A stretch of 40,000 bases of DNA from Cognatilysobacter lacus (GTDB lineage Bacteria > Pseudomonadota > Gammaproteobacteria > Xanthomonadales > Xanthomonadaceae): positions 1 to 40,000 of the forward strand of contig NZ_VTRV01000004.1 of the NCBI RefSeq assembly GCF_008274655.1. The letters are read 5' to 3'. Below, one piece after another: positions 1 through 40,000 of the stretch (the stretch's first letter is position 1; each line of letters starts with the position of its first letter). A program made the translations under genes and the position numbers. The notes under the pieces are model-generated. The model worked only from the letters and a program-made list of their open reading frames with translations. It had not been told where the DNA came from and did no database searches.

Positions 1-1860
1 CTGCTGCAGCTGCCGGCGCCGACCGCGGCGGCGATCGCGGTAACCGGCGTGTTGATCGCCGCGCTCTCGTGGCGGCGGCCACTGTCGAACGTGACCCGCG
101 CGCTGCTGGCGATAGCGATCGTCGCGGCCGTCAGCGCGCAGTTCGGCTTTAACTTCGGGCGCGACACCGGCTGCGCGTTGCTCGGCGCGATGCTCGCGCT
201 CAAACCCTCGGAAACCGTCAGCCTGCGGGACGCGCGCAGCCTGGTCGGATTCGCGCTGTTCGCGCCGTTCTCGACGTTCCTGCTCGACCAGGGTCCGACT
301 TCGTTGGCTCTCGGACTGATCGGCGCGACGCTCGCGCTCGGCGCGATGCACCGGTTCGCAGCCGCCGAAGGTGGCGCGCCCACCGCGGGGTTCGCCGCAC
401 CGCTGAAACAGTCGCTGCGCCTGCTCGTGGGTGGGATCCCGCTCGCGCTCGCGATCTTCTGGCTTTTCCCGCGCATCGCGTCGCCGATGTGGGGCGTGCC
501 CGGCCGCGCGCAGGCCAGGGTCGGCCTATCCGACACGATGTCACCCGGCGACTGGGTGGACCTGCTCGCCGACGACCGCGTCGCCGCGCGTGCGCGTTTC
601 GAAGGCGCCACGCCGCCCAAGTCGGCGATGTACTGGCGCGGCCCGGTGCTGTGGTCGTTCGACGGACGCACGTGGCGGCGGGGCGCAGGCGCCGACGCAA
701 CACCGCCGTCGATAGTTCCATCCCGCACGCGCTGGACGTACACGCTCGAGATCGAACCGACGGACCGCAGCCAGCTGGTGGCGCTCGACCTTCCGCTGGA
801 GATTCCCGCCGGCGCTACAGCGACCTCCGACTACTCGCTTCGCAGTGCGCGCGCATTGGCCGGCCTGACGCGCTGGCGCATGACGTCGTCTCCGCCCGCC
901 GCGTTCGGCGCTACGTTGAGCGCATCGCAACGGCGTCGCGCACTGCAACTGCCCGGGGGCTTCGACCCGCGCACCGTCGCGCTTGGACGCGAGCTGCGGA
1001 CGCGCCTGCACGACGACCGCGCGATCGTCACGTACGCCCTCGACTGGATCCATCGCGACTTCGCGTACTCGATCGCCGCGCCGCCGCTCGATCGCGATTC
1101 GATCGACGACTTCCTGTTCCGCACTCGCGTCGGCTACTGCGAGCACTTCGCGGGCGGCTTCACGATGCTGATGCGCAGCGCCGGCATCCCGACGCGCGTG
1201 GTCACCGGCTACGTGGGCGGTCAATGGAACCGCCTGGGCGGCTACTGGATGATCCGGCGCATGGACGCACATGCCTGGGCCGAAGTGTGGCTGCCCGGGC
1301 GCGGGTGGGTGCGCGTCGATCCCACCGCGGCGGTCGCGCCCGAACGCATCTACGACACGGTCGACGACCAGCTCCCCGACGGCGGCCTGTTCGAGACGCT
1401 GCAGGGCCCCCGCGGCATCAGTCAGGTCACCGACTGGCTGAAGCAGAACTGGAACGACATGGTGCTTGGCTTCAACGCCGACCGGCAGTCGCGGTTGCTG
1501 GCGCCGCTGGGCCTGCGCCGCATGGATCCGACGGAGCTGGCGATCGCGTTCGGTATTGCCGCGTCGCTCGCGCTGGGGCTGATGGTCTGGCTGGGAACCC
1601 GCGGCCCGCGCGAGCGCGATCCGGTGCTGCGCGCCTGGCATGCGCTCGATCGACGCTATGCCCGCTTGGGCCTTGGACGCGCGCCGCACGAACCAGCGAC
1701 TGTCTGGGCTGAACGGATCACGAAGGCGCGCGCGACCGGCGCGGCGCAGCTGCAGGATCTCGTCGCCCGATTCACGCAAGCGCGTTACGCTGCCAATGTC
1801 GCGGACGGGGCGTCCGTGCGTGGGCTGGTACGCGAGCTTCGTCGCCACCGCCCTTCCTGA
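1..1860 (+). CDS. TgpA-type transglutaminase-like membrane protein (5' partial)
   Basis: The reading frame is open to base 1, so the true start probably lies outside the window; 619 residues are visible. The N-terminal ~150 residues are hydrophobic helices of the DUF3488 type. A periplasmic transglutaminase-like domain follows, with the papain-like triad visible as Cys in GYCEHFAGG (visible residue 380), His in DAHAWAEVW (424) and Asp in RVDPTAAV (440). A further membrane helix lies near residues 515-535, and the C-terminal tail with its AWHALDRRYA stretch resembles DUF4129. The layout matches TgpA of Pseudomonas, an inner-membrane protein with a periplasmic catalytic domain whose substrate is not well defined. 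In relatives this gene follows a MoxR ATPase gene and a DUF58 gene; both would be outside this window. Confidence 0.88.
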   Translation: MLQLPAPTAAAIAVTGVLIAALSWRRPLSNVTRALLAIAIVAAVSAQFGFNFGRDTGCALLGAMLALKPSETVSLRDARSLVGFALFAPFSTFLLDQGPTSLALGLIGATLALGAMHRFAAAEGGAPTAGFAAPLKQSLRLLVGGIPLALAIFWLFPRIASPMWGVPGRAQARVGLSDTMSPGDWVDLLADDRVAARARFEGATPPKSAMYWRGPVLWSFDGRTWRRGAGADATPPSIVPSRTRWTYTLEIEPTDRSQLVALDLPLEIPAGATATSDYSLRSARALAGLTRWRMTSSPPAAFGATLSASQRRRALQLPGGFDPRTVALGRELRTRLHDDRAIVTYALDWIHRDFAYSIAAPPLDRDSIDDFLFRTRVGYCEHFAGGFTMLMRSAGIPTRVVTGYVGGQWNRLGGYWMIRRMDAHAWAEVWLPGRGWVRVDPTAAVAPERIYDTVDDQLPDGGLFETLQGPRGISQVTDWLKQNWNDMVLGFNADRQSRLLAPLGLRRMDPTELAIAFGIAASLALGLMVWLGTRGPRERDPVLRAWHALDRRYARLGLGRAPHEPATVWAERITKARATGAAQLQDLVARFTQARYAANVADGASVRGLVRELRRHRPS

Positions 1861-1895
1861 TCACGTGCTGGACGCGCTCCCGTCCGGAGGCCGCC

Positions 1896-2384
1896 ATGAA
1901 CCCGAGCAAGACCGTACTTGTCGTCGCCCTCGCCGCTGCGCTCGCTGCATGCGCGAGCGTGCCGCAGCCGCTGCAGGGCCAGTTCACACCGCTCACGCCG
2001 CGCGAAGCCGTTGAACGCGACAGCACAGGCGCCGTGGTGCGTTGGGGTGGCCGCATCGTTGAAGTCGAGCCGCAGCCCAATCGCACCTGCTTCCAGATGA
2101 TCTCGACCAAGCTCGACGTCTCCGGCCGCCCCTACTGGGCGAGCGACGACGTCGGCGGGCGTTTCATCGCGTGCCGAACAGGTTTCTACGACCCCGCGGT
2201 ATTCGAGAAGAACCGCGAGGTGACCTTTACCGGCCGCATTGAGGGCTACGAATCGCGTCGTATCGGGCAGTACGACTACCGGGTGCCGCGCGTCGCCGCC
2301 GACGTGGTCTACCTGTGGCCCGTTCGCGAACGCGTCGACGTGATCGAGCGTCCCGCCCCGTGGCCGTGGTGGGGTTGGTGGTGA
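1896..2384 (+). CDS. Slp family outer-membrane lipoprotein
   Basis: A 162-residue protein with a lipoprotein signal peptide: a Lys near the N-terminus, a hydrophobic Ala/Leu/Val run, and the lipobox LAAC with Cys19 as the lipidated residue. The body, with VVRWGGRIVEVEP near residue 46 and the AFVPGR-like region replaced by RFIACRTGFYDP, fits the Slp (starvation lipoprotein) family, whose members sit in the outer membrane and are linked to stress or stationary phase. The exact function is unknown. The C-terminus ends in an unusual tryptophan-rich tail, PWPWWGWW. A strong GGAGG ribosome site lies 7 bases before the ATG. The gene follows the TgpA-like gene by 35 bases and is closed by the hairpin at 2411-2438. 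Confidence 0.8.
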   Translation: MNPSKTVLVVALAAALAACASVPQPLQGQFTPLTPREAVERDSTGAVVRWGGRIVEVEPQPNRTCFQMISTKLDVSGRPYWASDDVGGRFIACRTGFYDPAVFEKNREVTFTGRIEGYESRRIGQYDYRVPRVAADVVYLWPVRERVDVIERPAPWPWWGWW

Positions 2385-2410
2385 TGCGCGACCGCTGACC
2401 GGTCCAATGG

Positions 2411-2438
2411 AAAAGCCCGCCGGAATGGCGGGCTTTTT
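2411..2438. terminator. Bidirectional intrinsic terminator
   Basis: An 11-bp inverted repeat AAAAGCCCGCC / GGCGGGCTTTT around the loop GGAAT, with T-rich flanks on both strands. It lies between the converging slp-like gene and HIT gene and can end both transcripts. Confidence 0.9.
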
Positions 2439-2463
2439 CTTGCGGCGCAGCGCGCGACGCCCG

Positions 2464-2823
2464 TCAGTGTCGTGCCCCGAAGCCCCCGAGTGCAGCGCCT
2501 GCGAGCAGGTGCAGGTGGAGCTGGAAAACCGTCTGCCCGGCATCGCGCCCGGAGTTGACCACCACGCGGTAGCCATCCCGTGCGAAGCCCTCTCGGCGCG
2601 CGTAGTCGGCCGCCGCGAGCATCAATCGGCCCAGCAATGCGGCGTGCTCGGGCCTGGCGGCATCGAGCGATGCAATCGGCGTCTTCGGCACGAACAGCAC
2701 GTGCACCGGCGCGGAAGGCGCGATGTCGCGGAAGGCGATCAGGTCGTCGTCCTCGAACACGATGTCCGCCGGTGTTTCGCGGCGGATGATCTTGCCGAAC
2801 AGCGTGGTGTCGGAGTCGCTCAT
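2464..2823 (-). CDS. HIT (histidine triad) family nucleotide-binding protein
   Basis: A 119-residue protein of the HINT branch of the HIT superfamily, which hydrolyses purine nucleoside phosphoramidates or acyl-adenylates. The family signature is visible: FGKIIRRETPADIVFEDD at the N-terminus, VHVLFVPK in the middle, and GQTVFQLHLHLLAG near the C-terminus. The canonical triad is His-x-His-x-His-x-x; here the first His position is Gln101, with His103 (the expected nucleophile) and His105 kept. The ATG at 2823 is chosen because homology begins there; the upstream part of the frame lies inside recR. It starts 7 bases after the recR stop codon, so it is probably the last gene of the dnaX-ybaB-recR-HIT transcript. 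Confidence 0.9.
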   Translation of the reverse strand: MSDSDTTLFGKIIRRETPADIVFEDDDLIAFRDIAPSAPVHVLFVPKTPIASLDAARPEHAALLGRLMLAAADYARREGFARDGYRVVVNSGRDAGQTVFQLHLHLLAGAALGGFGARH

Positions 2824-2830
2824 ACGCACC

Positions 2831-3427
2831 TCATTCGCGGATTTCAGAACGCGTGCCGAAGGAATGGGACAGCGTGCCGCGGTCGACGTATTCGAGTTCG
2901 CCGCCAAGCGGCACACCGTAGGCGAGGCGGCTCGGCGTCACGCCCTGCTGCCGCGCCAGTTGCGCAAGGTAATGCGCCGTCGCTTCGCCTTCCACGGTCG
3001 GGTTGGTGGCGATGATCAGCTCGCGCACCTCGCCTTCAGCCAGGCGCGCGCTCAGGCGGTCGAGGCCAAGTTCGCGCGGGCCAATGCCGTCGAGCGGCGA
3101 AAGCCGACCCTGCAGCACGTAGTAGAGCCCGCGGTAGCCGGTCGCCTGTTCGATGGCGAGGCGATCAGCGGGTGTTTCGACGACGCAGAGCTGATCGACA
3201 TCGCGCGACGCACTCGCGCAGACGTGGCAGACCTCGCTCTCGCTGAAGTCGCGGCAGCGCGCGCAATGACCGATGCGCACCACGGCCTCGGCCAATACCT
3301 GGGCGAGGTGCTGGCCGCCGGCGCGTTCGCGCTCGAGCACGTGGTACGCCATGCGCTGCGCCGACTTGCCGCCCACGCCCGGCAGCACGCGAAACGCTTC
3401 GATCAGTTGCTCCAGCAGCGTGCTCAT
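2831..3427 (-). CDS. recR: Recombination protein RecR
   Basis: A 198-residue protein, close to the E. coli length. RecR works with RecF and RecO to load RecA at gaps in single-stranded DNA. Visible domains in order: helix-hairpin-helix ([15 protein letters not shown], residues 13-27), a four-cysteine zinc site (Cys55, Cys58, Cys67, Cys70), and a Toprim domain starting at [14 protein letters not shown]. The start is the ATG at 3427 (MSTLLEQL), which has a GGCGGAG ribosome site; a start 15 bases upstream is less likely because the ribosome site would then be inside the reading frame. It lies 70 bases after ybaB in the conserved order dnaX-ybaB-recR. Confidence 0.97.
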
Positions 3428-3497
3428 GGGAACTCCGCCCACCTCGGCGAAGCATGCGGGCTCAACAAGGCACGCATCGACATGGCGCGCGCCTTGC

Positions 3498-3824
3498 TCA
3501 GAACAGGCCCGGCAGCTTCATGCCCGGAGGAATCGGCATGCCCGCCGTCGCCGACGACATGCGCGACTGCGATTCGGCATTGACCTTGTTCACGGCGTCG
3601 TTGAAGGCGGCGGCGATCAGGTCCTCGGCCATCTCGGGGTCACTCATCACGCTCGGGTCGATGCGCACCTTGCGGCACTCCATGCGCCCGGTGATCGTCA
3701 CGCTGACCATGCCCGCCCCGGCGTTGCCGGTGACTTCGATCTTGGCCAGGTCTTCCTGTGCCTTCTGCAGGTTTTCCTGCATCTTCTGCGCCTGCTGCAT
3801 CAGCTGGCCGATGTTTCCACGCAT
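3498..3824 (-). CDS. ybaB: YbaB/EbfC family nucleoid-associated protein
   Basis: A 108-residue protein of the YbaB/EbfC family. These small dimeric proteins bind DNA with little sequence specificity and are usually encoded between dnaX and recR, as here. The N-terminal helix ([19 protein letters not shown]) and the following [20 protein letters not shown] strand region are typical. The tail is Met/Pro/Gly-rich ([14 protein letters not shown]), a common feature of the family. The start is the ATG at 3824 (MRGNIGQ), where family homology begins; the longer open frame runs back into dnaX. It starts 35 bases after the dnaX stop. Confidence 0.95.
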
Positions 3825-3859
3825 CGTCTGGACTCCTGGGTTTCGAAAAACGGTTGGCG

Positions 3860-5731
3860 TCAGCCTTCCAGCGGGCGCACGGATTCGGGAACGATTCGGG
3901 CGCCCTGCGCGACAAGCTTGCGCACGTCGGGGTGCTGTTCGAAATCGCGCTCGGCGGTCGTCTGCTTCGCGTCGCGCGCGCGTTCGAGATGGACGCGCAC
4001 CGAATCGACCGGACGCGCCGGCGCTTCGAACCGGATCTGCGGCGCACGCCCGAAGCGCGGCACCAGCGCATCGGTGAGCATCTTCACCATCGCCGGGCCC
4101 TTGAGGTGTTCGTCGGACGGCTCGATGGACAGCGACAGCACGCCGGCGCTGCAACCAACGAAGCCGACGTTTTCCGCGAGTATCCGCGCCGGGCCGCGCA
4201 GGTCGCAGGCGGCGACCCAGTCGCGCCAAGCGTCGGCGTCCGCGATGCCGCTATCAGCGGCGACAGTTTCGGTCGGCATTTCGTGCGGCCGCACGTTGCC
4301 GCCCGTCGTGACGAACGTTGACGCGACCTCCGGGGACGTGGGCGCGTCGAGTCGAGGCGCCGCCAGCGTTTCAGCGCCATGACTGCGCGCGACCTCCTCC
4401 AGTGCGACGCCCGTCGCACCCGGCTTTCCCGTGTGCACGTTGGATGCGACCGGCATCGCCGCCGGTTCGGAGGTTGCGGCTGGCGTCGACGACGTCAGTG
4501 ACGGCGTGGCGCGAGCCTGGGGATCCGCCGACGCGACCTCCACCTTGGCGCGCGAAAGCTCCGCACGTGCGGCAGCCGCTGCATCGCCGCGTTGACGCTG
4601 CGGTGCGGACGCGACCGGCCGCTCGCTGCGCACCGATGTGCCGTCGCTGCCGGCATCAGGCCGGAACGCCAGCATCCGCAGCATCACCATTTCAAATCCG
4701 GCGCGCGGGCCGGGCGCGAGCGGCAGGTCGCGGCGACCGTTGAGCGCCATCTGGTACCACAGCTGCACGAGCTCGGGCGCAAGCGCTTCGGCGAGCGCGT
4801 CGACCGCAAGACCCTCGACTTCCAGCACCGCGCCCGGCACCAGCTGCCGCACCTGCACGTGGTGCAGCGCTTCGGCGATCGCCTCGAGGACGTCGTCCCA
4901 ATCGGGGGAGAACTCGCCGAGGCGTTCGACTTCCGCCATCAGCGCTGCGCCGTCACCGGCGGCGAGCGTGTCGAGCAGCGCACCGACATGGCCGCGGTCG
5001 ACCGTGCCCAGCATCGTTGCTACCGCGGCATCGGTGAGCTGCGACGCCGTGTACGCGATCGCCTGGTCGAGCAGCGAAAGGCCGTCGCGCAGCGAACCAT
5101 CGGCCGCGCGCGCGAGCTGGCGGATCGCGCCGTCCTCGACCGGAATCTGCTCGGCTTCGAGGATCTTGCGCATCTGGCCGCGGATCTGCTCCTCGTCCAG
5201 ACGCTTGAGGTTGAACTGCAGGCAGCGCGACAGCACGGTCACCGGCAGCTTCTGCGGGTCGGTGGTGGCCAGCAGGAACTTCACGTGCCCGGGCGGCTCT
5301 TCCAGCGTCTTCAGCAGCGCGTTGAACGCCGACTTCGAAAGCATGTGCACTTCGTCGATCAGGTAGACCTTCACCCGCCCGCGCGACGGCATGTACTGCG
5401 CGTTGTCGATGACCTCGCGCACGTCGTCGACGCCCGTGTTGCTGGCGGCGTCGATCTCGAGCAGGTCGATGAAGCGGCCGGCGTCGATGTCGCGGCAGGA
5501 ATTGCACTCGCCGCAGGGGTCGGCCGACGTGCCGCGCTCGCAGTTGAGTGACTTGGCGAAGATGCGCGCAATCGTCGTCTTGCCGACGCCGCGGGTGCCG
5601 GTGAACAGGAAGGCGTGGTGCACGCGGCCGCTGTCCAGCGCGTTGGTCAGCGCCCGCACGACATGCTCCTGCCCGACCAGTTCGGCGAAGCGCTTCGGGC
5701 GCCATTTGCGGGCGAGGACAAGGTAGGACAT
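3860..5731 (-). CDS. dnaX: DNA polymerase III subunits gamma/tau (clamp loader)
   Basis: A 623-residue protein. DnaX is the ATPase motor of the clamp loader that places the beta sliding clamp on DNA, and the tau form also holds the replisome together. The N-terminus [15 protein letters not shown] is diagnostic. Walker A is GTRGVGKT (residues 45-52), and a zinc module has Cys64, Cys73, Cys76 and Cys79. The Walker B/sensor region [21 protein letters not shown] is intact. After about residue 370 comes a low-complexity Ala/Pro/Ser/Thr linker and then the tau C-terminal domain. The frame stays open upstream of 5731, but homology starts at this ATG. I see no A-rich slippery heptamer, so a shorter gamma form by frameshifting is not indicated. 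Confidence 0.97.
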
Positions 5732-5810
5732 TCGGTTCCGGCGGGTGCCGCCGGCGCGTCCGGCGAGGTGGAACGATTGTGCCAGAGCCTCGTCGCAGCC
5801 CGTGCGCGCC

Positions 5811-5840
5811 TTGTGGCTGCGGGCCGCCGCGGCGTAGAAT
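5811..5840 (+). promoter_or_regulatory. Putative sigma-70 promoter of tRNA-Ser(GGA)
   Basis: TTGTGG (5811-5816) and TAGAAT (5835-5840) are separated by 18 bases, ending 45 bases before the tRNA. The region after the -10 box is GC-rich, as is usual for stable RNA promoters under stringent control. Assigned by eye only. Confidence 0.6.
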
Positions 5841-5885
5841 CGGCGGCCCTGAAGACGGCCGGATGCCGGACTCGGGCCCAGGTGC

Positions 5886-5978
5886 GGAGAGGTGTCCGAG
5901 CGGTTGAAGGAGCACGCCTGGAAAGTGTGTAAGCGTCTAAACCGCGCTTCGGGGGTTCGAATCCCCCTCTCTCCGCCA
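5886..5978 (+). tRNA. tRNA-Ser (anticodon GGA)
   Basis: A class II tRNA with a long variable arm. The acceptor strands GGAGAGG and TCTCTCC pair with one terminal wobble, the discriminator is G, and CCA is encoded. The anticodon loop CTGGAAA gives GGA, which reads UCC and UCU. It lies between dnaX (divergent) and the SRP RNA (same strand, 42 bases on). Confidence 0.97.
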
Positions 5979-6020
5979 TATATCAACGCCGCAATACGGG
6001 CGTGTTCCACGCAAGTCTCT

Positions 6021-6130
6021 ATGGTGGCCCCGTCGGCCCCTCGCGACGCTAGGTCGAAAACTCCGCCAGGGCCGGAAGGCAGCAACGGTATCGATCGACG
6101 CGGGCGCCGAGGTCAGCCGGCGGGGCCATC
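6021..6130 (+). ncRNA. ffs: 4.5S signal recognition particle RNA
   Basis: The conserved apical region of bacterial SRP RNA is visible as GCCAGGGCCGGAAGGCAGCA (6065-6084), with the GGAA tetraloop and the asymmetric internal loop that binds Ffh. The ends pair: TGGCCCCG near 6024-6031 with CGGGGCCA at 6121-6128, closing a hairpin of about 110 bases. The RNA acts with Ffh to target inner-membrane proteins to FtsY and SecYEG. Exact ends are estimated from the pairing. No clear promoter separates it from the tRNA-Ser upstream, so the two may share a transcript. Confidence 0.9.
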
Positions 6131-6171
6131 GCCATTTCTGTCCCGCCTTGGGCAGCAGCCGCACGAAGCTG

Positions 6172-6192
6172 GCACCGGCGCGTGGCCGGTGC
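6172..6192 (+). terminator. Candidate terminator after SRP RNA
   Basis: An 8-bp stem GCACCGGC / GCCGGTGC with a five-base loop, followed within 7 bases by a short T run (CTTTTC). It lies 42 bases after the SRP RNA end. The T run is offset, so it is weak as an intrinsic terminator. Confidence 0.4.
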
Positions 6193-6271
6193 ACGTTCGC
6201 TTTTCGGCTGCGGCGCAACGGCCGCCGCATGTACGGATTCGCTTGGCGGGCAATCGCGGTTGCAGCGCGCC

Positions 6272-6553
6272 TCAGGCTGAGTACAGCGCCGAAAACGCAT
6301 CGAAATCCGACACGTCGAGCACGCCCGAGACGAAATGGTGCGGCACGCGCAGGCGCACGTCGACGCTCTCGTCGTCGTCGGGTTGCAGGTCGAGAAGCAT
6401 CTCGAAGTAGGCGCCGCTGTCGTCGACCTTGCGGCATTCGACGTAGGCGCCGAACGTCGCGCCGACGCGCAGCCATGGCGTGAGCACGGTCGCCAACTCG
6501 ATGCGGCCGGGTTCGTTGAGGAAGACGCGGATTCGGTGCCGGCGCTTGGACAT
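6272..6553 (-). CDS. Conserved-looking small protein of unknown function
   Basis: A 93-residue protein beginning MSKRRHRIRVFLNEPGR, with a basic N-terminus followed by an acidic, hydrophobic body (VDDSGAYFEMLLDL, DDDESVDVRLRV). I do not recognise a domain, signal peptide or membrane segment. The coding potential is supported by the amino-acid composition and by GC-rich third positions in this frame. The ATG at 6553 is preferred because the in-frame extension to 6631 encodes Pro/Arg/Ser-rich sequence unlike a protein; no strong ribosome site is visible at 6553. It stands alone, converging on the SRP RNA and lying 65 bases downstream of the MBL-fold gene. It could be the last gene of the kdkA-MBL transcript. 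Confidence 0.65.
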   Translation of the reverse strand: MSKRRHRIRVFLNEPGRIELATVLTPWLRVGATFGAYVECRKVDDSGAYFEMLLDLQPDDDESVDVRLRVPHHFVSGVLDVSDFDAFSALYSA

Positions 6554-6618
6554 GGGGAAGGGTCGGTAAGTCGGAAAGCTCGACGGTATCGCCTGGCGCG
6601 TGCGCGGTGTGCGAGGGC

Positions 6619-7383
6619 TCAGCCCGGCCACGGCTCGGCGCGATGAGCGGTCGGTTCCGTCAACGGGATCACGTCCCCTGCCCGCCCGACCCGGTACCCG
6701 CGCGCGGCCAGCGCTGCCCCGTCCGCAGCGCTTGCGTAGTGATAGAGCAGGCAGCGTTCGAGAAGCGCCGGCGGGTATTCGCGCTCGAGGTCGTCGATGC
6801 CACTGTGCGACGGGTTCCCGTGAAGGCCGCAGTCATGCGCGACCAGTTCACCCGCGTCGGCATGGCAGGCCAGCATTTCCGGGATGGGCCGCGTATCGCC
6901 GGTCCAGACCATGCTGCCTCGCAGGCGCAGGCCGAACGCGGTATCGGGCCAGTGATGGCGTGCCGCGAACGTGTCGAGCCGGATGCCGTCGTGCCAGAAA
7001 CCGTCGCCGACCGGCACCAGCCGGAACGCATCCCAGAAATTCGCACCGCCCTCGGCCAGCACGTTCGGATACGCACCTATGCGCTGGTGCAGCAGCGGCA
7101 CCAACGGTGCGGGGGCATACACGATCACTTCGCCGCGCCGCGTCGTATCGAAGTAAGTGTCGACGAACAGCCGCTCGAAACCGCCCACGTGATCCAGATG
7201 CGCATGCGTGATGAACAGCGCGCGCGGCGATTCGCCGTAGCACGCCTGGTAGTCGGTAAGCCCTTCCGCGCCGCAGTCGATCGTGAGCCACGGGCGGCCA
7301 TCGCGCTCGATCGTCGCCATTGCCGAGCCGAGCGCCACAGCGGACGCGTTGCCGACACCGTGCAACCGCAATGCCCAGCTCAT
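6619..7383 (-). CDS. MBL-fold metallohydrolase (RNase Z-like)
   Basis: A 254-residue metallo-beta-lactamase-fold protein. The first metal motif THAHLDH carries His60, His62, Asp64 and His65. Further likely ligands are His143 or His144 (RHHWPD), Asp163 (WTGDTRP), Asp184 (AHDCG) and His215 (LYHYAS). The overall pattern resembles the RNase Z / phosphodiesterase-like branch rather than glyoxalase II, but the substrate cannot be told from sequence. The ATG at 7383 overlaps the stop codon of kdkA (ATGA), so translation is probably coupled to the Kdo kinase. That pairing hints at a role linked to lipopolysaccharide or envelope metabolism, which is inference only. Confidence 0.85.
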   Translation of the reverse strand: MSWALRLHGVGNASAVALGSAMATIERDGRPWLTIDCGAEGLTDYQACYGESPRALFITHAHLDHVGGFERLFVDTYFDTTRRGEVIVYAPAPLVPLLHQRIGAYPNVLAEGGANFWDAFRLVPVGDGFWHDGIRLDTFAARHHWPDTAFGLRLRGSMVWTGDTRPIPEMLACHADAGELVAHDCGLHGNPSHSGIDDLEREYPPALLERCLLYHYASAADGAALAARGYRVGRAGDVIPLTEPTAHRAEPWPG

Positions 7384-8117
7384 CTGGCTTCCCACTCGGC
7401 GTCGTATGCCTGACGCAGACGCGTGAAATCTTCCTCGACCTCGCCGACGTCGCGCACGCCGCGGCGCTTCAGCAGCGAACGGTGCAGCCGGCTGAGGTTT
7501 CGCTCGCGCCAACCGTTGCCGAGGGTGCGGAACAGCCCGCGGTCAAGATCGATCACCCAGCCGTTGCCCGCCGCGTCGAACAGCAGGTTGTCGGCGTTGA
7601 GGTCGGCGTGATCCAGCCCGGCGCGGTGCATGCGCGCCACCAGCCGGCCTGCCTCGGCCCAGGGGGCACGTGGCTCCATGGCGCGTGCGGCGAGCGTGCT
7701 CACATCGTGCAGCCGTTCGACCAGGATCGCCGCGCGGTAGCGGATGCCGCGGCGTTCGTAGAACGCGGCGAGCGGCGTCGGCACGCTGATGCCGCGGCGC
7801 TGGGCCTCGCGCGTCAGGCGCAGTTCGGCAACGCTCCGGACGCTGGGTTCGCCCTGCCACAGATAGTCCGACCTGCTGACGCGGGCGACGAGGCCGCCAC
7901 GACGGTACTGTCGGAGCACGCAGCCGCCGAAGGGCGCATCGACGAACCACGCGGCACCGCGGCCGCCGGTTTCGACAGGCCTGGCCTGCGCGCCCCAGGT
8001 GTCGGGCGAAAACCATTCCGGTGCGGCTTGTGGGGCGCGCGTCGCGTCGAACACAATCGCGCCTCGGCCCTCGGGGCCGTCGAATTCGATCCGTGCTTCG
8101 GCCTGCGCGGGCGTCAT
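7380..8117 (-). CDS. kdkA: 3-deoxy-D-manno-octulosonic acid (Kdo) kinase
   Basis: A 245-residue kinase that phosphorylates the 4-position of Kdo in the lipopolysaccharide inner core, at the cytoplasmic face of the inner membrane. The protein-kinase-like fold shows the catalytic loop HADLNADN (residues 170-177, with Asp172 as likely base and Asn177 as metal ligand) and the metal-binding VIDLDRG (Asp190, Asp192). An RQYRRGG segment near residue 69 and LWQGEPSVRSVAELRL near 86-101 are typical of KdkA. The enzyme is characteristic of bacteria with a single phosphorylated Kdo, such as Haemophilus, Vibrio and xanthomonads. It is divergent from the GT9 glycosyltransferase (19 bases between starts) and overlaps the downstream MBL gene by four bases. 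Confidence 0.93.
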   Translation of the reverse strand: MTPAQAEARIEFDGPEGRGAIVFDATRAPQAAPEWFSPDTWGAQARPVETGGRGAAWFVDAPFGGCVLRQYRRGGLVARVSRSDYLWQGEPSVRSVAELRLTREAQRRGISVPTPLAAFYERRGIRYRAAILVERLHDVSTLAARAMEPRAPWAEAGRLVARMHRAGLDHADLNADNLLFDAAGNGWVIDLDRGLFRTLGNGWRERNLSRLHRSLLKRRGVRDVGEVEEDFTRLRQAYDAEWEAR

Positions 8118-8136
8118 GACCGGAGTCTAGCAGCGC

Positions 8137-9192
8137 ATGACAGGCCCTCTTCCGCTCGCGCCGCACCCGCATGTCTGCCTGCTGCGGCTATCCGCGCTCG
8201 GCGACGTCACGCATGTGCTGCCGCTGATCCACACGTTGCGCGGCGGAATTCCACAGGTCCGCATCAGCTGGGTTATCGGCGTGGCTGAGCACCGCCTGCT
8301 GACCGGCCTGCCCGGCGTCGACTTCATCGTGTACGACAAGAAGAGCGGCGTCGCCGGGATGCGTGAACTGCGCCGCTCGATCCAGGCGCCCTTTGACGCC
8401 CTGCTGCAGATGCAGGTGGCCGCGCGCGCGAACTTGTTGTCGGCGTTTGTCCCCGCGCGTCGTCGCATCGGTTACGACCGCGCGCGCTCGAAGGACCTGC
8501 ACGGCCTGTTCGTGCGGGAACGCATCCCGGCCCGGCCCGGCGTCCACGCGCTCGATGCGATCGGAAGTTTCTGCGAGCCGTTGGGCCTCAAGCAGACGCA
8601 TGTGCGCTGGGAGATGCCGGTGCCGCAGGAAGCGTTCGACTGGGCCGCGGCGCAATGGCCGGATGACGGCCATCGCACGCTGCTGATTTCGCCCTGTTCG
8701 AGCCATGTGCGACGCAACTGGCGAAGCGAGCGTTACGCCGCGGTGGCGGACCATGCCGTCGCGCGCGGTTGGCGGGTGGTGCTCTGCGGCGGCCGCAGCG
8801 ACCTCGAACGCAAGGCCGGCGACGCGATCACCGCCGCGATGCGCTCCGCGCCGCTCGACCTGATCGGCAAGGACACGCTGAAGCAGTTGCCCGCATTGCT
8901 CGCCCGCGGCGACCTGCTGATGACCCCCGACTCGGGTCCCATGCACATCGCCAACGCGATGGGAACGAAAGTGCTGGGCCTGCACGCAGCCAGCAATCCG
9001 TTGCGCAGCGGGCCCTACAGCGACCTGCGCTACTGCGTCGATCGCTACGACACGGCGGCCCGACGCTTCCTGCACCGTCCCGCGGCCGACCTCGCCTGGG
9101 GCACGAAGATCGAATTCGACGATGTCATGGACCTGGTGACCGTCGAGGACGCGATCGCTGCCTTCGAACGCTACGTCGCCGATACCGCGTGA
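8137..9192 (+). CDS. Glycosyltransferase family 9 (heptosyltransferase-like)
   Basis: A 351-residue GT9 protein of the ADP-heptose:LPS heptosyltransferase group. The N-terminal RLSALGDVTHVLP places the conserved catalytic-region Asp at residue 23. The C-terminal nucleotide-sugar motif is TPDSGPMHIANAMGT (Asp265, then SGPMH), followed by KVLGLHAASNP. These enzymes act in the cytoplasm on the nascent lipopolysaccharide core. Placement next to kdkA supports a core-assembly role, most likely heptosyltransferase I or a related transferase; the acceptor cannot be decided here. The ATG at 8137 has no strong ribosome site. The kdkA start is only 19 bases away on the other strand, so the two promoters must overlap the coding regions. 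Confidence 0.9.
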   Translation: MTGPLPLAPHPHVCLLRLSALGDVTHVLPLIHTLRGGIPQVRISWVIGVAEHRLLTGLPGVDFIVYDKKSGVAGMRELRRSIQAPFDALLQMQVAARANLLSAFVPARRRIGYDRARSKDLHGLFVRERIPARPGVHALDAIGSFCEPLGLKQTHVRWEMPVPQEAFDWAAAQWPDDGHRTLLISPCSSHVRRNWRSERYAAVADHAVARGWRVVLCGGRSDLERKAGDAITAAMRSAPLDLIGKDTLKQLPALLARGDLLMTPDSGPMHIANAMGTKVLGLHAASNPLRSGPYSDLRYCVDRYDTAARRFLHRPAADLAWGTKIEFDDVMDLVTVEDAIAAFERYVADTA

Positions 9193-9201
9193 CTCTGGGG
9201 T

Positions 9202-9606
9202 TCAGCCTGCCGGCTGCCGATAGTCCTGGTACGACTTCTCTTCGACGTAGGCGGAACCCAGCGCGAGATTGATGTCCTTCTTGATGCGCGCGCGTTCGTC
9301 GTTCTCGAAGTAGACGGCGCGCGCGAGCCGGATGAACTCGGCATCGAACTCCTGCCGCTTCTCCTTGACCCGGATGTCGTCCTCGATCTCCCAAAGCCGC
9401 TCGTTGACTGCCTTGAGGTCGGCGCGCAGGGGGACCACGTCGTGGCCGGCGGCCGGGTGCGCCATCCACGTCTGCTCGAGCGCGGCAAGTTCCTTGCGCA
9501 CGTTCGCAAGCTTGGCCGCATCCTTCATGCGCTCGGACTTGATCTGCAGGATCGCGATCTTGTCGAGCAGTTCGCCAAACGAAACCGGCGCCTGGATCTC
9601 GGACAT
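9202..9606 (-). CDS. DUF6165 family protein
   Basis: A 134-residue protein that is mostly helical and highly charged, starting with IQAPVSFGELLDKIAILQIKSERM, a signature I associate with DUF6165. The helix-rich body (residues 20-95) has heptad-like spacing and could form a coiled coil. No signal peptide, membrane segment or catalytic motif is visible. Members are often found near lipopolysaccharide or glycosyltransferase genes, and here the neighbour is a GT9 gene converging from the other side (9 bases between stops). The function is unknown. The ATG at 9606 is preceded by a weak GAGG ribosome site. Confidence 0.82.
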   Translation of the reverse strand: MSEIQAPVSFGELLDKIAILQIKSERMKDAAKLANVRKELAALEQTWMAHPAAGHDVVPLRADLKAVNERLWEIEDDIRVKEKRQEFDAEFIRLARAVYFENDERARIKKDINLALGSAYVEEKSYQDYRQPAG

Positions 9607-9655
9607 GGGAGCCTCGGAAGCGGGGGACGATAGTGTAGCGGCGGGCTTCGCGCCC

Positions 9656-9684
9656 TTGTCGCACGGCTGCCTCCGCCGTATGAT
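9656..9684 (+). promoter_or_regulatory. Putative sigma-70 promoter of tRNA-Ser(CGA)
   Basis: TTGTCG (9656-9661) and TATGAT (9679-9684) with a 17-base spacer, 34 bases before the tRNA. The -35 start TTGT matches that of the other tRNA-Ser gene. Confidence 0.65.
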
Positions 9685-9718
9685 TCACGGCCCCGCTGCG
9701 CGTCGGCGGGCGTCATCT

Positions 9719-9809
<91 letters not shown>

Positions 9810-9819
9810 GATACGAAAC

Positions 9820-9843
9820 AGGCTCCCGAACGGGGGCCTTTTT
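9820..9843 (+). terminator. Intrinsic terminator of tRNA-Ser(CGA)
   Basis: A GC-rich stem AGGCTCCC / GGGGGCCT (one G-U pair) with a four-base loop followed by a T run (TTTTTCGTTTTC), starting 11 bases after the tRNA. Confidence 0.85.
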
Positions 9844-9934
9844 CGTTTTCGGCGCGCATAAGTGTTTTCCCGCCTTGCCCTCCGGCGCCTGCACGCCGAT
9901 GATTCGAAGGGCCAGCCGGCAGGCGTGCGAGCCC

Positions 9935-10639
9935 ATGATCGAATACGGACATCTGACCCACGCTGGATTGCGTCGCGAACTCAACGAGGACACCTACTAC
10001 GCCGACGGCGAGCTGGGCCTTTGGCTCGTCGCCGACGGCATGGGCGGGCACGAATACGGCGAGGTGGCCAGTGCGCTGGCCCGCGAGACCATCGTTCGCG
10101 AGATCCGCGACGGCACGCCGCTCGCGCAGGCGATCCGCATCGCCGACGAGGAAATCATCGCGATGTCACGGCGTCGCAACGACGCCTTGCCGATGGGCAC
10201 CACCGTCGTTGCCGCGCGCATCAAGGGCGACCGTTTCGAGGTTGCCTGGGTTGGCGACAGCCGCGTCTATCTGTGGCGCGAGGGGCAGCTGTTGCAGCTC
10301 TCGCAGGACCACAGCTACGTGCAGGAACTCATTGCCAATGGGGCGCTGACGCAGGAACAGGCGCGCAGCCACCCGCATCGCAACGTGGTCACGCAGGCGC
10401 TTGGCGTTACCGACCCGCGCAGCCTGAACGTGGAAACGATGACCGGCGAGTTGCGTCCGGGCATGCAATTGCTGCTGTGTTCGGACGGATTGACGGAAGA
10501 AGTCGACGATCGTGCGATCGCGCGGGTGCTCGCGCAGCTCGACTGCAGTGCGCAGGAATCGGCGGAAACGCTCGTCGCCGCGGCGCTCGATGGCGGCGGC
10601 TCGGACAACATCACCGTGGTGCTGGTGCGTCGCGCCTGA
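9935..10639 (+). CDS. PP2C-family serine/threonine protein phosphatase
   Basis: A 234-residue single-domain phosphatase of the PPM/PP2C (Stp-type) family, which removes phosphate from Ser/Thr using two metal ions. Motifs in order: RELNEDTYY (Asp19), VADGMGG (Asp34, Gly35), MGTTVVAA (87-94), WVGDSRVYLW (Asp108), LCSDGLTEEV (Asp184) and GGSDNITVVLV (Asp224, Asn225). All metal-binding Asp residues are present. It has no signal peptide or membrane helix, so it is cytoplasmic. The ATG at 9935 places the N-terminus where family homology begins; upstream in-frame ATGs would add unrelated residues. No Ser/Thr kinase or FHA gene is in this window, so its partner kinase is elsewhere or unknown. It converges on dnaQ with 3 bases between stop codons. 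Confidence 0.92.
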   Translation: MIEYGHLTHAGLRRELNEDTYYADGELGLWLVADGMGGHEYGEVASALARETIVREIRDGTPLAQAIRIADEEIIAMSRRRNDALPMGTTVVAARIKGDRFEVAWVGDSRVYLWREGQLLQLSQDHSYVQELIANGALTQEQARSHPHRNVVTQALGVTDPRSLNVETMTGELRPGMQLLLCSDGLTEEVDDRAIARVLAQLDCSAQESAETLVAAALDGGGSDNITVVLVRRA

Positions 10640-10642
10640 AGA

Positions 10643-11383
10643 TCAGGCGGGCGCGAGGGCGCCGCCTGCGCCCGCCTCGTCGTGCGCGGTCCGATCCCAG
10701 ACGACGGTGCCAGCCTTCTTGCGAATGGAGGCGAGCCGCGCCTCGTGTGCATCGAGGTCGTGGGCCGCAACCTGCACGCGCGGCCTCGGGCGGCTGAGGT
10801 CGATCTCGAACGGAAGCGCCTGCGCGCCGAGCTCGGCGGCGACATCCCCGAAGCCCAGGTCGCTCTGTCCCGACGTCAGGCCGATGTAGACCTCGGCGAG
10901 AAGCTGGGCATCGAGCAGCGCGCCGTGCAGCTGGCGATGCGAATTGTCGACACCGAGGCGACGGCAGAGCGCGTCGAGTGAATTGCGCTGCCCCGGGAAA
11001 CGCTTGCGCGCGAGGAGCAACGTGTCCTCGACGCTGCAACGGTGCGCGAGGCAGCCGAAATGCGAGCCGCACAGGCGCAGTTCGTTGTCCAGGAAGCCGA
11101 CGTCGAACGTGGCGTTGTGGATGATCAGCTCGGCGCCTTCGATGAAGGCGAGAAACTCCTCGACGACCTCCGCGAAACTGGGCTTGTCGGACAGGAAATC
11201 GAGCGTAAGTCCGGTGACTTCCTGCGCCCCCGGCTCGAATTCGCAGCCCGGATTGAGGTAGCGGTGGAACGTGCGGCCGGTCGGCCGGCGCTCGATGAAC
11301 TCCACGCAGCCGATTTCGACGACGCGGCAGCCGCGTTCCCAGCTCAGGCCGGTGGTTTCGGTATCGAGGATGACCTGGCGCAT
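10643..11383 (-). CDS. dnaQ: DNA polymerase III epsilon subunit (proofreading exonuclease)
   Basis: A 246-residue DEDDh 3'-5' exonuclease that proofreads within the polymerase III core. Exo I is ILDTETTGL (Asp7, Glu9), Exo II is HNATFDVGFL (Asp94), and Exo III is QLHGALLDAQLLAEVY (His153, Asp158). The C-terminal part (about 175-246) corresponds to the region that binds the alpha subunit. It lies 76 bases downstream of rnhA on the same strand, probably in one transcript. In E. coli the same two genes are divergent. Confidence 0.97.
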   Translation of the reverse strand: MRQVILDTETTGLSWERGCRVVEIGCVEFIERRPTGRTFHRYLNPGCEFEPGAQEVTGLTLDFLSDKPSFAEVVEEFLAFIEGAELIIHNATFDVGFLDNELRLCGSHFGCLAHRCSVEDTLLLARKRFPGQRNSLDALCRRLGVDNSHRQLHGALLDAQLLAEVYIGLTSGQSDLGFGDVAAELGAQALPFEIDLSRPRPRVQVAAHDLDAHEARLASIRKKAGTVVWDRTAHDEAGAGGALAPA

Positions 11384-11459
11384 GGCGGTTCCGGGACGTC
11401 GTTGCGCACAAGCCTAACGACGACGCGTCGCACACGTGCGTGCGCGACGCGCGCATCGG

Positions 11460-11924
11460 TCACGCGTGGCGGCGCTCACCCTGCTTGATCGCTGTGGCGG
11501 CCACGCGCGCGAGCTCGTCGACCCGTTCGTTGTCCGGATCGCCGTTGTGGCCCTTCACCCAGTGCCACTGCACATGGTGACGGTCGGTCGCGGCCTTCAG
11601 GCGCTCCCACAGGTCGCGATTCTTGACCGGGGCCCCGGCGGCCGTCTTCCATCCGCGACGCACCCAACCCGGCATCCACTCGGTGATGCCCTGCCGGACG
11701 TACTGGGAATCCGTGTAGAGGTCGATGCCACAGCCTTCGGTCAACGTTTCCAGTGCCTGGATCGCTGCCATCAGCTCCATTCGGTTGTTCGTCGTGTCGA
11801 CTTCGCCGCCCGAAAGCTCGCGTTCGCGGCCCTTGTAGCGCAGCAACGCGCCCCAGCCGCCGGGGCCGGGATTGCCGAGGCAGGCGCCGTCGGTGTGGAT
11901 TTCGACCGCCTTGAGGTCGTTCAT
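11460..11924 (-). CDS. rnhA: Ribonuclease HI
   Basis: A 154-residue enzyme that cuts the RNA strand of RNA-DNA hybrids, removing R-loops and primers. The active site is complete: Asp12, Glu50, Asp72, His126 and Asp136, each exactly two positions later than in the E. coli enzyme. Motifs [24 protein letters not shown] and YTDSQYV are plain. The ATG at 11924 gives a length one residue shorter than E. coli RNase HI. An alternative ATG five codons upstream (11939) is possible, and neither has a strong ribosome site. Further upstream the frame stays open but encodes nothing recognisable. Confidence 0.96.
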
Positions 11925-12208
11925 CGGGTTTTCGCGCATCCGCCATTGTGCCCCGCCCGTTGGCTGGACCGCTCGTCGGGGCGTTTCCATACGCTTAAGT
12001 ATGGATGTCGGAGCCTCGAAATCAGTCATTTAGGGAACATTTCTCAACATCTGCGGCCGGTGAGGGCCGGCTGTCACGGTCACCGAGGGTTGACGGGGCC
12101 GGCCGGGGTGGGCAAGGTCGCCCCTTCTTCGGGACCAGCACCCCAGCCGTTCAGCGTATTCAGGAGGCATCACGCTGAGGTGGCCCTAACCGATGGAGGT
12201 ACTTGCCA
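11925..12208. promoter_or_regulatory. Divergent rnhA-gloB control region
   Basis: A 284-base gap between divergent starts with no convincing gene. It contains an inverted repeat CCATAC-GCTTAA-GTATGG at 11987-12004 and an AT-richer stretch at 12019-12050 that may hold the rnhA promoter. On the minus strand TTGAGA (12042-12047) is followed 17 bases later by a poor -10 box, so the assignment is weak. A GGAGGT ribosome site for gloB lies at 12195-12200. Confidence 0.35.
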
Positions 12209-12991
12209 ATGCGTCTGCAGCCGTTGAGTGCGCGCGTCGACAACTACATCTGGGTACTACGCAATTCCAAGGGCCGAGCGCTGGTGGTTGATCCCGGCGA
12301 AGCCGGCCCGGTTCTGCAAGCAGCCAACGCCGATGCCTTCGTGCCCGCGGCGATCCTGCTGACCCACCACCACGATGACCACGTGGCCGGTGCCGCCTCC
12401 CTCCTGGAGCGCTGGCACGACACACCGGTCTACGGCCCGGACGACGACCGCGTCGGCCTGCACATGCACCGCCCCGCCGACGGCGAGGCTTTCCATATCG
12501 ACGACTGGTCGATTCGAGTGATGCACGTGCCGGGCCATACCCGCACGCACATCGCTTTCTACGTCGAGGACGCCGGGAACGATCCCGTGCTGTTCTGCGG
12601 CGACACCCTCTTCAGCCTCGGCTGTGGACGCCTCTTCGAAGGCGACGCGTCCGAGATGGAGAACTCGTTGGGGAGGCTCGCAGCGCTCCCACCCGCTACC
12701 CGGGTCTGCTGCGGGCACGAGTACACGCTGGCCAATGCCGCATTTGCGGTGGTGGTTGAACCCGACAACGCGGCGCTGCGGCGCCGCATGAAGGAGGCCA
12801 AGACCATGCGAGACGCTCGACAGCCCACGCTCCCGACCACGATCGGCAGCGAACTTGCCTGCAATCCCTTCCTGCGCTGCGATCAGCCCGCGGTCGTAGA
12901 CGCCGCGTCGCGCCGCCTGGGCCGCGCGCCCGCCGGCCGCGTCGAAACGTTCGCCACGCTGCGCGCGTGGAAAGACGGATTCGCGGCATGA
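12209..12991 (+). CDS. gloB: Hydroxyacylglutathione hydrolase (glyoxalase II)
   Basis: A 260-residue MBL-fold enzyme that hydrolyses S-D-lactoylglutathione to D-lactate and glutathione, the second step of methylglyoxal detoxification. The metal motif THHHDDH supplies His53, His55, Asp57 and His58; the others are His110 (VPGHT), Asp132 (CGDTLF) and His170 (CCGHEYT). FSLGCGRLFEG and the C-terminal NPFLR are family signatures. The ATG at 12209 sits 8 bases after GGAGGT; the in-frame TTG two codons earlier is too close to that site. Its stop codon overlaps the mltD start (ATGA). Confidence 0.96.
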   Translation: MRLQPLSARVDNYIWVLRNSKGRALVVDPGEAGPVLQAANADAFVPAAILLTHHHDDHVAGAASLLERWHDTPVYGPDDDRVGLHMHRPADGEAFHIDDWSIRVMHVPGHTRTHIAFYVEDAGNDPVLFCGDTLFSLGCGRLFEGDASEMENSLGRLAALPPATRVCCGHEYTLANAAFAVVVEPDNAALRRRMKEAKTMRDARQPTLPTTIGSELACNPFLRCDQPAVVDAASRRLGRAPAGRVETFATLRAWKDGFAA

Positions 12992-14091
12992 ACACTCTTC
13001 TTAATAAGACGGGCGCCGCCGCGCTCGTGGCAGCGCTTGGGCTCGCCGCGACCGGCACCACGCTTGCCGCCGATGCCTCCGACAGCCGTAACGGCCGCGA
13101 GATCTACGAGCACTTCCGCGCCGGCCTGGCCGAACCGGAATGCCCCGCCCAGCCCTCGCGCTGGACTCACCAGTTCGCCAACGCACCCGAGCGCCTGGCC
13201 GATCGAAGCGACGACACGCTGGTGCTGTTCGGCCACGTGGTCGAGTCGGTCCGCGCGGCGCATCTGCCGACCGAATACGCGCTGATCCCGTTCGTTGAAA
13301 GCGGCTACAAGCCGAGTGCGCGCAGCAGCGCCGGCCCGGCCGGGCTGTGGCAGATGATCACCACGACGGCACGCAACCACAACGTCCCGATGCGCGCGGG
13401 TTACGACGGCCGGCTTTCGCCGGTCGACTCCACCCGCGCCGCCGTGCGTTATCTCAAGACCCTGCACGGCATGTTCGGTGGCAACTGGCGACTGGCGGTC
13501 ATGGCGTACAACGCGGGCGAATACCGCGTGTTCGGCGCGATCAAGCGCGCCGGCCAGACCCCGCGCACGGCGAAGCCCGAATCGCTCGGGGGGCTTTCCG
13601 CCATCACCCAGGCATACGACGACAAACTGCACGCGATTTCGTGCGTGATTGCACGCGCCGATGACCAGCCCCGTTTCATGGCGTCGCTCGATCGCCCGGT
13701 CCGCGCGCTGGGACCGATCGCGTCTTCGCAGACGATGATCGCCATGGAGCGCCCGAAGCCCAGCCCGGCCGCCGCGATCGAGACTGCTTCAGTGATGGCG
13801 CCGGGTTCCGCGGCCTCCGCGCTTGGCAGCGTGGCCGGCGCGTCGCCGGGTGCCTCGGCGGTTGCCAGCGTGCTGTCGCCTTCGCCGCAGCCCGCGTCGG
13901 CGGACACCGTGGCGGCGTTCGCTACGTCGTCGCCACGCCGCCACATCGTCGCAGCGGGCGAAAGCCTGTGGATGATCGCGCGCCGCTACAAGGTCAGCGT
14001 CGCCGAACTGCTGAGCCTCAACGGGTTGCACGCCAGCCGTTTGCTCGCGCCCGGCATGGTGCTGGCCGTGGATTCGCTCGCCTCGAAGTAG
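12988..14091 (+). CDS. MltD-like lytic transglycosylase with LysM domain
   Basis: A 367-residue exported murein-processing enzyme. A Sec signal peptide ([20 protein letters not shown], cleavage likely after the Ala-Ala near 28) has no lipobox cysteine, unlike E. coli MltD. The SLT domain has the catalytic Glu104 in [11 protein letters not shown], then [10 protein letters not shown] and [11 protein letters not shown] Ser/Ala/Pro-rich linker (about 255-310) leads to one LysM domain (about 315-360, [19 protein letters not shown]) that binds peptidoglycan. E. coli MltD has two LysM domains, so this is a shorter form. It is translationally coupled to gloB, an arrangement I also associate with E. 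coli, where gloB and mltD are neighbours. Confidence 0.92.
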
Positions 14092-14119
14092 CCTCGCGCG
14101 CTCGCGGCGGGCACACTAC

Positions 14120-14146
14120 GGCGCCCCGCCCACCGCAATGGGCGCC
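14120..14146 (+). other. Hairpin between mltD and fabI
   Basis: A 7-bp stem GGCGCCC / GGGCGCC around a 13-base loop, ending 15 bases before the fabI start and just before its ribosome site. There is no T run. It could be an mltD 3' end or part of the fabI leader; nothing decides between these. Confidence 0.35.
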
Positions 14147-14161
14147 AGTTACGGAGAGCAC

Positions 14162-14956
14162 ATGGGTTTCCTTCAGGGCAAGCGCGCACTGATCACGGGT
14201 ATCGCGAGCCAGCGCTCGATCGCGAGCGGCATCGCCGAGGCAATGCATCGCCAGGGCGCCGAACTCGCCTTCACGTACCAGAACGAGAAGCTCAAGTCGC
14301 GCGTCGAAGCCGCCGCCGCCGAGTGCGGCAGCGACATCGTGATCCCGCTGGACGTCAGCAGCGATGAACAGATCGCTCAGTGCTTCGAACAGCTCGGCAA
14401 GCGCTGGGACGGCTTCGACATCCTGGTGCACGCCATCGCCTACGCGCCGCGCGAGGCGATCGAAGGCGAGTTCCTCGACGGCCTGACCCGCGAAAACTTC
14501 GCGATGGCGCACGACATCTCGGCGTATTCGCTCGCCGCCCTCGCCAAGGCCGCGCGCCCGATGATGCAGGGACGCCACGGCTCGATCCTGACGTTGAGCT
14601 ACCTCGGCGCGGAGCGCGCGCTGCAGAACTACAACGTCATGGGCGTCGCGAAGGCGAGCCTCGAAGCCACGGTGCGCTACCTCGCGCTCAACCTCGGGCC
14701 GGAGGGCACGCGCGTGAACGCCATCTCCGCGGGCCCGATCAAGACGCTTGCGGCCGCCGGCATCGCCAACTTCCGCAAGATGCTCCACCACTTCGAGTCG
14801 TACGCGCCGATGCGCCGCAGCGTCACCATCGAGGACGTCGGCAACGCAGCGGCGTTCCTGTGCTCGGACCTCGCGGCGGGCATCACCGGCGAAGTGACGT
14901 ACGTCGACTCGGGCTACAACATCCTCGGGATGACGGGCATCGGCGACGAAGATTGA
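14162..14956 (+). CDS. fabI: Enoyl-[acyl-carrier-protein] reductase (NADH)
   Basis: A 264-residue short-chain dehydrogenase-fold enzyme that performs the last reduction of each fatty-acid elongation cycle in the cytoplasm. The N-terminus [20 protein letters not shown] carries the FabI-type nucleotide site. The active site is Tyr147, Tyr157 and Lys164 ([19 protein letters not shown]), with the FabI spacing Tyr-x6-Lys. [13 protein letters not shown] is the substrate-loop region that triclosan-type inhibitors contact in the family. A GGAGAG ribosome site precedes the ATG at 14162; a start 24 bases upstream is not needed. A strong terminator follows. Confidence 0.96.
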
Positions 14957-14982
14957 TCGGACGCGACGCCAACTGACCGAAA

Positions 14983-15009
14983 AAAAAGCCCGGCAATGCC
15001 GGGCTTTTT
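14983..15009. terminator. Intrinsic terminator of fabI
   Basis: A 12-bp inverted repeat AAAAAGCCCGGC / GCCGGGCTTTTT with loop AAT, flanked by A-rich and T-rich runs, so it could work in both directions. Confidence 0.92.
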
Positions 15010-15049
15010 CTTTGCTTATGAAGGCGGCAGTACGTGCGGACAGGCTGGC

Positions 15050-15105
15050 GGTCGCGGGGTCGTGCGGTCGCGGGGTCGTGCGGTCGTGCGGTCGTGCGGT
15101 TGTTG
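15050..15105. repeat. 8-bp tandem repeat array
   Basis: Six consecutive 8-base units at 15050-15097 in the order A-B-A-B-B-B, where A is GGTCGCGG and B is GGTCGTGC, followed by a degenerate seventh unit GGTTGTTG. The unit is not a multiple of three and no gene covers it. It lies between the fabI terminator and the 3' end of ppiD. Confidence 0.9.
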
Positions 15106-15152
15106 TCCAACATCGGCGCGGCCGGTCGGCGTTGCCGCAACGAGCGCCCGGA

Positions 15153-15187
15153 TACGACGACGGCCCGCCACCAGGCGAGCCGTCGTA
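15153..15187 (-). terminator. Candidate 3' hairpin of ppiD
   Basis: A long near-perfect stem in which TACGACGGC-T-CGCC on the minus strand pairs with GGCG-G-GCCGTCGT around a short loop. It starts 20 bases after the ppiD stop codon. There is no T run, so it may be an RNA 3'-end stabiliser rather than an intrinsic terminator. Confidence 0.5.
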
Positions 15188-15206
15188 CGCCATCAGAGGC
15201 AGGAGG

Positions 15207-17180
15207 TCAGAGGTTGGACTCGTTCACCTGGACCTTGTAGCTGCGGCGCAGGGCGCGCACGGTCGCGTCGAAGTCGACGACCCCATGCAACTGTGCGATC
15301 TGCCGTGCGATCTGCGCCGCGTCGCCGCCCACGTCGGCCACGTTGCCCGGCTTGACCGCGTCGACGACGAACACGATGGCGCGGCCATCCGGCAGGACCT
15401 TTGATCCGACAGCGGCCTTGCCCCTTGGCGCGTAGGCGGCGAAGAACGCATCGGATACGCCCGGCGCCAGGACCTCGGCGCCACGAGGCACACCGAGCAA
15501 TGGCTTCGGCGGCGGCAGCCCCTGGCTCGCTGCGACCTGCGCGAGCGGCTGCCCGGCCTTTACCTGGGCGGCGATCGCCTCGGCACGCGTCCGTGAGGCC
15601 TTCAGCAGCCGATCGGCGTGGATCGCCGCCACGACCCGGTCGCGCACCTCAGGCAGGGCGAGCTGGCGCGCAGCTGTGTGCCCGGTCACGCGCAACAGCA
15701 CCGTATGGTCTTTGCCGATGTCGATGGGGTCGGACACCATGCCCTGGCCAATGGCCGTCTCGGAGAATGCGGTCCGCTGGACGAGCGGGTGCGCGAGCGC
15801 GCCGCTCCCCTGTCCGCGCGCCAGAGGCCCTGCGGTCAGCAGCGGCACGCCGACCTGACGGGCGGCGGGGCCAAGCGTCGACGGGTTCTTCAGCACCGCG
15901 TCGACGATCTTCGAGGTGACCTCATTGAACTGCTTCTCGCGCGCGCTGTCCGCGAGCTCCTTCTCCAGCGCCGGTCGCGCCTGCTCGAAGGCCTCCTGTC
16001 GGCCCGCCTGCACCTGACGCAGGGTGATCACGTGCCAGCCGAACTCGGTCCGTACCGGATCGCTCACCTGCCCCGGCTGCATCGCGAAGAGCGTCTTCTC
16101 GAACGCCGGCGCAAGCGCCCCACGCGCCACGAAGCCGAGATCGCCGCCGGCAGCCTTGGAGCCCGTGTCGTCGCTGTTGGCACGTGCAAGCGCGGCAAAG
16201 TCCGCGCCCGGCACGCGGGCCTGCGCTGCCAGGCGTGTCGCCTTGTCGTGCGCGGCCTTGTCGATCGAGGCACTCGCTCCTGCCGGCACGCTGATCAGGA
16301 TGTGCGAGGCCTGGCGCTGCTCAGGCGCGACGAAACGGGTCTTTTCCTGCTCGTAGCGCTCGCGCAGTGCGGCCTCGTCGATCGGAGCCGCCGCCGGGAG
16401 CGTCGAGGCGTCGATGTCGACGTACTCGAGTGCCACCGTCTCCGGCGCGCGATAGGCGGCGCTGTGGCCGCGATACCACGACTCGATCTCGGTCGGCGAC
16501 ACGGGCGCGGTATCGGCCGGCAGCGCGGGCAGCTCGACCATCGAGAGGTCGCGACGCTCGCCGAGCAGCGCGACGAGACGGTCAGTCGATGTCGGGGTCG
16601 CGAATGCGCTGGCGCCGACGGTGGTGCGAAGCATGGATTGCGCCAGGCCGTCGCGGACCAGCTGTTCGAACTGCCGCTCCGTCCGCGGCGGGTTCAAGGT
16701 GCGCAGCGCGAGGCGGTACTGCTGCAGGTCGAACTTGCCGTTGCTCTGGAAAGCGGGGATCGCAGCGATTTCGCCCTGCACCATCGCGTCGCTGACGGCG
16801 ATGCCCTGCCGCTGTGCCCACAGGCCCTGTACGCGTTCGTCGATCAGGCCGTCCAGCACCTTGCGCTTGCTTGCGGCGCTCTCGAAGTCGCGGGCGTCGA
16901 ACTGCGCACCCTGTTGCTGGCGCGCAGCCTGCCGCTCCTGCTCGAAGCGCTCGCGAAAGTCGCGCTGGCTGACGTCCTGGCGCTCCCAGAGCATCGATAC
17001 CGGCCATGCGGCGGGCGCGGACGCCCACCATGACGGCGGCGCGCTGATCGACGCGACCGGCATCTCGCGCGAACGCTGGAAATAGTCCTGGACGCCGACG
17101 AAGGCGAACGGCACCACGAGCAGGCCGAGCACCACGGTGGCGACCCAGCCGGAAGTCTTGTCGCGTAGGTTCTGCAGCAT
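15207..17180 (-). CDS. ppiD: Periplasmic chaperone / peptidyl-prolyl isomerase PpiD
   Basis: A 657-residue inner-membrane-anchored periplasmic folding factor that helps newly exported proteins near the Sec translocon. One N-terminal membrane helix is visible (about 14-33, VATVVLGLLVVPFAFVGV), preceded by the typical MLQNLRDKTSGW. A SurA-N-like region follows (about 70-230), then a parvulin PPIC domain (about 285-385: QASHILISVPAG, GGDLGFVARGAL, FGWHVITL), then a second SurA-like C-terminal region. PpiD parvulin domains are often inactive as isomerases; I cannot judge this one. The ATG at 17180 is chosen because it precedes the conserved LQNLRDK segment. It is downstream of hupB, in the order found in E. 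coli, but with three tRNA genes between. Confidence 0.94.
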   Translation of the reverse strand: MLQNLRDKTSGWVATVVLGLLVVPFAFVGVQDYFQRSREMPVASISAPPSWWASAPAAWPVSMLWERQDVSQRDFRERFEQERQAARQQQGAQFDARDFESAASKRKVLDGLIDERVQGLWAQRQGIAVSDAMVQGEIAAIPAFQSNGKFDLQQYRLALRTLNPPRTERQFEQLVRDGLAQSMLRTTVGASAFATPTSTDRLVALLGERRDLSMVELPALPADTAPVSPTEIESWYRGHSAAYRAPETVALEYVDIDASTLPAAAPIDEAALRERYEQEKTRFVAPEQRQASHILISVPAGASASIDKAAHDKATRLAAQARVPGADFAALARANSDDTGSKAAGGDLGFVARGALAPAFEKTLFAMQPGQVSDPVRTEFGWHVITLRQVQAGRQEAFEQARPALEKELADSAREKQFNEVTSKIVDAVLKNPSTLGPAARQVGVPLLTAGPLARGQGSGALAHPLVQRTAFSETAIGQGMVSDPIDIGKDHTVLLRVTGHTAARQLALPEVRDRVVAAIHADRLLKASRTRAEAIAAQVKAGQPLAQVAASQGLPPPKPLLGVPRGAEVLAPGVSDAFFAAYAPRGKAAVGSKVLPDGRAIVFVVDAVKPGNVADVGGDAAQIARQIAQLHGVVDFDATVRALRRSYKVQVNESNL

Positions 17181-17269
17181 TGCGGCACGGCGTTGGGCGA
17201 AGCCCGACAGTGTAGCCGCTTGCACGGGTCGTGGACGCGCTGCGCCGGCGCGCGGATGTCGCCCAAAAG

Positions 17270-17291
17270 AAAAGCGCCTTTCGGCGCTTTT
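17270..17291 (-). terminator. Terminator after tRNA-Asp copy 1
   Basis: A 9-bp stem AAAAGCGCC / GGCGCTTTT with loop TTTC, starting 6 bases after the tRNA 3' end on the minus strand. The read-out strand ends in a TTTTCTTTTG run. Confidence 0.88.
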
Positions 17292-17297
17292 CGAAGA

Positions 17298-17374
17298 TGG
17301 CGGAGCGGACGGGACTCGAACCCGCGACCTCCGGCGTGACAGGCCAGCATTCTAACCGACTGAACTACCGCTCC
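17298..17374 (-). tRNA. tRNA-Asp (anticodon GTC), copy 1
   Basis: The cloverleaf has acceptor GGAGCGG / CCGCTCC, discriminator G, encoded CCA and anticodon loop CTGTCAC giving GTC (reads GAC and GAU). It is identical to copy 2 except for one acceptor base pair (C5-G68 here). Confidence 0.97.
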
Positions 17375-17444
17375 ATTGTGCTGATGCGACAGCTTTCGCT
17401 GCCCGCTGCTTTCGCATTTCTGCCCGGTGTGCGCCCGGAAAACA

Positions 17445-17466
17445 AAGGCGCCGCGAACGGCGCCTT
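17445..17466 (-). terminator. Terminator between the two tRNA-Asp genes
   Basis: A 9-bp perfect stem AAGGCGCCG / CGGCGCCTT with a four-base loop, followed on the minus strand by TTTGTTTTCC. It starts 10 bases after tRNA-Asp copy 2. It may end part of the transcription before copy 1. Confidence 0.7.
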
Positions 17467-17476
17467 CGAAACAACA

Positions 17477-17553
17477 TGGCGGAGTGGACGGGACTCGAAC
17501 CCGCGACCTCCGGCGTGACAGGCCAGCATTCTAACCGACTGAACTACCACTCC
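17477..17553 (-). tRNA. tRNA-Asp (anticodon GTC), copy 2
   Basis: As copy 1 but with acceptor GGAGTGG / CCACTCC, so the pair at positions 5 and 68 is T-A instead of C-G. The anticodon is GTC and CCA is encoded. Confidence 0.97.
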
Positions 17554-17584
17554 GCGTCTGAAACTTCTTGTTGCCAGGATGCTG

Positions 17585-17659
17585 TGGTGGGTGCTGAGGG
17601 TTTCGAACCCCCGACCCTCTCCGTGTAAAGGAGACGCTCTACCGCTGAGCTAAGCACCC
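17585..17659 (-). tRNA. tRNA-Val (anticodon TAC)
   Basis: Acceptor GGGTGCT / AGCACCC, discriminator A, encoded CCA, anticodon loop TTTACAC giving TAC. It lies 39 bases after hupB with no room for a full promoter, so it is likely transcribed from within or upstream of hupB. Confidence 0.97.
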
Positions 17660-17660
17660 G

Positions 17661-17695
17661 GCTCGACCAGCACCAAACTGCGCTGGCAGACGAGC
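17661..17695 (-). other. Hairpin between hupB and tRNA-Val
   Basis: Two stacked inverted repeats, GCTCG/CGAGC outside and CCAGC/GCTGG inside, fill the spacer. There is no T run. It may be a processing site separating hupB mRNA from the tRNAs, or a weak terminator. Confidence 0.45.
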
Positions 17696-17698
17696 TAT

Positions 17699-17971
17699 TT
17701 AGTTTACAGCGTCCTTCAGGGCCTTGCCAGCCTTGAACGACGGATTCTTCGACGCGGCGATCTTGATCGTCTCGCCCGTCTTCGGGTTGCGGCCCTGGCG
17801 AGCCGCGCGGCTGCGCACCTCGAACGTGCCGAAGCCGACCAGCGTCACGGTCTCGCCCTTCTTGAGCGTCTTGGTGATCACGCTGACCATCGCGTCGACG
17901 GCGTTTGCGGCTTCCGTGCGCGACAGTTCGGCGGCATCGGCGATGGCCGCGACAAAATCGGCTTTGTTCAT
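17699..17971 (-). CDS. hupB: DNA-binding protein HU-beta
   Basis: A 90-residue HU-family nucleoid protein that bends and compacts DNA as a dimer. [21 protein letters not shown] is the N-terminal helical pair; [25 protein letters not shown] covers the saddle and the DNA-binding arm, with the conserved intercalating Pro in RNPKTGE. The length matches the family exactly. A GGAG ribosome site lies 8 bases before the ATG. It follows lon, as in E. coli, and has its own promoter at 18098-18127. Confidence 0.97.
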
Positions 17972-18097
17972 TCTTCTACTCCGTGGGCGGCGTTGCGCCG
18001 CAAATGTGCTGAGAACCGGACATACCCCTGACCGGCAGGATCCCCTGTTCGACTTTCCGCCCGGCACGTTGCTCGTGCGACGACGCGGACGGCGCTC

Positions 18098-18127
18098 GTT
18101 ATACCAGCGCCGTCGAGACAGGCGCAA
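18098..18127 (-). promoter_or_regulatory. Putative hupB promoter with extended -10
   Basis: On the minus strand TTGCGC (18122-18127) is followed by an 18-base spacer and TATAAC (18098-18103), preceded by TG one base away (extended -10). It implies a leader of roughly 120 bases before hupB. The -10 box lies in a stem-forming segment ACGGCGCT / AGCGCCGT. Confidence 0.6.
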
Positions 18128-18161
18128 GCCGGAAAGCCAGTAACGACGCGGCTTTCCGGCT
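18127..18161 (-). terminator. Candidate terminator of lon
   Basis: A perfect 12-bp inverted repeat AGCCGGAAAGCC / GGCTTTCCGGCT with an 11-base loop, starting 25 bases after the lon stop codon. It has no T run and touches the -35 box of the hupB promoter. Confidence 0.6.
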
Positions 18162-18186
18162 CGCTAGCACATCCAGCGACGCAGTA

Positions 18187-20616
18187 TCAGTGCGTCACTT
18201 CAACCGGTGTCGTGCCCACGGGGACCTCGTGCACGGGCATTTCTTCCGGCACCGGAATCGGCGCCGCCGACGGCGTAAACGGGCGCTCCAGCGCGACACC
18301 GAGGACCTCGTCGATCCACTTCACCGGGATGATGTCGAGGCCCTTGGTCACCGACCTGGGCATGTCGACGAGATCCTTCCTGTTCTCGTCCGGGATGATC
18401 ACCGTCTTGATCCCGCCACGCAGCGCCGCCAGCAGCTTTTCGCGCAGCCCACCGATGGGAAGCACGCGTCCGCGCAGGGTGATCTCGCCGGTCATCGCCA
18501 CGTCCGCCTTGATCGGATTGCGCGTCAGCAACGACACCAGCGCGGTGACCATCGCGATGCCCGCGGACGGTCCGTCCTTCGGCACCGCGCCCTCCGGCAC
18601 ATGAACGTGCAGGTCGTGCTTGGTCAGGAAGTCGATGTCGATCCCGAGGCTCTCGGCGCGGCCGCGCACCACAGACAGTGCCGCCGATGCCGACTCCTTC
18701 ATGACGTCGCCCAGCTGGCCCGTGAGCAGCATGGCGCCCTTGCCCGGCGCCAGCGCGGCCTCGATCTGCATGAGATCGCCGCCGACCTGCGTCCACGCCA
18801 GACCCGTCACCAGGCCCACTTCGTTCTGCTCCTCGGCGCGACCGAAGTCGTACTGCTGCACGCCGAGGTACTTCTCGAGGTTCTTCGGATTGACCAGCAC
18901 GGCGGTCTTGCGCACCTTCGGCCCGGCGAGTGCGAGTTCCTTCACCACCTTGCGGCAGATCTTCGCGATCTGGCGCTCGAGGTTGCGCACGCCGGACTCG
19001 CGCGTGTAGTAGCGGATTGTGTCGCGCAACGCGTCGTCGGTGATGCGGATCTCTTCCTCGCGCAGGCCGTTGGCCTTGATCTGCTTGGCGAGCAGGTAGC
19101 GCTCGGCGATGCTGAGTTTTTCCTCTTCCGTGTAACCGGGAATGCGGATGACTTCCATGCGGTCCAGCAGGGGGCCCGGGATGTTCAGCGAGTTTGACGT
19201 CGCGACGAACATCACCTCGGAGAGATCCAGGTCCACCTCGAGGTAGTGGTCGTTGAACGCGCTGTTCTGTTCGGGATCAAGTACCTCCAGCAGCGCCGAT
19301 GACGGATCGCCGCGGAAGTCCATCGCCATCTTGTCGATCTCGTCGAGCACGAACAGGGGATTCCTGCTGCCGCACTTGTTGAGATTCTGCACGATGCGGC
19401 CCGGCATGGAACCCACGTACGTACGGCGATGCCCGCGGATCTCGGCTTCGTCGCGCACGCCGCCGAGCGACATGCGCACGAACTTGCGGTTGGTCGCCTT
19501 CGCGATCGACTGCCCCAGCGATGTCTTGCCCACGCCCGGCGGTCCGACGAGGCACAGGATCGGCCCGCGCATCTTCTGCACGCGCGTCTGCACCGCGAGA
19601 TATTCCAGGATGCGTTCCTTGACCTTCTCGAGGCCGAAGTGGTCGGCGTCGAGCACTTCCTGGGCGACTTTCAGGTCCTTGCGGACCTTCGTCTTCTTCT
19701 TCCACGGCACGCCCAGCAGCCAGTCGAGGTAGTTGCGCACGACAGCGCTCTCGGCCGACATCGGCGACATCTGCTTGAGCTTGTTGAGCTCCGACTTCGC
19801 CTTTGCCTCGACCTCCTTCGGCATGCCGGCTTCGGCGATCTTGCGCGTCAGCTCCTCGATGTCGTTCGGCGCATCGTCGATGTCCCCCAGTTCCTTCTGG
19901 ATCGCCTTCATCTGCTCGTTGAGGTAGTACTCGCGCTGGCTCTTCTCCATCTGCGACTTCACGCGGCCGCGGATGCGCTTCTCGAGCTGCTGCACGTCGA
20001 TCTCGCCGTCGACGAAACCGATCAGCATCTCGAGGCGTTCGCCCACGCCGCTGGCCTCGAGCAGGCGCTGCTTCTCGGAGATGCGCACCGAGAGATGCGC
20101 GGCGACGGTGTCTGCAAGGCGGCCGGGGTCGTCGATGCCCTGCAGCGTCTGCATGAGCTCGGGCGGCAGCTTGCGATTGGACTTGACGTATTGCTCGAAC
20201 AGGCCGAGCAACGTTCGCGTGACGGCTTCGAGTTCGCGCTCTTCGCGATCAGGTTCCACATCGATCGGGCGGGCGCGACCGACGAGTGCGCCGTTTCGTT
20301 CGACGACCTTGTCCACCTTCGCGCGCGACACGCCCTCCACCAGCACCTTGATCGTGCCGTCCGGCAGTTTGAGCAGCTGCAGGACGTGCGCGAGCGTGCC
20401 GACGGCGTAGAGGTCGCTGCCCGACGGGTCGTCCACATCCGCCGACTTCTGCGCGACCAGCAGTATCTGCTTGTCGGTTTCCATCGCATGGTCGAGCGCG
20501 CGAATCGACTTCTCCCGGCCGACGAACAGCGGGATGACCATGTGCGGAAAGACCACGACGTCACGCAGCGGCAGGACCGCAAGGTCCTGGAACTCGCGGG
20601 CGGTGGATTCGGTCAT
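18187..20616 (-). CDS. lon: ATP-dependent protease Lon (La)
   Basis: An 809-residue cytoplasmic AAA+ protease that degrades misfolded and short-lived regulatory proteins. Domains in order: the N-terminal substrate domain ([21 protein letters not shown]), the AAA+ module with Walker [13 protein letters not shown] and Walker [11 protein letters not shown], and the C-terminal protease domain with the Ser-Lys dyad Ser684 ([10 protein letters not shown]) and Lys727, 43 residues apart as in E. coli. The protein is about 25 residues longer than E. coli Lon, partly from a Pro/Val-rich C-terminal tail ([20 protein letters not shown]). A sequence matching the sigma-32 consensus lies about 80 bases upstream. 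It follows clpX, as in E. coli. Confidence 0.98.
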
Positions 20617-20695
20617 TTAGCTACTCCCGGGTGCATGGCTCGGGCCAGCATGCGGCCGGCGCCGAAAAAAGGGCGTGGAGACTCGCCCGGACCCT

Positions 20696-20724
20696 TAATG
20701 GGGTTCGCGGAAAATGGTTGCAAG
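20696..20724 (-). promoter_or_regulatory. Putative sigma-32 (heat-shock) promoter of lon
   Basis: On the minus strand CTTGCAA (20718-20724) and CCCCATTA (20696-20703) are separated by 14 bases. This matches the RpoH consensus (CTTGAAA, 11-15 bases, CCCCATnT) with one change in each box. Transcription would start near 20689, about 70 bases before the lon ATG. Confidence 0.8.
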
Positions 20725-20877
20725 CGCCATACCAGCGGCGCGGCGGCGTCAGCTCGCCCGGTCCGTCGCGTCCGGCGCGCAAGCGGCCGTAGGCACAGCA
20801 CGGCCGTAACGCAACCGACGGCGCGGCGGCACAGCGGCCGCGGCGGCGCAGCGCGACGAACCCGGCCTGAAACGACA

Positions 20878-20899
20878 ACGGGCGGCCTGGGCCGCCCGT
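20878..20899 (-). terminator. Candidate terminator of clpX
   Basis: A 10-bp perfect inverted repeat ACGGGCGGCC / GGCCGCCCGT, starting 21 bases after the clpX stop on the minus strand and followed by TTGTCGTTTC. The T run is interrupted. Confidence 0.65.
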
Positions 20900-20920
20900 C
20901 AGAACTGTCAACACCGGCCG

Positions 20921-22210
20921 TCACTCGCCGGAAGCGGCCTTCGCCTGAGGCGCCGGCGGGTTCTGGTAGATCAGGTACGGCTCGGCCTTGTGCTCGATCA
21001 CCGTCTCGTCGACGACGACCTTGCTGACGTTTTCCAGCGACGGCAGGTCATACATCGTGTCGAGCAGCACGGATTCCACGATCGTGCGCAACCCGCGCGC
21101 GCCGGTCTTGCGCTTGAGGGCCTTCTTGGCGATGGCCACGAGCGCGTCGGGCCGGAACTCCAGCTCGACGTCCTCCATCTCGAACAGCTTCTTGAACTGC
21201 TTGGTGATGGCGTTCTTGGGCTCGGTGAGAATGCGCACCAGCGCCGGCTCGTCGAGCTCCTCAAGCGTCGCGATCACCGGCAGGCGACCGACGAACTCGG
21301 GGATCAGGCCGAACTTGATCAGGTCCTCGGGCTCGACTTCCGCCAGCACCTTGCCGATCTCGGCCTTGCGCTCGGAGCTCTTCACCTTCGCGCCGAAACC
21401 GATGCCGCTGGTGTCGGTGCTGCGCTGCTGGATGATCTTGTCCAGACCCGCGAACGCGCCGCCCACGATGAAGAGGATGTTGCGCGTGTCGACCTGCAGG
21501 AACTCCTGCTGCGGATGCTTGCGCCCCCCCTGCGGCGGCACGCTGGCAACCGTGCCTTCGATGAGCTTGAGCAGCGCCTGCTGCACGCCTTCACCGGACA
21601 CGTCGCGCGTGATCGACGGGTTGTCCGACTTGCGCGAGATCTTGTCGATCTCGTCGATGTAGACGATGCCCTGCTGCGCTTTCTCGACGTCGTAGTCGCA
21701 CTTCTGCAGCAGCTTCTGGATGATGTTCTCGACGTCCTCGCCGACGTAACCGGCTTCGGTCAGCGTCGTGGCGTCGGCCATCGTGAAAGGCACGTTCAGA
21801 AGCCGCGCCAGCGTTTCGGCCAGCAGCGTCTTGCCCGAGCCCGTCGGGCCTACCAGCAGGATGTTCGACTTCGCCAGCTCGACCTCGTCGTTGCGCTGGC
21901 GGCTCTCGATGCGCTTGTAGTGGTTGTACACCGCCACGGCGAGCGTGCGCTTGGCGCGCGACTGCCCGATCACGTACTGGTCGAGAACCTCGAGGATCTC
22001 CTTCGGCTTCGGAAGATGGCTGCGCGTGGACTGCGCCTTCTCCTGGAGCTCCTCGCGAATGATGTCGTTGCAGAGTTCGACGCATTCATCGCAGATGAAC
22101 ACGCTCGGGCCGGCGATGAGCTTGCGCACCTCATGCTGGCTCTTCCCGCAGAACGAGCAGTAGAGGATCTTGCTGCTTTCGCCCGTGCGGCCCTGTCGGT
22201 CGTCGCTCAT
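20921..22210 (-). CDS. clpX: ATP-dependent Clp protease ATP-binding subunit ClpX
   Basis: A 429-residue AAA+ unfoldase that recognises tagged proteins, unfolds them and feeds them to ClpP. The N-terminal zinc-binding domain has Cys18, Cys21, Cys40 and Cys43. Walker A is GPTGSGKT (121-128), Walker B is VYIDEIDKI, the pore loop is GYVGEDV, and the ClpP-docking loop is IGFGAKV. The ATG at 22210 ([10 protein letters not shown]) is where the family begins; the frame extends upstream without homology. It starts 149 bases after clpP, with an inverted repeat in that spacer, so it may have its own regulated promoter. Confidence 0.98.
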
Positions 22211-22234
22211 GTTCTGCCCGGCTAATACTGGTTT

Positions 22235-22256
22235 AGCAGTGTGGAACCACACCGCT
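22235..22256 (-). promoter_or_regulatory. Inverted repeat in the clpX leader
   Basis: AGCAGTGTGG-AA-CCACACCGCT, an 11-bp inverted repeat with one mismatched pair, 24 bases before the clpX ATG. It could be an operator or an RNA stem near the ribosome site. On the minus strand an extended -10-like TGCTATCCT lies about 20 bases upstream of it. Confidence 0.5.
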
Positions 22257-22359
22257 GAATGGCGGCCCGAGGATAGCACAGCGACCCGAGGCCCTCGCGG
22301 GCCCGGGACGCCGTCATTTCCGGGTCGGTGGAACCGCCCTCGAAGGCGGGGACGCTTGC

Positions 22360-22986
22360 TCAGGAAGCCTGGATGGAATCTTCCGGGCGACGCTCGAGCA
22401 CCTGGTCGACCAGGCCATATTCCTTGGAGGCCTGCGCGCTCTTGAAGTTGTCGCGTTCGGTATCCCGGGCGATTGTCTCGATCGGCTGGCCGGTGTGCTT
22501 GGCGAGGATCTCGTTCAGGCGCTGGCGCAGCGTGAGGATCTCGCGGGCGTGGATGTCGATGTCGGACGCCTGGCCCTGGAAGCCGCCGAGCGGCTGGTGA
22601 ATCATCACGCGCGCGTTCGGCAGCGCATAGCGCTTGCCTGCCGCGCCCGATGCCAGCAGCAGTGCACCCATCGACGCTGCCTGTCCAACGCAGATCGTGC
22701 TCACGTCCGGCTTGATGTATTGCATCGTGTCGTAGATCGCCATGCCTGCCGTAACCACGCCACCGGGCGAGTTGATGTACAGGTTGATGTCCTTCTCGGG
22801 GTTTTCAGCCTCGAGGAATAGCATCTGGGCCACGATCACGTTTGCGACGTGGTCGTCGATCGGACCCACCAGGAAGATCACCCGCTCCTTGAGGAGGCGC
22901 GAGTAGATGTCGTACGCGCGCTCGCCGCGGCTGGTCTGCTCGACCACCATCGGCACGAGATTTAGGGCGTGGGGGCGGTTGTCCAT
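22360..22986 (-). CDS. clpP: ATP-dependent Clp protease proteolytic subunit ClpP
   Basis: A 208-residue serine peptidase that forms the double-ring proteolytic chamber of ClpXP. The catalytic triad is Ser105 ([10 protein letters not shown]), His130 (MIHQPLGG) and Asp179 (ERDNF), each six positions before the E. coli precursor numbering. A short N-terminal stretch before [23 protein letters not shown] is probably removed by self-processing. It lies 72 bases after tig and before clpX, the order found in E. coli. Confidence 0.98.
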
Positions 22987-23015
22987 GGGTCGACGTATCT
23001 CGAAATTGGGTGTGC

Positions 23016-23045
23016 GGTCCAGCTAAGGGTGGGGCCGGCTGGACC
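23016..23045 (-). other. Hairpin in the tig-clpP spacer
   Basis: An 8-bp inverted repeat GGTCCAGC / GCTGGACC around a 14-base loop that is itself C-rich on the transcribed strand, 13 bases after the tig stop codon. It has no T run. It may weaken read-through or protect the tig mRNA end. Confidence 0.5.
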
Positions 23046-23058
23046 GTGGCACAAGGCC

Positions 23059-24357
23059 TTACTGACGGATCGCCTCGGCGAAGGTCAGCGGCTGTTCCGT
23101 GTGCTGGGCGCGCTCGGCGATCCAGTCGATGACCTGTTCTTCCATCACGCGCGTCTGCAGGCCCTGCATCAGGTTCGCATCGTTGCGGTAGAGCTCGATG
23201 ACCTGCTGCGGCTCTTCGTACGTGGACGCGATCAGGCGCATCGTCTCGTTCACGCGGCGCGGGTCGAGCTTCAGCTCGTTTCGACGTGCGAGTTCACCGA
23301 CCAGCAGCCCGACCAGCACGCGCTTGCGCGCCGGCTCCATGAACTGCTCGAGCGCGTCCTCGGGCAGGTCGCCCTGATGACCCTGGCGGCGCGCGTTCTC
23401 GAGCGCCTGCGCAGCGATGGAGCGAGCCTCGTTTTCGACCAGGCGCGGCGGCAGCTCGACGCTCTCATACGCAGCAATCAACTGCTCGCCGACTTCGCGA
23501 CGCAATCGGTTCATGAGCGCGCCCTTGAGCTCGCGCTCCAGGTTCGAACGGATCTCGGCGCGGAACTGTTCCGAATCGCCGCTCTTGACGCCGAAGCTGC
23601 GGATGAACTCGGCGTCGATCTCCGGCATTTCCGCCTCGGCGACGCGTCCGACCGTGATGTTGACCTGCACTGTCTTGCCCGCGAACTCGGGCACGCGCCA
23701 GTCGGCCGGGAAGTCGGCGTCGAACTGCTTGGTTTCACCAGCCTTCGTGCCGATCAGCTGCTGTTCGATCGTGTCGAACATCATCCCCGAACCGATGACG
23801 TCGGCGCCGTGCTCGACGCCCTCGGCCGGGACGCGCTGGCCATCGGCCATCGACCACGTCTCGAACTCGACCAGGTCGCCCGTCATGCCGCTGCGCTCGA
23901 CGGTTTTCCACGTGCGGCGCTGCATGCGCAGATTCTCGAGCATCGTGTCGATGTCGGCGTCCGTCACCTCGGCGGTGTGGCGCACGACAGAGAGCTTCGA
24001 CACATCGATGTCACCGAAATCCGGCACGACCTCGAAGTTGGCGACGAAGGCCACCTGCCCGTTAGCGCCATCGGCGGGCTCGATCCGCGGCGAGCCGGCG
24101 AGCTGCAGCGCGTTGTCGCGCACGGCATTGCGGAAGCTGTCGCCAAGCATCTGGTCGAGGATTTCGCTGCGGACCTGCTGGCCGTAGCGCTGCTCGATGA
24201 CCTTGGTCGGCACCTTGCCGGGGCGGAAGCCCTTGAGCTTCGCGCCGCGCGCGATCTCGCGCAGGCGGGCGGCGACAGCCGTGTCCAGCTGGTCGGCCGG
24301 AAGGCTCAGGGTCATGCGACGCTCGAGGTTGCCGACGGATTCGACCGAAACTTGCAT
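23059..24357 (-). CDS. tig: Trigger factor (ribosome-associated chaperone)
   Basis: A 432-residue chaperone that binds nascent chains at the ribosome exit. The N-terminal domain carries the ribosome-docking signature [11 protein letters not shown] (about 40-50). The central FKBP-type isomerase domain (about 155-245) includes [13 protein letters not shown] and [12 protein letters not shown]. The C-terminal helical cradle follows, ending in AEAIRQ. The ATG at 24357 is preceded by GGAG at a good distance. The 265 bases between tig and the upstream tRNA-Leu gene hold a small hairpin (24531-24546) but no gene; a tig promoter is expected there but I could not pick one with confidence. Confidence 0.97.
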
Positions 24358-24622
24358 ATCCACTCCTGCGACCGCGGCTCTGGCCACGGCACGTATGTCA
24401 GACGGTTCGGGCGCCGGCCGGAAGGCCGACGACGCGTTGGGTAACGCGATAGTTTGGCGGATCGGGCCGGTGGGCGCCAGACGTGGGCGCTGCCTCGGCG
24501 ACGCGAGACACAGGAGGCTGCCCCGGGAGACCTGGCACGCGCCAGGCCGCCGTGCAGACGGAAGCGCGGGCGGTATGACGCCTTGGCGGCCAATCGGCGC
24601 GCGAACACCTCTACCTTCGATC

Positions 24623-24707
24623 TGGTGCGAAAGGCGGGACTCGAACCCGCACGCCTTGCGGCGCTGGAACCTAAATCCAGTGCGTCTACCAATTCCGCCA
24701 CTTTCGC
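24623..24707 (-). tRNA. tRNA-Leu (anticodon TAG)
   Basis: Class II tRNA with a variable arm, acceptor GCGAAAG / CTTTCGC-type pairing, discriminator A and encoded CCA. The anticodon loop TTTAGGT gives TAG, reading CUN-type leucine codons ending in A or G. Confidence 0.97.
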
Positions 24708-24723
24708 GATGTTCAACGCCACT

Positions 24724-24756
24724 AAAAAAAAAAGCACCCGGCGGACCGGGTGCTTT
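24724..24756 (-). terminator. Intrinsic terminator after tRNA-Lys
   Basis: An 11-bp stem AAAGCACCCGG / CCGGGTGCTTT with a four-base loop and a run of ten T residues on the minus strand. It lies 4 bases after tRNA-Lys, so tRNA-Leu, which comes next, is probably reached only by read-through or by its own promoter. Confidence 0.9.
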
Positions 24757-24760
24757 GAAG

Positions 24761-24836
24761 TGGTGGGCCGTCAAGGATTCGAACCTTGGACCTATTGATT
24801 AAGAGTCAACTGCTCTACCAACTGAGCTAACGGCCC
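24761..24836 (-). tRNA. tRNA-Lys (anticodon CTT)
   Basis: Acceptor GGGCCGT / ACGGCCC, discriminator A, encoded CCA, anticodon loop CTCTTAA giving CTT, which reads AAG, the preferred lysine codon in GC-rich genomes. Confidence 0.96.
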
Positions 24837-24887
24837 GTACTGCGAATTTTAACAGCTATCGCGGAAGACACAACCGCGACGTCTAAA

Positions 24888-24965
24888 TGGGGTGGCTGAG
24901 GGGACTCGAACCCCCGACATCTGGAATCACAATCCAGTACTCTAACCAGCTGAGCTACAGCCACC
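24888..24965 (-). tRNA. tRNA-His (anticodon GTG)
   Basis: Anticodon loop TTGTGAT giving GTG. The extra G at position -1, needed by histidyl-tRNA synthetase, is encoded opposite discriminator C73. CCA is encoded. Confidence 0.96.
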
Positions 24966-25069
24966 GTAGAACTTGGTAACGGCTGCTCAAGGGCAACAGC
25001 GCGTCGTGTATCAGTATGCAGCGCCGAGGCGCGTTGTAACGACCCGCACCACGATTTCAACCAACCCGG

Positions 25070-25143
25070 CGCGCCCGGCAGGAATCGAACCTGCAACCAC
25101 CGGCTTAGAAGGCCGGTGCTCTATCCGGTTGAGCTACGGGCGC
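25070..25143 (-). tRNA. tRNA-Arg (anticodon TCT), no encoded CCA
   Basis: Acceptor GCGCCCG / CGGGCGC, discriminator G, anticodon loop CTTCTAA giving TCT (reads AGA and AGG). The three bases after the discriminator are CCG, not CCA, so the CCA end must be made by the CCA-adding enzyme. Confidence 0.95.
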
Positions 25144-25185
25144 ATATCCCGAGCGATACCGTGTACAGGCCCGGCAGGGCCGGAA

Positions 25186-25262
<77 letters not shown>

Positions 25263-25304
25263 GCCGGTACTTCCGTCGCGCGCCAGCGCCGCGAAAGGCC
25301 AAGC

Positions 25305-25333
25305 ATTCTCGACTGCCACCCCCCGCATGTCAA
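25305..25333 (-). promoter_or_regulatory. Putative sigma-70 promoter of the Pro-Arg-His-Lys tRNA operon
   Basis: On the minus strand a perfect TTGACA (25328-25333), a 17-base spacer and GAGAAT (25305-25310), ending 42 bases before tRNA-Pro. Confidence 0.75.
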
Positions 25334-25385
25334 CGCGAAACGGAGCGCCCGGCCAGGCGCCACGCCGTGCGGCACCCGGCGGCCG

Positions 25386-26393
25386 TCACAGGCGGCGGAT
25401 GATCGCGTCCGCGAACGTGCCGGTGCTGCCCGTGCCGCCGAGGTCCGCTGTCAGCGAATCCTTCGCCTCGAGCGTGGCGATGATGGCGCGGCGCAGGCGC
25501 TCGGCGTCGTCGACCTTGCCCATGTGGTCCAGCATCTGCGCCGCCGCGAGCAGCAGCGCGCACGGATTGGCCTTGCCCTGCCCCGCGATGTCCGGCGCCG
25601 TGCCGTGCACGGCTTCGAAGATCGCCGCATCGGTGCCGATGTTGGCGCCCGGAGCCAGACCCAGCCCGCCCACCAGGCCGGCGCACAGGTCGGAAATGAT
25701 GTCGCCGAAGAGATTCGTGGTGACGATCACGTCGAACTGCTCGGGCCTCATGACCAGCTGCATGCAGCAGTTGTCCACGATCATCTCGTTGCATTCGATG
25801 TCGGGATATTCCTGCGCGACGGTGCGGGCGGTCTTCAGGAACAGGCCGGAGGTCGACTTCAGGATGTTCGCCTTGTGCACCACCGTGACCTTCCTGCGAC
25901 CAGTCCGGCGCGCGAGCTCGAAGGCGTAGCGCACGATGCGCTCGGAGCCGCGGCGCGTGGTCCGGGTGATGGAGGTGGCGGTCTCGCCGTCCTCCGACAC
26001 CTGCTGGCCTTCGGCGCTGTAGGCGCCTTCGGTGTTCTCGCGCACCGTGACCAGGTCGATTCCCGACGGGAAACGCGACTTGGTGTTCGGGAACGACTTG
26101 GCCGGGCGCACGTTGGCGTACAGGTCGAAGCGCTTGCGCATCTCGACGTTGATCGAGCTGAAGCCTTCGCCGACGGGCGTGGTCAGCGGGCTCTTGAGCG
26201 CAATGCGATTGCGGCGGATCGAGTCCATCGTGCTCGCGGGCAGCAACTCGCCCTGCGACTCGAGCGCGGTGAGGCCGGCGTCGGCGAATTCGTAGCTCAG
26301 CCCGAGGCCCATCGTGTCGAGCACGCGCAGCGTGGCCTCCATGATTTCGGGGCCGATGCCGTCGCCGCGGATCACCGTGATGGTTTGCGTCAT
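25386..26393 (-). CDS. Isocitrate dehydrogenase, NAD-dependent type
   Basis: A 335-residue decarboxylating dehydrogenase of the isocitrate/isopropylmalate family, acting in the TCA cycle to make 2-oxoglutarate. Substrate and metal residues are visible: SSIN near 79-82, Arg86/Arg88/Arg96 (MRKRFDLYANVRP), Arg118 and Tyr125 (VRENTEGAYS), Lys174 (VVHKANILK), Asp231 and Asp235 (FGDIISDLCAG). At the cofactor site HGTAPDIAGQ, Asp268-Ile269 replace the Lys-Tyr pair of the NADP-dependent E. coli enzyme, which by family knowledge points to NAD. It is shorter than E. coli Icd and closer to mitochondrial-type IDH subunits. Homoisocitrate or isopropylmalate dehydrogenase is the main alternative, less likely given the SxN motif. 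Confidence 0.9.
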   Translation of the reverse strand: MTQTITVIRGDGIGPEIMEATLRVLDTMGLGLSYEFADAGLTALESQGELLPASTMDSIRRNRIALKSPLTTPVGEGFSSINVEMRKRFDLYANVRPAKSFPNTKSRFPSGIDLVTVRENTEGAYSAEGQQVSEDGETATSITRTTRRGSERIVRYAFELARRTGRRKVTVVHKANILKSTSGLFLKTARTVAQEYPDIECNEMIVDNCCMQLVMRPEQFDVIVTTNLFGDIISDLCAGLVGGLGLAPGANIGTDAAIFEAVHGTAPDIAGQGKANPCALLLAAAQMLDHMGKVDDAERLRRAIIATLEAKDSLTADLGGTGSTGTFADAIIRRL

Positions 26394-26456
26394 GTCTGAT
26401 TTCCGGAGGGTGGCGCGCGGAAAGGCGCGGCGCCGAATTGGAGCCGGCCATTATGC

Positions 26457-26486
26457 CGAAGGCCCGGACGCGATGCCGGGCCTTCG
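26457..26486 (-). terminator. Hairpin terminator of the grx-AhpD-like operon
   Basis: An 11-bp perfect stem CGAAGGCCCGG / CCGGGCCTTCG with an eight-base loop, 25 bases after the AhpD-like stop. The downstream T run is lacking on the minus strand, so termination may be partial. Confidence 0.6.
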
Positions 26487-26511
26487 TCGCGGACCGCCGC
26501 TTCTCGGCGGC

Positions 26512-26901
26512 TCAGCCGTGGTCGTGCGCGACCGGCGCGGGCTCGCCCTGTTCGAGGCGGTCGAGGAAGTCGACGGCGCGGCGCAGGTGCGGGATCACGA
26601 TCGAGCCGCCAACGACGAGGCCGACGGAAAAGGCCTCGAACATCTCGTCGCGGTTCACGCCGGACTCCCGGCACTGGGCCACGTGGTAACTGATGCAGTC
26701 GTCGCAGCGCAGCACCATCGACGCGACGAGGCCCAGCAACTCCTTCGTCCTGACGTCGAGCGCGCCGGGTTGGTAGGTCTGCGTGTCGAGTGCGAAGAAC
26801 CGGCGCACGACCTGGTTCGGCTCCGCGAGGATGCGCGCGTTCATGCGCTTGCGGAACGCGGTGAACTCCGCAAGGCGGTCCTTCTCGTTGCCCGCGCTCA
26901 T
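26512..26901 (-). CDS. Carboxymuconolactone decarboxylase family protein (AhpD-like)
   Basis: A 129-residue helical protein of the CMD/AhpD fold. The redox motif is CDDCISYH (Cys66, Cys69, His73), the AhpD-like CxxC-x3-H arrangement, which suggests peroxidase or disulfide-reductase activity rather than true carboxymuconolactone decarboxylation. The C-terminus is short and His/Asp-rich. Its ATG overlaps the stop codon of the glutaredoxin gene (ATGA), so the two are co-translated; a glutaredoxin partner supports a thiol-redox role. The physiological substrate is unknown. Confidence 0.9.
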   Translation of the reverse strand: MSAGNEKDRLAEFTAFRKRMNARILAEPNQVVRRFFALDTQTYQPGALDVRTKELLGLVASMVLRCDDCISYHVAQCRESGVNRDEMFEAFSVGLVVGGSIVIPHLRRAVDFLDRLEQGEPAPVAHDHG

Positions 26902-27167
26902 GCGCCGCCTTCCAGCAGCGACTCGAGGCCGCCCTTGCGATGCAGCGCGATCATGTCGTCGTAACCGCCCACGTGCGTGTCGTTGATGAAGATCTGCGGC
27001 ACGCTGGTGCGCCCGGTGGCGTCGATCATCTTCCGGCGGACTTCAGCGTCGGTATCGATGCGGACTTCCGACCACGTCTGTCCCTTGCTGTGCAGGAAGT
27101 TCTTCGCTGCCACGCAATAGGGGCATACGGCGGTCGTGTAGATGACGATGTTGGCGGGGCTGCTCAA
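26898..27167 (-). CDS. grxC: Glutaredoxin 3 (GrxC-like)
   Basis: An 89-residue dithiol glutaredoxin. The active site is CPYC (Cys15, Cys18); the glutathione-binding cis-Pro is in TSVPQIFIND, and GGYDDMIALHRKG is the C-terminal signature. It reduces disulfides and glutathionylated proteins with glutathione in the cytoplasm. The start codon is TTG at 27167, supported by a GGAGA ribosome site at the right distance; no ATG is available. It heads a two-gene operon with the AhpD-like gene and is divergent from the M48 protease gene. Confidence 0.95.
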   Translation of the reverse strand: MSSPANIVIYTTAVCPYCVAAKNFLHSKGQTWSEVRIDTDAEVRRKMIDATGRTSVPQIFINDTHVGGYDDMIALHRKGGLESLLEGGA

Positions 27168-27260
27168 GTGGGGTCTCCTGCGTTCATCACCTGACTATGG
27201 AGGCCGGACCGGGCCTTTGCCAGCCCTCCGCACGGAACACAGAGACCTTGCGGAACGAAG

Positions 27261-27276
27261 GACCGGTGCACCGGTC
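27261..27276. promoter_or_regulatory. 16-bp perfect palindrome (operator-like)
   Basis: GACCGGTGCACCGGTC is a perfect 16-base palindrome in the 199-base gap between grxC and the divergent M48 protease gene. A second small hairpin, CGGGCG-ATTCA-CGCCCG, lies at 27290-27306. Either may be a regulator site; no known operator is recognised. Confidence 0.5.
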
Positions 27277-27366
27277 GAACGCTGCTTAACGGGCGATTCA
27301 CGCCCGGCGTTCGCCCCCGCGTCATGCTCGACGTGCGGCGCGCCCGCATTCCACCGGGGAACTCTC

Positions 27367-28938
27367 TTGCTTCGCAGCCTGCTTGCCGCCGCCATCGTGA
27401 TCGCCGTCGCCGCCCCGCTCGCCTGCGCCCAGGAGACGCGGCTGCCCGATATTGGCTCGTCTGCCGGCGAGCTGATCACGCCGGCACAGGAAGACGCCTA
27501 TGGCGCGATGACGCTGGCGCAGCTGCGCCACTTCGACTACGTCCTCGAAGACCCGTTGATCGACAGCTGGCTGGACACGCTCGGCCATCGACTGGCCGGC
27601 GCTAGCGACGACACCAAGCGCCACTACACCTTCTTCATGCTGCGCGACCGCCAGATCAACGCGTTCGCAACGCTCGGCGGCTACGTGGCGATGAACTCGG
27701 GCCTCGTGCTTGCCGCCGACCGCGAGGACGAAGTGGCCGGCGTGCTGGCCCACGAGATCTCGCACATCACGCAGCAACACGTTCTGCGCAGCGTGGAACG
27801 GCAGAAGCAGGACCAGATCCCCACGCTGCTCGCGCTGCTCGGCGCGATCGTCGTGGCGCAGCAGGCGCACGGCAATACGGGGGCCGACGCGGCGTCCGCC
27901 GCCATGTCGGCGGCAATGGGCCTGGCCGCACAGCGACAGATCAACTTCACCCGCGCCAACGAAACCGAGGCCGATCGCGTCGGCATGCAACTGCTCGCGC
28001 GCAGCCATTTCGACCCGCGCGCGATGGCCGATTTCTTCGCGAAGCTGCAGTCGCGCATGCGCACCAACGAGGCGAGCGCGTTCGGCGACGAGGAGCCCGA
28101 CTACCTGCGCAGCCATCCGATGACGCTCGCACGCATCACCGAGGCCCGCGATCGCGCCGAGCGGCTGCGCACGCAACCCAATTACAGCGGGACGTTCGCG
28201 ACCGACAACCCGATGCTGCCGGCCGGCCTGCGCCTTGAAGCCGGTACCGGAGCCGGCCCGACCGGCCTGTTCGACTACGCCCGCGAGCGCCTGCGCGTCA
28301 TGAGCGCACTCACGCCGGCCGCCGCGATCCAGGAATACACGGCGATCAAGAGCTCGCGCGCGCTGACCGACGCCGAACAGTACGGGCTCGCCGTGGCCTT
28401 CACGCTTGCGGGGCAGCCGAAATCCGCGCTGCCGCTGCTGACCGCCGTGGTTGCGCGCAAGCCGGCCGACGTCTGGCCTCAGTTGGCCCTTGGCGAGGTC
28501 GAGGCCGCGAGCGGCAATGGCGCCGCCGCAGACGCCCGCTTCGAAGCCCTGCTGCGGAAGACCCCGGCGAGTCGCGCGGTGGTGCTCACGTACGCCAAGG
28601 TGCTCGGCGAGCGCAGCAGCCCGGCCGCCGGCAAGCGCGCGCAAGCGATCCTGCGGCCGCTGATGTCCAGCCTCTCGGAGGACCCCGTTTTCCAGCGCAC
28701 GTTCGCGCGTGCCAGCGAAATCGCCGACGACCCGGTGCGGGCGGGCGAGGCCCACGCCGAAGCCGCTTACCTCAGCGGGCGCCCCGAACTGGCGCTCGTG
28801 CAGCTCAATACGCTCAAGAAACGTCCCGACCTCGACTACTACTCGCGCACCCGCATCGAGTCCCGGATCGCCGCGATCACCCCGACGGTCCTCGAGCTGC
28901 ACCGCCAGGGCATCCACGACGAGGACCTGAAGCGCTGA
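27367..28938 (+). CDS. BepA-like M48 family metalloprotease with TPR domain
   Basis: A 523-residue periplasmic protease/chaperone. In E. coli, BepA helps assemble the LPS transporter LptD and degrades stalled forms. The N-terminal signal peptide (MLRSLLAAAIVIAVAAPLACA) is followed by the M48 domain with the zinc motif LAHEISH (His129, Glu130, His133) and the third ligand Glu201 (NETEADRVG). The C-terminal half (about 300-500) is helical with TPR-like repeats (AIQEYTAIKSSRALTDAEQYGLA onward). The start is a TTG at 27367 with a modest GGGGA ribosome site; upstream in-frame codons encode implausible Arg/Pro-rich sequence. It lies just upstream of the Pho box, in the same direction as phoB. Confidence 0.9.
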   Translation: MLRSLLAAAIVIAVAAPLACAQETRLPDIGSSAGELITPAQEDAYGAMTLAQLRHFDYVLEDPLIDSWLDTLGHRLAGASDDTKRHYTFFMLRDRQINAFATLGGYVAMNSGLVLAADREDEVAGVLAHEISHITQQHVLRSVERQKQDQIPTLLALLGAIVVAQQAHGNTGADAASAAMSAAMGLAAQRQINFTRANETEADRVGMQLLARSHFDPRAMADFFAKLQSRMRTNEASAFGDEEPDYLRSHPMTLARITEARDRAERLRTQPNYSGTFATDNPMLPAGLRLEAGTGAGPTGLFDYARERLRVMSALTPAAAIQEYTAIKSSRALTDAEQYGLAVAFTLAGQPKSALPLLTAVVARKPADVWPQLALGEVEAASGNGAAADARFEALLRKTPASRAVVLTYAKVLGERSSPAAGKRAQAILRPLMSSLSEDPVFQRTFARASEIADDPVRAGEAHAEAAYLSGRPELALVQLNTLKKRPDLDYYSRTRIESRIAAITPTVLELHRQGIHDEDLKR

Positions 28939-28942
28939 GCGG

Positions 28943-28976
28943 TTGTCACTGTGCTGTAACCGGACGGTAGTGTAGT
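28943..28976 (+). promoter_or_regulatory. Pho box and promoter of the phoB operon
   Basis: TTGTCAC (28943-28949) and CTGTAAC (28954-28960) are 7-base direct repeats 11 bases apart, matching the PhoB half-site (CTGTCAT) spacing. A -10-like TGTAGT follows at 28971-28976, 10 bases after the second repeat, the distance seen in E. coli Pho promoters. Confidence 0.75.
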
Positions 28977-29005
28977 GACCGCATCCGAACTTGGCCGGTA
29001 GCCGC

Positions 29006-29713
29006 GTGCACAAGCGCATCCTCATCGTCGAAGACGAGCCCGCGATCCGCGACATGGTCGCCTTCGCCCTGAAAAAGGGGGAGTTCGATCCCGTCCACGC
29101 GGGCGACGCGCGCCAGGCCCAGGAAGCGATCGCCGACCGCGTGCCCGACCTCATCCTGCTGGACTGGATGTTGCCCGGCACCAGCGGCCTCGAGCTGGCC
29201 CGTCGCTGGCGCCGCGAGCCGCTGACGCGCGAGGTGCCGATCATCATGCTCACCGCTCGAGGCGAGGAAAACGACCGCGTGAGCGGGCTCGAAGCCGGCG
29301 TCGACGACTACGTGGTGAAGCCTTTTTCCGCGCGCGAACTGCTGGCGCGCATCCGCGCCGTGCTGCGGCGCAGCCGCGAGGACGACGAGGACGGCTCGGT
29401 CGTGGTCGGCGCGATGCGGATCGACGGCGCGGCGCATCGCGTGGTCGCGCGCACCGCGTCGGGCGAACAGCCTGTGCAGATCGGTCCCACCGAGTACCGT
29501 CTGCTGCACTTCTTCATGACCCATCCCGACCGCGTCTACTCGCGCTCGCAGCTGCTCGACCATGTCTGGGGCGGCAGCGTGTATGTCGAGGAACGCACGA
29601 TCGACGTGCACATCCGCCGCCTTCGCAAGACGCTCGAGCCGACCGGACAGGACGGCATGGTGCAGACCGTGCGTGGCGCCGGCTACCGGTTCTCCGCATC
29701 GCCCGAGTCGTGA
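29006..29713 (+). CDS. phoB: Phosphate regulon response regulator PhoB
   Basis: A 235-residue OmpR/PhoB-type regulator. The receiver domain has acidic residues Glu9-Asp10, phospho-acceptor Asp53 (LLDWMLPG), Thr83 and Lys105 (VVKPFS). The C-terminal winged helix ends with VQTVRGAGYRFS and carries PTEYRLLHFFMTHPDRVYSR, typical of PhoB. Phosphorylated PhoB binds Pho boxes and activates phosphate-acquisition genes. The start is taken as GTG at 29006 (VHKRILIVEDE); a TTG 15 bases upstream is possible. It is followed 46 bases later by phoR. A Pho box lies about 45 bases before the start, implying autoregulation. Confidence 0.95.
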   Translation: MHKRILIVEDEPAIRDMVAFALKKGEFDPVHAGDARQAQEAIADRVPDLILLDWMLPGTSGLELARRWRREPLTREVPIIMLTARGEENDRVSGLEAGVDDYVVKPFSARELLARIRAVLRRSREDDEDGSVVVGAMRIDGAAHRVVARTASGEQPVQIGPTEYRLLHFFMTHPDRVYSRSQLLDHVWGGSVYVEERTIDVHIRRLRKTLEPTGQDGMVQTVRGAGYRFSASPES

Positions 29714-29759
29714 GGCCACGGCCGGCCGGCTCCGGCGCGCGGCCGTTTAGACTGTGCGG

Positions 29760-31094
29760 ATGACGTCCAGCGCCCGCTCCGCCTGGTTGCGAACGCTCGG
29801 CCTGGTCGCAGCGCCGATCGGCATCGCGCTCGTGCTCGGAGCGCTTGTCGGCCAGCCGGCGCCGGGAATCGCGATCGGCGCGCTGGTCGCGCTCGCATGG
29901 CAGACCTGGCGCACGCAATCGTTGGTGCTTCGACTGACGTCCGGGCGTCGCGCGCAACCGGATGCCCCGGCGGACATCCAGGGTGAAATCGAGCGTCTGC
30001 TGTATCGGCGCCAGACCAGCATGCGACTGCGCAAGCGCCGGCTGGTGGCCATGCTGCGCGCCTATCGCGCCGCCGCCACCGTGCTGCCGGACGCGGTGGT
30101 CGTCGTCGAGCGCGAGACCCAACGCATCGTGTGGTTCAACGAGGCCGGCACCACGCTACTGGGCCTGCGTTATCCGAACGACCTGCAGGCGTCGATCGTC
30201 GAGTGCCTGCGCGGGCTTCCGCTGGCTTCGTGGCTGGCGCGCGGCCGCAACGCCGGGCCGCTGGAAGCCGGTTCTCCGCTCGATGCGACGACCACGCTGA
30301 GCCTTCGCCTGCTGCCCTATTCCGACGATCTCTGGCTGCTGGTGGCGCGCGATGTCAGCCGCCTGCTTCAGCTGGAGCAGATGCGTCGCGATTTCGTCGC
30401 CAACGTCTCGCACGAACTGCGCACCCCTCTCACCGTCCTGCACGGCTACCTCGACATGCTCGACCCGTCCGAACAGCCGGAATGGGCGCCGATGCTGGAG
30501 GAAATGCAGCGGCAGTCCACGCGCATGACGCAACTGGTCGAAGATCTGCTCACGCTGTCGCGCCTGGAGTCACGCGCCGACCTGCCGGCGGAGGAAACTG
30601 TCCCGATGTCGGGCATGCTCGCGGCGCTCCGTCGCGAGGCGCTCGCGCTGGGCCAGGGCCGCCACACGGTGGACGTCGAGGACCGCGCGGGCGTCGACCT
30701 GCACGGTTCGCCGCGCGAGTTACACAGCGCGTTCTCGAACCTGGTCGCCAACGCCGTGCGCTACACGCCGGAAGGCGGGCGCGTGCTCATCGTCTTCGAT
30801 CATGAATCCGACGGCGAGGCGGGCGATGGCGTATCACTGTCGGTAACGGACACCGGCCCCGGCATACCCGCCGTTCACCTGCCGCGCCTGACCGAGCGCT
30901 TCTACCGCGTATCGAACAGCCGCTCGCGCGAAACCGGCGGCACGGGCCTCGGCCTGTCGATCGTCAAGCATGTGCTCGCGCTGCACCAGGCGCGTCTCGA
31001 CATCCGAAGCGAAGTCGGGGTCGGCAGCACGTTTTCCTGTCACTTCGGCGCTGCGCGCGTGCGCGACCGCCTGCCCCTGGAGCAGTCCGCATGA
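29760..31094 (+). CDS. phoR: Phosphate regulon sensor histidine kinase PhoR
   Basis: A 444-residue inner-membrane sensor kinase. Two membrane helices (about 12-31 and 36-50) have almost no periplasmic loop between them, as in PhoR, which senses phosphate through the Pst/PhoU system rather than directly. A charged linker and PAS domain follow (about 100-200). The phospho-acceptor is His218 in NVSHELRTPL; the ATPase domain has the N box NLVANAVRYTPEGG, DTGPGIP and GGTGLGLSIVKHV. The ATG at 29760 is preferred over GTG at 29754. Its stop overlaps the ppk1 start (ATGA). Confidence 0.95.
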   Translation: MTSSARSAWLRTLGLVAAPIGIALVLGALVGQPAPGIAIGALVALAWQTWRTQSLVLRLTSGRRAQPDAPADIQGEIERLLYRRQTSMRLRKRRLVAMLRAYRAAATVLPDAVVVVERETQRIVWFNEAGTTLLGLRYPNDLQASIVECLRGLPLASWLARGRNAGPLEAGSPLDATTTLSLRLLPYSDDLWLLVARDVSRLLQLEQMRRDFVANVSHELRTPLTVLHGYLDMLDPSEQPEWAPMLEEMQRQSTRMTQLVEDLLTLSRLESRADLPAEETVPMSGMLAALRREALALGQGRHTVDVEDRAGVDLHGSPRELHSAFSNLVANAVRYTPEGGRVLIVFDHESDGEAGDGVSLSVTDTGPGIPAVHLPRLTERFYRVSNSRSRETGGTGLGLSIVKHVLALHQARLDIRSEVGVGSTFSCHFGAARVRDRLPLEQSA

Positions 31095-33166
31095 GCGATC
31101 ACGACAGCAGCGACGACCTGCTGCGCGACCCATCGCTGTACTTCAACCGCGAGCTCTCCCAACTCGACTTCAACTTCCGCGTGCTCGCGCAGGCGCAGGA
31201 CGGCTCCGTGCCGTTGCTCGAGCGGTTGCGCTACCTGTGCATCAGCTGCACGAACCTCGACGAGTTCTTCGAGATCCGCGCGGGCACGCTGCAGCACGCA
31301 CAGGAACTCGGCCTCGCCGCGGGCCCCGATGGCCTGGTTCCGTCCGCCACGCTTGCGCGCATCCACGAGCGCGCCGCCGAGCTGGTCGCCGCACAGTACG
31401 ACTGCTGGAACACGGTGCTGCGTCCGGCGCTCGGCGACGTCGGCGTGCGCGTGTTGCACCGCGACGCGTGGAGCGACGCGCAGACCGACTGGCTGCGCAA
31501 GCATTTCCTCGACGACATCCTGCCGGTGCTTTCGCCGCTGGGGCTCGATCCGGCGCATCCGTTCCCGAAGATCCTCAACAAGTCCCTGAACATCGTGGTG
31601 GTGCTGGAAGGGCGCGACGCGTTCGGCCGCGCCGGGCACCTCGCCATCGTGCGTGCGCCGCGCTCCTTGCCGCGCATCATCCAGCTGCCGGAAGCCGTTT
31701 CGGGCGGCCCCAGTGATTTCGTCTTCCTCTCCTCTGTGCTGTCGGCGTTCGTCGACGAACTGTTCCCCGGCATGCTGGTCAAGGGCGCGTACCAGTTCCG
31801 CGTGACGCGCAATTCGGAGTTGCTCGTCGACGAGGAGGAGGTGGAGAACCTCGCCCTCGCGCTGAAGGACGAGCTTCTCGGACGCGGCTACATGCGCGCG
31901 GTACGCCTCGAGATCGCCGAGCAGTGCCCGCCCGACATCGTGCAGTTGCTGCTCGCCAACTTCGAGCTCGACGACAGCGCCGTGTACCGCATCAACGGCC
32001 CGGTGAACCTCAATCGCGCGATCCAGGTGTATGACCTGGTGAAGCGGCCCGACCTGAAGTTTCCGCCGTTCACTCCGCGGATCCTCCCAGGCGTCGAATC
32101 GATGTTCGAAACGATCGCCTCGCACGACGTGGTCCTGCACCATCCGTTCGACTCGTTCACGCCGGTGCTGGAACTGCTGCGGCAGGCGTCCGAGGATCCG
32201 AACGTGCTGGCGATCAAGCAGACGCTGTACCGCGCCGGCAAGGATTCGCAGATCGTCGAGCACCTCATCCAGGCCGCGCGAAACGGCAAGGACGTGACCG
32301 TCGTCGTCGAGCTGCGCGCGCGTTTCGACGAAGAGGCGAACCTCGGCCTGGCGGATCGGCTGCAGGCGGCCGGCGTGCAGGTGGTATACGGGGTCGTCGG
32401 CTACAAGACGCACGCGAAGATGCTGTTGATCGTGCGGCGCGAGGGCAAGGGCCTGTGCCGCTACGTGCACCTCGGCACCGGTAACTATCACTCCGGCACG
32501 GCGCGCACCTACACCGACATCGGGCTGCTCACCGCCGACGCCGACATCGGGCACGACGTACACCTGATCTTCCAGCAGATATCCGGGTTGTCGCCGTCGC
32601 TGGAGCTGAGGCGGATGCTGCAATCGCCATTCACGCTGCACAGCGGGATGCTGATGCGCATCGACCGCGAAGCGCGCAATGCGCAGGCCGGCCTTCCCGC
32701 GCGGATCATCGCGAAGATGAACGCGCTCAACGAGCCGCAGGTGATCCGCGCGCTCTATCGCGCCTCGCAGGCCGGCGTGCGCATCGACCTGATCGTGCGC
32801 GGCGCGTGCTCGCTGCGCCCGGGCGTTCCAGGCGTATCCGACAACATCCACGTGCGTTCGGTCGTGGGCCGGTTCCTCGAGCATTCGCGCGTCTACTGGT
32901 TCCAGAACGGCGGCGACCCGGAACTGCTGTGCGGCAGCGCGGACTGGCTCGAACGCAACCTGCTGCGCCGCGTGGAGACAGGGTTCGTGATCGTCGATCC
33001 GCGGGTGGCGCGGCGCATCTATTCCGAGGTGCTGGAGAACTATCTCGAGGACACCTGCAACGCGTGGGAGCTGGCCCCGGACGGCCACTACGCCCGCGTG
33101 CAGCCGGCTGATGGCGCAGCGCCGTACTCGGCGCAGCTCAAACTCCTGTCGAAGCTCTGCGGATGA
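31091..33166 (+). CDS. ppk1: Polyphosphate kinase 1
   Basis: A 691-residue enzyme that makes long-chain polyphosphate from ATP. The N-terminal FNRELSQLDFNFRVL and SCTNLDEFFEIRAG are family signatures. Catalytic histidines are His441 (YKTHAKM), the phospho-acceptor, and His598 (LEHSRVYWF); the 157-residue spacing equals that of His435 and His592 in E. coli. LGTGNYHSGTARTYTDIGL lies between them. ATGA overlaps join it to phoR upstream and ppx downstream, so polyphosphate synthesis is tied to the Pho regulon here. Confidence 0.97.
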   Translation: MSDHDSSDDLLRDPSLYFNRELSQLDFNFRVLAQAQDGSVPLLERLRYLCISCTNLDEFFEIRAGTLQHAQELGLAAGPDGLVPSATLARIHERAAELVAAQYDCWNTVLRPALGDVGVRVLHRDAWSDAQTDWLRKHFLDDILPVLSPLGLDPAHPFPKILNKSLNIVVVLEGRDAFGRAGHLAIVRAPRSLPRIIQLPEAVSGGPSDFVFLSSVLSAFVDELFPGMLVKGAYQFRVTRNSELLVDEEEVENLALALKDELLGRGYMRAVRLEIAEQCPPDIVQLLLANFELDDSAVYRINGPVNLNRAIQVYDLVKRPDLKFPPFTPRILPGVESMFETIASHDVVLHHPFDSFTPVLELLRQASEDPNVLAIKQTLYRAGKDSQIVEHLIQAARNGKDVTVVVELRARFDEEANLGLADRLQAAGVQVVYGVVGYKTHAKMLLIVRREGKGLCRYVHLGTGNYHSGTARTYTDIGLLTADADIGHDVHLIFQQISGLSPSLELRRMLQSPFTLHSGMLMRIDREARNAQAGLPARIIAKMNALNEPQVIRALYRASQAGVRIDLIVRGACSLRPGVPGVSDNIHVRSVVGRFLEHSRVYWFQNGGDPELLCGSADWLERNLLRRVETGFVIVDPRVARRIYSEVLENYLEDTCNAWELAPDGHYARVQPADGAAPYSAQLKLLSKLCG

Positions 33167-34689
33167 ACGGGCTCCTGCACAGCGCGAGGCTTCCGCTCAA
33201 GGATGGCGACCAGCTCGCCGCCGTCGACCTCGGCTCCAACAGTTTCCACATGGTGGTGGCCAGCTATGTGCTCGGCCAGTTGCGCATCGTCGACCGCATC
33301 AAGGAAACGGTGCGGCTCGCGGAAGGGCTGGAGAAAGGCGCGCTGACCCCGCCCGCGCGCGAGCGTGCGCTGGAATGCCTGGAGCGCTTCGGGCAGAGGC
33401 TTCGCGATATTCCACCGCAGCACATTCGCGCGATCGCCACGAATACGGTCCGCCGCCTCGCGACGCCCCAGGCCTTCCTCGGCCCGGCCGAAAGCGCGCT
33501 CGCGCATCCGATCGAGGTGGTCTCCGGCCGCGAGGAAGCGCGACTGATCTACCTCGGCGTCGCGCACGAGCAGCCGCCCAAGGCCGGCCATCTGCGGCTC
33601 GTCATCGATATCGGCGGCGGCTCGACCGAATTCATCATCGGCAGCGGCTTCGAAGCGATCGAGCGCGAGAGCGTGCAGGTGGGCGCCATCGCCACCACGC
33701 GACGCTTCTTCGCTGACGGGAAGCTTTCGCGCAAGCAATGGAAGAGCGGCGTGGCGGCGGTGAGCGCCGAGCTGCAGCAGTTCGCGGGCACCTACCGTTC
33801 GCTGGGCTGGGACGAGGCCCTCGGTTCGTCGGGAACGGCGCGCGCGATCGGCGAGATGTGCGCGGCCATGAAGTTGACGAAAGGCGCGATCACCGCCGAG
33901 GCGCTACCAAAGGTGCGCGACCGGCTGCTCGAGTTCGAGCGGATCGACGCGATCGCGTTGCCCGGCCTTTCGGAGGATCGGCAGTCGATCATCGCTGGCG
34001 GGCTGCTGGTGATGGAAGCCGCGTTCGATGCGCTCGGCCTGCAGCGGCTGGCCGTCAGCAAGGCCGCGATGCGCGAGGGCATCCTGTACGACATGCTCGG
34101 ACGCGGCGGCCTGGATGATCCGCGCGAGGCATCGGTGCTCGCGCTGACCGAGCGCTACGGCATCGATCGCGCGCAGGCGCAACGTGTCGAGCAGACGGCG
34201 CTGCGGTTGTTCGACCAGGTGGCGGTCGAAGGCGCGCTCGACGGCGACGATCGCCTGATGCTCGCCCGCGCCGCGCGCCTGCACGAGCTCGGCCTCACGA
34301 TCGCGCACAGCAAGTACCACCTGCACGGCGCCTATATCGTCGAGAACTCCGACATCGCCGGTTTCTCGCAGCAACAGCAGCAGTTCCTGGCCGCGCTGAT
34401 CCGCACGCACCGGCGCCGCGCGCGCAAGACGGACTTCGACGCCCTGCCCGATCGGCTGCTCGCCGCCGCGCGGCATATCGCAGCGCTGCTGCGCGTGGCG
34501 GTCGTTCTGCATCGCGGGCACGACGGGGAACCGATCCCGCAGTTGTCGGCGCGCATGCAGGGCGAGCGGCTGACCGTTTCGCTCGACTCGCGATGGCTCG
34601 AACGCCGCCCTCTATTGAAAGCGGACCTGCGCACCGAACAGGGGTATTTCGAAGGCCTCGACATGGAGCTGGTGGTGGAGACGACGTAA
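33163..34689 (+). CDS. ppx: Exopolyphosphatase (Ppx/GppA family)
   Basis: A 508-residue enzyme that removes terminal phosphate from polyphosphate. The N-terminal ASKHA-fold domains show AAVDLGSNSFHMVVA (phosphate loop 1), SGREEARLIYLG, and VIDIGGGSTEFIIG (phosphate loop 2). The C-terminal half is the helical HD-like domain (LARAARLHELGLTIAHSKYHLHGAYIV). The length is close to E. coli PPX (about 510). GppA-type pppGpp phosphatase activity is possible in the family, but location directly after ppk1 favours exopolyphosphatase. It ends 21 bases from the stop codon of the converging creD. Confidence 0.95.
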   Translation: MNGLLHSARLPLKDGDQLAAVDLGSNSFHMVVASYVLGQLRIVDRIKETVRLAEGLEKGALTPPARERALECLERFGQRLRDIPPQHIRAIATNTVRRLATPQAFLGPAESALAHPIEVVSGREEARLIYLGVAHEQPPKAGHLRLVIDIGGGSTEFIIGSGFEAIERESVQVGAIATTRRFFADGKLSRKQWKSGVAAVSAELQQFAGTYRSLGWDEALGSSGTARAIGEMCAAMKLTKGAITAEALPKVRDRLLEFERIDAIALPGLSEDRQSIIAGGLLVMEAAFDALGLQRLAVSKAAMREGILYDMLGRGGLDDPREASVLALTERYGIDRAQAQRVEQTALRLFDQVAVEGALDGDDRLMLARAARLHELGLTIAHSKYHLHGAYIVENSDIAGFSQQQQQFLAALIRTHRRRARKTDFDALPDRLLAAARHIAALLRVAVVLHRGHDGEPIPQLSARMQGERLTVSLDSRWLERRPLLKADLRTEQGYFEGLDMELVVETT

Positions 34690-34710
34690 CGGCTGAAAAG
34701 GCGCCGCGGC

Positions 34711-36066
34711 TCATTCCCGCGTGCCCGGCGTTGCCGGCGCGCCGAGCCGGTACCAGTCGACGCGTCGGGTCACGGTCATGATGCCGGCGAGGATCGCGAA
34801 CAGCAGGCCCGCGCCGAGCACCAGCGCGTTGTCTTCCGATATCAGCAGGCCGTACAGCGCGCCATACAGCAGCGCCAGCATCGCCGCGAATGCACCGCCT
34901 CGCGCAGCGCTTCGAAGTACCGCGCTCAGGTAGAAGCCGATCAGGCCGATGCAGGCCCCGCTCGCGACGACGTAAGCCACGCCGAAGTCGACGTGCTCGC
35001 CCAGGCTCACCAGCAGCAGGAAGAAGATCACCAGCGCGAGGCCTACAAGCCCGTATTGGATCGGGTGGATCGGCAGCTGCCTGACGAGCTCGAACATGAA
35101 CAGGCCGACGAACGTCAGCACCACGAACAGCACGCCGTACTTCGTCGCGCGGTCGGCCTGCGTGTAGGCGTCGACCGGTTCGGCCAGCACCACCCCGAGC
35201 ACGTCGATGCCGCCCGTCGCGTTGCCCGTGTCCGTCCCCGCGAAGGGCAAGGCGACCGCACCGCCAAGGAACTGGCGCTGCGCATCGGTCGCCACCGACG
35301 CCACCTGCCACTGCGCCCGGAAACCGCCGTCGGTGATCCGGCTCCGCCACGGCGACAGGCCCTGGAAGCTGGGATGCGGCCAACTCGACACGAGGTCGAT
35401 GCGGTTCCGCTTTGCGATCGGAACGATTCCCAGCGACTCGGCACCGGCCAGCTGCATGTCCAGTCGCGTCGCAAGAGCGAGATGGGCGCCCGGCGCGAGT
35501 GCGGCGAGGCGCGCGTGCAGCCCACTGCCCGCGCGGATTCCCGAGCCTTCGTGCAACTCCATCTCGACGCCGTCCACGCGCAGGCGCGGCGCGCCGTGCA
35601 GGCCGCGCACGTCGGTGATGGCATAGCTCAGCACGGGCACGCCGATGACGCGTTCCGCGCCGGGCGCGGCATCGTCCGGAATGGTCGCGTCGAACTCGGC
35701 CGCCAAGGTCGCCGTCCACTCGTAGACGGGCACCGCGTAGATACCGCGCTTGCGCGTCGCCGGAACGAGCGGCCCGCCGGCTGCCAGGCGCGTCGGAAAG
35801 AATGTCCACTGCGACCAGCGACGCTTGCGCACCGTGTGCGCCACGCCGTCGCCACCGGGCTCGTCGAACTCCGCGATCTCCGAATACGGCACCGTGAGCA
35901 CGGGGCCGGTCACCGCCTGCGGCCCGGCATAGGAACGCATCACGTCGGCAACGGCCTGCCGGCGATACGACTGTCGTTCCGCGGTTACCCCGTGCACCAA
36001 CGCCAGCGGGATCAGGATGGCGAGCGTCATCGCCGCCACTAGCACCATCTTGAACCACATGCGCAT
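34711..36066 (-). CDS. creD: Inner-membrane protein CreD
   Basis: A 451-residue inner-membrane protein of the CreD (Cet) family, whose expression is activated by CreBC and which affects envelope integrity and colicin or beta-lactam responses in other bacteria; its biochemical role is unknown. One N-terminal helix (about 8-25) is followed by a large periplasmic domain (about 30-300: PGPVLTVPY-like PVLTVPYSEI, FPTRLAAGG, GFRAQWQV), then five or so helices in the C-terminal 150 residues (KYGVLFVVLTFVGLFMFEL onward). The ATG at 36066 follows AAGGA at good spacing; a second ATG two codons later is possible. A cre-tag-like repeat lies 68 bases upstream. Confidence 0.93.
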   Translation of the reverse strand: MRMWFKMVLVAAMTLAILIPLALVHGVTAERQSYRRQAVADVMRSYAGPQAVTGPVLTVPYSEIAEFDEPGGDGVAHTVRKRRWSQWTFFPTRLAAGGPLVPATRKRGIYAVPVYEWTATLAAEFDATIPDDAAPGAERVIGVPVLSYAITDVRGLHGAPRLRVDGVEMELHEGSGIRAGSGLHARLAALAPGAHLALATRLDMQLAGAESLGIVPIAKRNRIDLVSSWPHPSFQGLSPWRSRITDGGFRAQWQVASVATDAQRQFLGGAVALPFAGTDTGNATGGIDVLGVVLAEPVDAYTQADRATKYGVLFVVLTFVGLFMFELVRQLPIHPIQYGLVGLALVIFFLLLVSLGEHVDFGVAYVVASGACIGLIGFYLSAVLRSAARGGAFAAMLALLYGALYGLLISEDNALVLGAGLLFAILAGIMTVTRRVDWYRLGAPATPGTRE

Positions 36067-36134
36067 TGCATTCGTCCTTGGAGGAGAGATGCGTGCACTC
36101 TCCAACGCGGCCGTGCGCAGGCGATGGCGCTACG

Positions 36135-36150
36135 GTGAAGCGGGCATGAA
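36135..36150 (-). promoter_or_regulatory. Cre-tag-like CreB binding site before creD
   Basis: On the minus strand TTCAT-GCCCGC-TTCAC, matching the CreB/BlrA tag TTCAC-N6-TTCAC with one mismatch in the first half. It lies between the creC stop codon (36152) and the creD start, in the correct orientation. Confidence 0.7.
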
Positions 36151-36151
36151 G

Positions 36152-37579
36152 TCAGACCGGCAGGTCGATGCTGGCCTCGGCACCGCCGTCGTCGCGATTG
36201 CGCAGGCGAGCGTGCCCGGCATGCAGGTGGGCCACCTCCGCCACGAAGCAGAGCCCGAGCCCACTGCTGCGGCTGCCGCCCTCCGGGCGCGGCAGCGAAT
36301 AGAACCGCTCGAATACGCGCGCGGTGGCGTAGTCCGGAATACCGGGGCCTCGATCACGCACATGCAGCTGCAGGTGGTCACCAATGCGCTCGGCACCGAG
36401 GTCGATATCGGTGCCCTCCGCTGCGAAGTCGGAGGCGTTCTCGACGAGGTTGACCAAGGCCTGGCGCAACAGGAATGCGTCGCCATCCCGCGTGGGCAGA
36501 TCGGGCCCCACACGTACACGAAGCGACTGCCCGCGCGAGCGCAGCCGCTCCGTGCAATCGGCGGCGACCCCTGCCAGCAGTTCGCCGACGTCGATAGGCG
36601 CGGGGGCTTCAAGTCTCTGGCTATGCTCGACGGCGGCGAGCGCCAGCAGGTTGTCGATCATCCGTGCAAGGCGTTCGCTCTGTGCGCGGATCCCGGAAAC
36701 GAAACCGCGGTGTTCGGCTTCGGTCATTGGCCGTTCGAGGAGCTCCGCACTGGCGCGTATCGCGGCCAGCGGGCTCTTCATCTCGTGCGTGAGCGTGTGC
36801 ACGTACTGCTCGACGTACTGCTTGCCCTCGAGCTTGGTGCGCATCGTTTCCAGCGCGCGTCCGAGTTCGGCGAACTCGCCCGCGGTGGAAGGCAGGACCG
36901 CGCGGTCACCGGCGGTGACGGCCTGTGCGTAGCGTTGCAACATGCCCAGCTGGCGCGACAGCCACCACGCCGCCGCCAGCCCGGTCAGCAGCGCGGCGCC
37001 GAGCAATCCGGCGCCCCATCGCGTGATGATTCCCTGGCTGCGTTCGATGAAAGGCTGCAGGACGCGGTTGGGTTTCGCGACGGTCAGCACGCCGATGAGC
37101 CGGCCCGTTTCGTCGCGCACCGGCGCGGCCACGTGCATCACGGTGGAGGTCGGGTCGGAAGGATCGGAAAGCGTCGAGCGCGCGCCATAGCGGCCGTGCA
37201 GCGTGCGGTACACGTCGTTCCACCGCGAGAAGTCGCGACCGGTGGCGACGCCGTCGCTGTCGAACACCACGACCCCGCGCGCATCGGTCACGTAGATCCT
37301 GTAGTTGGTGCGACGCTTGGAAAAGCCCCAGATCGCCGCGGCCGGATCGCGGTTGCGCAGGTCGCGCACGTGCCTGGCGAAGCGGCCATCGCGGATGTGT
37401 CCCGCCGCAAGGTCGTCGGCCGCGAGCTCGGCGAGAACGTTCGCGGTGTCGACGAGGGTGTCCTCCATCGCCTGCCGCACGCCTGGCTTCACCTGGGCGA
37501 CGAACACCTGGGTGACGATCAGGCCGGCCAGCGCGACGATCGCGAAGTAGCCCAGGAAGATGCGCAGGCCGATGCGCAT
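36152..37579 (-). CDS. creC: Sensor histidine kinase CreC
   Basis: A 475-residue membrane sensor kinase. Helix 1 is about 7-29, a periplasmic sensing region about 30-184 includes RIYVTDARGVVVFDS (Cache-like), and helix 2 is about 188-207, followed by HAMP. The phospho-acceptor is His265 in YVHTLTHEMKSPLAA, a pattern typical of CreC. The ATPase domain has the N box NLVENASDF, DRGPGIP and SSGLGLCFV. It phosphorylates CreB. The gene starts one base after the creB stop codon and precedes creD, giving the order creB-creC-creD. Confidence 0.94.
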   Translation of the reverse strand: MRIGLRIFLGYFAIVALAGLIVTQVFVAQVKPGVRQAMEDTLVDTANVLAELAADDLAAGHIRDGRFARHVRDLRNRDPAAAIWGFSKRRTNYRIYVTDARGVVVFDSDGVATGRDFSRWNDVYRTLHGRYGARSTLSDPSDPTSTVMHVAAPVRDETGRLIGVLTVAKPNRVLQPFIERSQGIITRWGAGLLGAALLTGLAAAWWLSRQLGMLQRYAQAVTAGDRAVLPSTAGEFAELGRALETMRTKLEGKQYVEQYVHTLTHEMKSPLAAIRASAELLERPMTEAEHRGFVSGIRAQSERLARMIDNLLALAAVEHSQRLEAPAPIDVGELLAGVAADCTERLRSRGQSLRVRVGPDLPTRDGDAFLLRQALVNLVENASDFAAEGTDIDLGAERIGDHLQLHVRDRGPGIPDYATARVFERFYSLPRPEGGSRSSGLGLCFVAEVAHLHAGHARLRNRDDGGAEASIDLPV

Positions 37580-37580
37580 G

Positions 37581-38243
37581 TCAATCCAGGTGGAGCGAGT
37601 AGCCGAGCCCGCGCTGCGTGCGGATCGGGTCGGCTTCGGGCACGGCCGCGCGCAGTTTCGCGCGCAGCGTCTTGATGTGGGTATCGACCGTCCGGTCGGT
37701 GCTGTCGCTGTCCCCGCCCCATACGCGGTCCATCAGCTGCGCGCGGCTGAGGATCGCGCCGGGGCGTTGCAGCAGCGCCGCCAGCAACCCGTACTCGTAC
37801 CGCGTCAGGTCGAGCGGCTTGCCGCGGAACGCGATCCGGTGGCCTTGCGCGTCATGGGCGAACGGCCCGGACGACGCGGCGCCGCCGCTTCGACGCAACA
37901 CTGCACGCACCCGCGCCGCCAGTTCGCGCGGCGAAAAGGGCTTGGCCACGTAGTCGTCGGCGCCGATCTCGAAGCCGAGCACCCGGTCGGCCTCCGCATC
38001 GCGCGCGGTCAGGAAGATCACGGGCAGGTCGGCGCGGCGACGCAGTTCGCGGCAGAGCGCGAAGCCGCCGATGTCCGGAAGCCCGACGTCGAGGATCGCG
38101 AGGTCGTGCGTTCCCTTCGCCGCCAGGTCCAGCGCATGTCCGCCCGTCAGCGCATGGTCGACGTCGTGGCCGTCCTCGCGCAGGGCGAATTCGATCGTGC
38201 GCGCGATCGCGCTTTCATCCTCCACGAGCAGGATCCGCCCCAT
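37581..38243 (-). CDS. creB: Response regulator CreB
   Basis: A 220-residue OmpR-type regulator. The receiver domain has Glu8-Asp9, phospho-acceptor Asp52 (AILDVGLPDIGG), Thr79 and Lys101 (VAKPFSPRE). The winged-helix output domain includes LTRYEYGLLAALLQRPGAILSR and ends RTQRGLGYSLHLD. Assignment as CreB rests on its own sequence and on the adjoining creC and creD. The ATG at 38243 is where receiver homology begins; the open frame runs further upstream into rlmJ without meaning. It is divergent from rlmJ, 51 bases between starts. Confidence 0.94.
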   Translation of the reverse strand: MGRILLVEDESAIARTIEFALREDGHDVDHALTGGHALDLAAKGTHDLAILDVGLPDIGGFALCRELRRRADLPVIFLTARDAEADRVLGFEIGADDYVAKPFSPRELAARVRAVLRRSGGAASSGPFAHDAQGHRIAFRGKPLDLTRYEYGLLAALLQRPGAILSRAQLMDRVWGGDSDSTDRTVDTHIKTLRAKLRAAVPEADPIRTQRGLGYSLHLD

Positions 38244-38294
38244 CCGCGCCCCCTCGATGACAGCCGGCAGTGTGCCACCGCGTAGGCTATGCGC

Positions 38295-39152
38295 ATGAAC
38301 TACCGCCACGCCTTCCATGCCGGCAACCACGCCGACGTGCTCAAGCACACCGTCCTGCTGATGCTCTGCGAGGTGCTGGCCGACAAGCCGGCCCCGCTGT
38401 TCGCACTCGACACGCACGCCGGCCGCGGCATCTATCGCCTCGACGACGCCAAGGCCCAGCGCACCGGGGAGGCCACCGGAGGCGTCGGTCGCGTGCCCGA
38501 CAGCGACGTGCCGATTCCGCTGCGCCCTTACGCGGCGGCAGTCGCCGCCTGTCGCGCCGCACACGGCCCGAGCGCGTATCCCGGTTCGCCCTGGTTGCTG
38601 GCGCACGCGCTGCGGGCGCAGGACCGCATCGCATGCTGCGAGCTGCAACATGACGAAGCCGACGCACTGCGGGCGAATTTCGCCGGCGATCCGCGCGTCG
38701 CGGCCCACGCGCGAGATGGCTACACGGCGATGCATGCGCTGTTGCCGCCCCGGATCGGCACCGAGCGCTTCGGTCGCGGCCTGGTGCTGATCGACCCGCC
38801 TTTCGAATCGCAGATGGAGGAATTCGACGTCGCGATCACCGCGCTGCGCGATGCCTTGCAGCGCTTTCCGCAGGCCACCTACGCGCTCTGGTATCCGATC
38901 AAGCTGCGGCGCACCCTGCACCCGGTTTTCCGCCGCCTGGCCGCGCTGCCCGCCAAATCCGTGCTGGTTGCCGAAGTCCTGGTGCGCCCCGACGACTCGC
39001 CGCTGCGCATGAATGGCAGTGGCCTGGTGCTGTTCAACGCGCCGTGGAAATTCGACGCGCGGCTGCGCACGCTCTTGCCGGCGCTGGCGCGGGTGCTCGG
39101 CGACGAGGGGCGGGGCACGTGGCGGGTCGACTGGCTCAAGGCGCCGGAATAG
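38295..39152 (+). CDS. rlmJ: 23S rRNA (adenine-2030-N6)-methyltransferase RlmJ
   Basis: A 285-residue SAM-dependent methyltransferase that modifies A2030 of 23S rRNA. The N-terminus MNYRHAFHAGNHADVLKH is diagnostic of the family (formerly YhiR). The SAM site is LFALDTHAGRGIY (about 35-47), and the catalytic DPPF is at 167-170, corresponding to the DPPY-type motif of N6-adenine methyltransferases. The ATG at 38295 matches the family start; an in-frame ATG two codons earlier is less likely. Confidence 0.95.
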   Translation: MNYRHAFHAGNHADVLKHTVLLMLCEVLADKPAPLFALDTHAGRGIYRLDDAKAQRTGEATGGVGRVPDSDVPIPLRPYAAAVAACRAAHGPSAYPGSPWLLAHALRAQDRIACCELQHDEADALRANFAGDPRVAAHARDGYTAMHALLPPRIGTERFGRGLVLIDPPFESQMEEFDVAITALRDALQRFPQATYALWYPIKLRRTLHPVFRRLAALPAKSVLVAEVLVRPDDSPLRMNGSGLVLFNAPWKFDARLRTLLPALARVLGDEGRGTWRVDWLKAPE

Positions 39153-39173
39153 AGCAGCCTCGGGAGCCTGCGC

Positions 39174-40000
39174 TCACGCGGGTGACGATTCCGGCCCTTC
39201 GCCCTTGATGTCGGGCTCGAAGAAGCTCCACCGGATCTCCGGGAACGTCGACTTCATGCCGCGCTCGACCGCGTTGATCGCCGCGATCAGTGCTGTTTCG
39301 CTGCCGGTGTCGCGCATGTGCGCCTGCACCGACACCATGGCGTCGTTGCCGAGTTGCACGGTGATGAGGTTGAGCACCTGCGTGACTTCCGGTCGCGCCT
39401 GCAGGAACGCGTGCAGTTCGCGTTCGCGCAGCGGGTCCATGCTCTGGCCGATCAGCATCGCCTTGATCTCGACCGCGACGAACATCGCGACCACCACCAG
39501 CAGCACGCCGATCGTGATCGTGCCCAGGGCGTCCCAGATCGGGTTCCCGGTCAGCACGGTCAGCAGGATCGCCGCGAGCGCGAGGACCAGGCCGAGCAGC
39601 GCCGCGAGGTCCTCGCCGAAGATCACCAGCAGTTCCCCCTGGCGGCTCTCGCGGAACCATCTGGCGAGCGAGCGGCCGCCGCGCGCCTTCGCGACTTCCT
39701 GCAGGCAGGCGCGCATCGAAATGCCTTCGGCAATCACGCCGAACACCAGCACGCCGGCGGCCCACCACCAGTCCTTGAGGGGCTCGGTGCTGTGCAGCTT
39801 ATGGATGCCCTCGTACAGCGAGAACATGCCGCCGACGGTGAACAGCATCACCGCCACCAGGAACGACCAGAAGTAGATCGCCTTGCCGTAGCCGAGCGGG
39901 TAGTCGGGCGACGGCGGCCGCTTCGACTGGCGCACGCCGATCAGCAGCAGCACCTGGTTGCCGCAGTCGGCGAAGGAATGCACGGTTTCGGCCAGCATCG
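39174..40000 (-). CDS. Cation diffusion facilitator transporter, ZnT9-like (5' partial)
   Basis: The last 275 residues are visible; the start lies beyond the window. This is a CDF-family membrane transporter that exports divalent cations, probably zinc or a related metal. The helix-2 metal motif is ETVHSFADCGNQ (His-x3-Asp). In helix 5 the usual HxxxD is replaced by GEDLAALLG, the pattern I associate with SLC30A9/ZnT9-like CDFs. Membrane helices are visible at about visible residues 43-60, 78-95, 125-147 and 152-175, followed by a cytoplasmic domain (ETALIAAINAVERGMKSTFP). It converges on rlmJ, 21 bases apart, with no terminator seen. Confidence 0.88.
   Translation of the reverse strand, partial: MLAETVHSFADCGNQVLLLIGVRQSKRPPSPDYPLGYGKAIYFWSFLVAVMLFTVGGMFSLYEGIHKLHSTEPLKDWWWAAGVLVFGVIAEGISMRACLQEVAKARGGRSLARWFRESRQGELLVIFGEDLAALLGLVLALAAILLTVLTGNPIWDALGTITIGVLLVVVAMFVAVEIKAMLIGQSMDPLRERELHAFLQARPEVTQVLNLITVQLGNDAMVSVQAHMRDTGSETALIAAINAVERGMKSTFPEIRWSFFEPDIKGEGPESSPA

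Follow-up and report, generated by a model that had tools for sequence, protein, structure and literature searches.

The phoBR operon of Escherichia coli starts with a Pho box and a self-amplifying, PhoB-activated promoter before phoB, with phoR following, and ppk-ppx is located away from it. These two genes are said to form a polyphosphate operon, reportedly described by Akiyama in 1993. A cluster of phoB, phoR, ppk1 and ppx has been published for Burkholderia: the available portion of that paper gives the order pst-phoU-phoB-phoR-ppk1-ppx in Burkholderia sacchari and relatives, with own promoters predicted for phoR, ppk and ppx (PMC6960187). For Xanthomonadales, a TANNNT motif about 12 bp upstream of starts has been interpreted as the mark of leaderless genes, according to the excerpted part of PMC3160421.

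We analyzed a 40,000-nucleotide stretch of Cognatilysobacter lacus DNA (the window; contig C236), in which phoB, phoR, ppk1 and ppx follow one another on the + strand. We propose, with a probability of roughly 0.62, that this Lysobacteraceae phoBR-ppk1-ppx cluster has two promoters, P1 and P2, that give a graded starvation response. The features concerned are the following.

28943-28960, + strand: Pho box, half-sites TTGTCAC (28943-28949) and CTGTAAC (28954-28960), 11-nt period
28965-28971, + strand: third, weaker half-site CGGTAGT; relatives keep CKGTMGT (column counts)
28971-28976, + strand: P1 −10 hexamer TGTAGT, 4/6 to TATAAT; TSTAMT in relatives (column counts)
29006-29713, + strand: phoB, response regulator, GTG start; TIGR02154 363 bits, cut-off 296.2
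29748-29753, + strand: P2 −10 candidate TAGACT, leaderless type; begins 12 nt and ends 6 nt before the phoR ATG at 29760
29760-31094, + strand: phoR, phosphate sensor histidine kinase; TIGR02966 398.4 bits, cut-off 334.2
31091-31094, + strand: ATGA overlap of phoR stop and ppk1 start; similar overlap in 59/80 rows of relatives
31091-33166, + strand: ppk1, polyphosphate kinase 1; TIGR03705 909.2 bits, cut-off 465.85
33163-33166, + strand: ATGA overlap of ppk1 stop and ppx start; similar overlap in 26/78 rows of relatives
33163-34689, + strand: ppx, exopolyphosphatase of the Ppx/GppA family; TIGR03706 313.6 bits, cut-off 307

The domain content agrees with these profile assignments. The phoB product carries Response_reg and Trans_reg_C (Pfam), the phoR product the PhoR N-terminal domain PF11808 (41.5 against a cut-off of 27.1), HisKA and HATPase_c, and PPK1, placed in its family by curated profile, all four Pfam PP_kinase domains. 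The ppx product has PF02541 and PF21447 and scored below the longer equivalog cut-offs for Ppx (NF008108, 394.7 versus 864) and GppA (NF008260, 386.2 versus 624). Both ppk1 and ppx were single matches in a genome that is 91.87% complete, and no second copy of either was found at that completeness. The ATGA joints that the initial annotation had placed between phoR and ppk1 and between ppk1 and ppx are exact, and phoR, ppk1 and ppx do form one overlapping block in the window's species. There is no overlap of phoB with phoR, which stand 46 nt apart. The relatives were the best 80 of 580 matches to the window's PhoR, and therefore sample near relatives; rows cut by contig ends (L062 without phoB, L099 without ppk and L107 without ppx) were dropped. 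Start codons in the 80 loci were called by script, and those of ppk are rough, some loci called as having a gap actually overlapping by NTGA.

Like the E. coli phoBR operon, the row appears to have a PhoB-activated promoter before phoB, and then phoR. Unlike in E. coli, ppk1-ppx is joined 3′ of phoR, which is itself preceded by a candidate promoter of leaderless type. The pairing of a polyphosphate maker with a breaker recalls the E. coli ppk-ppx operon, here attached to phoR. The succession of phoB, phoR, then ppk1 and ppx resembles that reported for B. sacchari, but pst and phoU, which are attached there, do not adjoin the window's row: both pstS-like genes found lie on contig C294, and the upstream neighbor is an M48 protease gene. 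The portion of that paper available also has ppk1 and ppx next to each other and oppositely oriented, as in P. aeruginosa (PMC6960187), whereas in the window phoR, ppk1 and ppx overlap and run in one direction.

The initial annotation had described a PhoB half-site pair with 11-base periodicity and a spaced −10 box before phoB. Both were borne out: two direct 7-nt units, 11 nt apart, stand 10 nt ahead of TGTAGT, the layout of a PhoB promoter, and this arrangement is conserved. Against the Pho-box consensus CTGTCAYNNNNCTGTCAY, the phoB site matched at 12 of 14 positions and was the window's only match with two or fewer mismatches. Alone, the consensus was at chance level in the window, with 4 matches at up to three mismatches where 7.36 were expected. 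A genome scan with a slightly looser pattern gave 39 matches at up to two mismatches, the same number as the reversed pattern (39), and this chance-level result was therefore dropped as evidence. A 22-nt box model was rejected as a specific marker, since it scored the phoB site at 11.2, below its lowest member (12.1); the stretches scanned held ten further sites with higher scores, and at least two of these, L121 and C258:843, fall within long frames.

A 36-nt model covering the box together with the −10 scored the phoB site at 29.9 and none of the window's other 79,929 positions above 4.4. It began with 67 sites from 79 loci, lost the register-shifted sites of L074, L082 and L084, was thinned of near-duplicates to 33 and, after removal of one false site, contained 32, including those of the two nearest relatives. 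With the window left out, the phoB site scored 29.7 bits in a search of 751,565 bases (1.5 million positions), and without the two nearest relatives' sites it still scored 22.2 bits. The runners-up in that search, at 14.0 (before the second pstS) and 5.3, both precede pstS genes; the own-genome stretches were partly chosen for consensus matches, which biases the ranking towards such matches, and 400 kb of genome G026 were not so chosen. In each of the 79 relatives that have phoB, the best site ahead of it scored 28.1 or more (the model was built from 32 of these sites), and none of 395 coding windows scored above 2.3. Specificity at the phoB site appears, then, to come from the box combined with the −10, not from the box alone; in this GC-rich genome, where the consensus alone is at chance, the combination learned from relatives picks out phoB and pst genes. 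The predicted Pho promoter before phoB is well above chance, and its conservation strongly supports autoregulation, in which PhoB would control phoB.

The P2 candidate shares with the TA-led leaderless genes of Xanthomonadales a TANNNT about 12 bp ahead of the start codon (PMC3160421); it differs in sitting inside a gene row, between regulator and sensor. Like other sites of its class, TAGACT has no −35. Counting the window, 64 rows have a gap of 20 nt or more, and in 35 of them a TANNNT ends 5 to 8 nt before the phoR start; mononucleotide shuffles gave 1.0 on average and never more than 4. The same box was found at the phoB start in 0 of 78. The shuffle control covers this set of 64 rows and not the 10 weak boxes or the 9 strong ones in rows with a gap of 20 nt or less, which take their TA from the phoB stop codon. 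Six relatives with 603 to 670 nt between phoB and phoR retain the box. Across spacings of 0 to 30 nt, 6 nt came out on top for TANNNT in the nearest relative (15 sites in 400 kb; other spacings, at most 8) and in the window's genome (15 sites in 352 kb; other spacings, at most 9). The control motif TNNNAT also peaked at 6 nt in the nearest relative (21; next, 19), though not in the window's genome (8). Spacing counts over the 80 loci were set aside because these loci are homologous to each other. The conservation of a leaderless-type box in 35 of 64 rows suggests that phoR-ppk1-ppx is probably also transcribed from its own basal promoter; neither a strong nor a weak box was found at phoR in 26 of 80 rows, and the layout can therefore do without P2.

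We found no terminator-like site on the + strand between 28000 and 36000, the single such site in the combined sigma-70 and terminator scan being on the minus strand. The gap between phoB and phoR holds no significant hairpin in the window (z −1.07), and a terminator or attenuator hairpin there was discarded; for the 40 loci with gaps of 40 to 130 nt, the median z against mononucleotide shuffles was −1.02, with a few strong values down to −8.15. Read-through from the phoB promoter is therefore expected. Together with the short 46-nt gap, the ATGA overlaps downstream and a phoR rise in Xanthomonas oryzae nearly equal to that of phoB, these results would suit a single transcript from the Pho box to ppx, with all four genes rising together in starvation and TAGACT a chance match or weak relic. 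We consider this unlikely, given the conserved, precisely spaced −10 at phoR with its genome-wide class and the mere 2-fold response of X. oryzae ppk.

The initial annotation had read all four genes as one Pho-driven unit, a reading that is only partly supported: P1 is conserved and phoR-ppk1-ppx forms a block, but a conserved leaderless-type −10 precedes phoR. Its expectation that phosphate sensing and polyphosphate genes would be induced together is weakened by the small ppk response in a relative and by a search of the 300 nt upstream of the window's phoR, ppk1 and ppx, which turned up nothing resembling a Pho box. Over all rows, the top Pho-box scores within the same distance ahead of ppk and ppx were 9.9 and 5.5, respectively, against a member median of 27.9. 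It had also pointed to the phoR-ppk1 junction as a place where a terminator or promoter might split the unit; nothing was found there, and the promoter candidate lies between phoB and phoR instead. With transcription probably also beginning at a second promoter within the row, expression of the four genes need not change in step. A lone CTGTCAY half-site about 11 nt before the phoR −10, possible in some Pseudoxanthomonas and Luteimonas loci (up to 15.2), was left out because it is absent in the window (−6.7).

In six relatives, the interval between phoB and phoR contains a palindromic repeat some 430 nt long. In L072 its folding is much stronger than that of shuffled versions (z −16.73), and read-through may therefore be poor in those six relatives. 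This repeat, like the placement of P2 in the 46-nt gap, would accord with a split into two units that are separate in practice: P1 would serve phoB only, P2 would be the sole promoter of phoR-ppk1-ppx, and few transcripts would run on from phoB into phoR. We regard such a split as improbable, since the repeat has no match in the window's genome, the window's own gap is without a significant hairpin, and phoR tracks phoB closely in X. oryzae.

In X. oryzae exposed to rice leaf extract, a treatment other than phosphate limitation in a species other than the window's, the accessible part of one study gives rises of 17-fold for phoB and 12-fold for phoR at 5 min and of 2-fold for ppk within 30 min (PMC4862043). 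On these partial data, the difference suggests that ppk is more loosely coupled to phoBR in that species. A further ppk1 promoter inside the coding end of phoR would explain a ppk response so far below that of phoR, and the available portion of PMC6960187 has promoters predicted for ppk and ppx in B. sacchari. We give this explanation little credence: of the 26 rows in which a phoR-ppk gap of 20 nt or more was called (ppk starts being rough), only 1 has a TANNNT at ppk, and the sigma-70 scan found no promoter-like site in 28000-36000.

In the two-promoter reading that we prefer, P1 would be PhoB-activated, with the Pho box standing in for a −35: PhoB-P on the tandem half-sites would recruit sigma-70 polymerase to the −10 at 28971, driving phoB and, by read-through, the remaining genes. 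From P2, leaderless and with a −10 only, transcription would start on or close to the phoR ATG and supply basal PhoR, PPK1 and PPX independently of PhoB, the ATGA stop-start overlaps probably allowing phoR, ppk1 and ppx to be translated in a coupled way. During phosphate starvation, P1 would raise PhoB above all, PhoR to a lesser degree and the polyphosphate enzymes least of all; when phosphate is plentiful, P2 would maintain the sensor and polyphosphate turnover.

This conserved gene row ties phosphate sensing to the storage of polyphosphate, and the model could explain, in a form open to testing, why the regulator may respond more strongly than the storage enzymes. The Pho-controlled row is itself ordinary; the two-promoter point is a useful refinement. 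In Caulobacter, recovery from phosphate starvation needs ppk1, a need abolished by deletion of pstS or phoB, as stated in the available part of PMC13250506; a ppk1 that is basally expressed and PhoB-boosted would fit a similar safety role.

More tentatively, at somewhat less than even odds, the arrangement may hold across Lysobacteraceae. A leaderless promoter wedged between phoB and phoR would there uncouple regulator from sensor, with PhoB alone self-amplified and PhoR and the polyphosphate enzymes basal, boosted only by read-through. The layout (P2 and the overlaps) would have switched repeatedly in the family, so that sensor/regulator and polyphosphate making/breaking ratios would be tuned by turnover of promoter and overlaps while gene order stayed fixed. 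In a class sample of about one genome per family, which did not recover Burkholderia-type clusters, whose drafts break contigs and in which adjacency was judged by eye from coordinates, 50 of 104 genomes had both phoR and ppk matches; the two were same-strand neighbors within 1 kb in 2 genomes, both Lysobacteraceae.

The phoB-phoR-ppk1-ppx row lies directly downstream of an M48 protease gene and is followed by a convergent creD. The features on which the argument turns are the following.

Features of the row and its flanks (window positions)
ends 28938: M48 protease gene, upstream neighbor of the row
28943, +: Pho half-site TTGTCAC
28954, +: Pho half-site CTGTAAC, 11 nt from the first
28965, +: third, weaker Pho half-site, before phoB
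28971, +: TGTAGT, −10 of P1, the candidate PhoB-activated promoter
29006-29713, +: phoB, GTG start, passes the curated PhoB cutoff
29748-29753: TAGACT, P2, a candidate leaderless −10-only promoter
29760-31094, +: phoR, ATG start, passes the curated PhoR cutoff
31091-33166, +: ppk1, passes the curated PPK1 cutoff
33163-34689, +: ppx, passes TIGR03706
downstream of the row: creD, convergent

The ppx product falls short of the cutoffs of the longer curated Ppx and GppA models. ATGA overlaps join phoR to ppk1 and ppk1 to ppx, and 46 nt separate phoB from phoR. One copy each of ppk1 and ppx was found in the draft genome harboring the window (2.86 Mb, 301 contigs), and its polyphosphate kinase shares 90% identity with the Lysobacter xinjiangensis enzyme. 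For comparison, the loci of the best 80 of 580 PhoR matches were taken from genome records: the four genes keep this order on one strand at 77 of these 80 loci, and the other three run off their contigs. The row, which the initial annotation read correctly and well, is an ordinary, conserved arrangement. One Lysobacter-like phoR locus comes from an assembly labeled as the cyanobacterium Tolypothrix campylonemoides, which is probably contaminated.

Across the class, judged from coordinates in a sample of 104 genomes (about one per family), phoR adjoins ppk in 2 of the 50 genomes with matches to both genes, and both belong to the window's family. In three distant members of the sample (G120, G126, and G143), ppx rather than ppk lies 0.2 to 0.7 kb 3′ of phoR on the same strand. 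A study of Burkholderia sacchari describes the same phoB-phoR-ppk1-ppx order as in the window, with pst and phoU in front and a similar layout in four relatives, and predicts separate promoters for phoR, ppk, and ppx (PMC6960187).

The Pho consensus alone proves little, because its matches are no more numerous than in controls: the window has 4 with up to 3 mismatches, against 7.36 in shuffled sequence, and a slightly looser pattern with up to 2 mismatches gives 39 genome-wide, equal to the control. Comparison with relatives settles, at the level of sequence, what the consensus could not, and points to a Pho promoter before phoB. Within 150 nt 5′ of phoB, at least 11 of 14 fixed Pho positions are matched in 68 of 80 rows (the window plus 79 loci from the best of 580), one of which, L083, is a false match; ppk coding windows reach 11 in 0.06% of cases and mononucleotide shuffles in 1.5%. 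Loci missing this match carry a site farther upstream or in weaker form.

A 36-nt model of Pho box plus −10, learned from relatives with the window left out, is conserved at the three half-sites, at a linker rich in A, and at TSTAMT, interpreted as the −10. It gives the P1 site 29.7 to 29.9 bits (still 22.2 without the two nearest relatives) and the rest of the window at most 4.4. The best site 5′ of phoB reaches at least 28.1 bits in all 79 loci (median, 48.5; best of 580), 32 of which also contributed their sites to the model, and the maximum in 395 coding windows is 2.3. The claim of a PhoB half-site pair with an 11-nt period and a −10 ahead of phoB was borne out by this model and the relatives. 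When the scan took in 400 kb of the nearest relative and a further 312 kb or so of the window's genome besides the window itself, the window site (29.7) was followed by sites upstream of a second pstS (14.0) and a first pstS (5.3), with all others at or below 5.2. The pstS-like genes stand in tandem at C294:2646 and C294:3810 of the window's genome, preceded by these second- and third-best sites. Scored with the 22-nt box alone, the window site is weak (11.2 versus 12.1 for the lowest member) and ten other sites in the stretches covered score higher; much of the P1 signal comes from the −10 portion. A close Pho-box match, CCGTCATAATCCTGTCAT, occurs at C257:5801-5818 of the same genome, with its start 42 nt upstream of the start of a 210-codon frame, and is absent from the top sites of the 36-nt model among the matches listed. 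The frame has no NCBIfam match; by eye, we take it to resemble a DUF47/PhoU-like protein.

A second candidate promoter lies before phoR. The window's TAGACT starts exactly 12 nt ahead of the ATG at 29760, and TAGACT or a similar TANNNT recurs 6 to 7 nt 5′ of the phoR ATG in relatives, the remaining gap being variable in length and sequence. Of the 64 rows (best of 580, the window included) in which the gap is 20 nt or longer, 35 have a TANNNT ending 5 to 8 nt before phoR; mononucleotide shuffles of those rows average 1.0 and never exceed 4. The same test gave 0/78 at phoB, 1/26 at ppk, and 16/40 at ppx. With short gaps and weaker boxes admitted, 44 of 80 rows have a strong box and 10 a weak one; nine strong boxes begin with the phoB stop codon (TAG or TAA), and these and the weak boxes fall outside the shuffle control.

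TANNNT at a 6-nt spacing is a genome-wide class, with 15 sites in 400 kb of the nearest relative's genome (G026) and 15 in 352 kb of the window's genome, compared with 0 to 3 at spacings of 0 to 5 nt and maxima of 8 and 9, respectively, among the remaining spacings up to 30 nt. As a control, a rearranged motif was counted: it had a weak maximum at the 6-nt spacing in G026 (21; next, 19) but none there in the window's genome. The TANNNT sites showed no enrichment for a −35. A survey of 953 bacterial genomes found TANNNT roughly 12 bp ahead of start codons and interprets it as marking leaderless genes, with Xanthomonadales one of two gammaproteobacterial groups holding most of them (PMC3160421). 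Elsewhere in the window, TAGGCT lies exactly 6 nt before the ATG of MNYRHAFHAG (38295, +), where the longest frame begins at 38289, and TAGACT exactly 6 nt before the ATG of a 245-codon minus-strand frame (8117, −).

The proposal that the four genes form a single Pho-driven unit stands for the two ATGA overlaps and is weakened, as to a sole promoter, by the conserved candidate −10 of phoR; no Pho-box-like site was seen in the 300 nt upstream of phoR, ppk1, or ppx in the window. From sequence, we infer that a two-promoter model, with P1 before phoB and P2 before phoR, should replace it. In Xanthomonas oryzae exposed to rice leaf extract, a time series reports phoB 17-fold and phoR 12-fold up at 5 min, and ppk, the next gene, 2-fold up within 30 min (PMC4862043). 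With phoR tracking phoB and ppk doing so only weakly, these values favor read-through into phoR and a looser tie to ppk in that species. Besides this series, the open-licence papers listed include no transcript or start-site study of the cluster in Lysobacter or Xanthomonas.

The junctions themselves vary. NTGA overlaps occur at phoR/ppk in 59 of 80 rows and at ppk/ppx in 26 of 78 (best of 580), and both together in 18, the window among them. On a FastTree PPK tree, with gains and losses pooled, the phoR box changed state at least 13 times (79 rows), the phoR/ppk overlap at least 11 times (80 rows), and the ppk/ppx overlap, by a looser count (32/78), at least 16 times.

At six loci of Luteimonas type, phoB and phoR are separated by a palindromic repeat, about 430 nt long and AT-richer (L063, 5329-5979; L072, 5386-6000; also L081, L084, L086, and L098). 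It has no match in the window's genome, and copies from L063, L072, and L098 have none in Rfam. The folding energy of the copy in L072 is −254.5 kcal/mol (z, −16.73), and parts of the repeat are found in either orientation. L072, L081, and L084 have additional matches at around 13 kb, and 11 of 60 family genomes have matches, up to 18 in one, with at most 11 candidates scored per genome and a palindromic copy possibly counted twice.
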